A stretch of 59,682 nt of DNA from Promethearchaeota archaeon (GTDB lineage: Archaea > Asgardarchaeota > Lokiarchaeia > Sigyniarchaeales > SOKP01), in contig DAOUVJ010000003.1 of the NCBI GenBank assembly GCA_030667705.1, positions 1 through 59,682 of the forward strand, read 5' to 3'. Of the stretch, positions 1 through 59,682 are shown piece by piece. The first letter of the stretch is position 1. Every line of letters begins with the position of its first letter. Position numbers and translations under genes: made by a program. The notes beneath the pieces are model-generated. The model was not told where the DNA came from, did no database searches, and saw only the letters and a program-made list of their open reading frames with translations.

Positions 1-2
1 TA

Positions 3-287
3 AGTTTCACAGGTATACCAGATATAATACTGCTATATTTTTTGATAATGACTTCATTTATTCCTTATTTATTGTTCCTTATAATTTTAAAAAATACAGG
101 AAAGCCAAAAAAGAAATCATTGAAAATAATTGTAGGTGTAATTCTTATTGGATTGGGAAGTATTTTTAAAACAGAAATATTCTTAATAGAACTGTTGAAT
201 ATTACTTCACCTATAATATTAATAATCGGAACTATGTTTATATTCGATAGTTTCCGCAAAGAAATATTTGTTCGAACTAATACTTAA
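3..287 (+). CDS. Hypothetical membrane protein, probably truncated by the window start
   Basis: Frame is open to the 5' edge (SFTGIPDIILLYFLIMTSFIPYLLFLIILKN...); two or more hydrophobic segments. Confidence 0.5.
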   Translation, partial: SFTGIPDIILLYFLIMTSFIPYLLFLIILKNTGKPKKKSLKIIVGVILIGLGSIFKTEIFLIELLNITSPIILIIGTMFIFDSFRKEIFVRTNT

Positions 288-462
288 ATTGATTTGATTC
301 CAGTAAAAATTACTTTTTTTTATTTAAAAATCTCAGTTTATTTGCGTCATATATTATTTTTTTCCTTTTTACTCAATATAATGCTTTACTATTTCTAATC
401 AATTTATAAGTTTACTTAGTTTACTTATTACTTAATCTATTATTTATTGAATTGAGAAACCT

Positions 463-1488
463 ATGAGAAAGAAAATTAAAATTTTAATAATTTCTCTCAG
501 TATACTTATTGCTAGTAGTATATCTATTACTTTTGGAATACTTTTTTCTATTAATACACCTTCAGCGAGGTATGGCTGTGGTTTGGTTTATGATGAAAGT
601 GTTAATAAATTGATTCTCTTTGGTGGAGGCTTTCAAGACAGTAGTTCATATACCTATTATGGTGATACTTGGATTTATGATCCTATCCCTAATTTATGGT
701 CTGAAATTTTTCCCCAACAACATCCTACAGCAAGATCGAGTCACTCGATGGCTTATGATCCAATAGCCCAAAAGATAATTTTATTTGGAGGAATTGACAT
801 AAATGATAATTGGATAGATGATACATGGATATTTGATTCTCGAACTCAAGTATGGACTCAAATATACCCTGATAATCATCCTTCATATAGAGGAAGCGCT
901 TCTATTTTCTACGATCCACAAGCTCAGAAAGTGATACTTTTTGGGGGATATAGATCCATTGGAGGACATTTAGATGACACATGGGCATTTGATTATTCCA
1001 CTAACAATTGGACAAATCTCAACCCTTCCATAAGACCAACGGGACGATATGGGGCTCCTATGGTTTATGATCCAATCAATCAAAGAGGATTCATGTTTGG
1101 AGGTCGTACTTCAAGTATTACCGACGAAACTTGGGTGTATTATTATTCTAACAATACTTGGGCTGAGTTGACTATGCTAACTAAGCCACCAAACCGATAT
1201 TGGGAATCATTAACTTATGATGATACCGTACAGAGAATAATCCTTTTTGGAGGGTCTGATGGAACTGGAGAAGGGTTGGATGATACTTGGACATACAATC
1301 CTTTTACTAATCAATGGACTCAAGAGCTTCCAAGTTCCTCTCCAGTAAATAGGTTGTTTGCTTCTTTTGTAAACATTCCTGGAACTGGTAAATCTATCCT
1401 TTTTGGAGGATCCAGAGATGTAAATACTTGTCTTGGTGATACTTGGTCATACATTTACAATAGTAATGGCTGGAATAAATTAAAATAG
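463..1488 (+). CDS. Secreted or membrane-anchored Kelch-repeat beta-propeller protein
   Basis: N-terminal hydrophobic signal/anchor; repeated 'YDxxxxKxILFGGxxxxxxxxDDTWxxxxxxNxWT' Kelch motifs. Confidence 0.9.
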   Translation: MRKKIKILIISLSILIASSISITFGILFSINTPSARYGCGLVYDESVNKLILFGGGFQDSSSYTYYGDTWIYDPIPNLWSEIFPQQHPTARSSHSMAYDPIAQKIILFGGIDINDNWIDDTWIFDSRTQVWTQIYPDNHPSYRGSASIFYDPQAQKVILFGGYRSIGGHLDDTWAFDYSTNNWTNLNPSIRPTGRYGAPMVYDPINQRGFMFGGRTSSITDETWVYYYSNNTWAELTMLTKPPNRYWESLTYDDTVQRIILFGGSDGTGEGLDDTWTYNPFTNQWTQELPSSSPVNRLFASFVNIPGTGKSILFGGSRDVNTCLGDTWSYIYNSNGWNKLK

Positions 1489-2199
1489 CAATTTTTTTTT
1501 TCAGTTTTCAATATAGCTACAAATTTATTGATGGGTAACGCTGCTTTTGTCAATAACTTTCTACTGCAGTACGCTCCTGGTGACGAATTTATAATATTTG
1601 TAATCTTTATGCTAGGTGCTTTTGTCTCATTTCCTTTTTGGATAATATACCTCAAACGAATTAAAAACAATAAAAAAGTTCTAGTGATAGGTGGTTTCCT
1701 TCTATCTTTTGCTCTTTTTCCATTAAGCTTTTTCCAAACTGATATCGATTTATTCATCATGCTCTTCATTCTCGGATTAGCTATGGAGAGCATGTGGGCA
1801 TTCTTTTATACGATCATTCAAGCAAGCGTGGTAGATGATTTTGTTGCCAAAACTAGAAATAATCAAAAAGGTATACTTCTTGGAGTATCAACGCTCCTTG
1901 GTCGCCTTGTTGCTACTATTGATGAAATTATATTAGCACTTGTAAATTGGGCCACCGGATTTCCAGAAGGGGTAACAACCTATACTGGGTATATCCAGGA
2001 TAGTATGTACTATCCTGGGTTAACTGATATACTTTCAGGTGCTGATCTGGATTTAGCATTAATGGGGATACGGCTTCTTCTTGGTATTATTCCAAGTGTT
2101 ATTTTAATAGTTGGAACACTGGTCTTTTGGAAGTACTTCCCTCTAACTCAAGATAAAGTATTAGAAAACAAGAGAATATTAGAAGAACTAGGGTTTTAA
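1489..2199 (+). pseudogene. C-terminal half of a GPH-family sugar/cation MFS transporter (N-terminal half missing)
   Basis: Resembles the second half of the intact transporter at 10693-12120 (KNNKKVLVIGG..., LVFWKYFPLT.DKV.ENK.ILEELG); similarity starts just after the upstream TAG in the same frame. Confidence 0.7.
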
Positions 2200-2216
2200 A
2201 AAACCTTTTTTTTTTT
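2192..2216 (+). terminator. Stem plus T-tract terminator-like element overlapping the stop codon
   Basis: GGTTTT-AA-AAAACC followed by 11 T. Confidence 0.45.
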
Positions 2217-2274
2217 ATTTTTTACTAAATTTTAAGAGATCTCTGGAATTTTTAAGATCAAGCGAGGAATAAAA

Positions 2275-5022
2275 ATGATTAAAGAACTAGCAAAAGTTTA
2301 TGATCATCGTACAATTGAGAAAGAATTGTATGAATGGTGGGAGAAAGAAGGTTTCTTTCGACCTGAAAAATCTCATGAATTAGGCATTACCGATGAAAAA
2401 TCTGAGAGATATTGCATTACAATTCCGTTACCTAATGTAACAGGACAACTCCATTCAGGTCATGCCCTTGTGATTTCCCTTGAGGATTTAATGACCCGTT
2501 ATGAACGCATGCGACAGAAAGAAACTCTCTATGTCCCGGGCACTGATCATGCTGGAATTGCGACTCAAAGTGTTGTTGTTAGGGAACTATTAAAACAAGG
2601 TATTAATCATAAAGATTTAGGGCGTGAAAAATTCATAGAAAAAGTCTGGGAATGGAAAAATAAATACCACGCCCGAATTACTGAGCAGTCGAAAAGGATG
2701 GGTATCAGCTGCGATTGGAGCCGAGAATATTTTACGCTAGATCCAAATTTATCACGAGCCGTTCGAGAAGCATTCTACAGATTATATCATAAAGGATTAA
2801 TATATCGAGGAGAATATATGGTTAATTGGTGTCCGGGAAGGTGTGTTACCGCTATATCAGACTTAGAGACTGAAGCTATTGATGAACAAGGTCACTTATG
2901 GTATATCAAGTATCCAATTATTACTAAAGCTTGGAAGGGCTCCCAACATCCTTGGGCGAGTGGTAAATGGGCAGAAGGTGTTACAGATTTTATTATTGTT
3001 GCTACCACAAGACCCGAGACGCTATTAGGTGATTCTGCAGTAGCTACAATTAAATCCCATCCTAAATATGCTAAATATATTGGTAAACAAGCAGTTATTC
3101 CAGCTGTCGGTCGTTCCGTCCCAATAATTGCCGATCCATATGTGGATCCCGAATTTGGGACTGGAGCTTTAAAAATAACACCCGCTCATGATCCTAATGA
3201 TTTCGAAATTGGTAAAAAGCATAATTTAGAATTCATAAAAATCTTTAATGAAAAAGCTCAGATTCTCCCGGGGTTTGTTGAAGCTTATACAGGCCTAGAT
3301 CGATTAGAGTGTCGGAAAATAATCATAAAAGATCTTGAAAAAGAAGGATTAATAACTGATATCGAACCTTACGATCATGCTGAACCACATTGTCAACGAT
3401 GTCAGGCAACCATAGAGCCACGAGTTTCTATTCAATGGTTTGTGAAAACAAAGCCTCTCGCGGGACCAGCAATGGAAAAAGTTCGGAATGGTGAGACAAT
3501 TATAATCCCTGAAAGAGAAGAACGTCGTTTTTTCCAATGGATGGAAAATATACACGATTGGTGTATATCTCGTCAGCTTTGGTGGGGTCACAGGATTCCG
3601 GTTTGGTATTGTGATGAATGTGGCGAAGAAATTTGTCCCGAACCTGATGTGGAAACGGTTTCAATTTGTCCTAAATGTAATAGTTCTAGAGTTCATCAAG
3701 ATGAAGATGTGTTAGATACTTGGTTCTCAAGTGGTATATGGCCTTTTTCAACCTTGGGGTGGCCTAATACCGATCATCCTGATTATAAACGCTTCTATCC
3801 AACCGACGCTAGAGAAACTGGTTATGATATTCTCTTTTTTTGGGTTGCAAGAGAACTCATGATGGGAATCGAGCTAACAGGAAAAACGCCATACCATACT
3901 GTTTATTTACATGGTATGATTCGAGACGAAAATGGAAAGAAGATCAGTAAAAGTATGGAAAATATCGATCAATATGATCCTCTAGTAATTATAAAGGATT
4001 ATGGAGCAGACTCCCTCCGGTATGTAAACATATCAACTAGTGTTCCGGGATTAGATACTAATTTAGATCCCAAAAATATTGATGTTGCTCATAAATACTG
4101 TAATAAAATATGGCAAGCTTCTCGTTATGTATTGAATAACATTGATCCTGACGAAATAATTTATCGAATTGATGAAATTGAGCTAGAAAAATTAAATTTC
4201 CCTGATAAATGGATACTTTCCAGGCTAAACTCGCTGATTCGAGATGTACAAATTCACATGGATAATTTTGAATACTTACAAATGACTAGAATTATTAAGT
4301 CATTTTTCTGGAGCGAATTTTGTGATTGGTATATTGAAATGAGCAAAATTTTTCTCTATGATGATGGTTATTCTGATAAACACATTCAAAAAGCAATACT
4401 ATTACACGTATTAGATACTTTCTATAGGTTATTGCATCCTGTCATGCCTTTTATCACTGAAAAATTATGGCAAGCTCTTCCAAGTAATATAAAAGAGGTG
4501 CCCACGATAATGTATGCTCAATGGCCTAAGGTTAATGAATCATTCATTGACTCAAAATTAGAAAAAAGTTTCTTGTTAATGTCCGATTTTGTCCGAGAAG
4601 TGAGACGAGTTAAGCATGATTTTGGAATCCCGTTAAAAACACTAGTACCACTACAAATTGAGACGAATAATAAAGAATTATTTGAAATCTGCAAAAACGA
4701 ATTGGTTAAGATGGCATTCATAGACGAGGAAAAATTTATAATCGATGAAAAAATCGTTCCACCTCCTCAATCAGCACGAATCGTGCTCAGTGGAATACCT
4801 GCGTTTATTCCTCTTTCTGGAATGATTGATATTGAAAAGGAAAAAATAAGAATTCAAACTTCTATTGAAAAAGCTAAACTTGAGAAATCCAAAATAGAGA
4901 AAAAATTGCTAAGTCAATTTTCAGAGCGAGCTCCAGAAGAGTTGGTTGAGAGAGAAAGACAGAAACTTGGAGAATTGCAGTTTAAAATTGATCAGTTCGA
5001 AGACCAATTGAAGATTTTATAA
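2275..5022 (+). CDS. valS: Valyl-tRNA synthetase
   Basis: HIGH-type 'PNVTGQLHSGHA', KMSKS-type 'GKKISKS', editing and anticodon domains, C-terminal coiled coil. Confidence 0.95.
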   Translation: MIKELAKVYDHRTIEKELYEWWEKEGFFRPEKSHELGITDEKSERYCITIPLPNVTGQLHSGHALVISLEDLMTRYERMRQKETLYVPGTDHAGIATQSVVVRELLKQGINHKDLGREKFIEKVWEWKNKYHARITEQSKRMGISCDWSREYFTLDPNLSRAVREAFYRLYHKGLIYRGEYMVNWCPGRCVTAISDLETEAIDEQGHLWYIKYPIITKAWKGSQHPWASGKWAEGVTDFIIVATTRPETLLGDSAVATIKSHPKYAKYIGKQAVIPAVGRSVPIIADPYVDPEFGTGALKITPAHDPNDFEIGKKHNLEFIKIFNEKAQILPGFVEAYTGLDRLECRKIIIKDLEKEGLITDIEPYDHAEPHCQRCQATIEPRVSIQWFVKTKPLAGPAMEKVRNGETIIIPEREERRFFQWMENIHDWCISRQLWWGHRIPVWYCDECGEEICPEPDVETVSICPKCNSSRVHQDEDVLDTWFSSGIWPFSTLGWPNTDHPDYKRFYPTDARETGYDILFFWVARELMMGIELTGKTPYHTVYLHGMIRDENGKKISKSMENIDQYDPLVIIKDYGADSLRYVNISTSVPGLDTNLDPKNIDVAHKYCNKIWQASRYVLNNIDPDEIIYRIDEIELEKLNFPDKWILSRLNSLIRDVQIHMDNFEYLQMTRIIKSFFWSEFCDWYIEMSKIFLYDDGYSDKHIQKAILLHVLDTFYRLLHPVMPFITEKLWQALPSNIKEVPTIMYAQWPKVNESFIDSKLEKSFLLMSDFVREVRRVKHDFGIPLKTLVPLQIETNNKELFEICKNELVKMAFIDEEKFIIDEKIVPPPQSARIVLSGIPAFIPLSGMIDIEKEKIRIQTSIEKAKLEKSKIEKKLLSQFSERAPEELVERERQKLGELQFKIDQFEDQLKIL

Positions 5023-5040
5023 ATCCTTCTTTTATTTCTT

Positions 5041-5952
5041 TTAATAGAACGGTAGATCTTTAATATTTGGTAGATCAATTTGGGGAGCAAATTTTTTAAT
5101 GTATTCAATCGATTTTAATGCTTCACTTCTTGGTAGTTCAAAAACTACAGGACCTGAAAAATCTCTCTGGTGAAGTAAGTTTAAAAATTCTGGTGGAAAG
5201 TTCTTCCCCGTACCTAAAGCACCGTGATCAATAAGTCCTTTTTCAGAATAGTCTTGTAGATGGATTTCACCTGTGATATCTAAATACTTTTCTGCAATAT
5301 CAACCAAATCGATTTCTCCCGAGAATCCTCCTAGAACGTGTGCCGTATCAATGCATAATTTCGTACCTAATTTCTCAACCATTTTAATTGTTTTTTCAAA
5401 TGGAAACTTGAGATTTTCGATCGCAATTTTCTTTCTATCGATTCCTGTCTTTTTAATAATTTCTTTTATACTCTGGATTGATAAATCTGCAAACAAATTT
5501 GTTGCAATGGGATAGAAATCGGGATCCATTATAAATTTCATTGCATCAGCAATAAATTCGCCCGTTGCATGTAATACATAGACTTCTATATCATCTTCTA
5601 ATTGAATAAAGGTTTCATACGCATCAACAATCGAGTTTACACTCCCTTCTCGAATGAACTTGTTAGGACTGGCAAGTTCAATGCTTATGAAAGGAAGATG
5701 TGCTGAATAAGTAATGCCATATTTTTGTTTTATGTTTTTTATTTTCTCGATTTCTTCCTCTGTTATTTTAATAGGAAAAAGTTGGAAGGGGTCTAGTACA
5801 ATTTCGCAGTGTTTATATCCCGCTTTAGCAACACCCTCGATTAAATCTGAGAGGCTAAACTGTGCTAATCCCGCCAAGCCCTTTTCTTTTAGGATTTTAT
5901 TTATGACTAGCTCTAAACTTAAAGGAGAGATACCTATCCTATTCAATGGCAT
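5041..5952 (-). CDS. Sugar phosphate isomerase/epimerase-like TIM barrel (AP endonuclease 2 family)
   Basis: ISAHLPF, IAIENL, LCIDTAHVLGG, GEIHLQDY motifs. Confidence 0.8.
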   Translation of the reverse strand: MPLNRIGISPLSLELVINKILKEKGLAGLAQFSLSDLIEGVAKAGYKHCEIVLDPFQLFPIKITEEEIEKIKNIKQKYGITYSAHLPFISIELASPNKFIREGSVNSIVDAYETFIQLEDDIEVYVLHATGEFIADAMKFIMDPDFYPIATNLFADLSIQSIKEIIKKTGIDRKKIAIENLKFPFEKTIKMVEKLGTKLCIDTAHVLGGFSGEIDLVDIAEKYLDITGEIHLQDYSEKGLIDHGALGTGKNFPPEFLNLLHQRDFSGPVVFELPRSEALKSIEYIKKFAPQIDLPNIKDLPFY

Positions 5953-6053
5953 GATATAAATTAAAATGAAATCAAGATAAAAAGTTTAATTATGATTACG
6001 CTTAATTTAGAAAGTCATAAAATTTAATTTAAAATAAATTCTTTTTAGTATGC

Positions 6054-7205
6054 ATGATTAGTAATTATGAAAAAATAGCGAAAAAAATGGGCGTTCCTTG
6101 GTCAGAAGAAATGGAGAAGATTTTAAAAGCTCTGTATTCCCCCGAGGAAGCTGAGATTCTCCTCGTCTTCAACGGTCCTTACTTGGATCGTTTTGATGCA
6201 AAAAAAATAGCGAAAAAACTCAAGCGCCCAATTGATGAGGTTGAGTCCTCATTAAAGGAAATGGCGCGCACTCAAAGACTCTTTTCTGCTTCAAAAGGAG
6301 ATGAAACAACGTATTCAATGTTTCCACTACTTCCAGGGCTTTTTGAACTGTATTTCTCTAACTACGAAAGAGCCATGAAAGAAGAAAAAGAAGTTTTAGA
6401 ATTATTCACTAAAGAATATGAAAAATATTACAATCTAGGTCATGTTGTAAACTCGATGAGCTCTTCCTATCCTTTCATGAGGGTGTTTGTGGACGGGAAA
6501 GTCATTAATGATACTGTTGAGAGAGGAAAAGGAACCACTATTGAAGTTGGTCAGGAAGTCGAACAATATAAGAATAAAATATTACATTTCGAACAAGTTA
6601 GAAATTTAGTTGAGAATTCTCGCAGAGTTTCTGTAATGGATTGTGCTTGTAGGACTCACATGAAACTACATAATGATGGTGTTCCCGTAAATGATTATCC
6701 TATCAATGTATGCATGAGCTTTAACGTGTTTGCAGATTATTGCATTGAAAATGGATTTGGAAGAGAGATGTCGAAAGAGGAAACTCTTAAAACCCTGACT
6801 GAAGCAGCTAAAGCAGGTTTAGTTCACACTACTCAAAATATGACAGAAAAGACGACATTTATATGCAACTGTGATCGGGACTGTTGTGTAATGCTACGAG
6901 GAATTCGCCAATTTAATGACCCAAATTTAGTCGCTACATCAAATTTTATACCAGAATATGAGAGAGAAAATTGTATTTCTTGTTTAAAATGTGTAGAACT
7001 CTGTCCTATGAGTATTATAGAAATGGTTGATGATGGAAGCGAAGATCAATTAATCTCAATTAATCTCAATAGATGCATAGGTTGTGGAGTTTGTGCTTTT
7101 AACTGCCCTGAGGAGGCATTGACAATGGTCAAAAAGTATGATAAAGTTCCAGTTGAAAATGCGATGTTGATGATGACAAAATCTATTGAGGGAAGGAAAA
7201 ATTAA
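6054..7205 (+). CDS. 4Fe-4S ferredoxin-domain protein with N-terminal winged-helix-like region and a central Cys-rich segment
   Basis: CISCLKCVELCP and CIGCGVCAFNCP motifs; additional CAC / CNCDRDCC cysteines. Confidence 0.85.
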   Translation: MISNYEKIAKKMGVPWSEEMEKILKALYSPEEAEILLVFNGPYLDRFDAKKIAKKLKRPIDEVESSLKEMARTQRLFSASKGDETTYSMFPLLPGLFELYFSNYERAMKEEKEVLELFTKEYEKYYNLGHVVNSMSSSYPFMRVFVDGKVINDTVERGKGTTIEVGQEVEQYKNKILHFEQVRNLVENSRRVSVMDCACRTHMKLHNDGVPVNDYPINVCMSFNVFADYCIENGFGREMSKEETLKTLTEAAKAGLVHTTQNMTEKTTFICNCDRDCCVMLRGIRQFNDPNLVATSNFIPEYERENCISCLKCVELCPMSIIEMVDDGSEDQLISINLNRCIGCGVCAFNCPEEALTMVKKYDKVPVENAMLMMTKSIEGRKN

Positions 7206-7339
7206 ATTTCTCTTTTCTATTTTATTTTAGTTTAATTTGGATATCGACCATATTTTTTCGCAGCAGAAATCATTGTAAGAATAATATAATAAGTACCTCG
7301 ATATATAGAATTTAATATATGAATTAATAAAAATAAATC

Positions 7340-8110
7340 ATGACAGTTCGAATTGAAAAAGATTTTCCCGTTTTCACAGTCATAATTGATAATCCTGATG
7401 TCAAAAACGCGGTTGATGGACCCACAGCTCAACAATTATCAAATGCTTTCAGAGAATTTGAAAATGAAGATGCAGCTAAAGTAGCCGTATTATTGGGCTC
7501 TAATGGAACGTTTTGTTCTGGAGCAAATTTAAAGGCGATTACTGAAGGGCGAGGAAATAAAATAGAAAAAGATGGAGATGGTCCGATGGGACCAACAAGG
7601 ATGATATTATCGAAACCCGTTATTGCAGCCATTGCAGGTTTTGCTGTAGCTGGTGGATTAGAACTTGCTTTATGGTGTGATATGAGAATAGTCGAGGAAA
7701 ATGCAATTTTTGGCGTATTTTGTCGCAGATTTGGTGTTCCATTAATTGATGGTGGAACTGTTCGCCTTCCACGGCTAATCGGTCTAAGTAGAGCAATGGA
7801 TATGATATTAACGGGAAGACCTATAACTGCGACGGAAGCTTATCAATGGGGGTTAGCAAATCGAGTTGTTAAACAGGGAGAATCAAGAAAGGAAGCGGAA
7901 TCAATAGCAAAACAAATCGCTTTATTCCCTGAAACCTGCATGAGGAATGATAGACTATCAGCCTATGAACAAGTTGGATTAGATATTAAAGATGCGATGA
8001 AAAACGAATTTGAATATGGTTTAAAAACCTTAGAAAGTGGAGAATACATCGAGGGAAGTCAAAATTTTACTAAGGGTAAAGGTAAACACGGTAATTTCGA
8101 GAAGATATAA
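7340..8110 (+). CDS. Enoyl-CoA hydratase/isomerase (crotonase) family protein
   Basis: FCSGANLKAI, AGFAVAGGLELALWCDMRI. Confidence 0.9.
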   Translation: MTVRIEKDFPVFTVIIDNPDVKNAVDGPTAQQLSNAFREFENEDAAKVAVLLGSNGTFCSGANLKAITEGRGNKIEKDGDGPMGPTRMILSKPVIAAIAGFAVAGGLELALWCDMRIVEENAIFGVFCRRFGVPLIDGGTVRLPRLIGLSRAMDMILTGRPITATEAYQWGLANRVVKQGESRKEAESIAKQIALFPETCMRNDRLSAYEQVGLDIKDAMKNEFEYGLKTLESGEYIEGSQNFTKGKGKHGNFEKI

Positions 8111-8153
8111 AAGAACATTTAGTTTGGTGATTAGATGATTGGGTTTACTGAAT

Positions 8154-9311
8154 TTAATATTTCTTATCCACTAAAAATTTAGATATAATAAGGGAAATAA
8201 CCATCAAACCAAAAACAACATAGAAGGGAAATAAGATTTCTATTTCACCTAATGGGCTCATGATCATTGGAGCAATAGCCCCACAGAAAAACCCAATCGC
8301 ATTATTGAATCCGATCCCAGAACCCTTTAAGTCGGGTTGAATATCTTCAATTACTTCTAATAAAAGAGTATTCCCTGCGGGATCAAACAACGCTATTCCT
8401 ATTCCTAAAAAAGAAACTATAATTATGAAAACAGGGAGGTTCAAAACAAAATCTGGGAAAAAGAAAGAAATTCCGAAAACCATGGCCATAATTTGCCCTA
8501 CCATCATCACTTTTCGAGGACCATATCGATTTAATAACTTGCTGGAAATATAAATAAACACGACATAAAGTGCTAGAATAAACAACATTATATAACTTGA
8601 AGTGATTTCACTTAAACCAAAACCTAATACTTTGTCCTGCAAAACCCAAATCAAATAAGCAGTAATAAATCCAAATAAAAACAATCTCACACTATTAGTT
8701 AATAATGTAAAGATATATTGACGCTCTTTAAGGAGAATCTTTATATTTTTCAAATTGAAATCCATATTCTTATCTTGGTCCTTAATCGTTTCAGTAATAT
8801 TATTCTCTTTCATAACAAAAAAAACAAATATCATGCTAAAACAAATTAGAAATCCGGATATCAAGAAAATGCTCCTAAATCCTAAGAAACTCGAAACGTA
8901 TCCACCTATGATGAATCCAAGGAAGTATCCTACATTCATATATAATGAATAGTAGCCCATTCCCTTACCGTGTTGATCTTTTTTGTATATATCGCCAATA
9001 ATTGCTTGTAGAATTGATGTGTAAGCACCTGCTCCTTGAATTGCTCTGTAGATGATCAATTGGATTACATTTTGAGCTGTAAAGCATAAAAATGTTCCTA
9101 ATAGATAAACTATCATCCCGAAAAGTACTATTTTTCGACGACCTAATTTATCTGAGGCTGCTGCATAAGGAAATTGCAAAATACTTTGAGTCACGGAAAA
9201 AATACCAACAATTATTCCATAAGAAGTTAGAGAACCACCTAGGCTATCAACAAACGAAGGTAAGCCAATTTGGATGATGCTCATTCCCAGACTTCTGAAC
9301 GCTGTTGACAT
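8154..9311 (-). CDS. MFS transporter (drug-efflux-like)
   Basis: About 12 hydrophobic segments; 'SDKLGRRKIVLFG' MFS loop motif. Confidence 0.85.
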   Translation of the reverse strand: MSTAFRSLGMSIIQIGLPSFVDSLGGSLTSYGIIVGIFSVTQSILQFPYAAASDKLGRRKIVLFGMIVYLLGTFLCFTAQNVIQLIIYRAIQGAGAYTSILQAIIGDIYKKDQHGKGMGYYSLYMNVGYFLGFIIGGYVSSFLGFRSIFLISGFLICFSMIFVFFVMKENNITETIKDQDKNMDFNLKNIKILLKERQYIFTLLTNSVRLFLFGFITAYLIWVLQDKVLGFGLSEITSSYIMLFILALYVVFIYISSKLLNRYGPRKVMMVGQIMAMVFGISFFFPDFVLNLPVFIIIVSFLGIGIALFDPAGNTLLLEVIEDIQPDLKGSGIGFNNAIGFFCGAIAPMIMSPLGEIEILFPFYVVFGLMVISLIISKFLVDKKY

Positions 9312-9495
9312 TAGAACTACAATTAATAAAATTTTTGTATGCTTGCTTAATTCTCTACCTAAAGAAATTTTAGTCTCCTCTCGTTTTCTCCGAATTTAGT
9401 TAGAAAATTCTATAAACAATATAAATTTATTTTTCCTAACATTTTGGATTATAGACCTCACGGTCAATTAAAAAACTAAGTAAGGGATATTTTTT

Positions 9496-10554
9496 ATGAA
9501 AATCGGAATGAATTCTTTATCAAATTTGGCTCAGATTAGGAAAGATGTGAAGAGGAAAAGAATTTCTAGTTATGATAAAACGGGGGCAAATGCTGATTTC
9601 TTTACTTTCAAGGGTAATGAAATAAGGGAAATTTGTAACGTTGAAGGTGCTGGAATGATAAAGCATATCTGGATGACGATTGCCTCGGGAGATTTATATT
9701 ACTTGAGAAAAACTGTTATTAGAATGTGGTGGGATAACGAAGAGCACCCTTCAGTAGAATGCCCAATAGGAGACTTTTTTGGGGTGGGACACGCAAAAAC
9801 TGTAAATTTTTGGAGTCTTCCGCTTTCCATGGGACCAGAAGATGGAAAAGGATTTAATTGTTTTTTCCCAATGCCATTTTCAAAACGGGCTCGAATAGAA
9901 ATTGAAAATGAAAGTGATACCGCCTTGGTAGTTTATTTTTATATTGATTATGAAGAATATAGCGAGTTAGACTCTACTTATGGTAGATTTCACGTTTTTT
10001 GGAATCGTGTAAATCCTTGTGAAGGAAGTGATTATAGCAAAAAGAAGAAAGTGGAATTGTCTTTTAGAAAGAATCCAACGCATGAGAAAGATTATTTTGT
10101 CATGAACGCCGAAGGTGAAGGTCATTTTGTCGGATTTCATTTGGATATTCATAATTTATATGAAACTGAGAAGCACAATTGGCCTGGTGAAGGAGATGAT
10201 TATATGGAGATCGATGACGGTGAAATTACGCTTTACGGGACTGGTACTGAAGATTATTTTTGTACTTCGTGGTGTCCAACTCAATACTATTGTTCACCCT
10301 ACTTTGGAATTCCATTGCCGGGAGGTAAAAATTGGAGCGGTAAAATATCTTATTATAGGTATCACATAGAGGACCCAGTCTATTTTCACAAAAATATTAA
10401 AGTAAAGATAGAACACGGGCACGCAAACCAAAGATCTGATGATTGGTCCTCGACAGCTTATTGGTATCAAACAGAGCCTCATAAAAAGTTAAATGATTTA
10501 TTACCTGTTGAGCAAAGATTACCTAGAGAGGAGCCAAATGAAATAATTGAGTAA
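9496..10554 (+). CDS. DUF2961 / GH172-family glycoside hydrolase-like protein
   Basis: 'GAGMIKHIWMTIAS', 'PSVECPIGDFFGVGH', 'ALYGTGTEDYFCTSW'-type motifs. Confidence 0.85.
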   Translation: MKIGMNSLSNLAQIRKDVKRKRISSYDKTGANADFFTFKGNEIREICNVEGAGMIKHIWMTIASGDLYYLRKTVIRMWWDNEEHPSVECPIGDFFGVGHAKTVNFWSLPLSMGPEDGKGFNCFFPMPFSKRARIEIENESDTALVVYFYIDYEEYSELDSTYGRFHVFWNRVNPCEGSDYSKKKKVELSFRKNPTHEKDYFVMNAEGEGHFVGFHLDIHNLYETEKHNWPGEGDDYMEIDDGEITLYGTGTEDYFCTSWCPTQYYCSPYFGIPLPGGKNWSGKISYYRYHIEDPVYFHKNIKVKIEHGHANQRSDDWSSTAYWYQTEPHKKLNDLLPVEQRLPREEPNEIIE

Positions 10555-10692
10555 AGTTAAATGTAAATTCATATGTTATCTAACATAAAATTATTAAATT
10601 TAAAGGAATAATTTATGTCTTCTCCATGAGAATACATTTGATTTTATATCTGAAAAAATAAATAAAAAAAAAGTTATAGATGGTAAATGTTA

Positions 10693-12120
10693 TTATATCC
10701 CCATTTCTTTAATTTTTTCCTGATTTGCTTGTACTTTTTCTGGGGTCAACTTGTACCACTTCCAAAAGACAAGAGCACCTATGATAACAAAGATTGCAGG
10801 AATAAGTGCCTGATGAAAATGTATGCCCCAAATTGCCGATTCTGGTTGATTTAAACCCAAAGTCTCGTCAAAACCAGTGAGCTCATGAACTATTGCAAAT
10901 GTGAGAGCTTGAATTATAATTCCTACTCGACCGAAAAATTGTTGAAATCCAGTATAAACTCCTTCTTCGCGCTTCTTTGTTGTTACTATTGCGTTATCAA
11001 TTACATCTGCCGATACCGGGAAAATCATTATCCAAAAACCTCCCATAGCTATTCCCCATAAAAACATCTCAAAAACTATTAACAGATAAATTCTATAAAA
11101 TGTTATTGGTATTGTAAAAGCAGCTAGAAGTAAACCAGAAATCAACATTACTTTTTTATTATTTTTGACTTTCTTTGAGTAACGGGTCCAAAAGGGTGTG
11201 GAAATTAACACTCCAACAAGAAATGCAGCAAATATTAAAGTGGTGGCTGATTCGTCCATTTTCAGGGAATATTTAACCGTGTATAGGACGGAAGCTTGCA
11301 TCGTTTCTACTAAAGACTGATAAAGCAGATAAAATATCATGAATGCTATGAATGGCGTCTGCTTCAATGCTGTCCACAGGCTTTTGAAAAAAGGAGTTAT
11401 TTCTCGTTCTTCCGTTTGAGAAGCCAAATAAAGATCAATTGTAGCCTGATCTTCGCGTGAACCTGGTATGGCTAACGCGAAACCAATAAACGTAATAATA
11501 GCTACTATTAGACCTTGAACAGCAAAAGAAGGGTAGTTTGTGATTCCACCTGTTGTTGTGGTTTCAAAGATTAAAGGTGGTAAAATAGAGCCTAAAGCGA
11601 CACCTACAACGCCTATCATAATATAGATACCACTGGCAGTTCTACGCTCCTGAACTGATCGATATTTATCAACGAATAACGACTGAAAGTTAACAAATAA
11701 TATTGAGTGAAACGTATCAAACAAACACGTAGTAAAGAGAAGCCAAGCGAACAAAATCCAAGCACCTGACACGGCATCATAAGTTGGTGGCGTAAATATA
11801 AGTATATAAGTAAAACCCCAGGGCAGCCCACCAAGTAAAATCCAGGGGAATCTTCGCCCCCATTTTTTAGTAAACTTGAAGGTTTTGTTCGTTAAATATC
11901 CAATAAGTGGGTCGTTAAACATATTATAAATCGCAAAAATAAAATATGCTAAAAATATCAACCAGACATTTAGACCTAATTCAGACTCGTAAAAAAAGAA
12001 ACAATAAGTTGTAAATGCTATTCTAAGAAGTTCTCTTGAAAATGAGTTGAATCCATATGAAACCATGCCCATTTTGCTATGTTTAATAACTAATTCATCT
12101 TTTTCCATATTATTAACCAA
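10693..12120 (-). CDS. GPH-family (glycoside-pentoside-hexuronide:cation) MFS transporter
   Basis: 'FNDPLIGYLTNKTFKFTKKWGRRFPWILLGGLPWG' signature, 475 aa. Confidence 0.9.
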   Translation of the reverse strand: MVNNMEKDELVIKHSKMGMVSYGFNSFSRELLRIAFTTYCFFFYESELGLNVWLIFLAYFIFAIYNMFNDPLIGYLTNKTFKFTKKWGRRFPWILLGGLPWGFTYILIFTPPTYDAVSGAWILFAWLLFTTCLFDTFHSILFVNFQSLFVDKYRSVQERRTASGIYIMIGVVGVALGSILPPLIFETTTTGGITNYPSFAVQGLIVAIITFIGFALAIPGSREDQATIDLYLASQTEEREITPFFKSLWTALKQTPFIAFMIFYLLYQSLVETMQASVLYTVKYSLKMDESATTLIFAAFLVGVLISTPFWTRYSKKVKNNKKVMLISGLLLAAFTIPITFYRIYLLIVFEMFLWGIAMGGFWIMIFPVSADVIDNAIVTTKKREEGVYTGFQQFFGRVGIIIQALTFAIVHELTGFDETLGLNQPESAIWGIHFHQALIPAIFVIIGALVFWKWYKLTPEKVQANQEKIKEMGI

Positions 12121-12301
12121 TTTTTATTTTTAAAATAAAATATTTAGTATTCTTAAATATTAGATACACCTCTTTTTATAGTTTTAAGTTTCCAATTAGA
12201 AAGTCCATTAACTTTGAGTAATTGAGATTAATTAATTTTAATTAGTCTAGGTCTTTAGTTAGATTGTATACTTATTAATCAAAAACAAGTGGAAAAAAAT
12301 C

Positions 12302-14008
12302 ATGAGTAGTCCTTCGTTTCTTTCTTTCGAACGTGTAAGAAATGCCATAATTGGGCGAAATTTTACATTTCGGACCCCATATGGAGTTCGTTTACTTACA
12401 TATGCCGATTATACAGCTTCTGGACGATCTTTAGAATTTATTGAACAATTTTTAATTAAGGTTCAACGAGAGTATGCTAACACGCATACAGAGGATGATA
12501 TTACGGGGCGTCACATGACCAGTCTCTTGCACCATGCTGAAGCTCTCATTAAAAAGGCTTTAAACGCTGAAGATAATTGTAGTGTAATATCAGTTGGAAC
12601 AGGGGCAACGGGAGCGATTTCAAAACTACAAGAAATTTTAGGAGTTAAGATCCATCCCGCCACAAAAAAATTGGCTTTAACACTAGTACCTGAGCTTGAT
12701 AACCTACTAACTCGTTTTAATGAGCGAAAACCCGTCGTGTTTATTGGTCCCTATGAACATCATTCAAACGATTTAATGTGGAGAGAAGCTTTAGTTGACG
12801 TAATAACAATACAGTTAACACATGAAGGATATTTTGACTTAGAAGATCTAGAATTGAAAGTCAGTAATCCTAAATTTAAAGATCGATTAAAAATAGGAAC
12901 ATTTTCAGCGGCATCGAATGTGACGGGTATTAAATCTCCAATTTATGAAATTGCACGGATCATGCATGAGTATAATGGTATTGCGTGTTTTGATTATGCT
13001 GCAAGTGCTCCTTATGTAAAAATTGATATGAATAAGGATGCTGAGTCCTATTTTGATGCAATCTATTTATCACCGCATAAATTTGTTGGTGGACCCGGGT
13101 CAAGTGGGATTTTAGTCTTTAACAATAACTTATATGACACCAATATAGCTCCAACTTGTCCCAGTGGTGGAACCGTTAAATTTGTTAGTCCAAAAGTAGC
13201 GGACTTTATAGATGATATTGAATCTCGTGAAAAAGCAGGCACGCCAGGTATATTACAAACAATTAAAGCTTTTTTAGCTATTGATTTAAAAGATGCTATC
13301 GGAATTTCAAAAATTGAAGAAAAAGAATTAGATTATATATCACGAGCCTTAAAAATACTCCAAAAAAATAAAAATATAGAAATATTAGGACCTATTGACC
13401 CACTCAATCGCATTTCGATCGTTTCCTTTAAGATCAAGCATAATGATAAGTACATCCATCCCAAATTAACCACTAATCTTCTCAATGACTTGTTTGGAAT
13501 TCAGAGTAGAGCAGGATGCATGTGTGCCGGTTCATATGGTCACATGCTTCTGAATCTTGAAGAAGAAGTAACCATAAAGATCCGTAAACTAATTAGTCAA
13601 AATATAAAGGGAATTAACCCGGGTTGGTGTAGAGTGAACTTCCATTATTTACATTCAGAATTAGAATTCCAATTTATTTGCGATGCCATTGAGTTTATTG
13701 CTGACCATGGAAAAATATTTCTTTCTGAGTATAGGTTTAATTATCAAACTGGTGAATGGAATCATTGCAAATTCAATAATAAACAAGGAGAAACCATACC
13801 AATCATAAAAAATGTTCTTGAAATGGAGCTTCGGAATTGTTTTGAGGGACCATTGATTGATCGCGAGTTAAAATTCGCAAGTTACATGAAAGAGGCTAAA
13901 AATATTATTAGTTCTCTGAAAGAGCCATCTAATTATGGAAAGTTTAAAAATCCCGTGGCAGAAGCACTTAGATGGTTCAACTTTGTCCACATTGAAAATG
14001 AGATTTGA
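12302..14008 (+). CDS. Class V aminotransferase / cysteine desulfurase-like PLP enzyme with C-terminal extension
   Basis: SPHKFVGGPGSSG PLP-lysine motif; SRAGCMCAG Cys region. Confidence 0.85.
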   Translation: MSSPSFLSFERVRNAIIGRNFTFRTPYGVRLLTYADYTASGRSLEFIEQFLIKVQREYANTHTEDDITGRHMTSLLHHAEALIKKALNAEDNCSVISVGTGATGAISKLQEILGVKIHPATKKLALTLVPELDNLLTRFNERKPVVFIGPYEHHSNDLMWREALVDVITIQLTHEGYFDLEDLELKVSNPKFKDRLKIGTFSAASNVTGIKSPIYEIARIMHEYNGIACFDYAASAPYVKIDMNKDAESYFDAIYLSPHKFVGGPGSSGILVFNNNLYDTNIAPTCPSGGTVKFVSPKVADFIDDIESREKAGTPGILQTIKAFLAIDLKDAIGISKIEEKELDYISRALKILQKNKNIEILGPIDPLNRISIVSFKIKHNDKYIHPKLTTNLLNDLFGIQSRAGCMCAGSYGHMLLNLEEEVTIKIRKLISQNIKGINPGWCRVNFHYLHSELEFQFICDAIEFIADHGKIFLSEYRFNYQTGEWNHCKFNNKQGETIPIIKNVLEMELRNCFEGPLIDRELKFASYMKEAKNIISSLKEPSNYGKFKNPVAEALRWFNFVHIENEI

Positions 14009-14201
14009 ACTATTTGTATAGGAGCTCATTTCTAACTCAATTTTAAATATTTTAATAAAAAAAGTAATTGATCTTTTCGGTTTCCTTATCTGTGCCATAA
14101 GATTATCACTTATGAATTTGAAAATACTTAAAAAATAAAATAGAAATATCAAATATGATTCTAAATTACTATTGATAATTATATTTTGGAGAATATAATA
14201 A

Positions 14202-15365
14202 ATGAATTCTAGAGAAAGAGTGAATGTGGCTCTCAACCATATGGAACCGGATAAAATTCCAATTGATTTTGGAGGAAATCAATCAAGTATTCATCTTAAA
14301 GCATACAAGAATTTATTAGAATATTTAGAAATAGAAGATAAAAACATTAAATTTGCAGATTTTGTACAACAAATTGCAGATCCATGTGAAACTATTTTGG
14401 AACGATTTAAAATCGATATTCGGTATATCCGTCCGATAGGTGGGATGATAAAGATCAATGAGATAGAACCTCAGTATGAGGGAAAATTCGTGGGTGTGTA
14501 TGATCAATTTGGAGTTTTCTGGGGGAATAATGCAGAAAAAGAAATTGATAATATTCTGTATTATGATCCAGTTATTCATCCTTTAGCTGACTTTAAATCA
14601 GTCCAAGAAATCAATAATTTTGATTGGCCGGATGGTAAAGATAAATCCCCTTTCAATGGTTTGCGTGAGAAAGCGAAGCATCTTTTTGAGACAACCAAGT
14701 ATGCTTTATCAGCACATCCTTCTGGATGTATTTATGAATATACGACCTTTCTTTTTGGATTTACTAAAGTTTTAAGATACCTTAGGACTAAACCAGAATT
14801 AATAATTGCTGCGATGGAAAATTTAACGAAATATTGGATTGATTACAATACAACATTTTTAGATGAAGTAGGAGAATATTTAGATGTCGTTTCCATTAAT
14901 GGAGATCTAGCTGAACAAGCTGGTCCTATAATGAATTTGAATATTTACACAAAAATGATCAAACCTTTCGAACTAAAGCTTTCACAAAAAGTACATGAGT
15001 TAGCTAGTGTAAAAATCAACTATCATTGTTGTGGCTCGATTCCCTTATTTATTCCTCATTTCGCAGAAATTGGATATGATGCGATAAATCCCGTTCAAAT
15101 CTCTGCATTTGATATGGAACCATGTTCTTTAAAAGAGCGTTTTGGGAAGAAAATCACATTTTGGGGAGGATTATGTAATAACCAAAAAACTCTACCATTT
15201 GGTACCCCAAAACAAATAAGAGAAGAAGTGAGGAAAAATTTTGATTGTTTGATGTCAGGTGGGGGGTATATTGCCTCAAGCATTCATAATATCACTGCGG
15301 AAGTCCCTCCTGAAAATATTGTAGCAATGTTCGATGCGGCAAATGAATTTAGATCTTATAAATAA
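14202..15365 (+). CDS. Uroporphyrinogen decarboxylase-like protein (MtaA/CmuA-type URO-D fold)
   Basis: N-terminal 'SRERVNVALNHMEPDKIPIDFGG', YHCCGS motif, C-terminal GGGYIASSIHNI. Confidence 0.85.
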   Translation: MNSRERVNVALNHMEPDKIPIDFGGNQSSIHLKAYKNLLEYLEIEDKNIKFADFVQQIADPCETILERFKIDIRYIRPIGGMIKINEIEPQYEGKFVGVYDQFGVFWGNNAEKEIDNILYYDPVIHPLADFKSVQEINNFDWPDGKDKSPFNGLREKAKHLFETTKYALSAHPSGCIYEYTTFLFGFTKVLRYLRTKPELIIAAMENLTKYWIDYNTTFLDEVGEYLDVVSINGDLAEQAGPIMNLNIYTKMIKPFELKLSQKVHELASVKINYHCCGSIPLFIPHFAEIGYDAINPVQISAFDMEPCSLKERFGKKITFWGGLCNNQKTLPFGTPKQIREEVRKNFDCLMSGGGYIASSIHNITAEVPPENIVAMFDAANEFRSYK

Positions 15366-15428
15366 GATCTTTTTAAATCAATACAATATTTTTCTACTTG
15401 TTTTTAATCTCTTCAAGATGTGTAGATA

Positions 15429-16295
15429 ATGAATTTCAGAATTTTCGATTGTCATCTTCATACCTATGGTACATTTCTAGGACGAAACAAGGATCTCATA
15501 ACTTATTTAGACGAGAATAATATAGAAAAAGCAGTTCTTACAACGATTAATCGAGCCGCTAAATCTAAAATATTCAATACAAATCCAGAGGAAAGAGAGA
15601 AAGATGGGCAAGAAAAAACAAATATCAATCAAGCTTTTGAAAATATGAGAAAATTAATGCCCAAATATCAATTGGATCATCAAGATGTTATAAGTATCTC
15701 AAATTTAGATCCTGAAAGATTTGTTAAGTTCTTTTGGTTCAATCCTAAATTTGATATGGATAAAGAAGATAAAAACTATAGAATATTAGAAGATCATTTT
15801 AAAAAAGGATTTTGTGGAGTTAAAATCCATTCGGGGATTAATCTCATTAAAATTCCTAGAGATATTAAAAAATTAGTTTCTTTCATGCAAGATTTTGATA
15901 AGCGTTTCCCTCTCTTCATTCATTCAACTCCAAAAACGTCCTATTTCGGAGGGGTTAGCTGCAAAGACATTGTAAATTTAGCAAGCAATAATCCAGAACT
16001 AACTATTATTATAGGTCATGCCGCTTTAGCGATGGAATACGCAATTGATCTCGGCTTGGCTTTAAAGAAATTTAAAAATGTTTTTTTTGAAACATCTTGT
16101 TCCATCCCATATGGTATTTTAAGTTTGATAAAAACTATAGGACCTGAAAGAATAATTTTTGGCTCTGATGCACCAGTGACTAATCCACTATCATTAGAAA
16201 TTGATAAGATTACTTGCTTACCCGTATCAAATGATATCAAGCAAGATATTTTTTATAATAACGCAAAAAAGTTATTTAACCGGTTTAACTGTTGA
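15429..16295 (+). CDS. Amidohydrolase-family metal-dependent hydrolase
   Basis: FDCHLHTYG, FCGVKIHSG, FIHSTPK, IIIGHAA, IIFGSDAPV. Confidence 0.85.
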   Translation: MNFRIFDCHLHTYGTFLGRNKDLITYLDENNIEKAVLTTINRAAKSKIFNTNPEEREKDGQEKTNINQAFENMRKLMPKYQLDHQDVISISNLDPERFVKFFWFNPKFDMDKEDKNYRILEDHFKKGFCGVKIHSGINLIKIPRDIKKLVSFMQDFDKRFPLFIHSTPKTSYFGGVSCKDIVNLASNNPELTIIIGHAALAMEYAIDLGLALKKFKNVFFETSCSIPYGILSLIKTIGPERIIFGSDAPVTNPLSLEIDKITCLPVSNDIKQDIFYNNAKKLFNRFNC

Positions 16296-16530
16296 GATTG
16301 AATCACAAATCATATAGCTCTATATATATTTAACCAATTAGTTTATCTCACTTTAAATTTTATTTTTAATTCTATAATATGCTATTCATTAATCTTAAAA
16401 TTGCATGATTGAATTAACATGTAAATGTCACCAAAATCCGACAATTATTTTTGATTTAATAATAACTTAAATAAAAGAGATCGTGCAAATATAATTAAGA
16501 ATTAATTTATTAAAATTAAAAGATGATAAC

Positions 16531-17079
16531 GTGAATTATTTAGGGGATAATAACAATTACGATGACGATGGATATTGGGACATCATTGAGGTATCAAAAG
16601 TCGACGACAAAATTATTAAGAGCCTATTAAATCATTTAAAAGATAATATCTCAGAAAATTTTTTCATTTCTTTTGAAAGTTTATTAAAAATAGCACGAAG
16701 AATCCCAGAATTAGAAATAAATAACATTATTAACGAATTAGATGAATCAGACTTGTTTAAACGAGATATTTTCAAATTTATCCTTAGTTACATCAAGGAA
16801 GAAAAAATTGAATATCATTTATTACCTCAATTATTCAATCCTGATTTCATAATACGTGCGAATATTATAATGAAAATTAAAGAGTATGACGATAAGAAAT
16901 ATATTAAATTTCTAATCCCCTTACTTGATGATCCAGATGATTCAGTACGCTGGAGCGTCATTAATTACTTAAGCATGCATAAAGATGACGAAATAATTTA
17001 CAAGAATCTTAAAAACCACATGAATTATGAATTAAATCCGATAATTCTTGAAAATTTAATTAGCCTTTTTGAAGAATAA
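16531..17079 (+). CDS. HEAT-repeat-like protein
   Basis: GTG start; 'YIKFLIPLLDDPDDSVRWSVINYLSMHKDDEII' HEAT-like repeat. Confidence 0.65.
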   Translation: MNYLGDNNNYDDDGYWDIIEVSKVDDKIIKSLLNHLKDNISENFFISFESLLKIARRIPELEINNIINELDESDLFKRDIFKFILSYIKEEKIEYHLLPQLFNPDFIIRANIIMKIKEYDDKKYIKFLIPLLDDPDDSVRWSVINYLSMHKDDEIIYKNLKNHMNYELNPIILENLISLFEE

Positions 17080-17166
17080 AAGATTATTTTCAATCTTCTT
17101 TATAAAACTTACACAGGAAGTATTATATTTCCTAAATATGTCGAAGTTTGTGAACTGACCTGTTAT

Positions 17167-17280
17167 ATGGTCGAAATTCCTTTTAATAACCTCTGGGGTG
17201 GATTGATTAACGGTGCTGTTTATGGTGTATTAGGATCGATGGGATATTTAGGTATTCGTTCGATATGGAGAAAGAAATGA
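17167..17280 (+). CDS. Possible small membrane protein (37 aa)
   Basis: MVEIPFNNLWGGLINGAVYGVLGSMGYLGIRSIWRKK*; below the supplied ORF length cutoff. Confidence 0.35.
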   Translation: MVEIPFNNLWGGLINGAVYGVLGSMGYLGIRSIWRKK

Positions 17281-17354
17281 AAAAATTAAATGTCGATAAA
17301 TTATCTATTTTTTAGTAAGAAAAGAAAACAATTAAAAAAGAAATCTTAGATTAA

Positions 17355-17373
17355 TAACATGTATATCATGTTA
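17355..17373. promoter_or_regulatory. Inverted repeat upstream of the small GTPase operon, possible operator
   Basis: TAACATG-tatat-CATGTTA (perfect 7-bp arms), followed by TGACT-ttca-AGTCA at 17377-17390. Confidence 0.4.
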
Positions 17374-17415
17374 AAGTGACTTTCAAGTCATATTTCTGAT
17401 ATTTCAGTCGAGGTA

Positions 17416-17427
17416 TTTATAAATTTT
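17416..17427 (+). promoter_or_regulatory. Archaeal TATA box for the GTPase gene
   Basis: TTTATAAATTTT about 17-28 bp before the GTG start. Confidence 0.5.
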
Positions 17428-17443
17428 TAATGGGTGTTCAATT

Positions 17444-17971
17444 GTGTCTAATTATGATTTTACATTTAAGGTTCTTTTGTTAGGGGATGCTAGCGTCGGT
17501 AAGACCAGTTTTACCAAGAGATACTGCTATAATATCTTCAATCCTTCTGAAAGGTTGACAATCGGGGTAGATTTTCATGTAAAAACAATTGATTTACACG
17601 GAAGGAAAATAAAACTCCAAATCTGGGATATTGGAGGTGAAGAACGATTTAGGTTCCTACTTCCAACATATTGTCTCGGAGCAAATGCTGCTTTTTTGTT
17701 ATATGACATTACTCGCCCACAAACTCTAGATAATATAAGCGAATGGACAAATATTGTCCGTCAAAAGGGAGGACCCGTTCCAATCATGTTAATTGGCTCG
17801 AAAATAGATCTTGAACCGTCTCAAAGAAACATACCTCGAGAATATGGAATTCAAATTGCTGAAAAACACAGCATGAATTCCTTTGGTGAAATTTCCAGTA
17901 AAACGGGACAAAATGTAACAAAAACTTTTGAAGTTCTCACTGAACTTACATTAGAAATGATGGAAAAATAG
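17444..17971 (+). CDS. Ras/Rab-like small GTPase
   Basis: GDASVGKTS (G1), WDIGGEE (G3), GSKIDL (G4), SSK (G5); no C-terminal prenylation Cys. Confidence 0.93.
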   Translation: MSNYDFTFKVLLLGDASVGKTSFTKRYCYNIFNPSERLTIGVDFHVKTIDLHGRKIKLQIWDIGGEERFRFLLPTYCLGANAAFLLYDITRPQTLDNISEWTNIVRQKGGPVPIMLIGSKIDLEPSQRNIPREYGIQIAEKHSMNSFGEISSKTGQNVTKTFEVLTELTLEMMEK

Positions 17972-17981
17972 GTGTGTATAA

Positions 17982-18941
17982 ATGGAAGAAAGTGAATTTT
18001 TAGCTATCAGTTCTTTGTTTGACACAATTGGTGTCATCGAAAAAGGGATTGAAAGAATCTATCATTATCTTCTAAAAAACAAACGTATAGATAACCTGAA
18101 AGAAGTATCATCTAATTTTGGATTAACGTTAAAAAGAGGTTATAAAGTTTGTTCAATGTTAAATGAATTAGAGTTAGTTCAAATTTACGATCGTCCAATG
18201 AAAATCCACCTCTCTACACCTGTGCTTCCTCTGTGGCAAAAAATAGTAAATAATAGGATTGAGGAATTATCTCATCAATTTCAAGAAAAAAAGGAGAGAG
18301 CGGAATTTGCTTTAGAAGAATTTCTTAAATCATATAATATAAGGGAGGATTCAACCCAGGAGTTCGTTGAATTTGTCAATTATGACCTCAATAATTTTGC
18401 TGAAACATATTCTGCTTTTTTAGCAGAAAAATCATGTCAAATTGCACTAGGTATAAGATATGATAATGACTTGATATCTTTAGTTAAACAGAAAGGCATT
18501 GAAGGCATCCCGATAGAAATTAACTCATCCATTCGTAATGGAATACTAAAAATCAAGGAAAATCTTAAATCTTTAGATATGCGCGTTATATTCAATGCGG
18601 AAATAGTTAAAGATCTATTATTGAGTAAAGAATTTGAAACTTTATCAAAATATTTTGAACAATTTGATTTAATATTCAAAAATATAGATATTCATGTTAC
18701 TCCTGATGATTTCAGCAATTTCATGCTTACTGACAGGGAACTGATTCAACCTAGTTTCGATCCCTCTAATAAATTGATTGGTTCTTATCTCTCAAGGAAT
18801 AGTACGATATATAAGATATTTGATGATAAATTTAATGAGCTATTTGAAAATGGAATAAAAATAAAACAATTCTTGAAGGAACAAGATATCAAAATCAGAG
18901 ATCTGAATCAGGCTCAACTCTTTGTATTGTGTATTCTATGA
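17982..18941 (+). CDS. TrmB-like HTH domain regulator
   Basis: N-terminal HTH-like segment (IYHYLLKNKRIDNLKEVSSNFGLTLKRGYKVCSMLNELELVQIYDRP) plus long sensor-like C-terminus; starts 10 bp after the GTPase. Confidence 0.6.
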   Translation: MEESEFLAISSLFDTIGVIEKGIERIYHYLLKNKRIDNLKEVSSNFGLTLKRGYKVCSMLNELELVQIYDRPMKIHLSTPVLPLWQKIVNNRIEELSHQFQEKKERAEFALEEFLKSYNIREDSTQEFVEFVNYDLNNFAETYSAFLAEKSCQIALGIRYDNDLISLVKQKGIEGIPIEINSSIRNGILKIKENLKSLDMRVIFNAEIVKDLLLSKEFETLSKYFEQFDLIFKNIDIHVTPDDFSNFMLTDRELIQPSFDPSNKLIGSYLSRNSTIYKIFDDKFNELFENGIKIKQFLKEQDIKIRDLNQAQLFVLCIL

Positions 18942-18965
18942 AAAAAAAAAGAGAATTGTGAAATT

Positions 18966-20513
18966 TTAGGTGTTTTCAGGTTTTTGTTGTCTTAATAAAG
19001 CTTTTCTAAATTTTTCCAATTGTTGGCGCGGAGTAACAGTCAGGCGTACATAAGGTTTTAACTTCTTTTTAATACCAAACAAGTATTTAGCGATATCTTT
19101 TAACTTTTCTGTGTCATATCGCATCATCATGGTAATTGTTTCCATTTGAGGAGAACCTCCTCCATGAATACCAGCTACTTGCATTAATCCGCCTAACTCA
19201 CTTACAGCAAGGGTCTCTATACCTTTAAAGCATTTATATATGTTTTCGGTTTTTACTCTCGGGTTTCTTTTCAAATATTTCATTGCAAGTTCTCCTACTT
19301 CTTCGTTGAAAAAAGAACCTTCATAGGGTAAAGTTGCTATAAGACCTCCAGATAGATCGGCTAATATTTTATATTCTTCGTAAATCATTTCTCCTGCTAG
19401 TCTTCTTCCTGCATTAGTTAATATCTCATCCGGCACTTGTGTTCCTGAAGGTGCTTTTTCAGAATGCTTTGCACTTGATTCTCCTGCAGCAAAAACTAAT
19501 TCTGCTAAACCTATTAAATGAGAAATTTTATCCTGAGCATGACTCGTTTTTTCTATTCCATTATATTCTGCAACTAAAGCAGAAGCACTTGCAATTACTT
19601 CAGATGTGGCAGGTTTACAACCAGTGTAACTATGTCTATGATAATGAGCAAACATCAATGCAAGAAATCCAGCATAAGGAGTTTCTCGAGGGTTTCCGTG
19701 ACCATTCATGAATATTCTCTCATTTGGCACGAACACATCATCAAAAATTATAAAAGTTTCACAATCTCCTAATTTTGATGTCGGAATATCGAATACCTTA
19801 CTTTCTTTTACCCACGCGGGTCTAGTTAGGAGCTTAACCCCCTCCCAATCAGCTGGTAAAGCAAAAGCAACAGCATAGTCTTTATCATCTGGGCTCATGT
19901 ATCGACCCGGAACCACAATTATTTCATCAGCATATGCAGTATTCGTAATATTGATTTTACAACCTCTCACAATTATTCCATCTTCTTTAGTTTCTATTAC
20001 GCGAAGATATTGATCGGGATCCTCTTGTTGAAAAGGTCTTTTGAGTCGGTCTCCTTTAGGATCAGTTTGCGCACAACTGGCAACAAAATCTTTCTCCTGA
20101 AACATTTCCATGTATTTTAAAAATCTTTGATAGTACTCCGTGTGTAATGCTTGATCCATTTCGTAGGTAATAACTGAGAGAGCATTTAATGCATCAATGC
20201 CCATGCATCTCTGAATGCAACCTCCTACTCGATGACATAATCTGCGAGTCATGAGTTGCTTTTTGAGCAAATCTTCTTCACTTTGATGAATGTTAGTAAA
20301 TCGATTTATTCTATTACCCGTGATATGGCTTTTAGTGACGCATAAATCTTCCCATTCAGGATCGTGCGCTTTATCAAAAGTCTCTTTTATGATAAACATG
20401 CCACCCTTCAACCGAGGATCGGTACGATCGACTTTTTCATCACCAATATAGATGTTTGGTTTCATTTTTTTTAGATCTTCAACATATTGTTCGAATGTTC
20501 TCATATATATCAT
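18966..20513 (-). CDS. 4-hydroxybutyryl-CoA dehydratase-family protein (divergent paralog 1)
   Basis: CIQRC and HRHSYTGCK cluster-ligand motifs; TDPKGDRLKRP; C-terminal HGGGSP. Confidence 0.88.
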   Translation of the reverse strand: MIYMRTFEQYVEDLKKMKPNIYIGDEKVDRTDPRLKGGMFIIKETFDKAHDPEWEDLCVTKSHITGNRINRFTNIHQSEEDLLKKQLMTRRLCHRVGGCIQRCMGIDALNALSVITYEMDQALHTEYYQRFLKYMEMFQEKDFVASCAQTDPKGDRLKRPFQQEDPDQYLRVIETKEDGIIVRGCKINITNTAYADEIIVVPGRYMSPDDKDYAVAFALPADWEGVKLLTRPAWVKESKVFDIPTSKLGDCETFIIFDDVFVPNERIFMNGHGNPRETPYAGFLALMFAHYHRHSYTGCKPATSEVIASASALVAEYNGIEKTSHAQDKISHLIGLAELVFAAGESSAKHSEKAPSGTQVPDEILTNAGRRLAGEMIYEEYKILADLSGGLIATLPYEGSFFNEEVGELAMKYLKRNPRVKTENIYKCFKGIETLAVSELGGLMQVAGIHGGGSPQMETITMMMRYDTEKLKDIAKYLFGIKKKLKPYVRLTVTPRQQLEKFRKALLRQQKPENT

Positions 20514-20696
20514 TCCACTTTATTTTATATAGTAAATTGTTTATGAAAATAAATTCCCATTTATTAATTTTCTAATTTTTCATTGTTTTTTTTTTAATTA
20601 GAAAAATAATAACATTTATAATAGATTTTGATGAAGTAATACAATCATTAATCAAAAAATAAATTTACCTAAAAAGTTATTAATAGCTGAACGGAA

Positions 20697-23225
20697 ATGT
20701 CTACAGAAATTAGTGTTCCTAGAATTTTTTTTTATTATCTTAAAGAAAGAATAAAACACCCGTTTTCTTTTAAGAAGAAACGATGGAGTTTTTACTCTGA
20801 ACCGGCTTTAAATCTAGGTCTTACAGACCATCCACTCGATAACTTTGCAGATCCACCGTTTGACGTATTCACTTTCTTCAAGAAGTTTTTAAGCAAAAAG
20901 GCGTATAGTATCCGAGAAATAACGTTAAAGGAGAGGATGGAAAACACATTTATATTCAGTTGTAAAGCATATAATATATATTTAAGAAAAGAAGTTCCTG
21001 AGGAATTCGCAGAGGAATACCCTTTACCCCAATTAGGAAATAAACCTACAATATTTAATTTAGCAATTGATTTTATTAGAGATGGTATTTATCGAGTTCG
21101 ATGTAAGAAAGATGGAGACATTCCTGAACATTGTACACCAATGATTTATCAAGATATCATTGATGATAAATTGATAACGGAATTTGAAGATAGAAAAGAA
21201 TATTTTTTAATCAAAACGGAATTAATATCACTTAGAATTTATAAAGCGTCGTTTCGAATAGAAATTTTTGATAACTTTGGAAATTTAATTACAGAATCAA
21301 GTGGTTTGTCAAAAAACGAATTTATTGGATCACTTGATTCATTTCCTTTAGGATTTGTATATTCTAAAAAAAAAAAGAGAATGTATGGAGTTGAAACCTT
21401 TGTATTATATCCGGGGGAGTGTATATATGGATTCGGTGAAAAATTTGGACCGCTTAATAAGATGGGTAAGACAATTACAATATGGCACACTGATGGTCTT
21501 GGAAATTCCACAGGTCGTACATATAAAAATATTCCTTTTTTTATGAGTACTCGTGGTTATGGTGTTTTTGTAAATGAAATTAAACCAAGTACATTTTGGG
21601 TAGGAACGAGAGAAACTACTAAATTAATGATTGGAATAGAAGGAGATTTAATTGATTATTATTTTTTTTATGGTCCTACATTAAAAAAAATACTCGAGAA
21701 ATATACTAATTTAACAGGTAAAGCAGAAGTTCCACCAAAATGGTCATTCGGGATGTGGATGTCGAGACTAAGCTACCGAACTCAAGAGGAGGTCTTAGAA
21801 GTTGCTAAAAAGTTGAGAGATATGAGATATCCTAGTGATGTAATTCATATTGATACAGGGTGGTTTGAAGAAGAATGGATTTGCGATTGGAAATTTAATA
21901 ATAAAAAATTTCCTGACCCAAAAGGTATGATGGATGAGTTAAAAGAAATGGGCTTTAAAGTATCCTTGTGGCAGACCCCTTATATCTCAAAAGCAGGAAA
22001 AAACCAATATAAGGAAGCAAAAAGATTAGGAATTTTAGCCAAAAATCATGGACCATTTTCTTTTCTTTTTGAGCCCGCTTTTGCGTTGGACTTTTCAAAT
22101 CCTGATCTTATAAAATGGTATCAAAATAAACTTAGAAATTTATTTAAATTAGGAGCTGCCGTGATAAAAACTGATTTTGGTGAAGCAATAGAACCACACC
22201 AAAAATTTTTAAAATATAATGGTAGAGAAATGCATAATTTATTTCCATTATTATATCAAAAGGCAGCATTTGAGGTTACAAAAGAATTCTACGGAAAAGG
22301 GATTATATGGGCAAGAAGTGGTTATAGTGGTTCTCAGCGTTATCCTGTACATTGGTCAGGAGATTCTTCAAGTAGTATAGAAACTATGTTGAGTGTTTTA
22401 CGTGGTGGTCTTAGTCTGGGTCTCTCAGGCTTTACTTATTGGAGTCAAGATGTGGGAGGATTTATTTTGAGTCCTAATGATGAAACCTATATTCGTTGGA
22501 CTCAATTTAGCATTTTTAATTCTCATATCAGATTTCATGGGAACCCTCCTCGATATCGAGAACCATGGAATTTTTCAGAAAAAACTCAAAAAATTGTAAG
22601 AGAAATGTTAAATTTAAGATATCGATTAATACCTTATATTTATACTGAATCACATATTGCTTCTGAACACGGTTTTCCCATTTTACGTCCATTGGTTCTT
22701 GAATTTAATGACGATCCGAATACATTTAATATTGAGGATGAATTCCTGTGTGGAAGAAATTTACTCATAGCACCAATTCTAACAAAATCTAATTCACGAA
22801 TTATTTATTTTCCTTTAGGAGATTGGTATGACTTTTGGACAATGAAAAGATATTGCGGCCCTAAATGGATAAATTATGATTGTGATATCGATAAAGTTCC
22901 TTTCTTTATTAAAGGCGGAACAATTCTGTTTCTTGGACCAATTATGCAGTATGTTGATGAAAAACCACGGAATAAAATTACATTATACATAACACCCATC
23001 GGTGAGAAAGATACATCTGAATGTTTCGTTATAGATGATGAAAAAATAAAGATCAAAGCAACGTTATTAAACCAAGTTATGAATATAAAACTTAGTAAAA
23101 ACATTCCTAAAATTGAGACCTATATTCCAACAAAATGTAAAATTATATCCATAATAATCAATGGTAAGAATACTCCAATTCAGCAGATAAATGATAATTA
23201 CATTAAGGGAGAAATTGAACTTTAG
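20697..23225 (+). CDS. GH31 glycoside hydrolase, YicI/alpha-xylosidase-like
   Basis: 'AAVIKTDFGEAI' nucleophile region, 'RSGYSGSQRYPVHWSGDSSSS' acid/base region, GLSGFTYWSQDVGGF. Confidence 0.9.
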   Translation: MSTEISVPRIFFYYLKERIKHPFSFKKKRWSFYSEPALNLGLTDHPLDNFADPPFDVFTFFKKFLSKKAYSIREITLKERMENTFIFSCKAYNIYLRKEVPEEFAEEYPLPQLGNKPTIFNLAIDFIRDGIYRVRCKKDGDIPEHCTPMIYQDIIDDKLITEFEDRKEYFLIKTELISLRIYKASFRIEIFDNFGNLITESSGLSKNEFIGSLDSFPLGFVYSKKKKRMYGVETFVLYPGECIYGFGEKFGPLNKMGKTITIWHTDGLGNSTGRTYKNIPFFMSTRGYGVFVNEIKPSTFWVGTRETTKLMIGIEGDLIDYYFFYGPTLKKILEKYTNLTGKAEVPPKWSFGMWMSRLSYRTQEEVLEVAKKLRDMRYPSDVIHIDTGWFEEEWICDWKFNNKKFPDPKGMMDELKEMGFKVSLWQTPYISKAGKNQYKEAKRLGILAKNHGPFSFLFEPAFALDFSNPDLIKWYQNKLRNLFKLGAAVIKTDFGEAIEPHQKFLKYNGREMHNLFPLLYQKAAFEVTKEFYGKGIIWARSGYSGSQRYPVHWSGDSSSSIETMLSVLRGGLSLGLSGFTYWSQDVGGFILSPNDETYIRWTQFSIFNSHIRFHGNPPRYREPWNFSEKTQKIVREMLNLRYRLIPYIYTESHIASEHGFPILRPLVLEFNDDPNTFNIEDEFLCGRNLLIAPILTKSNSRIIYFPLGDWYDFWTMKRYCGPKWINYDCDIDKVPFFIKGGTILFLGPIMQYVDEKPRNKITLYITPIGEKDTSECFVIDDEKIKIKATLLNQVMNIKLSKNIPKIETYIPTKCKIISIIINGKNTPIQQINDNYIKGEIEL

Positions 23226-23314
23226 AAATGTTACAAATTATGTTTAGGAATTTCAAATTTTTTTGGTAAATTTTTTTAACATCATTTTCAAAATAAAAAT
23301 TTTAGGGGATTATA

Positions 23315-24152
23315 ATGAAAGAAATTAGGAAGAAAGAAATTAGGACGGAGAAGGTTTCAATAGGTCGTGTGGTAGCGTTTAGTTTAGGTCAATTCTCAGA
23401 TGCCATAGCATACTCAATGTTTTCTTTTTTAATTTTCACTTTTTATTACGCGGTCGTTGGGATTAATATAAACTATATCACAATTGGTTTTATTTTATGG
23501 TCTATTTGGAATGCTACCCACTATTGTTCCACTTTATGGCAGTTTTGTTTTAGGAATTGGTGAAGACCAATCATTATTATTAGGTTTGTTATTAGGTACA
23601 GCATTTATTTCATCAATGTGCTTTGTTTTTTTATGGCGTTACGTAGCAGTTAAAATAGGAATTAAAAGAGGTTTAATGATATCTATGACGACATTTATAA
23701 TTACTCTAATACCATTAATGTTTATTTCTGATGTTCTTGGAGGATTTATTGCATTCTTTTTGGTAGGTGTGGGTCTTTCAGGTTCATTTTTTTTCATTGA
23801 TGTGTTTATTTCCGTAATAGTAGATGAGGATGAATTAAATACTGGTATCAGACGTGAAGGCAGTTATTTTGGAATTCACGCTTTGATTGTTAGACTTTCT
23901 ACGGTTTTAATATATCTTACAATAAGTATTGTTTTTAATACTGTTGGGTGGACAGTGTTTAGTCAATTAGGATCGGATGAAGCAACTATCATTGGCCTTA
24001 GAAGTTTAATGTTTATTTTCCCAGCTATATTTTTAGGATTAGGTATTATATCACTTAGTCGGTTTCCAATTACTAAGGAAAAATATATCCATTTGAAACA
24101 AAATATCGAAGATTTACATGCTAAAAAGATGGAAAAAGTTCAAGATATTTAG
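23315..24152 (+). pseudogene. GPH-family transporter with internal deletion and frameshift
   Basis: Frame 1 has the N-terminal GPH start (FSLGQFSDAIAYSMFSF...WSIWNA); another frame continues as the C-terminal half (GMLPTIVPLYGSFVLG...RFPITKEKY); total length far below about 450 aa. Confidence 0.75.
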
Positions 24153-24390
24153 AAACAAGATCTCATCATTTATTTTTATTTTTATTTTTAATTTTTTGTT
24201 TAGATTGTTAGTTATTTGCTGGTATTCCTCATTTGAAAATGATATTTATTTAACTTAATTAAAATTTTCGTGTAATTTTTACAAGAAAGAAACAGGGTTA
24301 GAATTTAGGAGATTTTAATGAGGAATTAATGAACTCCTTCCTATAATAAAAAAAATGAATTAGATTTAAGATTTCGGAGATTCGGCTATT

Positions 24391-24813
24391 CTAATTGTAT
24401 CTTTTATATGTGAATAAAAGCCACACGAATCCTAATACTCCTATGATTGTAGATGCCAATATTATCCAGCTTCCCCAATATGTTGCATTAAATGATCCAC
24501 CCAAAAGAGCAGCTATTCCTTGAACCGCCATGATTGCAAGAACAACGAATGCCATGCCCATTGCGTATTCCTCTTCCTTGAACATGCCTATACCTGCTAC
24601 TATGGCAAACACACCGAGCACTATAGATAATAATCCTTGACTTCCAAATAATTGTATGGCTGCGGTTTCAGTTAACCAAGTTGGTATTGCAATAGGCACC
24701 CCAGCCCAGGCTAAAAACTGCATTACCGCTTGAACCACAAATAACAATCCAACAATAATCAAAAGCCAATTTAGTAATTCATTTGAATCTTTACCTTTTT
24801 TTGTTTCACTCAT
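24391..24813 (-). CDS. Hypothetical four-TM membrane protein
   Basis: 140 aa, four hydrophobic segments. Confidence 0.65.
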   Translation of the reverse strand: MSETKKGKDSNELLNWLLIIVGLLFVVQAVMQFLAWAGVPIAIPTWLTETAAIQLFGSQGLLSIVLGVFAIVAGIGMFKEEEYAMGMAFVVLAIMAVQGIAALLGGSFNATYWGSWIILASTIIGVLGFVWLLFTYKRYN

Positions 24814-24941
24814 GATTTATTCCACATCAATATTATTTCATTAAAAATAGATGTTAAAAATGAAATGGTAACTTAGGAATATAAACTTAATTTTTATAGA
24901 TTAATAGATAAAAGTAATTAAATTGAAAATTACCGTTAAAA

Positions 24942-25994
24942 ATGCAAAAATCATTATCTCCTGAGAAAATTTGTGAAGATCTAGAACATAATCTGCTTAG
25001 TAAGGCGTTTGCGATAGAATTATTATTCTCTCTAATTGAATCTAGTGAAGATCCTGATATTCGCAAGAGATCAATTGACGCTTTCAAAAGAATAGAGAGA
25101 AAGGATGATAAAATTTTTGACTTTATCGAAAATTTTCTCTTATCCGATGAAAATCCTCGTGTCAGAAGTGCTGCGGCTAAATTGATTGAGCATTCATTCT
25201 TAGCGGAGGGTGTTGAATCCTTAAAATGGTCAATCCAACATGATAAATCGCCAATAGTTCTAAAAACAATAAAAGCAATAGTTGAAAATGGTAAGGAAGA
25301 AACAAAAATTTTAAAAGAAGATCTCGTAAAGATCTTAGAATTTATCGCTAAGCAGATGGGAATTGTAAGAGAGGAAGCATCTTTTTTCTTGGATCTTGAA
25401 GCTTTATTCGCACAAGAGATTGGTGATTACACGCTTGATCTATCAACTTATTTATTGTTTCAGAAAATTAAAGATTTTGATATTAGTGATTATTGGCTAA
25501 AAATTGAAGATAAACACGTTGTTTCTTTGTGTCTCAACTATTTTAATTGGATTTACTTTAAACAACGTCCTCAGATATATTCTTCTCTCTCAAAACTTCA
25601 AGATCCCTTCATCTATTTGAATACCTTAAAAAGATTAGAAGAAACCAATCAAAAACCTCTAACTTTACCAAAATCGATTGGTTCTTTAAGGGAATTGAAA
25701 TACTGTACTTTAATCGATAACGGCATTAAAAATTTGCCCCCCGAAATTAGTTCTTTAGAGAAGTTAGAATACCTTGATTTAAGTTGGAATCAATTGACTA
25801 ATATTCCTGATGGAATATTTAACCTTGAAAAATTAGATTATCTAAATCTTAGTCATAATAATCTTGCAATCTTTCCATTAAAATTAGATAAACTTAAAAA
25901 TTTGAGAGATCTCAAGTTAAATAACAATCATATAAAGGAAATCCCTCCATCCTTAGAACATTTCGCTAATTCTTTAAGTAAATTCAAGATATGA
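24942..25994 (+). CDS. HEAT-like plus leucine-rich-repeat protein
   Basis: Helical repeat N-terminus; LxxLxxLxLxxNxLxxIPxxI repeats at C-terminus. Confidence 0.85.
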   Translation: MQKSLSPEKICEDLEHNLLSKAFAIELLFSLIESSEDPDIRKRSIDAFKRIERKDDKIFDFIENFLLSDENPRVRSAAAKLIEHSFLAEGVESLKWSIQHDKSPIVLKTIKAIVENGKEETKILKEDLVKILEFIAKQMGIVREEASFFLDLEALFAQEIGDYTLDLSTYLLFQKIKDFDISDYWLKIEDKHVVSLCLNYFNWIYFKQRPQIYSSLSKLQDPFIYLNTLKRLEETNQKPLTLPKSIGSLRELKYCTLIDNGIKNLPPEISSLEKLEYLDLSWNQLTNIPDGIFNLEKLDYLNLSHNNLAIFPLKLDKLKNLRDLKLNNNHIKEIPPSLEHFANSLSKFKI

Positions 25995-26029
25995 TTCCAA
26001 TTAGGAAGGAATTAGATAGAGGGAAAAAA

Positions 26030-26045
26030 CTATATATATATTAAA
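26030..26045 (+). promoter_or_regulatory. Archaeal TATA box upstream of the TPP enzyme
   Basis: AAAAAACTATATATATATTAAAAG context. Confidence 0.45.
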
Positions 26046-26089
26046 AGTCTAATTAAGTTCATTGTTTAAAATTAACAGATGATACGAAT

Positions 26090-27802
26090 ATGGAAGAAAA
26101 TAAGAAAATGATTAGTGGTGGAGACGTTTTAATTAAGTGTCTATTGGAAGAAGATATTAAATATCTTTTTGGAATTATTGGTGGACAATTTTTGAAAATG
26201 TTTGAAGCAATACGTGAATGGGGTCGAGAAAAAGGAATAGAAACGGTAATGTTTAGACATGAACAAGCAGCAGCACATGCTGCGGATGCGTGGGCAAGAG
26301 TTACTAATAAACCCGGTGTTTGTTTTGGCACCGTCGGTCCTGGAGCAACCCATCTTGTACCCGGTGTGGGTGCCGCTTGGTCTGATAATATCCCAATGAT
26401 CGTCATTGTCCCTCAAGTTAACTCGAAGTTTGCGGATTCCTTTACTTTACAAGGAAATCTAGATCAAGTTACAATGTTCAAGCCGATAACAAAATATCAA
26501 AAATCAGTAAGAAACATTGATGAAATTCATGATGCTGTTCATAAAGTATTTCGTGAAGCTACGAGTGGTCGACCAAGACCCGTGTTACTCGAGATTTACG
26601 AAGATGCGTTCTTAGCTGAGAAGGAAGAAAGTGAGATTCCCATCCTACCCTCACAAAATTATCGAGCTATAGCTAAACCTGCTGTAGATGGCGAATCTAT
26701 AAAGCAAGCACTTGAAATGCTGAAGAATGCCAAAAAACCCTTGATAGTCTCTGGAGGAGGCGTATCTAGGTCAGAAGGTTGGAATGAACTACAAGAGTTT
26801 GCTGAATATTTAAAAATACCTGTAATGACTACTCTCATGGGCGTGGGGACGATCTCGAATAAATCTGACAGCTTTATTGGAACAACCATTAATGGTGCTG
26901 GGTTGAAGGCAGGACCAGAAGCTGATGTACTTCTTGTTTTAGGATGTAAATTCACTCACATAATGGCTCACGGTGATGAACCATTCTGGAGCGATTCCCA
27001 AGACATGATTCAAGTAGATATTGATCCTTCAATAATTGGACGTGCTAAACCAATAAGTCTTGGAATAATCGGGGATTGTAAACAATTCTTGAAACAAATC
27101 CTTGAAGAAACAAAGAAATCGGAGAAAGTAGAAAAAAGAGAATGGCTAGAAGAATTAGTTCAACTACGACAATCACAAATGACTAGTTTGATTAAAAAGG
27201 CTTCAAGAGATAAAATACCAATAATTCCACAACGCTTAGTAAAAGAATTCTGGGAATTCATGGATGAGGATGCTACTGTTATTTTAGACGGTGGAGATAT
27301 TACTTGTTATGCGCTAGAACAAATTGATTTTTATAAAGTCCGACCTCCTCTTTCCCTATTACAACCTGTTGGCATGGGTCATCTAGGTGTTGCTGTTGGG
27401 TATGGAATTGGTGCGAAGTTAGCTAAACCAGATAAACAAGTTATAGCGATGTGTGGTGATGGAAGTTTCATGATGAATGTTCAAGATTTAGAAACCACTG
27501 TTCGATTAGGGTTGAAAAATCTTATCTTCGTGATTGCTAACAATAATGCCTGGGGGATGTTAAAATCCGGCCAGAAACTATTCTGTGGTAAACGCTATAT
27601 TGACGTAGACTTCGATGACTTTGATTATGCTAGAATGGCAGAGGGGTTTGGTTGTTATGGAGAAGTAGTGACAGACCCAAGTGAAATAAAACCCGCTTTA
27701 GAGAGAGCTAAAAATTCCGGAAAGCCAGCGGTCTTAGATGTAAAAATAGCCTGGTCCATTCCAGATTCGACAAAATTGCTCGGCTCAATGGGGATTCTCT
27801 AA
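26090..27802 (+). CDS. Thiamine-pyrophosphate-dependent enzyme (acetolactate synthase large-subunit-like)
   Basis: HEQAAAHAADAWAR, GDGSFMMNVQDLETTVRLGLKNLIFVIANNNAW TPP motif. Confidence 0.9.
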   Translation: MEENKKMISGGDVLIKCLLEEDIKYLFGIIGGQFLKMFEAIREWGREKGIETVMFRHEQAAAHAADAWARVTNKPGVCFGTVGPGATHLVPGVGAAWSDNIPMIVIVPQVNSKFADSFTLQGNLDQVTMFKPITKYQKSVRNIDEIHDAVHKVFREATSGRPRPVLLEIYEDAFLAEKEESEIPILPSQNYRAIAKPAVDGESIKQALEMLKNAKKPLIVSGGGVSRSEGWNELQEFAEYLKIPVMTTLMGVGTISNKSDSFIGTTINGAGLKAGPEADVLLVLGCKFTHIMAHGDEPFWSDSQDMIQVDIDPSIIGRAKPISLGIIGDCKQFLKQILEETKKSEKVEKREWLEELVQLRQSQMTSLIKKASRDKIPIIPQRLVKEFWEFMDEDATVILDGGDITCYALEQIDFYKVRPPLSLLQPVGMGHLGVAVGYGIGAKLAKPDKQVIAMCGDGSFMMNVQDLETTVRLGLKNLIFVIANNNAWGMLKSGQKLFCGKRYIDVDFDDFDYARMAEGFGCYGEVVTDPSEIKPALERAKNSGKPAVLDVKIAWSIPDSTKLLGSMGIL

Positions 27803-27854
27803 GAGGAAGATAGCTCTAAACTAATAAATAAATCAATTTAAAATGTGAAATATT

Positions 27855-28874
27855 ATGAAAGGCGCTGTATTTGAAGGAAAGCATAAAATAATCATAAAAG
27901 AAGACCTGATAAAACCAAGTATTGAAGAAGATGAAGTCTTAATTAAAACAAAAAAAGTAGCCATTTGTGGCACTGATGTAGGATCTTATGAAACGGGAGG
28001 TCCATATTTCCCAGGAATCGTTCTTGGACACGAATTTTCTGGAGAAATTGTGGAAGTTGGTGAAAAGGTGAAAAAATTAAAAGTTGGGACAAGAGTCACC
28101 GTAAATCCACAAATTCCTTGTAATGAGTGCTATTACTGCTTACATGATCAAGAAAATATGTGTAAAATTAAGAATTATGCTTTAGGAACAACAGAAAATG
28201 GTGCTATGAGAGAATATCTCAATGTTAAAGCAGAAAGAGTTCATGTATTACCTGATGATATTTCTTTTGAGCAAGCAGCATTAGTTGAACCCATTTCCGT
28301 AGCATTATATGCTGTAAAAGAATCTGAATTTCAAATTGGACAAACTGCGGCTGTTATTGGGGCAGGACCTATAGGCCTTTTTGTAATTCAAGTTTTAAAA
28401 GCAGCAGGTGCGGCTAAAATATTCGTACTTGAACCCGTAGAATTCAAACAAAAAAAAGCATTAGAATTCGGAGCAAATAAAGTATTTCTCCCCAATGCTT
28501 GGAAAAAAATTTCTAGAAAAACAAATAATATTGGACCAGACCACGTCTATGATTGTGTTGGATTATCATCAACGTTTACTAATTCATTAAACCTCATCAA
28601 AAAAGGCGGAAAAATTACTCTGATCGGAATGCACGCAAACTCCTTAGATATTAGCAATATTTTAAGCATGACCACTAATAACATCACAGTACGGGGAGTT
28701 TATGGTTATAACCAAGAAATTTTTAAAATTGCAATCAATTTACTTGAGCAAGGAAAAATATTGGTTGATCCTCTCATCACTAAAAATATAAAACTAGAAG
28801 AAGTCCCCGATATTTTTGAAAAATTATCAAAACCAGAGCATGATGAATTAAAAGTAATAGTTGAATTGGATTAA
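27855..28874 (+). CDS. Zinc-dependent alcohol/polyol dehydrogenase (MDR family)
   Basis: GHEFSGEIVEVG, CNECYYCLHDQENMC structural-Zn motif, IGAGPIGLF. Confidence 0.92.
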   Translation: MKGAVFEGKHKIIIKEDLIKPSIEEDEVLIKTKKVAICGTDVGSYETGGPYFPGIVLGHEFSGEIVEVGEKVKKLKVGTRVTVNPQIPCNECYYCLHDQENMCKIKNYALGTTENGAMREYLNVKAERVHVLPDDISFEQAALVEPISVALYAVKESEFQIGQTAAVIGAGPIGLFVIQVLKAAGAAKIFVLEPVEFKQKKALEFGANKVFLPNAWKKISRKTNNIGPDHVYDCVGLSSTFTNSLNLIKKGGKITLIGMHANSLDISNILSMTTNNITVRGVYGYNQEIFKIAINLLEQGKILVDPLITKNIKLEEVPDIFEKLSKPEHDELKVIVELD

Positions 28875-29008
28875 ATTTTTTACTTTTTTTTTCTTATTTT
28901 AGCAGACTTTTTACATTTTATAGACCATTTTGATAAAGATTTATAAATTTCTGAAACAATAAATGAGATATTCACCATGTTAGTGAATATTAAAAAGAGG
29001 AAATTATT

Positions 29009-30751
29009 ATGAAAAATAAAATGAGTCCATATGATGCAAAAATCTGGACTAAATCTTACGATAAACATGTGAAACCCAGTTTATCCTATCCTACAGATAA
29101 TTTGGGTATATTATTCGATAAAGCAATGAAGAAGTATCCTGATCGAATTGCATGCTACTTTATGGAAAGGGAAATGACATTTCAAGAACTTGATGATTAC
29201 GTGCATAGATTTGCAACCTTTTTACAAAAAAATGGTTTGAAAAAAGGAGATCGGGTTGCTATAAATTTAGCGAATTGTCCACAGTACTTGGTAGCTCATT
29301 TTGGCACATTATTAGTTGGGGGGGTTGCTTCTGGATGTTCACCGTTAATGAGCCCAACCGAGATTGCTTATCAAATTAATGACAGTGAAGCTAAGTTTTT
29401 TGTTACACTTGATGCTTTTTATGAAAAAGTATTAACAAAAGTCTTAGATAAAGTACCAAACTTGGAAACAATTATCACTACGAACATTAGCGATTACATG
29501 GGACTTTCTGGGATAAAAGTAGCACTAGGAAAACTGATAGGAAAGATCCCAAAGGGAAAGGTGATTCCTTATCCCGCTAAAAACGTCCTTGATTTTAATG
29601 AGGTAATTAAAACTGAGGATGATGTGGATGACGTAAAAATCGATTCAGAAAATGATCTTGCTTTATTACAATATACTGGGGGTACTACAGGCTTACCTAA
29701 AGGAACAGAACTCACACATAAAAATATTATCTCAAATATCGTTCAAATCTCAACTTGGATTGATAGAACTGAAGAGGAACAAGAAGACAAAGTTAACTTA
29801 TCTGCTTTCCCGCTTTTTCATTTAGCGGGTTTAGCAATGAGCATGGTTACACTTTATCTATCAGCTTCACAAATTCTCATCGCGAACCCAAGAGATAGTG
29901 ATCATATCATTAAAGAAATGATGGATAAAAAACCAATGATGATGGTGAACGTTCCTACGCTGTATTTGGCTATAAAGAACAGAATTAACGAAAAATGGCC
30001 AGTTGAAAAGATTCCAAGAGATGTTTTAAATGATATAGAGGTTTTTATTTCAGGAGCAGCTCCTTTTCCCGCAGAAGCTATTAATGATTTTGAGTCTTCT
30101 TTAGTAGCTAAAAATAAAGTGCTAGAGGTTTACGGAATGACGGAAACAAGCCCTATAATCTCCATGAATCCCTATTATGGTAAAAAAAAGATCGGAACTG
30201 TTGGTTTACCCGTACCAGATATAGAAGTTCGACTTGTTGATGTAGAAACTGGAGATCAAGTTGAGCTTGGAAAACCAGGAGAGATAATATGCAAGGGTCC
30301 TCAAGTTACAAGAGGATATTATAACAAACCAGATGCAAATTCAAAAACAATCATCGATGGCTGGTTTCATACTGGTGATGTTGGTGTAATGGATGAGGAT
30401 GGATACATTACAATCGTAGATCGGACAAAGGACATGCTTATTGTCAGTGGATATAAGGTATATAGCGTTCACGTAGAAGATATCTTAACAAAACATCCCA
30501 ATATTGAAATGGTAGCAATAATTGGCTTAAAAGATCCCGATCGGCCTGGAAGTGAAACTGTAAAAGCTGTAGTTCAGCTTAAAGAAGGATTTGAACCAAC
30601 GAATAAAGTAAAAACAGACTTAAAGAATTATGCAGCCGAACATCTGTCGAAATATGAAAATCCAAGAATATGGGAGTTTAGAGAAACACTCCCGCTGACA
30701 ACTGTGGGGAAAATTCTTAAACGTGCTTTACGAGAAGAATCAACTAACTAA
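29009..30751 (+). CDS. AMP-dependent acyl-CoA synthetase
   Basis: LLQYTGGTTGLPKGTELTH, VYGMTETSP, GWFHTGDVG motifs. Confidence 0.93.
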   Translation: MKNKMSPYDAKIWTKSYDKHVKPSLSYPTDNLGILFDKAMKKYPDRIACYFMEREMTFQELDDYVHRFATFLQKNGLKKGDRVAINLANCPQYLVAHFGTLLVGGVASGCSPLMSPTEIAYQINDSEAKFFVTLDAFYEKVLTKVLDKVPNLETIITTNISDYMGLSGIKVALGKLIGKIPKGKVIPYPAKNVLDFNEVIKTEDDVDDVKIDSENDLALLQYTGGTTGLPKGTELTHKNIISNIVQISTWIDRTEEEQEDKVNLSAFPLFHLAGLAMSMVTLYLSASQILIANPRDSDHIIKEMMDKKPMMMVNVPTLYLAIKNRINEKWPVEKIPRDVLNDIEVFISGAAPFPAEAINDFESSLVAKNKVLEVYGMTETSPIISMNPYYGKKKIGTVGLPVPDIEVRLVDVETGDQVELGKPGEIICKGPQVTRGYYNKPDANSKTIIDGWFHTGDVGVMDEDGYITIVDRTKDMLIVSGYKVYSVHVEDILTKHPNIEMVAIIGLKDPDRPGSETVKAVVQLKEGFEPTNKVKTDLKNYAAEHLSKYENPRIWEFRETLPLTTVGKILKRALREESTN

Positions 30752-30882
30752 ATTAAATCTTTAAATCTTATTTTTTTATTTTCTCAATTTTATAAACCTA
30801 TTTTAATGATTTTGTTGAATAGTTAATCATAGATATAAAAAAATAAATCAAAATTCAAAAATAATGGGTTGAATGTGCAAAA

Positions 30883-32157
30883 ATGAAAAAAGGACAAGTT
30901 CAATGTATAAGTGATGAGATATTAAACAAACTCTCATTAAAGAACCGCTATAAATTCCTAAATTATAATTTAATGAGTTATTTGGAACCTAAACATTTTA
31001 ATCTGCTTAAGGAGGCTGAAAAGTTTTTTAGGAATTTCGAGAAAAAGCATGACATAAACCACACCGAAGATTTCTATGATTGGATACCTGAAGTAGGTAA
31101 AGCAGGGTTTATCACGCGCGTGCATAAGTTTGATAATCTAGGGTTAGATTTTGAAACGTATGGGATGACTGCTGAGTTCATGAGGGTGCTTGCCATGGAT
31201 TTCTTTGACCCTCAATTTGCGATGGGTGCTGGTGCTACAGTTTTAGCAGTTAATCCTTTAATGCTTCATCACGAAAATGAGGAAATACGATTACGTGCTC
31301 TCAAAGAGCTAGTTACCGGTGAAAAAATTGGATGCATCTGTATCACGGAGCCTGAAAGAGGTTCGGATGCAGTTCACATGCTAACCACTTGCGATGAACA
31401 ACCAGATGGCAGTTTTATTGTGAACGGAGAAAAAATTTATCAAACGAATGGTCCTAAAGCAGATTGGGCTGTGATTTATGCAGTAACCGAAAAAAATAAT
31501 GGGAATACGATGTCTCAACTTCTTGTAGATACTAGTTGGGAAGGATGGGAAGTTGAAAGAGTAAATATTCCGTGGACGCCAAGGATCTTTATTGGAAAAG
31601 AAACAATGACTAACTTAAAAGTCCCAAAAGAATGTGTCTTGGGAAAACCAGGTCAAGGACGTTCACATTTATTTGAGGGATTAAACTTAGAACGAATTGG
31701 TATAGTTTGCCTGAACGCAGCAGAAGCATGGAATGCTTTTACTCATGCTGTAATCTATTCAAACATGCGCAAGCAATTTGACTTAGAAGTACTTAAATAT
31801 CAAGGAGTGGGTTTTCCTTTAGCTGATATATGGTCTGAAATCATGAGCTTAACTTTAGCAACCTTGAATCTCTGTCAAATGATTGATGCTAAATTGGAGA
31901 AATTAGGAACACTACCTAAAGAATTTAACTTGGCTTTAATGGCCACAGCTTCTCAATTGAAACTTTTAAGTACTAAATTAAACCAACGCGCGTGTTATGA
32001 ATGTGCGAATATCATGGGCGGCGCAGGAGTATGTGACAACACCTTAATGCATGATTTATTAGGTATCTCAAGAATCCAAGAGATTGGTGGTGGAACAAGG
32101 CAAGTGCAGGAATATATCCTCAGTATGGGCTTGAGACAATTATTCAAGGCATTGTAA
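30883..32157 (+). CDS. Acyl-CoA dehydrogenase family protein
   Basis: CITEPERGSDA; GLNLERIGI; ANIMGGAGVCDN. Confidence 0.9.
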   Translation: MKKGQVQCISDEILNKLSLKNRYKFLNYNLMSYLEPKHFNLLKEAEKFFRNFEKKHDINHTEDFYDWIPEVGKAGFITRVHKFDNLGLDFETYGMTAEFMRVLAMDFFDPQFAMGAGATVLAVNPLMLHHENEEIRLRALKELVTGEKIGCICITEPERGSDAVHMLTTCDEQPDGSFIVNGEKIYQTNGPKADWAVIYAVTEKNNGNTMSQLLVDTSWEGWEVERVNIPWTPRIFIGKETMTNLKVPKECVLGKPGQGRSHLFEGLNLERIGIVCLNAAEAWNAFTHAVIYSNMRKQFDLEVLKYQGVGFPLADIWSEIMSLTLATLNLCQMIDAKLEKLGTLPKEFNLALMATASQLKLLSTKLNQRACYECANIMGGAGVCDNTLMHDLLGISRIQEIGGGTRQVQEYILSMGLRQLFKAL

Positions 32158-32295
32158 ATTTTTCATTTTTCTTTTTCTATTTATTTTTTCTAAATTAGAA
32201 TTAAGAGTCAATTTTCCAACTGAACATCATAAAACTATTTAAATTTTAAAATTCAGATCTAATTAGAAGAATTTCCGTATTTATAAGGTAAAAAA

Positions 32296-33123
32296 ATGAA
32301 TATTGAAGATTTTGAAGACATAATTTATAAGAAAGAAGAAAATGGGATATGTACCATCACTTTTAACCGACCCGAGAGAAGGAATGCATTATCTTTTGTT
32401 ACCTTCTTAGAGATCCAAGCAGTATTGGATGACATGGAAAAGGACAAAAATGCTAGGGTGCTAATAATGACAGGTTCTCCGGAAGGAAGGGCTTTTTCTT
32501 CAGGAGGCTACTTTAACATGAAAATGGTGACAGAAATTCCCAAAGATATCATGAAAGATATAGATTTAAAGGATATTGCTCAGAAAAAAATTTGCATGAA
32601 ATTTTGGAATTTTAAAAAACCTGTAATTGCTGCTATAAATGGTTTAGCACTTGGAGCGGGTTTTACAATGCCTTTAGCTTGTGCCGATTTAATATATATG
32701 GCTGACGATCCTGAGACTTATTTAGGACTAATATTCGTTAAACGAGCAATTATCCCCGAGTTTGGTCTCTCATTCCTTCTACCATTTTATGTTGGGTTTC
32801 AAAAAGCAAAGGAACTCTTGTATTTTGGGGATAAAATTCATGCTAAAGAAGCTGAAAGACTAGGACTGATAAATAAAGCGCTTCCTCCTGAAGAGTTATT
32901 GCCATTTGTTAGGAAACAAGCAGAAAGATTAATCCCACCTAAAGGTCCGAGTTTATCTTTAAAATTAATGAAAAAAACAATGCATGATTACTTCAGAGAA
33001 ATAATTTCAAGTACATTGGATAAAGAAAATGAAGCTCTCCAAGCAGCATTTAAAACACATGACATGAGAGAATCCACGAAAGCTCTCATGCAAAAACGAG
33101 AACCAATTTTCAAAGGAAAATAA
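32296..33123 (+). CDS. Enoyl-CoA hydratase/isomerase family protein
   Basis: FSSGGYF, NGLALGAGFTMPLACADLIYMA. Confidence 0.9.
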   Translation: MNIEDFEDIIYKKEENGICTITFNRPERRNALSFVTFLEIQAVLDDMEKDKNARVLIMTGSPEGRAFSSGGYFNMKMVTEIPKDIMKDIDLKDIAQKKICMKFWNFKKPVIAAINGLALGAGFTMPLACADLIYMADDPETYLGLIFVKRAIIPEFGLSFLLPFYVGFQKAKELLYFGDKIHAKEAERLGLINKALPPEELLPFVRKQAERLIPPKGPSLSLKLMKKTMHDYFREIISSTLDKENEALQAAFKTHDMRESTKALMQKREPIFKGK

Positions 33124-33223
33124 CTCAATTTTTAATATATTCTTAATAGAAATGCTTTTTTATGTTATTAATTAAAAGTGATTTATACTATTTTTTGCAA
33201 CACATAAAAAGTGATATCTAAAA

Positions 33224-34744
33224 TTGACTATTGAGGAAATCGGTTTTAATAATAGTAAGTACCTAAAAGAGCAATCTAAAAGCATAATGGATCGAGCTGC
33301 TCAATTTGGAGATAAATTATACTTAGAGTTTGGTGGAAAATTGATATCTGATTATCATGCTTCAAGAGTTCTCCCTGGTTTTGATCCAAACGTAAAGTTG
33401 GAACTCTTAAAGAGACTTGAAGATAAAATTGAGGTTATAATCTGTATCTACTCCGGAGATATTGAAAGAAGAAAGATGCGAGCAGATTTTGGAATCACTT
33501 ATGATACTGATACAATGAAATTGATTGATGAACTTCGAGAGGGAGGAATTAATGTAATTGCAGTGGTAGTGACACGTTTTAATGGTCAACCTATTGTAAA
33601 GCAATTCATAAACAAGCTAGAAAGGCGGAATATAAAGGTGTACACGCACCGTTCAATCAAGGGTTATCCTACTAATATTGATTTAATAGTAAGTGAAGAA
33701 GGATATGGCGCAAATAAATATATTGAAACTACTAAACCAATCATTATTGTGACGGCACCTGGACCTGGAAGTGGAAAAATGGCAACGTGTCTCTCTCAAA
33801 TATATCATGAAAATCAAATGGGTCTAGAAGCAGGTTATGCTAAGTTTGAAACCTTTCCGATTTGGAATTTACCTCTAAAGCATCCCATAAATATGGCGTA
33901 TGAGTCTGCCACGGCTGATATTGGAGATTTTAATCAAATAGATCCCTTCCATCTTGAAACTTATGATATTACTGCAATCAATTATAACAGAGATGTGGAG
34001 ATTTTTCCCGTAGTTAAGAAAATCATGAGTCGGATTATGGGAAATAAATTAGTATACAAATCTCCAACTGATATGGGTGTAAATAAGGCAGGATTCGCAA
34101 TAACTAATGATGATTTGGTGCAACATGCCGCTAAACAAGAACTAATCCGGAGATATTTTCGATATAGGTGTGAATATGTAATGGGTTTAATGGATAAGAA
34201 GACTGTACAGAAAGCTGAACTATTAATGAAAGAATTAAATCTTTCTCCACTTGATCGTAAAGTAGTGAAAAAAGCACATAACGCTTCCATACTTGCCCAA
34301 AGAAAAGGAAAAGGTAATGAAGGGGTATTTGCGGGAGCTGCTTTAGAATTAAAGGACGGTACAATTATAATGGGTAATAATTCTTCACTAATGCATGCTG
34401 CCTCTAGTCTAATCTTAAATGCTATCAAAGTATTAGCTCATATTCCTGATGATATTCATCTCTTATCCCCAAATATATTACAATCCATAAGTAACTTGAA
34501 GTCAGAGATTTTTAACAATAAAAGATTGAGTCTCAATCTTGAAGAAGCTCTTATTGCCTTAAGTATAAGTGCTGATTTCAATCCCTCAGCAAAGGTTGCG
34601 ATGGAAAAACTTAAAGATCTCAAAGGTTGTGAAATGCATTCAACTCATATACCCACACCTGGAGATGAAGCCGGATTAAGAAGATTGGGACTTAATATAA
34701 CTTCTGAACCGAATTTTTCATCAAAAAGTCTTGTTATTACTTAA
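33224..34744 (+). CDS. DUF1846 family protein
   Basis: KLYLEFGGKLISDYHASRVLPGFDPN, IVSEEGYGANKYIETTKPIIIVTAPGPGSGKMATCLSQ, KFETFPIWNLPLKHPIN; TTG start. Confidence 0.88.
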   Translation: MTIEEIGFNNSKYLKEQSKSIMDRAAQFGDKLYLEFGGKLISDYHASRVLPGFDPNVKLELLKRLEDKIEVIICIYSGDIERRKMRADFGITYDTDTMKLIDELREGGINVIAVVVTRFNGQPIVKQFINKLERRNIKVYTHRSIKGYPTNIDLIVSEEGYGANKYIETTKPIIIVTAPGPGSGKMATCLSQIYHENQMGLEAGYAKFETFPIWNLPLKHPINMAYESATADIGDFNQIDPFHLETYDITAINYNRDVEIFPVVKKIMSRIMGNKLVYKSPTDMGVNKAGFAITNDDLVQHAAKQELIRRYFRYRCEYVMGLMDKKTVQKAELLMKELNLSPLDRKVVKKAHNASILAQRKGKGNEGVFAGAALELKDGTIIMGNNSSLMHAASSLILNAIKVLAHIPDDIHLLSPNILQSISNLKSEIFNNKRLSLNLEEALIALSISADFNPSAKVAMEKLKDLKGCEMHSTHIPTPGDEAGLRRLGLNITSEPNFSSKSLVIT

Positions 34745-34897
34745 TGGTTTTGTTTGCCCTCAGCTCTCAGAAAGAGGTTAGAGAGTTCAATAAATTCATG
34801 AGAGAAATTCAATTTGCTAATTTCTCGAAATTCTTATAAATTGTGTTTTATATTTAATATTTTTATATTGTAATACTTAAAAAAATGGTTTCAAAAT

Positions 34898-36592
34898 ATG
34901 ACAGATGAGAGGAAGAATGAAACACGTTTCATATTCGTCACTGGCGGCGTTATGAGTGGAATTGGCAAGGGTGTTGTAACCGCCAGTATCGGTAAGGTTT
35001 TACAATTCAGAAGTTTTAATATTTCGGTAGTAAAGATTGATCCATATCTGAATGTTGATCCAGGCACTCTTAATCCCGTAGAACACGGTGAGTGTTTTAT
35101 TACTGAAGATGTATGGGAATTTAAACCAGTACCGGATTCAGATGAAAGAATATATAAGATTTCTGAGATAGATCAAGATTTTGGAACCTACTCCCGATTT
35201 CTTGGTCTTGATATGCATCCTTCCCACAATATAACATCTGGTCAAATCTATCTCACTACTATTCTTGGTGAGAGAAAGGGTAGATTTCTTGGAAAAACTG
35301 TACAGATTATTCCACATGTAACAACGATAATAAAAGAAAGATTAATAGAAATATCTAGATGTGAGAATTTAGATGTACTTCTTATAGAATGTGGTGGTAC
35401 AGTCGGTGACTTAGAATCAAGCATATTTCTAGAAGCTTTTCGTCAAATCAAAATAGAATATCCTAATCGCACAGCTTTGGTGCATGTAACTCTTGTACCA
35501 TATTCTCAAGCAGTTGGACAGCAAAAATCTAAACCTAGTCAACATTCAGTGAAAATGCTTCAGAGTCTTGGATTAAATCCCGATATTATTATTGGTAGGA
35601 GTGAAAAACCTTTAGCAGATGACATCAAACAGAAAATTTCTTTATATTCCAATATTCCTGAAACAGCAGTAATTTCTAATCCCGATCTTAAAGTTGTCTA
35701 CGAGTTACCTTTACTCTTTGAGGAACAAGGATTAGGCGATTATCTTTGTGAGATGATTGATTTAAAGGCGAAACTGGTTTCTTATAATGAGGTTACCAAT
35801 TACTCAGAATGGGTAAAAATGATCAATATTTATAAATCTGCCAATAAAACGATAACAATCGGAATGCCTGGTAAATATTTCAACATTTCTGATTCATATA
35901 TTTCAATTAATGATGCTTTAGAACATGCTGCGGCTCATCAAGGATATAAAACAGAACTAAAAATGATTAATTTATCTGAAGATACAAATGTAGGAGAAGA
36001 GTTAAGCGATTGTGATGGAATATTATTAACACCTGGGTTTGGAGAGAGAGCTGTTGAAGGAATGATTCAGTCTGCAGAATATGCCATGGATAAAAAAGTG
36101 CCATTTTTAGGCATCTGTTTTGGTGCTCAACTATTTTATGTAGCCTTTTGCAGGAAATATTTGGGCTTAAAAGGTGCAAACTCTACTGAAATAGATCCCG
36201 ATACGCCATACCCCGTGATTGATCTTTTAGAAAGCCAGAAAGTCGTGATTGAGAAAGGAGGTAGTATGAGATTAGGAGCTCATAAAATAATTGTTGAGAA
36301 ACACACTAAACTTTACAAAGCTTATAACCAAAAAGAAATTAAAGAAAGGTTTAGGCATAGATATCATATTCAAGAAAGATTTATCACAGAAGAAGCCAAA
36401 CAAAAAGGTATGGTTGTATCAAGTAGAGATGAAACCGGGAAAATAATAAATAGCATTGAATTAAATCGAGAAGACCATTGGATGGTTGGAACCCAATTTC
36501 ACCCTGAATTTAAATCTAGGCCATACGCTCCTAGTAAATTGTATTTTGATTTTATAAAAGCGTGTATTACAAAAAAAGCAGGAAATAATTAA
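34898..36592 (+). CDS. pyrG: CTP synthase
   Basis: FIFVTGGVMSGIGKG, KIDPYLNVDPGTLNPVEHGE, GICFGAQ glutaminase. Confidence 0.96.
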   Translation: MTDERKNETRFIFVTGGVMSGIGKGVVTASIGKVLQFRSFNISVVKIDPYLNVDPGTLNPVEHGECFITEDVWEFKPVPDSDERIYKISEIDQDFGTYSRFLGLDMHPSHNITSGQIYLTTILGERKGRFLGKTVQIIPHVTTIIKERLIEISRCENLDVLLIECGGTVGDLESSIFLEAFRQIKIEYPNRTALVHVTLVPYSQAVGQQKSKPSQHSVKMLQSLGLNPDIIIGRSEKPLADDIKQKISLYSNIPETAVISNPDLKVVYELPLLFEEQGLGDYLCEMIDLKAKLVSYNEVTNYSEWVKMINIYKSANKTITIGMPGKYFNISDSYISINDALEHAAAHQGYKTELKMINLSEDTNVGEELSDCDGILLTPGFGERAVEGMIQSAEYAMDKKVPFLGICFGAQLFYVAFCRKYLGLKGANSTEIDPDTPYPVIDLLESQKVVIEKGGSMRLGAHKIIVEKHTKLYKAYNQKEIKERFRHRYHIQERFITEEAKQKGMVVSSRDETGKIINSIELNREDHWMVGTQFHPEFKSRPYAPSKLYFDFIKACITKKAGNN

Positions 36593-36638
36593 AAACACCT
36601 GATTTTAAATTAATATTTACCATCTTAAAGGGATTCAG

Positions 36639-37553
36639 ATGAATGAAAAGTATTTTAAATATAAAAATGCAGTAATTACTGGAGCAGCAAGCGGGATTGG
36701 CCGAACGTTAGCCTTAGAACTCGCCAAAATGGGAACTAACCTAGTGATTTCAGATATTAACTTGGAGAGGTTAGAAAAAGTAAAAAAAGAAGCGGAAACC
36801 TATAAAGTCAAAGTGACCTCACAGAAGTGTGATGTCACGAAAAAAGCAGATATTAAAAGCTTGCGAGATACAACACTCTCAAACATGCAAGATGTACATT
36901 TTCTTTTTAGCAACGCCGGAATAGCGGTAGGTGGGCATTTTGAAAACTTTTCAAAAGAAATATGGAGGAATATCTTCAATGTAAACATATGGGGCCTGAT
37001 TAATTTAGTTGATGCGTTTATTCCAAAAATGTTAGAACAAGGTTTTGGACACGTTATTGTAACCAGTTCTATTGCGGGAATAATTGGAGCCGGCGGATTG
37101 ATCCCATATAGCACCTCTAAATTTGCTAATTTTGGATTCTGTGAAGCTTTGCATGGCGAATTTAAAGATGAAGGAATAGATGTTTCGATTATTTGCCCGT
37201 TTCCTATTAAAACTAATCTAATTGAGACTGCGAAAATAAGTTATTCTCCCGATTTACTTAATAAATATAGTCAAGAACAATTAGCTAAAGGCATTGAAAT
37301 TGGAAAAGAACACTATTGGAACGAATTTACAAAAGGAGGATACGAATTAGAGACCGCAATACGCATTTATCTCAAAAAAATCGCTAAAAAGAAGCTTTAT
37401 ATTAGCGAACGTAAAAAAGCAAGATTTCTCTTCTTCATAAAAGGGCTATGGCCAAATTTTTATAAAAAGATCGTGAGGAAAGTAGGCACCGAACACCTTC
37501 GTATAGTGGACGAATCAACTCAAAAAGCAATTGATTTCATAGAAAAAACTTAA
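36639..37553 (+). CDS. Short-chain dehydrogenase/reductase
   Basis: TGAASGIGRTLA, NAGIA, YSTSK. Confidence 0.93.
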   Translation: MNEKYFKYKNAVITGAASGIGRTLALELAKMGTNLVISDINLERLEKVKKEAETYKVKVTSQKCDVTKKADIKSLRDTTLSNMQDVHFLFSNAGIAVGGHFENFSKEIWRNIFNVNIWGLINLVDAFIPKMLEQGFGHVIVTSSIAGIIGAGGLIPYSTSKFANFGFCEALHGEFKDEGIDVSIICPFPIKTNLIETAKISYSPDLLNKYSQEQLAKGIEIGKEHYWNEFTKGGYELETAIRIYLKKIAKKKLYISERKKARFLFFIKGLWPNFYKKIVRKVGTEHLRIVDESTQKAIDFIEKT

Positions 37554-37556
37554 TTC

Positions 37557-39002
37557 TTAGTTTATTTCAAGTATCTTTTTTACCAATTCTTTCTTATCAT
37601 CTAAATTTGATTGTCGAGAAATCATTATTCTCTGTGCTTGTGGACTTCCTGCTCCGTGAAGGGATTCGGTTCTATAACTGACAGAGGCAACTCCCATGGT
37701 TAAATTTTCAATGAAGCGAAGCACTTTATATCGATCTTCAGCATTTGTTCCTTCACAAGTCGTTAAATACTTTTCAATTAAAGAGCCTATCTCTTTTGAT
37801 TTAAGATCTGCCTCAGAAGGCATGGTACATATCATCCCTCCCGCAATATCTTCAGCTAATCTTCCTATCTCATATGGAAAGCGAGTGACATTTAGTTTAC
37901 AAACATTAGCCAATAACATGTCCATTTCATAATTCCCTGATTCTCTTTGAAATCCTAATGAACTACAAGCAACACCACAACTATATAATGTTTCATTAAG
38001 ATGAGTCATCTCAACTAGCTTATCTTTCACATGTGATGCTTTTTCCGTTCCATTATATTCAGAAATTAATGCTGTTGCACCTATCAACACATCTCCTACC
38101 CCAACTTTACATCCTCCATAAGATTGTCGATGAAAACCAGCAAATCGGTTGACTAATTCTCCGGAAAAATCAATTTCGCCGTTCATGAAAATATTTTCCT
38201 TAGGTACAAACACATCATCAAATACAACGAAAATTTCTTGACCACCGTACTTAAAATTTCCAATATCTAACTTACCCTGTTCCATTTTTCGGGTATCACA
38301 AGATTGCCTTCAATAAATCATTGTAATTCCTTTTGTGTTTGTGTCTATTCCAAAACTTACGGCATAATCTTCCTCTCCTTTTCTTAAAGAAAGTGTTGGC
38401 ATGATTATAGCTCGATGCGAGTTTAAAAATCCAGTTTGGTGAACTTTAGCTCCTCGAACAATGATTCCATCCTCGTTTGAATCTATGACATGTAAATATG
38501 CATCGGGATCTGGTTGATCTTTCGGTCTTTTACTCCTATCACCTTTTGTATCTGTCATTGCTCCATCAACCATGAGGTCTTGATTTTGGACTTCAATCCA
38601 ATAATTTTTAAATCGGGAATGGTAATCTGTACCATATTTCTTGTCAATTTCATGAGTCACACTATATAACGCATTAGCAGTATCAAACCCTACACATCGC
38701 ATGAAGCAGCAGGCAGTTTTTTGTCCTAATAATCGTTGCATTTTAACTTTATTAATCAGATCTTCAACCGATTGATGGATATGGGTAAATCGATTGATTA
38801 TTTCTCCAGTTAAATGAGATTTTGTCGTCATTAAATCCTTATACTCGTCCATCTGGGCTAATTCATAAATCTTCATGACCGTGTTTATCGAAGGTTTAAT
38901 GATTGGATGATTATAAAATTCTTGGACTTTCTCGCCAAACATATATAGATTAACTGGGCGTTTTATACTTTTTAAGTACTCTTCTGGAGTTTTTAACGGC
39001 AT
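37557..39002 (-). pseudogene. abfD: 4-hydroxybutyryl-CoA dehydratase interrupted by one in-frame TGA (38310-38312)
   Basis: Two ORFs in the same frame: ...TKGITMIY*RQSCDTRKMEQGKLDIGN...; ligand motifs CFMRC and HRQSYGGC; ESLHGAGSPQ. Confidence 0.88.
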
Positions 39003-39279
39003 TTTTTTTATACCTTTTCTACTAATAATTACTATTTAGATAAAGAGCTTTTAGTTATTAAAAATGATTCTAATATTTGTTAATTCTTCTTTCATCATTA
39101 CTTTTTAATTTCTCTTTCTAATTTATTTTAGCTAAGGTTTCTTTTTAAATTCGCTTTTTTAACTAGAAATTTACTGATTGAAAAAATGAAAAAAAGATGA
39201 AATATTTATAACTATTATTGGTTCTCTTGCTTTTATTCAGTTTCTAAAATGGTTGTAATTCTGACATTTATTATTCAAT

Positions 39280-40071
39280 TCACTTGCCTATAAACTCTGG
39301 TTCTTTTTTGTCGTTAATAGCAAACACTCCAATTTTAAAATCTTGTGTTTCTGCAGATTTGATCTGCATTTGTCGTTCGTTTTCAAGATGATTTATTAGA
39401 GGTTCGCTTAAAGCATCAAAAAATAATTTTTTTGTGCGTGCGTATGTTAGCGTAGGACCACTAGCAAGTTTAGATGCCATCTCATTAGCTCTATCTATTA
39501 ATCTTTCGGGGTCAACAATTTCATTAACTAATCCTAGTTTAAACATATCGTCTGCTGTATATGTATCTCCAAAAAACGCCATCTGAGATGCTTGTTGCCA
39601 CGTTAACTGGCGGCTAAGTAGTATGGTTCCAGCAAATCCTGGAATTAACGCAAGTTTGCTAAATGATTGTCTGAATTTCGCGAATTTTGATGCTATGACT
39701 AAATCACAAGAGAGTGCAAGATTCATTCCTGCACCCACGGCCCATCCATTTACAGCTGCTATAACGGGTTTTGGATATTGGCGCAATATAAGTGCGATTT
39801 TATATAGATTCTTTAATAAATCATCCATGAATTCACCTGGTCTCCCCATTTCAATACTTTCCTTAAAAGCTTTAATGTCTCCACCTGCAGAAAAAGCTTT
39901 ACCAGAGCCCGTGATAATTAAGCATCTTACTTCCTCTTTATTCCGAAGCTGTTCTAAAACTTTAAGTAACTCTTTAGCTATCTCTTGATTTAAAGGATTG
40001 TAATTTTCTTGATCATTAAGAACAATTCTGGCAACTTTTTCATTTATTTCAAATTTTACTTTACTTTCCAT
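39280..40071 (-). CDS. Enoyl-CoA hydratase/isomerase family protein
   Basis: FSAGGDIKAF, NGWAVGAGMNLALSCDLVIA. Confidence 0.92.
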   Translation of the reverse strand: MESKVKFEINEKVARIVLNDQENYNPLNQEIAKELLKVLEQLRNKEEVRCLIITGSGKAFSAGGDIKAFKESIEMGRPGEFMDDLLKNLYKIALILRQYPKPVIAAVNGWAVGAGMNLALSCDLVIASKFAKFRQSFSKLALIPGFAGTILLSRQLTWQQASQMAFFGDTYTADDMFKLGLVNEIVDPERLIDRANEMASKLASGPTLTYARTKKLFFDALSEPLINHLENERQMQIKSAETQDFKIGVFAINDKKEPEFIGK

Positions 40072-40083
40072 TTAATTTCACCT

Positions 40084-41301
40084 TTATTTACCCCACATTC
40101 GAACCATTTCTCTTGTAATGAGATATCTCATGATTTCTGATGTACCTGCTGATATTTGTCCAATTTTTGAATCTCTATAATATCGTTCTAAGGGGTATTC
40201 TTCTGAATATCCCAAACCACCAACAACTTGAATCGCTTCTTGCGTGATTCGTACAGTAGCGTCTGCTATTCGAGCTTTAACAGCAGCAACGGAAGCTCTA
40301 CAGTTATGTCCCTCATCAAGCATTCTAGCGATTTGAGCTATTGCCATTCTATTAAGCTCTGTATCCATAAACATTTCGCTAAGTTTAAAAGAGATACCTT
40401 CAAAGGAATAAAGAGGTTTCTTGAATTGGACGCGTTTATGAGCGTACTTGTAAGCAATTTCAAAAGCACTTCGAGCAAGACCAAGGTATTGAGAAGCGGT
40501 AAATGTTCTCTCACCATCAAGACCGAATAACAAAACATCCAAACCTTCGTTCTCTTTATGAAGTATATTTTCAGCTGGCACTTTACAGTCTACAAATCGA
40601 AGATGAGAATTGGGCATCCCTCTACGTCCCATATGCTTATATTCCTTAATAACTTCAAATCCCGGAGTATCAGTTTCGAAAATAAATGCCGAAATCCCTT
40701 GATGTGCTTTCACTTGATCGTTTGTTTTAGTGTATAAACAAATATAATCAGCAACGCTACCATTTGTTATGAAGCATTTTTCTCCATTAAGAACATAGTG
40801 ATCACCTTCTCTCACTGCCTTTAATCTCATACCACCTATCGCATCCGACCCTCCTGTAGGTTCAGTGATGCCTATAGCACCTAATTTTGACCCATCAGCT
40901 ATACCTGATAAGTATTTCATTTTCTGGTCTTGAGTTCCAAACTCTATTACTGGACCAGCAAAAAGGCATGATGAAGCTCCAAAGATACCTGCTAAGGCAT
41001 AACTAAAAGCAGTTAATTCTTCCCCTAAAATCGTGCGATAAAGAACCCCTTTACCTTGACCTCCGGCTTCTTTTGGAATGGTCATATCAAGATAAGGCAT
41101 TTTCTTTAAAATCTCTACCGCTAATTTAATATCCCTATTTCTATCTATCTGTTCTGCATCTGGAGCTACGTGTATTTCACACCATTCACGAACTTCCATT
41201 CTAAAATCGTTTTCTTCTTTAGAATAATAACGTAACCGGTTTGGCATACAAGTATATCCAAACTTTAATTCCAAGTCTTCAAAATTTATATGTCCCGACA
41301 T
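40084..41301 (-). CDS. Acyl-CoA dehydrogenase
   Basis: AIGITEPTGGSDA, CFITNG, VVGGLGYSEEYPLERYYRDSKI. Confidence 0.94.
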   Translation of the reverse strand: MSGHINFEDLELKFGYTCMPNRLRYYSKEENDFRMEVREWCEIHVAPDAEQIDRNRDIKLAVEILKKMPYLDMTIPKEAGGQGKGVLYRTILGEELTAFSYALAGIFGASSCLFAGPVIEFGTQDQKMKYLSGIADGSKLGAIGITEPTGGSDAIGGMRLKAVREGDHYVLNGEKCFITNGSVADYICLYTKTNDQVKAHQGISAFIFETDTPGFEVIKEYKHMGRRGMPNSHLRFVDCKVPAENILHKENEGLDVLLFGLDGERTFTASQYLGLARSAFEIAYKYAHKRVQFKKPLYSFEGISFKLSEMFMDTELNRMAIAQIARMLDEGHNCRASVAAVKARIADATVRITQEAIQVVGGLGYSEEYPLERYYRDSKIGQISAGTSEIMRYLITREMVRMWGK

Positions 41302-41514
41302 AATTCAATAATTATATATCTAACATAACTTTTTAATTTCGTTAATTATTATACACTTTACAAATTTACTTCAGAATAATCATAAAAGATTTAAAAATTA
41401 CTTACTTAGTTTGGATTAATTGAAATAGCAAGACTAGTATTCAATTAATTTGAATCTGTTAAAAACAGATTTAATGAAAAATCAAAAATAAGAATAAGAA
41501 AAAAGTGATTATTA

Positions 41515-42564
41515 ATGCCCATAGTTGATAAATCAAAATTAAAACGACCTGAAATTCTTGAAAATTTTGAATTTCGCCAAAATATCAATAATCAAGTCGT
41601 TGAAGCTTTTTTTAATAATGTAGTTTATACAATGGATGATTACAAACCGATTTGGAAAAAAGTAGGAGAATTAAATGAACGTTGGCTTAACGGAGAAAAC
41701 GTGACAAATATGCTATCCTTGAAAGAGAAGTTACTTTTAACAGAACATCTTAGATTTTATATGGAATATAGAGCAGATTATATGGAAAAGCTATCTCCAA
41801 TTCCAAAAGATGCAGTAAGAAAACCAGTTAAGGCCAATAATGTACCGTGCGAATGGTTTTTCCACGTTGGAGCAAGAGAAGATCAAGTTATCTTATTCAT
41901 TCATGGTGGAGGTCATATTATGGGGTCTTCCAATAGTCATAAGTTACTTACATTTAAATTAGCAAGAATAACTAATATGAAGGTTTTAAGTATAAACTAT
42001 CGTCTTGCTCCAGAGGAACCTCATCCGGCAGCCTTAGAAGATTGTGTTTCGGTTTACAAATGGCTTCTTTCCTCTAAATTTCAATCTAAAAACATTATCA
42101 TTGCTGGAGACTCTGCAGGAGGTTATTACACGCTTCTAACTCTGCTCAAACTACGAGATGAAGGAATTTCGTTACCTGCAGGAGCAATATGTTTTTCACC
42201 TTCCACAGATATGGCGCAAACGGGTGAGTCAATAAAAAAAAATTGTTATACTGATATTGTTTTAGGAGATTTAGGGTATATCTGGTGGATTGAATCTCAT
42301 TTAGCTGGCAAGGATCCTTTTGATCCATCAATTTCTCCTCTTTATGCTGATTTAAAAAGCTTACCTCCCATTTTGCTTCAAGTAAGCACAAGCGAAATGC
42401 TGTTTGATGATTCCAAAAGATTTTATGAAATGGCTAAGAAAGCAGGGGTTGATATTTCAATGCAAACATGGGACGACACCATACATGTATTTCAAAATAC
42501 CGATTTACCTGAAGCAGAGGAAGCAATGGAAAAGATTAAAAAATTCACAGAAAAATTTTTGTGA
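41515..42564 (+). CDS. Alpha/beta hydrolase (HSL/lipase-like)
   Basis: HGGGHIMGS oxyanion motif, GDSAGG nucleophile elbow, HVFQN. Confidence 0.93.
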   Translation: MPIVDKSKLKRPEILENFEFRQNINNQVVEAFFNNVVYTMDDYKPIWKKVGELNERWLNGENVTNMLSLKEKLLLTEHLRFYMEYRADYMEKLSPIPKDAVRKPVKANNVPCEWFFHVGAREDQVILFIHGGGHIMGSSNSHKLLTFKLARITNMKVLSINYRLAPEEPHPAALEDCVSVYKWLLSSKFQSKNIIIAGDSAGGYYTLLTLLKLRDEGISLPAGAICFSPSTDMAQTGESIKKNCYTDIVLGDLGYIWWIESHLAGKDPFDPSISPLYADLKSLPPILLQVSTSEMLFDDSKRFYEMAKKAGVDISMQTWDDTIHVFQNTDLPEAEEAMEKIKKFTEKFL

Positions 42565-42593
42565 ATCAGCTATATTTTTAATAAAACAATGGA

Positions 42594-43430
42594 TTATTTA
42601 TCCATATAAACGGTCCATTCTGGTTTTAATATGAAATATTGATCAATTGCATCTTTCATGGTTTTTCGACAAACTTGGATTTCTCTGAGGGTAGGTGGTT
42701 CAACTTCTTTCACTTCCTTAGCAACTATTAGATCCCAATCAGTCTTTTCTTTTACCTGTTCTATTGTCACATTTGGGTGTAGAGCGTCTAAATACGCTTC
42801 TTTTGTAATGGAATCAAATCGCATTATGCAAAGAGGTGAAATAATGGCTTCTGGACCGGTATCAGGAGGATATCCTGCTTTAACTCGACTATCATAACCT
42901 TCTAGATATCCTGGATCAGTGATAAAATCCAATTTTTTAACAAATCTGCGTTTTGAATGATCATCTACAAGATAAATCACTCTTTTTGATAAACCTGCGA
43001 TTTCTGTAGCTCCACCACCTCCTGGTAATCGATAAATTGGCTTTTGATAAGGTCCAATTACAGTAGTATTGCAGTTTCCATATATATCAATACTAGAAGT
43101 ACTTAATAGTGCCAGAGTGATTTCACCTCGTTGAAGAACTGATAATGCATCTATAGAATCTCCGATAAACAATGAATTGGGAATTAAAACAGGATCACTA
43201 ATTGAATATGGCATCTTAATTGGTTTTGGAAGCTCATCTTGTGTCAAACCAACTTCTAAAACCGTGAATAGATTGGGTGCATGAAGCAGTTTTGCCATGT
43301 GAACCGCAAGAAAGGGCCAATGAAAAGCGTTAAATACGAGATCATCATCCTTAATTTGTCTACATGCTGAGACTAACATCATTTCAAAATCAGTGTATTC
43401 TTCACAAAATTCTTTTTTATTAATAACCAT
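42594..43430 (-). CDS. CoA-transferase beta subunit (GctB/IpdB-like)
   Basis: TVLEVGLTQDELPKP, RLPGGGGATEIA; overlaps the alpha subunit by 11 bp. Confidence 0.82.
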   Translation of the reverse strand: MVINKKEFCEEYTDFEMMLVSACRQIKDDDLVFNAFHWPFLAVHMAKLLHAPNLFTVLEVGLTQDELPKPIKMPYSISDPVLIPNSLFIGDSIDALSVLQRGEITLALLSTSSIDIYGNCNTTVIGPYQKPIYRLPGGGGATEIAGLSKRVIYLVDDHSKRRFVKKLDFITDPGYLEGYDSRVKAGYPPDTGPEAIISPLCIMRFDSITKEAYLDALHPNVTIEQVKEKTDWDLIVAKEVKEVEPPTLREIQVCRKTMKDAIDQYFILKPEWTVYMDK

Positions 43431-44325
43431 AGTTAACTGCTCCTTGGATAATGTTTTTCGCTTTCAATTTTTTTATATTATCATTTCCGAGTACTTTCAA
43501 ATATTCTTGTCGATTATTTACACCTGTAACCCATTTTTCAAGCCAATTCTCCCAGTCTTCGATTGTTTTTGTATCTTTTGAGTAATCAAATCTATATGCT
43601 AAATCTTGATAATAATGACCCTGCATATAACCAGGATGTGCACCCCAAGGTTCATGTATAACGGCATCCACTTTATTAGCTGTTACTATTGTTCGTTCGG
43701 GAGACTCCATAATAACTTTTTTATCAACGATTTCCTCGGCAGCTACAATTACTTTTTTACATGAATTAATTCCAAATTTAGTGTCTCCAATTAAACCCCA
43801 CATTTGAGCATTGCCATCTCTATCCGCTCGCTGTACTTGGATAAAACCGACATCAGGTGTTATAGCTGGTACAACACAAATCTCTTCTCCTGTAAATGGG
43901 CATTTTACCTTCGCTGCTTTTAAACCAACATTTTTTGGGTGATCATAGATATTAGTGCCTACAATTGAACGAAGTGGCATAAATGGAACTCCCATGTAGC
44001 CCGCGAAAAATGACATGTTAATCATGAAGAGAGATTGTTCATTATAGATGATCTTTTGAGGTATCCCTTTTTCCATAGCACGTTTAAGATTCCAAGCTGG
44101 TTGTGGACCGGTTGGATTCCAGCAATGAGAAGTTATTATATGGTCCGTAACTCCTGCTCCTATTAATTGGTCAAAGAGGAGCCCCCCGCTGCATTTACAT
44201 ATTTTTAAATTCTGTAAATTTTGTCTAATTATTTCATGAGCTGCAGAGAATGTAATTCCATTTCCAAATCCTCCTAAAAATACTAAATTTCCATCTTGAA
44301 CATGCTTTTTAACTGCTTCTTCCAT
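43420..44325 (-). CDS. CoA-transferase alpha subunit (GctA/IpdA-like)
   Basis: VFLGGFGNGITFSAAHEIIRQ, GDTKFGINSCKKVIVAAEEIV. Confidence 0.85.
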   Translation of the reverse strand: MEEAVKKHVQDGNLVFLGGFGNGITFSAAHEIIRQNLQNLKICKCSGGLLFDQLIGAGVTDHIITSHCWNPTGPQPAWNLKRAMEKGIPQKIIYNEQSLFMINMSFFAGYMGVPFMPLRSIVGTNIYDHPKNVGLKAAKVKCPFTGEEICVVPAITPDVGFIQVQRADRDGNAQMWGLIGDTKFGINSCKKVIVAAEEIVDKKVIMESPERTIVTANKVDAVIHEPWGAHPGYMQGHYYQDLAYRFDYSKDTKTIEDWENWLEKWVTGVNNRQEYLKVLGNDNIKKLKAKNIIQGAVNYGY

Positions 44326-44393
44326 TGATATTAACTTATCAGAGATTATATTTTCACCTTTTTATAAAATTGATAAAGAAAACATGTAAGACT

Positions 44394-44720
44394 TTATTTT
44401 CTATAACTTTTTTTTACGAGTTCGTCAATATCTTTAAGATCAGCTAATTTTGGATGAAAAGTATAGTTTGGAATATTCATAGAATCATCCACTATAGCCT
44501 TTAGATCACTCTCAGATACATCTTTATCTTCTAAACTTATCCACAAACCAATTTTTTTTATGAAGTCATCCATTTCATCGCAAGCTCTTTCTGCTGCAAC
44601 CTCATCAGATTGATTTTTTAATTCTGTATTAAATAATCTCCCAACTGTAGCATATTTAGATATAGCACTTTCCCAAGTCCACCGATTAATTTCAGGATTG
44701 GAGCATCTCATCCAGAAATA
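44394..44720 (-). pseudogene. C-terminal remnant of an iron-containing alcohol dehydrogenase
   Basis: ...ISKYATVGRLFN...IKKIGLWISLEDKDVSESDLKAIVDDSM...HPKLADLKDIDELVKKSY resembles the Fe-ADH C-terminal helical domain; N-terminal domains absent. Confidence 0.6.
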
Positions 44721-45687
44721 AATCAGGTTTAATGTTGTTGAAATCATTCCACCATGTATTTTTCTTCTTGAAATCATCATTATAATCTTTCGAGTCAATT
44801 ATAGTTATAACATTTTCTTCAATCAAGATTGAGGGATTTAAAAGTTTTTTTTCATTTTCTTCTAAGTATTTTAAATTCAGTAGCATGCATTCTTGCAAAT
44901 CATCATAGAACAATAAAGGGATGTATTTTTTTTCTTGTTTCTCTATTTCATCTTTAGTAGTTGTATCTTTAGACCAATTACTGATGGAATAATCAAATAT
45001 TTCAATATCAACTAATTCTGGATGAATCTGCTTCTCTGATACTTTTTTGAGTTTTTTATAGTATGTATAGACTTTTTTTTTATACAATTTTACAGTAGAT
45101 TCCTCCCCATCCATCTCCACTAAAATCCGGTTTTGTTCCATTCTTTTCTTACAAATATCTTCTAAAATCTGGCAATATTGAATTGCAGCACTCACGAGAT
45201 CATCCCCTTCAACATGACTTTTAACCATTGTATGCAAGTATGCTCTTAAAAAAGCAGAGAAATCTTCTTCGAGTCTATAAAGATTTCCATATATAGATCT
45301 CGTTGCTTCCCACCACGATATCACATCTTTACTAGATAAAGATTTAAAAAATTTTTGAGAAGAACGTATTTCAGAGAAATATATTAAATTTTTAACTCCG
45401 TTATGAAGAAAATGATAAGGGTTAATAACCGCAAGTTGTTCCTCTGAAATTTGAAAGGAAGTGACTTCCCTAGGACGAATAATCACTGATTTTTCACCAT
45501 TAGATACGCGATCGACACGCATAGGAATTGGAACTATTGGATTTCTTTCGATTGTTTTTATAAGAGAAGATATATACGGACCGTTATATAGAGAAGTATC
45601 AAAAGGAAAAATCTCAATGTAAAAGAAAAACGGAGCGGCATCAGATTTATATGATGCAAATTTGTATTGAGTTTTTTTATTGAACAA
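44692..45687 (-). CDS. Hypothetical protein
   Basis: 331-aa ORF, no family recognised. Confidence 0.55.
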   Translation of the reverse strand: MFNKKTQYKFASYKSDAAPFFFYIEIFPFDTSLYNGPYISSLIKTIERNPIVPIPMRVDRVSNGEKSVIIRPREVTSFQISEEQLAVINPYHFLHNGVKNLIYFSEIRSSQKFFKSLSSKDVISWWEATRSIYGNLYRLEEDFSAFLRAYLHTMVKSHVEGDDLVSAAIQYCQILEDICKKRMEQNRILVEMDGEESTVKLYKKKVYTYYKKLKKVSEKQIHPELVDIEIFDYSISNWSKDTTTKDEIEKQEKKYIPLLFYDDLQECMLLNLKYLEENEKKLLNPSILIEENVITIIDSKDYNDDFKKKNTWWNDFNNIKPDLFLDEMLQS

Positions 45688-45705
45688 TTATATCACGCTA
45701 TTTTT

Positions 45706-46770
45706 TTAAACACTAATTAAAATACCAAAAAGATACAATAAGAATGCAAGAAAGATATCAAAAAGGATGCGGAATACCTTATCACCTGATGATACTTCTA
45801 ACTTTTCATCATTTTTAAAATAAGATTTTATCATCCTTTTTCCTATTTGTAAACTTTCCTTAACTCTAGAGCGCTGTACTATCAAGATAATTAAACTAAT
45901 TATCAATAATGGGCAATATATAAAAATTAAGAGTTGAGTAAAATTACCCCCTCTCAAATATTCCCAAATAATCACGCTCGATATAATAGAATCAAATGTT
46001 TTTGCAATTATCAAAGGTAATAACCATTTTCTTCTTATTATTGTCATTGATAATATTAGACCTATTACGAAAGACTTAATAAACCAAATAATTCCATAGT
46101 AGCTAACCGTAAGAATTAAGGGATTTAAAAATAATTCCATAAAAGCAAAGAAAAAAGTTGATATCATTACAGCTGAAATCTTGCTAAAATGTTCGCTCCC
46201 TCTTTTTGTTATTAAACCTCTAAAAATAGTTTCTTCCGAAAATGACAAAGAAAATTGAATAACAACTGAAAAGAATAAAAATTGAGCAAAATTGTCTAAT
46301 AACAGAAATGTGTTTTCTTTTTTAAAAACTAATGAAAAAGCACGAGCTGGTATCATATTTGGTAAAGAAATTGAAATTAAAAATTCTAAAGGGATTAATA
46401 TTAAGAAAAACAATAAAAAACCATAAAGGAGTTGATAAGTATAGTTTTTCCTCGTCATACTGTAAAGCCTTAAATAACCTATATGAAGCGGTAATTCTTT
46501 TTCAACCTTCTGTGAGTTTTTTGTTGATATTTTGTTCAATATGATTAGAAATAATATTATAACTAAAACTAACACTAATGCCCGAATAAGATAAAATAAC
46601 ATTCCGTATAGCGCTGTAGATTGATTTACTATAAGTGGTAATAAATTCCATTCTAGGATTAAAATTATAAAAATTATTGAGAATATTGGAACGATTTCAT
46701 AAAATAGAAATTTCAACCGTTTTAAAGCTATTTTTTTTCGATTAATCGATATTATTCTACCCATAAACAT
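45706..46770 (-). CDS. CPBP-family intramembrane protease-like protein
   Basis: SEETIFRGLI (EExxxR) motif in a multi-TM protein. Confidence 0.75.
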   Translation of the reverse strand: MFMGRIISINRKKIALKRLKFLFYEIVPIFSIIFIILILEWNLLPLIVNQSTALYGMLFYLIRALVLVLVIILFLIILNKISTKNSQKVEKELPLHIGYLRLYSMTRKNYTYQLLYGFLLFFLILIPLEFLISISLPNMIPARAFSLVFKKENTFLLLDNFAQFLFFSVVIQFSLSFSEETIFRGLITKRGSEHFSKISAVMISTFFFAFMELFLNPLILTVSYYGIIWFIKSFVIGLILSMTIIRRKWLLPLIIAKTFDSIISSVIIWEYLRGGNFTQLLIFIYCPLLIISLIILIVQRSRVKESLQIGKRMIKSYFKNDEKLEVSSGDKVFRILFDIFLAFLLYLFGILISV

Positions 46771-46860
46771 CCATTTTTAAAGCAAAAATTAACCATCAAT
46801 AAATATTCTTTAAAGAATGTTTTAATCCTTTTTAAGTTCAATTTTTTCGGATTAACAATA

Positions 46861-48522
46861 TTAATTCTTAGTATATTGACCTCCATATTCTATTCTTATC
46901 CGTTTTTTATCGAGTTTCCCTACGCTTGTTCTAGGGATTTTATCAACAAATATTATAGCATCAGGTATTTGCCACTTCGCAAATGATTTCGCAAGGTGTT
47001 TACGTATTTCTTCTTTAGATGTAAGTTTATTTTCTTCACGCAAAACTACCAAAGCTAAAGGTCGTTCATCCCATTTGGGGTGAAAAATTCCAACAACAGC
47101 TGCTTCAAGAATATTAGAATGTGACATTAAAGAATTTTCCATATCTATTGAACTAATCCATTCCCCGCCACTTTTAATTACATCTTTTATTCTATCAGTT
47201 ATTTTAAGATATCCTTCAGAATCAAGACATCCTGCGTCACCTGTCTTAAAATAACCTCTCTCTGTGAAACTATCTACAGTTTGTGGTGCATTGAAATAAT
47301 TTTCTGTTATCCAAGGCCCTTTTAATAGAATCTCACCAGACGATTTTCCATCGTGAGGGAGTTCTTTTCCATTTTTATCTACAATCTTAATCTCTAATCC
47401 TGAAACAATAATACCTTGCTTTTTCTTTAGATTCCAGAGTTCTTCTTCAGATAATTCTGTTTCAAGCCACGGTTTAAAAATGTTTAATGTTGTAATTGCC
47501 ATTGCTTCTGTAGAACCATAAGAATGAATTATCTCTGCTCCTGTTTCGTCCCAAAATCCACGCATCAATGCAATTGGGGGTTCTGAACCACCACAAATTA
47601 AACGAGCACCTGTTAGGTCTGGTTTTTGTTCCATCTTTCTAATAAATTCTAGCATTGCCATGAATACTGCTGGAACAGCAGCTGATGCAGTAACTTTCTC
47701 TTGAACAAAGATATTTGTAAGTTCTTCAAGATCGTTTAAATTCCATTTGCCGGAGAAAATTAATTTTGCGCCTACATAAGTTGCAGCCTGAGGTTTAGAC
47801 CATCCGAGAACATGGAACATTGGCACTAATTGAAAAATTATATCATTTACACTCATCGAAAAATGAGTTGCAAACATTATCGCTTGTAAATATACATTGC
47901 GATGAGAATAATAAACACCCTTGGGTTTACCCGTAGTTCCTGTCGTATAACAAGCCGCATATGCTGAATTTTCATCTAAATTCAGCCATTCATAATTAGG
48001 TAATGCTTCCATCAAAAGATCTTCATAAGAATATATAGGTTTAAGAATTGTTTCTACTTCGTTAAGAGGTTTGTGTGTGATAATTATATAGCCTAATAAT
48101 CCTTTGCATAAAGGGATAACAGATTCAACCACTTGAATCAGATCTTCGTCAATGATAAGATATTTTATTCCAGAATGATTTATTACATGTGCTAAATCTT
48201 GTGGAGCAAGTCTTAAATTTAAAGACACCATTACGGCACCCATCCCGGGCAATCCAAAATATATCTCAAAATGCTGATAAGTATTCCATGCAATTACACC
48301 TATCCGATCTCCGACTTTAATTCCGATAGATTCTAATGAATTTGCTAATCGTTGCATTCTCTCATAAGCATCTGAATATGTATATCGAAATAGAGTTCCA
48401 TCAAGATTTCTGCTCGCTATTTCCTGTCTGCTATAATTCCTAATAGCATGTTTCATAAGATCTATTACGTTAAGCTGATAATTGCTGTTTGAATTCGCTT
48501 GAAAACCTTTTACAATTTTCAT
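46861..48522 (-). CDS. AMP-dependent acyl-CoA synthetase (medium/long-chain-like)
   Basis: CYTTGTTGKPKGVYYSH, HSYGSTEAMA, GYFKTGDAG, GKLDKKRI. Confidence 0.93.
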   Translation of the reverse strand: MKIVKGFQANSNSNYQLNVIDLMKHAIRNYSRQEIASRNLDGTLFRYTYSDAYERMQRLANSLESIGIKVGDRIGVIAWNTYQHFEIYFGLPGMGAVMVSLNLRLAPQDLAHVINHSGIKYLIIDEDLIQVVESVIPLCKGLLGYIIITHKPLNEVETILKPIYSYEDLLMEALPNYEWLNLDENSAYAACYTTGTTGKPKGVYYSHRNVYLQAIMFATHFSMSVNDIIFQLVPMFHVLGWSKPQAATYVGAKLIFSGKWNLNDLEELTNIFVQEKVTASAAVPAVFMAMLEFIRKMEQKPDLTGARLICGGSEPPIALMRGFWDETGAEIIHSYGSTEAMAITTLNIFKPWLETELSEEELWNLKKKQGIIVSGLEIKIVDKNGKELPHDGKSSGEILLKGPWITENYFNAPQTVDSFTERGYFKTGDAGCLDSEGYLKITDRIKDVIKSGGEWISSIDMENSLMSHSNILEAAVVGIFHPKWDERPLALVVLREENKLTSKEEIRKHLAKSFAKWQIPDAIIFVDKIPRTSVGKLDKKRIRIEYGGQYTKN

Positions 48523-48553
48523 AAAAAATCCTCTTTTTAATAGTATAATGTTT

Positions 48554-48972
48554 TTAATCTAAGAAATCTTGAATTTGGTTATCCCAGATTTTACTATTGG
48601 TAACATTCTTTTCCCATTCATTCCTTATTTCATTCTTAAGATATTCTGTACTTGGACCTATTGGTAAATTTTCTAAAAATCCAATATATCTAGGGACATG
48701 ATAATAAGCAAGGTTACGATATAAAAAGTCACTTAATTTTTTTGGTGTAAGGGAAGAATTTTTCACTTTTAATTCACTTTGATATTATACGGCGTATAAT
48801 ATCACTTCAGTTTTAGGTCTTGAATTCACATTTCTTGAATCATTTATGAGGGAAATACATATACTTGAATGAATTGAAGGATGCGAATTAACCATGCGTT
48901 CAATTTCTTTTAAATAGATTTTTTCTCCAGCTATATTAAGAATCTCATTTTTTTTACCAAAAAAAAAAAACG
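48554..48972 (-). pseudogene. Remnant of the C-terminal domain of an AMP-dependent ligase, with an in-frame TAA
   Basis: FGKKNEILNIAGEKIYLKEIERMVNSHPSIHSSICISLINDSRN...VILYAV*YQSELKVKNSSLTPKKLSDFLYRNLAYYHVPRYIGFLENLPIGPSTEYLKNEIR. Confidence 0.7.
48780..48804. repeat. Perfect 11-bp inverted repeat
   Basis: TGATATTATAC-ggc-GTATAATATCA. Confidence 0.8.
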
Positions 48973-49135
48973 AAAAAAAACAACTTAGTAATAATATACT
49001 TAATAATGATATAGATGGGGCAATGAGACTTCAAGAATGGCTTTTTAGAAGATTTATTGGCTCAGAAGATAATCATGAGAGAATTGATGAACTTATAGAA
49101 AGCTTGAAGAAAAGAAAAAAAAAATAGTTGTTTTT

Positions 49136-49702
49136 TTATTTTTCCTTTGTTTTATTATTGAATATTATTGATGGTTGATATTTATCTTTAAACTCGAAAC
49201 CTATTGCCTCCTTTGAAAATCCGTATTTTTTCTGAAGTTCTTCGATTGGGGCGATATCTAAGGCATACATGGGACACGCTTCTACACAAATAGGATTTTT
49301 TCCCTCGTCTATTCGATCCACACATAGATTGCATTTTTGCATCTTTGCTTCTTTGTGGTTTTCAAATTGTGGGACATCCCATGGACAAACTTTCAAGCAT
49401 TTTGCTCCACATTCCTCATATCCCAAACATTTTTCACTATCCACAATAACAATTCCATCACGTTCTCTTTTTATTATGGCTTTTGTAGGACAAGCGAGTA
49501 AACAAGGAGGGTTCTTGCAATGGTTACATGCGATTGGAAGATAAGATAGGGTGAGATTGGGGAATTTACCTTCCTCGATTTGAGTGATTCTCATCCAATT
49601 AACTGAAGCTGCCGTAATATCGTGCCAATCCTTACACGCAACTGAGCATGTAAAACATCCAATGCATCTAGATTGATCAATGTAAAACCCGATTTGTGTC
49701 AT
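49136..49702 (-). CDS. 4Fe-4S ferredoxin-type electron-transfer subunit of a molybdopterin oxidoreductase
   Basis: CIGCFTCSVACKDWH, CNHCKNPPCLLACPTKAI, CNLCVDRIDEGKNPICVEACPM. Confidence 0.92.
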   Translation of the reverse strand: MTQIGFYIDQSRCIGCFTCSVACKDWHDITAASVNWMRITQIEEGKFPNLTLSYLPIACNHCKNPPCLLACPTKAIIKRERDGIVIVDSEKCLGYEECGAKCLKVCPWDVPQFENHKEAKMQKCNLCVDRIDEGKNPICVEACPMYALDIAPIEELQKKYGFSKEAIGFEFKDKYQPSIIFNNKTKEK

Positions 49703-51987
49703 TTGTTAGCATCCTCCCTTTTTTTTGAGTGTAATTCGACTTGAACCAAAGAACTATTCATTGGAAATGCTCCACCTGGAGAATAACCATCATTTGTTAG
49801 TACATTTGCACATCCACCCCGATCCACACCGTTCTCGGTAGGATTATACCAAGCTCCTTGATAAACACAAATAACCCCCGGCATGATTCTTTCTGTTACT
49901 TTAGCAGGAATTCGAATTCTACCTCTATCGTTGAAAACATCAATGAGGTCTCCATTATTTATCTCCCTTGAAGTTGCATCTACAGTACTAATCCATGCTT
50001 CATGAGCCTCTACTTCTTCCAACCAAGGCATGTTCAAGCTTGAATGAGTCCTCCGTTTATTATGAGGCGTAATAAGTTGTAAAGGATATTTTGATGTTTT
50101 AGGCGAATCATAATTCTCATCGTGAGATAAATATTTTGGTATTGGAGGTATCAATGGATTTTCCATCTCAGCAAGAGCCTCACAATAGATTTCGATTTTA
50201 CCAGATGAGGTGGGGAATTCATATTTTTCTGGATCCTCTACTTGTTTTTTAAAAGCTATGAAAGGTTCGTCGACTTTTACTTTATAATAGCCATCTCTCT
50301 TCATTTTATTAAAATTTTTAATATCTTTACGAGGAGCAGCAAGCATTTTTAGGATTTGTTCTTCTTCCATATCCAATAATCCTCCTTTAATACCTAATCT
50401 TTTTGCTAATTCCTTACTAATCTCTAGATCTGATTTAGATTCGTAAAGAGGCTCAATCGCTTTATTTAGATAAAGATAATAAGGCGAACCTAGCCATGGG
50501 ACGGCTATATCATTTCTTTCCATGAATGTATTCACAGGTAGAACTATATCAGCGAATTTAGCGGTTGGAGTCATGAACTGATCTTGGACGATGACAAAAT
50601 CTAATGCCTTTAAAGCCTTGATTCCCTTATTAAGATTGCCATATTGATTAAGTCTATTACTTGCGACTATATATGCTAATTTAATATCTGCCGGAAAACC
50701 ACCCTCACGGCCTTGTAAAATTGCATCATAATAATCATTGTAATGTATTCTTGTTTTAGCGGGATTCGTACCTCCGCGGAGTTTAAATAAGGTATTTTTT
50801 CGAGGAAGTGCATTAAAATCTACGGGATTATCTTGTGGTCTTAATTTTTTTATTTTAGGTTTTTCGATTTTAGCACCATCGGCATGTTCTTGCTTCTTTT
50901 TGCCTGGTATTATTGTTTCTCTACTATAATATGCTCTCATAAATCCTGAAGCATAACCTCCATTAATTCCAATATTTCCAGTGATTGCTGTAAGAACGGC
51001 AGCTGCACGAGCGAATTGTTCACCAAACATTGTTCTAGCGGGTCCCCAACCTGCAATAAGGGCAGCAGGTTTTTTAGTTGCATATTCCCTCGCTAGATTT
51101 TCAATTAATTTTGAAGGGACATTGGTAATGCTTTCTGCCCATTGAGGTGTCTTTTCCACTCCATCTTCTTTACCCATAACATAAGATTCATACTCATCAA
51201 ACCCAATTGTATATTTTTCAATGAAATCTCTATCAAGAAGATTTTCTTTAATAATTACATACGCCATTGCTATCAACATGGCTGTATCTGTATTAGGACG
51301 GATTGGTATCCATTCACTTGCTAAAACTGCGGCTGAATCCGTAAATATAGGATCAACTGCTACTATCTTGACTCCTTTTTCTCTAGCTTTTGATAATATG
51401 AGAGGTGTTCCGGGATCCCAAATGGTACTTGCTGGATTCCAACCCCACATTATGATGAGTTTAGAGTTTAAAAGATCTTCTCTAGAGTTTCCAGACATGA
51501 TTGTACCATAAGTAGCCATTGAAGCAAATAAAGCACCTTCATATGAAGGAGCACCCCACATTCTGGTATATCCTCCAAATTGGTTTAACATTAAACCCAC
51601 AGAAGTCACTCCATGGAGCATTCCTTGATTTCCAGAACCCGCTACAAAAAGAATAGAGGAGTTATCATATTTCTCTTTAATTAATTTAAGTTTTTCAGCA
51701 ACGGAATCTAACGCTTCTTCCCATGAAATACGTTCAAACTTACCTTCTCCGCGTTCTCCAGTACGGCGCATGGGATACTTAAGTCTATCATCTGAATAGA
51801 CTCGTTGACGGTATGCTCTCCCTCTCAAACATGCTCTTAATTGTGGTTCTTCATCATGATCAGTTTCAAATCTAATTATCCTGCCATTTTTAACATGTGC
51901 TTTTAAAACACAGCGCCCACCACAATCATGGCAACAAGCTGTATTAATAATTTTAGTTTCATTATTATTTATATTCTCTTCAGTCAT
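49699..51987 (-). CDS. Molybdopterin (DMSO reductase-family) oxidoreductase catalytic subunit
   Basis: CHDCGGRC...ACLRGRAYRQRVYSDDRLKYPMRRTGERGEGKFERISWEEALD; overlaps its B subunit by 4 bp. Confidence 0.93.
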   Translation of the reverse strand: MTEENINNNETKIINTACCHDCGGRCVLKAHVKNGRIIRFETDHDEEPQLRACLRGRAYRQRVYSDDRLKYPMRRTGERGEGKFERISWEEALDSVAEKLKLIKEKYDNSSILFVAGSGNQGMLHGVTSVGLMLNQFGGYTRMWGAPSYEGALFASMATYGTIMSGNSREDLLNSKLIIMWGWNPASTIWDPGTPLILSKAREKGVKIVAVDPIFTDSAAVLASEWIPIRPNTDTAMLIAMAYVIIKENLLDRDFIEKYTIGFDEYESYVMGKEDGVEKTPQWAESITNVPSKLIENLAREYATKKPAALIAGWGPARTMFGEQFARAAAVLTAITGNIGINGGYASGFMRAYYSRETIIPGKKKQEHADGAKIEKPKIKKLRPQDNPVDFNALPRKNTLFKLRGGTNPAKTRIHYNDYYDAILQGREGGFPADIKLAYIVASNRLNQYGNLNKGIKALKALDFVIVQDQFMTPTAKFADIVLPVNTFMERNDIAVPWLGSPYYLYLNKAIEPLYESKSDLEISKELAKRLGIKGGLLDMEEEQILKMLAAPRKDIKNFNKMKRDGYYKVKVDEPFIAFKKQVEDPEKYEFPTSSGKIEIYCEALAEMENPLIPPIPKYLSHDENYDSPKTSKYPLQLITPHNKRRTHSSLNMPWLEEVEAHEAWISTVDATSREINNGDLIDVFNDRGRIRIPAKVTERIMPGVICVYQGAWYNPTENGVDRGGCANVLTNDGYSPGGAFPMNSSLVQVELHSKKREDANK

Positions 51988-52035
51988 ATTCGGTTCATCA
52001 AATGTGTTTTTATTAAGATTCTACTCACAAAATCT

Positions 52036-52860
52036 TTATCGTCCTTGGAAAACAGGTTTCCTCTTCTCAAAAAATGCTGTTATTCCTTCACTAACATCTT
52101 TAGATTGTGAGTTAATTCCATACCCAAACTGTTCGAATTGAAGCCCAACATTTAATGGCACTTGGGAACCATACTGAACGCATTTCTTAATGACAAACAA
52201 ACTATTTGTAGCCGCATTCCCTAACCAACTAGCTTTCTCGTGAACAGTATCTTCAAATTCCTCTTCAGAAACTAGAAAAGCAACAAATCCAAAATCATTC
52301 ATCTGTTTAGCAGTATAATGCTCACCAAAAAACATCATTTTTTTAACTTGCATCAATCCTAAACTTCTTACTAAGCGTTGGGTTCCACCATTTGCTGGAA
52401 AAATACCTCTATTGACTTCTGGTAATCCAAAAACAGAACGATTAGTAGCTATTACGATATCACAGACTAATACTAACTCCAATCCACCACCTAAGGCGAA
52501 ACCATCAACTGCGGCTATAATTGGTTTGTGAAAAGCTTCTATCAAATTGTAATATTTATGCTTAACATGCATGGCATGGGTTCGATGTCTAGGGTTTTTT
52601 GGATCCATATTTGGAAGTGGAGCTGATGATAAATCTGCACCAGCTGAAAATGCCGGTTTTTTTGTAAAGTCTTTTGTTCCTCTAATGACAACACACCTTA
52701 TATTGTCATTCATTTCCATGGGCTCAAGAGCTTCAGCAATTTCTTTCAATGTATGCGTTTGAAGTGCATTTAATTTATCTGGCCTGTTAATTGAGATTAC
52801 AGCGTAATTCCCATCTTCTCTCATTTCTACTTTTAAATGTTCAAATTCTTTTCCATTCAT
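52036..52860 (-). CDS. Enoyl-CoA hydratase
   Basis: FSAGADLSSA, DGFALGGGLELVLVCDIVIA, FGLPEVNRGIFPANGGTQRL. Confidence 0.93.
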   Translation of the reverse strand: MNGKEFEHLKVEMREDGNYAVISINRPDKLNALQTHTLKEIAEALEPMEMNDNIRCVVIRGTKDFTKKPAFSAGADLSSAPLPNMDPKNPRHRTHAMHVKHKYYNLIEAFHKPIIAAVDGFALGGGLELVLVCDIVIATNRSVFGLPEVNRGIFPANGGTQRLVRSLGLMQVKKMMFFGEHYTAKQMNDFGFVAFLVSEEEFEDTVHEKASWLGNAATNSLFVIKKCVQYGSQVPLNVGLQFEQFGYGINSQSKDVSEGITAFFEKRKPVFQGR

Positions 52861-53005
52861 TAGAATACCTTCTTTAAATCATATTAATTATTGATAGATT
52901 TTCCTTCATTACTAATAAATTTTTATTAATCCTTTAAAAATCGAAATTAAGAGAAGAAGAGAATTATATTTATCATTACTTGTCATAGTTTTTCAACACA
53001 AAAAA

Positions 53006-53016
53006 CTATATATTTT
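53006..53016 (+). promoter_or_regulatory. TATA box upstream of the AbfD-family gene
   Basis: AAAAAACTATATATTTT; same AAAAAACTATATAT core as at 26024-26037. Confidence 0.45.
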
Positions 53017-53026
53017 GTTATTGTTA

Positions 53027-53044
53027 ATTAAAATTAATTTTAAT
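53027..53044. repeat. 18-bp perfect palindrome in the 5' leader of the AbfD-family gene
   Basis: ATTAAAATTAATTTTAAT, between TATA box and SD (AAGGAG, 53065-53070). Confidence 0.5.
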
Positions 53045-53077
53045 AATAAATAAGAAAATCAAACAAGGAGAAAACGA

Positions 53078-54556
53078 ATGTTGAGAACAAAAGAAGAATA
53101 TATGAAAGCCTTAAGCAAAATGAAAAAAAATATCTATTTTGATGGGGAAAAAATTGATCGTTTGGATGAACGGCAAATACCATGCATCAATACAATTGGA
53201 ACTACATATGATTTGGCTGAAGATCCGGAATATAAGGATTTAATGCTTGTAAAATCTCATCTTAGTGGTGAAATTATAAATAGATTTACACATATTCATC
53301 AAAGTACTGAAGATCTTCATAAAAAGCAAGATATGACACGAAAACTCTGTCAGAAAGTTGGTGGATGTATTCAACGCTGTATGGGTTGTGATGCAGCAAA
53401 TGCAATCTATAATGTGAGCTATGAAGCGGATAAAGTAAATAAAGGAGAAACTAATTATCACGAGAACTTTAAAAAATGGTTGGAACGGTTTCAGAAGGAA
53501 GATTTAATTGCAGCTTGTGCTCAAACCGATGTTAAAGGTGATCGGATAAAACGTCCCGCAGATCAAGCTGATCCAGATATGTATGTTCATGTTGTAGAAA
53601 AAAGAAATGATGGTATTATAGTTCGCGGATGTAAGGTTCACATTTCTGAAGCTTCAGTTTCTGATGAAATATTAGTTGTTCCTACAAGGGCTTTAAGAGA
53701 AGTAGATAAAGACTATGCAGTTGCATTTGCTGTACCTGCAGATCATGAGAGGGTTATACAATCAGTTACCATTCATAATCTTCGAAAGAGGGAAAAATTT
53801 GAACGTGGATTCATGGGCGGCGCTACAGATTCATATATCATTTTTGATGATGTATTTGTTCCATGGGAACGAGTCTTTTTATGTGGCGAATATCAACATG
53901 GTGGCGTTCTTGCCTTATTATTTGGTCTATTTCATCGTCATAGTTATTCCGGGTGTAAGCCTGCCATCGGAGATTTAACTGTAGGTACAGCCGCTTTAGC
54001 AGCAGAATATAATAATATTCAGAGAGCCTCTCATGTAAGGGGTAAATTAGCTGAATTAATCATGATTACAGAACTGGGCTATGCTGCGGGATATACTGCA
54101 TCTGATCTCGGTAAACCTGAAGTATACATGCCTGGTATAGGCTTTATACCCTATGGCCCTGGAAGCTATATTCCAAATTCAATTTATTGTAATGTAGGAA
54201 GATGTTTAACTGGAGAAAGTGTATATCGAGAAGCAGAAATAATATGTGATCTCTCAGGTGGAATGCCAGCAACGTTCCCTCATGAAAAAGACTTCTTAAA
54301 TCCAGATCTTAAGGATCATCTTTATAAATACATAACTAGAAATCAAAAGATCGCACCTGAAAATGCAGCACAATTCTGGAGATATGTTGGAGATGTGCTT
54401 TGTTCCGCATCAGGAGGGATTGGTCAAGTTGGAGGTTATCATGGCGGAGGTTCCCCCGTAATGGAGCAAATCGCTATTACATCTCAATATGATATAGAAT
54501 TCAGAAAAAAATTGATAAAAGATATTGCTGGAATTAATGATGGATTGAATAAATAA
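53078..54556 (+). CDS. 4-hydroxybutyryl-CoA dehydratase-family protein (divergent paralog 2)
   Basis: CIQRC, HRHSYSGCK, TDVKGDRIKRP, HGGGSP motifs. Confidence 0.88.
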   Translation: MLRTKEEYMKALSKMKKNIYFDGEKIDRLDERQIPCINTIGTTYDLAEDPEYKDLMLVKSHLSGEIINRFTHIHQSTEDLHKKQDMTRKLCQKVGGCIQRCMGCDAANAIYNVSYEADKVNKGETNYHENFKKWLERFQKEDLIAACAQTDVKGDRIKRPADQADPDMYVHVVEKRNDGIIVRGCKVHISEASVSDEILVVPTRALREVDKDYAVAFAVPADHERVIQSVTIHNLRKREKFERGFMGGATDSYIIFDDVFVPWERVFLCGEYQHGGVLALLFGLFHRHSYSGCKPAIGDLTVGTAALAAEYNNIQRASHVRGKLAELIMITELGYAAGYTASDLGKPEVYMPGIGFIPYGPGSYIPNSIYCNVGRCLTGESVYREAEIICDLSGGMPATFPHEKDFLNPDLKDHLYKYITRNQKIAPENAAQFWRYVGDVLCSASGGIGQVGGYHGGGSPVMEQIAITSQYDIEFRKKLIKDIAGINDGLNK

Positions 54557-54706
54557 GGATTTCTACATTTAATACTATTTTTTCCCTTCTATTTTATTTT
54601 TTTGAGCTATGCTACGAGAATTTATCTTGTTAATAAATAAGCTTAAAAAAAGTTATTTGTTATCTATATGTTAAGAATATAACCAAATATAAGTTAATTT
54701 TTATTG

Positions 54707-55840
54707 ATGTTATACAAGAAAGAAAGACCCGCTATTTTAATGTTTAAAGATGGCCGTTACTTCGAAGGGATCGGATTTGGAGCGACGAAAAAAGTACATG
54801 GTGAAATAGTATTCACGACGATTACTGGTGCTGGGTACAATGAAACTTTAACAGATCCCTCATATAATGGTCAAATTGTCGTCATGACACACCCCTTAGT
54901 AGGAAATTATGGAGTTCCTGCTTGGGAAAAGGATGAATCAGGCATTCTCAAGTATTTTGAATCTGATTCAATAAAAGTGAGAGGATTTGTAATTAATGAA
55001 TGTTGCAAGAATCCGAGTCATTATGAGAGTGTAAAAACTCTAAATGAATTCCTTTTAGAAGAAAATGTCCCTGGGATAGAATGGATTGATACTCGTGCTA
55101 TAACCAAGATTTTAAGAGATGAAGGAGTGAAGTTAGGGTTATTAGCAGTTCTAAACCCTGGTGAAATCCCAAATATTGAGGAATTACGGGAGGAAGTAAA
55201 ACAAGTAGAAGATCCGAACTTAAGACTTTTATCCCGTGAAGTATCAACCCAAGAAGTTATTCATTATAAGCCTTTTCATGCAAAAGGCAGGGTTGTTGTT
55301 TTAGATATGGGTGTGAAATTAAATATCTTAAGGAATTTCATATGTCGTGATATAGAAGTAGTTGTCGTCCCTCATGATTATACGTACGAACAAATCATGT
55401 TATTAAACCCAAATGGAGTCTTCATTTCTAATGGTCCTGGAGATCCTTCAGTGTATCTAAGCGCTATAGAAGTTACTCGCAACTTAATAAAAAATAACAT
55501 GCCAACAATGGGGATTTGTTTAGGAAATCAAATAATTGGTTTAGCTGCGGGGGGGTCTTCATATAAATTAAAATACGGCCATCGAGGAGGTAATAAAACT
55601 GTTATAAATCCCTATACTAAAAGATGTTTTATAACTTCTCAAAACCACGGTTTTTGCGTTAAAGATTTTGAACAAGGTGGTTTTAAAGAATTTTTGAAAA
55701 ATATAGATGATGATTCAAATGAAGGAATAATGCATAATCAAAAACAAATAATTGCAGTACAATTCCATCCTGAAGCATCACCTGGTCCACTTGATTCTCT
55801 CTATTTATTTGATAAATTTATAGAAATGATGAGTTTATAA
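54707..55840 (+). CDS. carA: Carbamoyl-phosphate synthase small subunit
   Basis: FEGIGFGA, TGAGYNETLTDPSYNGQIV, GICLGNQ, QFHPEASPGP. Confidence 0.95.
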   Translation: MLYKKERPAILMFKDGRYFEGIGFGATKKVHGEIVFTTITGAGYNETLTDPSYNGQIVVMTHPLVGNYGVPAWEKDESGILKYFESDSIKVRGFVINECCKNPSHYESVKTLNEFLLEENVPGIEWIDTRAITKILRDEGVKLGLLAVLNPGEIPNIEELREEVKQVEDPNLRLLSREVSTQEVIHYKPFHAKGRVVVLDMGVKLNILRNFICRDIEVVVVPHDYTYEQIMLLNPNGVFISNGPGDPSVYLSAIEVTRNLIKNNMPTMGICLGNQIIGLAAGGSSYKLKYGHRGGNKTVINPYTKRCFITSQNHGFCVKDFEQGGFKEFLKNIDDDSNEGIMHNQKQIIAVQFHPEASPGPLDSLYLFDKFIEMMSL

Positions 55841-55843
55841 AAA

Positions 55844-58800
55844 ATGCCGTTAGATACAACAATTAAAAAAGCACTAATATTAGGTTCAGGGGGAATTCGA
55901 ATTGGACAAGCGGGAGAATTTGATTATTCCGGAAGTCAAGTTCTAAAAGCATTAAAAGAAGAAGGTATAGAAACGATATTAATTAATCCAAACATAGCAA
56001 CAATTCAAACTGACCCGGAATTATCAGATAAGGTTTACTTATTACCCGTAAATGTAAAATATGTTGAGGAAGTAATAAAAAAAGAGAAACCAGATGGTAT
56101 TTTACTGGCATTTGGAGGTCAAACCGCTCTAAACGTCGGTGTGGAGTTAAAAGAACTTGGTATTCTGGAAAAGTATAATATAAGAGTCCTTGGAACCCCT
56201 ATAGAGGCAATTGAGGTCACTGAAGATCGAGAATTATTTGTAATAGCCATGAATAAGGCAAACGCTAAAGTTTGTCGAAGTAAAGCTGTAACATCGTATA
56301 AAGAGGCATTAAAAGTAGTTAATAATTTTGGCTTTCCATTAATGCTTCGAGTAGCTTACACGCTAGGTGGGAGGGGTTCTGGAATCATAGATAATATGAA
56401 AGATTTTGAACGGATGGCAAAAAAAGGGCTCGCTCAATCCAGAATTCATCAAATCCTAATTGAAGAATCGATATGGGGTTGGAAAGAAATCGAGTATGAA
56501 GTAGTAAGAGATTCTGCCGATAATTGCTTCATAAATTGTAACATGGAAAATTTTGACCCCGTTGGAATTCATACCGGGGAAAGCATTGTAGTTGCACCGT
56601 CTCAAACGCTCACTAATGATGAATATCACATGTTACGATCCGCGTCGATCCGCGTCATAAGGGGTCTTGGGATTATCGGTGAATGCAATATTCAATACGC
56701 ATTAAATCCTTTTTCGAAAGAATTTCGAGTGATTGAAGTTAATGCACGCCTTTCAAGATCATCAGCATTAGCCTCAAAAGCTACTGGATACCCATTGGCA
56801 TACATAGCTGCCAAATTAGCAATAGGATATACTTTACCAGAACTCAAAAATAAAATAACGGGTATAACAACAGCCTGCTTTGAGCCCGCATTAGATTATT
56901 TGGTTCTAAAAATCCCCCGTTGGGATTTGACTAAATTTCAAAAAGTTGACAGACGCATAGGAAGTCAGATGAAATCAGTTGGAGAAGTAATGGCAATAGG
57001 AAGAACGTTTGAAGAAGTTCTCCAAAAAGCAGTAAGAATGTTAGATATCGGTATGAAAGGATTAGTAGCTAATAATTTAGAAGATATTGAAGATATAAAC
57101 GAGTTAAAATATGCGTTAAGAAACCCAACTGACTTAAGGCTCTTAAGAATTGCTGAGGCAATTAAAAAAGGCATATCAATTGATGAAATATATCGTTTAT
57201 CAAGAGTAGATAAATGGTTCCTATATAAACTCAAAAATATCGTAGATCTCCAAAGACAATTACAAGATATACAATTGCTTGAAACCGATGATAGTGAGAA
57301 GAAATATTGGTTGAAAAGAGCAAAAAGATTTGGTTTCTCAGATGGGCAGATCGGTAAAATCATGTCCGTAGATACGATTTTTATCAGGCAAATGCGTAGA
57401 AGATTAAATATTCATCCTTTTGTAAAACGAATTGATACATTAGCAGCGGAATGGCCAGCTATCACGAATTATTTATACTTAACATATAGTGCTTCTGAAC
57501 ATGATATCGATTTTGAAAACGAAAAAATGAGAAATCTTAAAAAAGTTATAGTTTTAGGTTCGGGGACCTACCGAATTGGGGCTTCCGTAGAATTTGACTG
57601 GGGTTCTGTAAATTGTTTGTTAGGGCTGAAAAAATTAGGTATCGATCAAGCAATCATGATTAACTATAATCCAGAAACTGTTAGTACAGACTATGATATT
57701 TCAGATAAACTATATTTTGAAGAGTTATCTGGTGAACGAGTGTTAGATATATGTGAACTAGAACAAGCTTACGGTATAGTAGTGTCGGCCGGTGGTCAAA
57801 TAGCACAAAATTTAGCATCAAAATTCTCAAAGTATTCAGAAATTTTTCGTAAAACTGGTATTAATATCTTAGGAACTCATGGAACGAGAATAGATATGGC
57901 AGAAGATCGCGCAAAGTTTAGCGCTCTCCTTGATCAACTCAATATAGATCAACCTCAATGGAAAATGCTTACTACACCTGAGGAAGCTTTATCATTCGCC
58001 CAATTAGTAGGTTATCCCGTGCTTGTGAGACCTTCATACGTGTTAAGTGGAGCTGCAATGCGCGTTTCATACGATGAAAAAACTCTACGAGATACTTTAG
58101 ATTTAGCGGCTGCAGTCTCCAAGGATTATCCCGTAGTAATCACTAAATTCTTTACAAATGCTCGCGAAGTTGAATGCGATGGTGTATGTGATGGTGAAAA
58201 CGTTTTAATTGGTGCAATTGTTGAACACATCGAGAATGCAGGAGTTCATTCTGGTGATGCTAACATGGCTATACCGCCTCAAACGGTTTCAGATGAAAAT
58301 ATACAAAAAATTGAAGAATATACAAGAAAAATTGCTCTCGCTTTAAAAATAAGAGGACCATTTAATGTTCAATATCTCGTAAAAGATCATGAAGTATCGG
58401 TAATTGAATGCAATTTAAGATCTAGTAGGAGCATGCCTTATGTTTCGAAAACGAGAGGAATTAATCTCATGAGATTAGCTGCCGAAGTAATAATGGGTAA
58501 CAAAATCCCAGTGAGATTAATGGATCTTCCTTATGGCAATTATGTATCAGTTAAGACCCCAATGTTCTCGTTTGTGAGATTAGATAAAGCAGATCCTATC
58601 TTAGGCGTTGAAATGGCAAGTACAGGAGAAGTTGCTTGCATTGATGCCGATTTCCCCGGAGCTTTAATGAAATCATTAGAAGCTTCTGAGTTGAACATAC
58701 CAGTTAATGGGGGAAATGTCTTAATTTCGGTAGGTGGTGATGAATTAAAGAATCAGGTAATACCTCTTGCCCAAAAATTGAAGGAATTAGAATTCACAAT

Positions 58801-59155
58801 TTTTGCTACTAAAGATACCAAAAAAGCTCTGAATGAAAATGGAATAGAAGCTGTTCGACTCTATAAAGTACATGAACATGGAATGGAACCAAATATCATG
58901 CAATGTTTACAAGAGGGACACATAGATATGGTAATTAACATTCCACTGCCAACTACTATCAAAGAGAAGTTTAAACAGATAATGGAGGATGAATATCAAA
59001 TAAGAAGAATGGCAGTAGATTATAATATTCCTGTAATAATTAATTTACAGCTAGCAAAAGCCGTTATCGACGCTATAAAAAACATGCGTGAAAAGAAAAT
59101 TGAAATAAAGTCGCTTAATGAGTATCATGAAACGCTAAAAGAAGTATATTGGTAA
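55844..59155 (+). CDS. carB: Carbamoyl-phosphate synthase large subunit
   Basis: GSGGIRIGQAGEFDYSGSQ, two ATP-grasp halves, VLGSGTYRIGASVEFDW. Confidence 0.97.
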   Translation: MPLDTTIKKALILGSGGIRIGQAGEFDYSGSQVLKALKEEGIETILINPNIATIQTDPELSDKVYLLPVNVKYVEEVIKKEKPDGILLAFGGQTALNVGVELKELGILEKYNIRVLGTPIEAIEVTEDRELFVIAMNKANAKVCRSKAVTSYKEALKVVNNFGFPLMLRVAYTLGGRGSGIIDNMKDFERMAKKGLAQSRIHQILIEESIWGWKEIEYEVVRDSADNCFINCNMENFDPVGIHTGESIVVAPSQTLTNDEYHMLRSASIRVIRGLGIIGECNIQYALNPFSKEFRVIEVNARLSRSSALASKATGYPLAYIAAKLAIGYTLPELKNKITGITTACFEPALDYLVLKIPRWDLTKFQKVDRRIGSQMKSVGEVMAIGRTFEEVLQKAVRMLDIGMKGLVANNLEDIEDINELKYALRNPTDLRLLRIAEAIKKGISIDEIYRLSRVDKWFLYKLKNIVDLQRQLQDIQLLETDDSEKKYWLKRAKRFGFSDGQIGKIMSVDTIFIRQMRRRLNIHPFVKRIDTLAAEWPAITNYLYLTYSASEHDIDFENEKMRNLKKVIVLGSGTYRIGASVEFDWGSVNCLLGLKKLGIDQAIMINYNPETVSTDYDISDKLYFEELSGERVLDICELEQAYGIVVSAGGQIAQNLASKFSKYSEIFRKTGINILGTHGTRIDMAEDRAKFSALLDQLNIDQPQWKMLTTPEEALSFAQLVGYPVLVRPSYVLSGAAMRVSYDEKTLRDTLDLAAAVSKDYPVVITKFFTNAREVECDGVCDGENVLIGAIVEHIENAGVHSGDANMAIPPQTVSDENIQKIEEYTRKIALALKIRGPFNVQYLVKDHEVSVIECNLRSSRSMPYVSKTRGINLMRLAAEVIMGNKIPVRLMDLPYGNYVSVKTPMFSFVRLDKADPILGVEMASTGEVACIDADFPGALMKSLEASELNIPVNGGNVLISVGGDELKNQVIPLAQKLKELEFTIFATKDTKKALNENGIEAVRLYKVHEHGMEPNIMQCLQEGHIDMVINIPLPTTIKEKFKQIMEDEYQIRRMAVDYNIPVIINLQLAKAVIDAIKNMREKKIEIKSLNEYHETLKEVYW

Positions 59156-59182
59156 AATAAAAAAATCTAATTATTTTAATCG

Positions 59183-59677
59183 TTATATTAAGGATTCTAT
59201 TGTAAAATCTGTTTTAAATTTTCTAATCAAAATTGTTAAAATTTCTTTTTTTGATTTCATTTTACCGTCATAAAAAATTTTGAACCTTTTTTGTTGCGGA
59301 TAGTATTCTATAGGATACTTAGAGCGATTGATATCGAAATAAAACTCTAAATCTTCGTAAATTCTTTTTATTATATATGTCTGATTTTCAATAGGTATAG
59401 GATTTACAATTTCGAATTCTAAACCTTTTTCCTTTAAAAGATTCTCTAAAAAAAGTTTTTCTTTCCTACTTAACCTTATTAACCTAAATTTCCTAAAATG
59501 CCCTAAAATCCACCAGCTAAAAGTATAAAGAAAAATCATCCATAAGGAAGTAAAATAAGTCGTTATTGGTGCCCCCAAATTGTATAAGAGCCAGTTAAAT
59601 ACGCCAAGGAAGAATCCAATAAAAAGATAAGATGTTTTCCTATCTATATTCTTAAACCATTTTTTCGACTTTTCCAT
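59183..59677 (-). CDS. Hypothetical protein with two N-terminal TM segments
   Basis: 164 aa; hydrophobic segments then a charged C-terminal domain. Confidence 0.55.
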   Translation of the reverse strand: MEKSKKWFKNIDRKTSYLFIGFFLGVFNWLLYNLGAPITTYFTSLWMIFLYTFSWWILGHFRKFRLIRLSRKEKLFLENLLKEKGLEFEIVNPIPIENQTYIIKRIYEDLEFYFDINRSKYPIEYYPQQKRFKIFYDGKMKSKKEILTILIRKFKTDFTIESLI

Positions 59678-59682
59678 AAATA

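Follow-up and report, generated by a model that had tools for sequence, protein, structure and literature searches.

A 4-hydroxybutyryl-CoA dehydratase-like gene of a Lokiarchaeon belongs to an apparently uncharacterised branch with altered active-site residues

4-Hydroxybutyryl-CoA dehydratase (4HBD) is treated as a key enzyme of the dicarboxylate/4-hydroxybutyrate (DC/HB) and 3-hydroxypropionate/4-hydroxybutyrate CO2-fixation cycles. For the Clostridium aminobutyricum enzyme, AbfD, Zhang et al. (2015) are reported to have proposed that Glu455 deprotonates Tyr296 and that Glu257 protonates FAD via Thr190; in the same mutant work hydratase activity was reportedly not measurable for E257Q, E455Q and Y296W and fell below 1% for Y296F/T190V. 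We take the catalytic residues of that scheme to be Y296, E257, T190 and E455, of which the sequences described here, named for a C-terminal HGGGSP in place of the canonical HGAGSP, lose only E455. For AbfD, PMC13101534 summarizes a proposed mechanism in which one electron passes internally to FAD and an allylic ketyl radical arises; we set that paper, on benzene activation, aside, since 4HBD serves there only as a mechanistic analogy. PMC3949148 reports three 4hcd homologs in A. fulgidus (AF0333, AF0885 and AF1027) and five in D. alkenivorans, and suggests a role in alkene degradation. Our search of the open-licence literature found no paper that separates or assays the HGGGSP subfamily, and no functional description of it.

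We analyzed a stretch of 59,682 nucleotides from a Promethearchaeota archaeon (the window), in which one gene had been predicted from the sequence to encode a divergent 4HBD-like enzyme acting on another acyl-CoA.

Cluster ligands and altered residues of P0001

This gene, P0001 (orthogroup A), occupies 53078–54556 on the plus strand as an open reading frame whose 492-residue translation contains both domains of the HpaB/4HBD superfamily above their gathering scores (PF11794, 304 bits against a cut-off of 35; PF03241, 173 bits against 25). AbfD (1U8V) and P0001 match with E=1.6e-104 (phmmer), which, together with the identical residues fixed in 140 relatives, excludes chance similarity. The AlphaFold2 model of P0001 (mean pLDDT 92.4, pTM 0.91) agrees with the predicted kinship, as Foldseek placed 1u8v first (TM 0.91, 38% identity), 6vjr, the Nitrosopumilus maritimus 4HBD, next (TM 0.90), and HpaB-type monooxygenases after these. 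The source is a Lokiarchaeon-like Asgard archaeon: the nearest named relatives of the 4HBD-family genes in the window are Lokiarchaeota MAGs, and a Ras-like GTPase, read from the sequence, is encoded at 17444.

Residues are numbered after AbfD (1U8V), mapped through the alignment, with codon positions checked. The original prediction held that the [4Fe-4S] ligands persist in CIQRC and HRHSYSGC together with the adjacent Tyr and Lys, and alignment to 1U8V and the codon check bear this out. CIQRC (53366–53380, plus strand) supplies ligands C97 and C101 (AbfD C99 and C103) along with Q99 (AbfD Q101), while HRHSYSGCK (53933–53959, plus strand) supplies H286 and C293 (AbfD H292 and C299), retains Y290 and K294 (AbfD Y296 and K300), and has H288 in place of AbfD Gln294. 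The predicted change of the C-terminal motif is equally real: ESMHGAGSPQ becomes GGYHGGGSPV within GGYHGGGSPVME (54431–54466, plus strand), where G452 stands for AbfD E455, G457 for A460, M462 for A465 and E463 for Q466. Linked to the changes at 455 and 460 are M149Q (Q149 at 53522–53524, plus strand; Met in every canonical enzyme), Q294H, A465M, Q466E, V301P and G302A. The further claim that proton-transfer residues have changed is correct for Glu455, but Ala460 is not a proton-transfer residue, and Thr190 and Glu257 are conservatively kept as Ser (Ser190) and Asp251 (53828–53830, plus strand); the latter position is Glu in 72 and Asp in 68 HGGGSP-type sequences and Glu in 65 of 65 canonical ones.

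Pfam and NCBI names would make P0001 an HpaB-type flavin monooxygenase, a reading drawn from its PF11794, PF03241 and TIGR02309 matches. The TIGR02309 score, however, is 139.4 bits against an equivalog cut-off of 480.2, none of the four cluster ligands is present in HpaB (2YYG), and the lineages bearing HGGGSP-type genes are largely anaerobes. The intact ligands and the matches to 1U8V and 6VJR refute this reading in practice, and we regard it as scarcely tenable.

The HGGGSP branch and its lokiarchaeal members

Relatives were drawn from named genomes, from Lokiarchaea and other Asgard lineages, and from the Archaeoglobi phylum, Clostridia-type genomes and Desulfobacterota. The resulting alignment (n = 211) contains 65 canonical sequences (HGAGSP), among them AbfD of C. 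aminobutyricum and the N. maritimus 4HBD, and 140 HGGGSP sequences with HRH at the ligand; the latter span Lokiarchaea, Archaeoglobi, Desulfobacterota, Clostridia, Spirochaetes and others. Two differences are part of the definition of the groups, namely Ala in 65/65 canonical versus Gly in 140/140 HGGGSP-type sequences at position 460, and Gln in 63/65 versus His (as HRH) in 140/140 at position 294. The changes at 149, 455, 465 and 466 lie outside that definition. Position 455 is Glu in every canonical sequence (65/65) and Ala or Gly in every HGGGSP-type one (140/140); Met149 (65/65) is replaced by Gln (136/140), a mostly Ala position 465 by Met (136/140), and Gln466 (65/65) by Glu (136/140). 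Both groups keep the cluster ligands, Tyr296 and Lys300 essentially without exception, and among the 140 HGGGSP-type sequences Thr190 is T/S and Glu257 E/D. Because the exchanges at 455 and 460 are fixed in 140 relatives, the substitutions in P0001 are not local drift. Several variants were seen alongside. Three sequences (L089, L090 and L093) have HGGGSP, but carry YRAAIGGC or YRACIGGC at the ligand-His motif and probably have no normal cluster site. Four canonical-type sequences (6VJR, L071, L030 and L031) are one residue shorter immediately ahead of ligand Cys299 (SY-xCK), a deletion that may relate to oxygen tolerance, 6VJR being described as an oxygen-tolerant enzyme.

In a maximum-likelihood tree of 60 diverse sequences, computed after removal of the diagnostic columns, the canonical and HGGGSP groups separate at 100/100. 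AbfD and 6VJR lie on the canonical side, and neither P0001 nor its paralog P0002 falls within the clade of characterized enzymes. The original prediction of a distinct subfamily is thereby upheld, and neither of the two known 4HBDs in the set (1U8V and 6VJR) carries the Glu/Ala substitutions. The HGGGSP type forms a large, separate branch of the 4HBD family that is apparently uncharacterised. One Asgard lineage (L116 and L124, family f16) combines HRH and HGGGSP with a canonical-like GSPEAQ ending and GAMTD; it is basal on the canonical side of the tree and looks like an intermediate. No Thermoproteota sequences were among the loci fetched. The Sulfolobales 'type 2' 4HBD, Msed_1220, has its activity listed as not determined.

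The tree bears on the simplest alternative, that P0001 is an isozyme still dehydrating 4-hydroxybutyryl-CoA in which the substitutions are tolerated. Its fold and cofactor residues are indeed the same, but this reading is very unlikely: the tree sets P0001 cleanly apart from both known 4HBDs (100/100), Glu455 is constant in 65/65 canonical sequences, and a canonical copy is retained alongside it in the Loki genus.

P0001 itself branches from within the Desulfobacterota sequences (grouping with two bacterial rows at 99/96), to which it is up to 76% identical, and the lokiarchaeal copies of its type form a single clade. Matches at E<=1e-110 occur in 39 of 247 Desulfobacterota genomes. The nesting, combined with the single Loki clade, points to movement of the P0001 type from bacteria to Lokiarchaea. 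P0002 belongs to a second branch, common to Clostridia, Spirochaetes and genomes of the Archaeoglobi phylum. A plasmid search returned only distant relatives, with at most about 38% identity. In the class around Intestinimonas, three of four matches look canonical by score, so the HGGGSP subfamily is presumably rare there. The syntroph-type genomes of Syntrophothermus sp. UBA1445 and Deltaproteobacteria bacterium Zod_Metabat.215 have 12 and 13 4HBD-family matches, respectively, a strong expansion.

Searching all 228 contigs of the genome (3.1 Mb) gave exactly three such 4HBD-family genes, all inside the window. P0002 (18966–20513, minus strand; 515 residues, orthogroup B) is the second of HGGGSP type by ORF, alignment and tree, and had been predicted to share the substitutions of P0001. 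It does so at both named positions (E455 to Ala, A460 to Gly) but not in the rest of the motif, AGIHGGGSPQ, in which Gln464 is retained; Thr190, Glu257 and Tyr296 are kept.

The third paralog, at about 37557–39002 on the minus strand, was identified by genome search and alignment as a canonical 4HBD (ESLHGAGSPQ) with one in-frame TGA near 38307–38309. Selenocysteine at this codon was ruled out, since the relatives read have GGA (Gly) at that site. Against the nearest ortholog dN/dS is 0.07, which also excludes long-standing decay, so the TGA reflects either a recent loss or an assembly error. A TGA flagged in G010 is merely the terminal stop. In the third paralog the residue at the AbfD Gln101 position, invariant elsewhere, is Met. 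Across the Loki genus the P0001-type gene is found together with paralogs B and C, so P0001 has not simply taken the place of the canonical enzyme.

Gene neighborhoods and candidate reactions

The original prediction also placed P0001 in a setting of ligase, acyl-CoA dehydrogenase and crotonase genes. All of these are present on the minus strand of the window: an enoyl-CoA hydratase family gene (52036–52860, PF00378), which is the divergent neighbor of P0001; an AMP-forming acyl-CoA ligase (46861–48522) above the cut-off of the long-chain-fatty-acid--CoA ligase subfamily; and an acyl-CoA dehydrogenase (40084–41301, by family matches) that stands beside the canonical paralog in relatives' loci as well. 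Between them lie a molybdopterin oxidoreductase (DmsA/YnfE-like by family match, under the curated cut-off) with a ferredoxin-type subunit read from the sequence (49136–51987), and a CoA-transferase subunit pair (42594–44325; PF01144 twice, no NCBIfam name). No membrane anchor gene is evident alongside the oxidoreductase. P0001 precedes carAB both in the window and in L126, the closest relative sharing the locus; the block between the acyl-CoA dehydrogenase gene and P0001 (41515–52860) is absent from L126, however, and the local ligase, Mo-oxidoreductase and crotonase thus need not be partners of P0001. The predicted setting is accordingly weak within the window, but a role in acyl-CoA catabolism is supported by neighbors in other phyla.

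We compared genes within two genes of HGGGSP-type members with genes at least five genes away in the same 52 loci outside Lokiarchaea (L252–L291 and 12 named loci), using Fisher tests in which related loci are treated as independent, so that the p values are too small. Thiolase was found 16 times near and once far (p=2e-5), AMP-forming CoA ligase 13 versus 3 times, 3-hydroxyacyl-CoA dehydrogenase 8 versus 0, and TetR regulators, a label read from the sequence, 9 versus 0. The pooled acyl-CoA gene set gave 46 near and 5 far (p=1e-12). NCBIfam confirms thiolase, ligase, dehydrogenase, FadB-type multienzyme and MaoC-type hydratase as neighbors, and further Clostridia-type loci contain ligase, hotdog hydratases, dehydrogenases, thiolase, BKACE and alpha/beta hydrolases, as labeled by cluster similarity or sequence reading. 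In three Archaeoglobi loci (L035, L278 and L287) a metallo-hydrolase adjoins the HGGGSP gene with a ligase alongside, and L035 also has a 3-hydroxyacyl-CoA dehydrogenase; this is the gene set expected for conversion of a lactone through the 4-hydroxy acid, its CoA ester and the enoyl-CoA into beta-oxidation. The best NCBIfam matches of the metallo-hydrolase are N-acyl-homoserine lactonases, all below cut-off. Two such metallo-hydrolase (lactonase) groups are weakly enriched (8 versus 2, p=0.03), mostly from related Archaeoglobi, and PTE-family or other lactonase-like hydrolases occur near L036, L054 and L064.

Neighbors vary within Lokiarchaea: five genomes carry a B12 acyl-CoA mutase, MeaB and a LarA-like gene, in whole or in part, and in others a sulfatase or glycyl radical enzyme gene is found. 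These differences indicate that no single pathway is fixed there. The mutase (large and small subunits) lies beside P0001 orthologs in L127, L130 and L132, with MeaB and LarA-like genes in some loci, and by eye lacks the usual methylmalonyl-CoA specificity residues.

The beta-oxidation neighbors, together with lactonase-like hydrolases in some loci, make a 4-hydroxyacyl-CoA dehydratase our first choice, with a substrate other than 4-hydroxybutyryl-CoA. We therefore favor, at slightly less than even confidence, P0001 as an FAD/[4Fe-4S] radical enzyme that dehydrates a different, probably larger, 4-hydroxyacyl-CoA. By analogy with AbfD, the acyl-CoA would bind between flavin and cluster, and a flavin semiquinone and a substrate ketyl-type radical would form, as the kept cofactor residues and the AbfD precedent suggest. 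The substituent at the gamma carbon (C4), most likely water, would then be eliminated to give a 2-enoyl-CoA for ordinary beta-oxidation, from a 4-hydroxyacyl-CoA that might be longer, branched or lactone-derived. Since the AbfD relay is kept except for Glu455, and His294 and Glu466 are gained, the radical chemistry has probably been retained and the base moved; the role of Glu455 may have shifted to another residue, His294 and Glu466 having been gained in step with its loss. Against this stands the reported finding of Zhang et al. that Glu455 was essential for hydratase activity in AbfD, so that gamma-dehydration may be gone.

Loss of dehydration is the core of the second-ranked reading, a Delta3-Delta2 (vinylacetyl-type) enoyl-CoA isomerase that only shifts a proton from C2 to C4 for the beta-oxidation of unsaturated acids. 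It would account for the absence of Glu455 from all 140 HGGGSP-type sequences and for neighboring FadB-like multienzymes, thiolase and OYE-type Fe-S flavoenzymes. The literature credits AbfD with an isomerase side activity, and PMC3949148 links the D. alkenivorans and A. fulgidus 4hcd homologs to alkene degradation. Crotonase-type isomerases, however, manage without a costly O2-sensitive cluster, the strict retention of the ligand His and Tyr296 points to a continuing need for radical chemistry, and up to 12–13 family members of several kinds per genome suggest substrate diversity. We consider an isomerase rather unlikely.

A third reading replaces water by another C4 leaving group (amine or carboxylate), or dehydration by some other redox-neutral radical reaction on an acyl-CoA. 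Bacterial members lie near CaiB-like or carnitine-type CoA-transferases and BKACE, some Loki members lie near the B12 acyl-CoA mutase, and BbuA provides a flavin-type C4 elimination of trimethylamine in an enzyme without sequence homology (PMC8364193). The neighbors are inconstant, however, and no recurring amine transporter or ammonia enzyme appeared in the loci read, which leaves this reading quite improbable. A gamma-butyrobetaine (bbu) role, prompted by the CaiB/carnitine-type neighbors in Clostridia, was rejected because BbuA is a non-homologous flavoenzyme and offers an analogy only. We thus rank 4-hydroxyacyl-CoA dehydratase first, isomerase-only second, other C4 elimination third and ordinary isozyme fourth.

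Extending the preferred dehydratase reading, we propose tentatively, as a possible but doubtful generalization, that the HGGGSP type makes up a distinct enzyme class of flavin/[4Fe-4S] radical lyases, in which the catalytic base has been relocated to His294 and/or Glu466. These enzymes would channel gamma-functionalised acyl-CoAs, derived for instance from gamma-lactones or 4-hydroxy acids, into beta-oxidation in anaerobes of both archaea and bacteria, and Lokiarchaea would have acquired them from Desulfobacterota. If the function proposed for P0001 is right, a common step in the anaerobic breakdown of 4-hydroxy or unsaturated acids, shared by syntrophs, sulfate reducers, Archaeoglobi and Lokiarchaea, is hidden under the names 'HpaB' and '4HBD'.

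Comparison with described enzymes

Annotation of the family bears on claims of autotrophy. PMC9802188 scores two Lokiarchaeia MAGs with the full DC/HB gene set, EC 4.2.1.120 listed; in the genome studied here two of the three 4HBD-family genes are divergent and the sole canonical one bears a stop. Positions Glu455, Gln294, Met149 and Gln466 offer a simple residue test to tell the types apart before such claims are made, and the linked residue swap is a natural experiment on AbfD radical formation.

The described systems differ in how closely they resemble P0001. BbuA (gamma-butyrobetainyl-CoA TMA-lyase) is alike in outline, as a flavin enzyme of the acyl-CoA dehydrogenase superfamily that carries out C4 elimination on an acyl-CoA, but is below 10% identical to 4HBD, and the accessible part of PMC8364193 mentions no 4HBD cluster motif. 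HpaB 4-hydroxyphenylacetate 3-monooxygenase has the Pfam family and overall fold in common, but is without the cluster ligands and oxygen-dependent. PMC3949148 reports the A. fulgidus and D. alkenivorans genes only as homologs, and we found no residue analysis or assay of them; at least some are probably of HGGGSP type, since genomes of the same phylum contain HGGGSP-type genes. N. maritimus 4HBD (6VJR) shares with P0001 the fold (TM 0.90) and the cluster ligands, but has the canonical ESMHGAGSPQ and sits in the canonical clade. Measured against 4HBD proper (EC 4.2.1.120), P0001 and P0002 both have the ligands and Tyr296, Glu257 and Thr190 or conservative equivalents, and both lack Glu455 and membership of the clade. 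AbfD is like P0001 in fold (TM 0.91), sequence (about 38–40% identity), the four ligands, Tyr296, Lys300, Thr/Ser190 and Glu/Asp257, whereas the HGGGSP type departs from it in Glu455 to Gly/Ala, Ala460 to Gly, Met149 to Gln, Gln294 to His, Ala465 to Met and Gln466 to Glu, and forms a separate clade.
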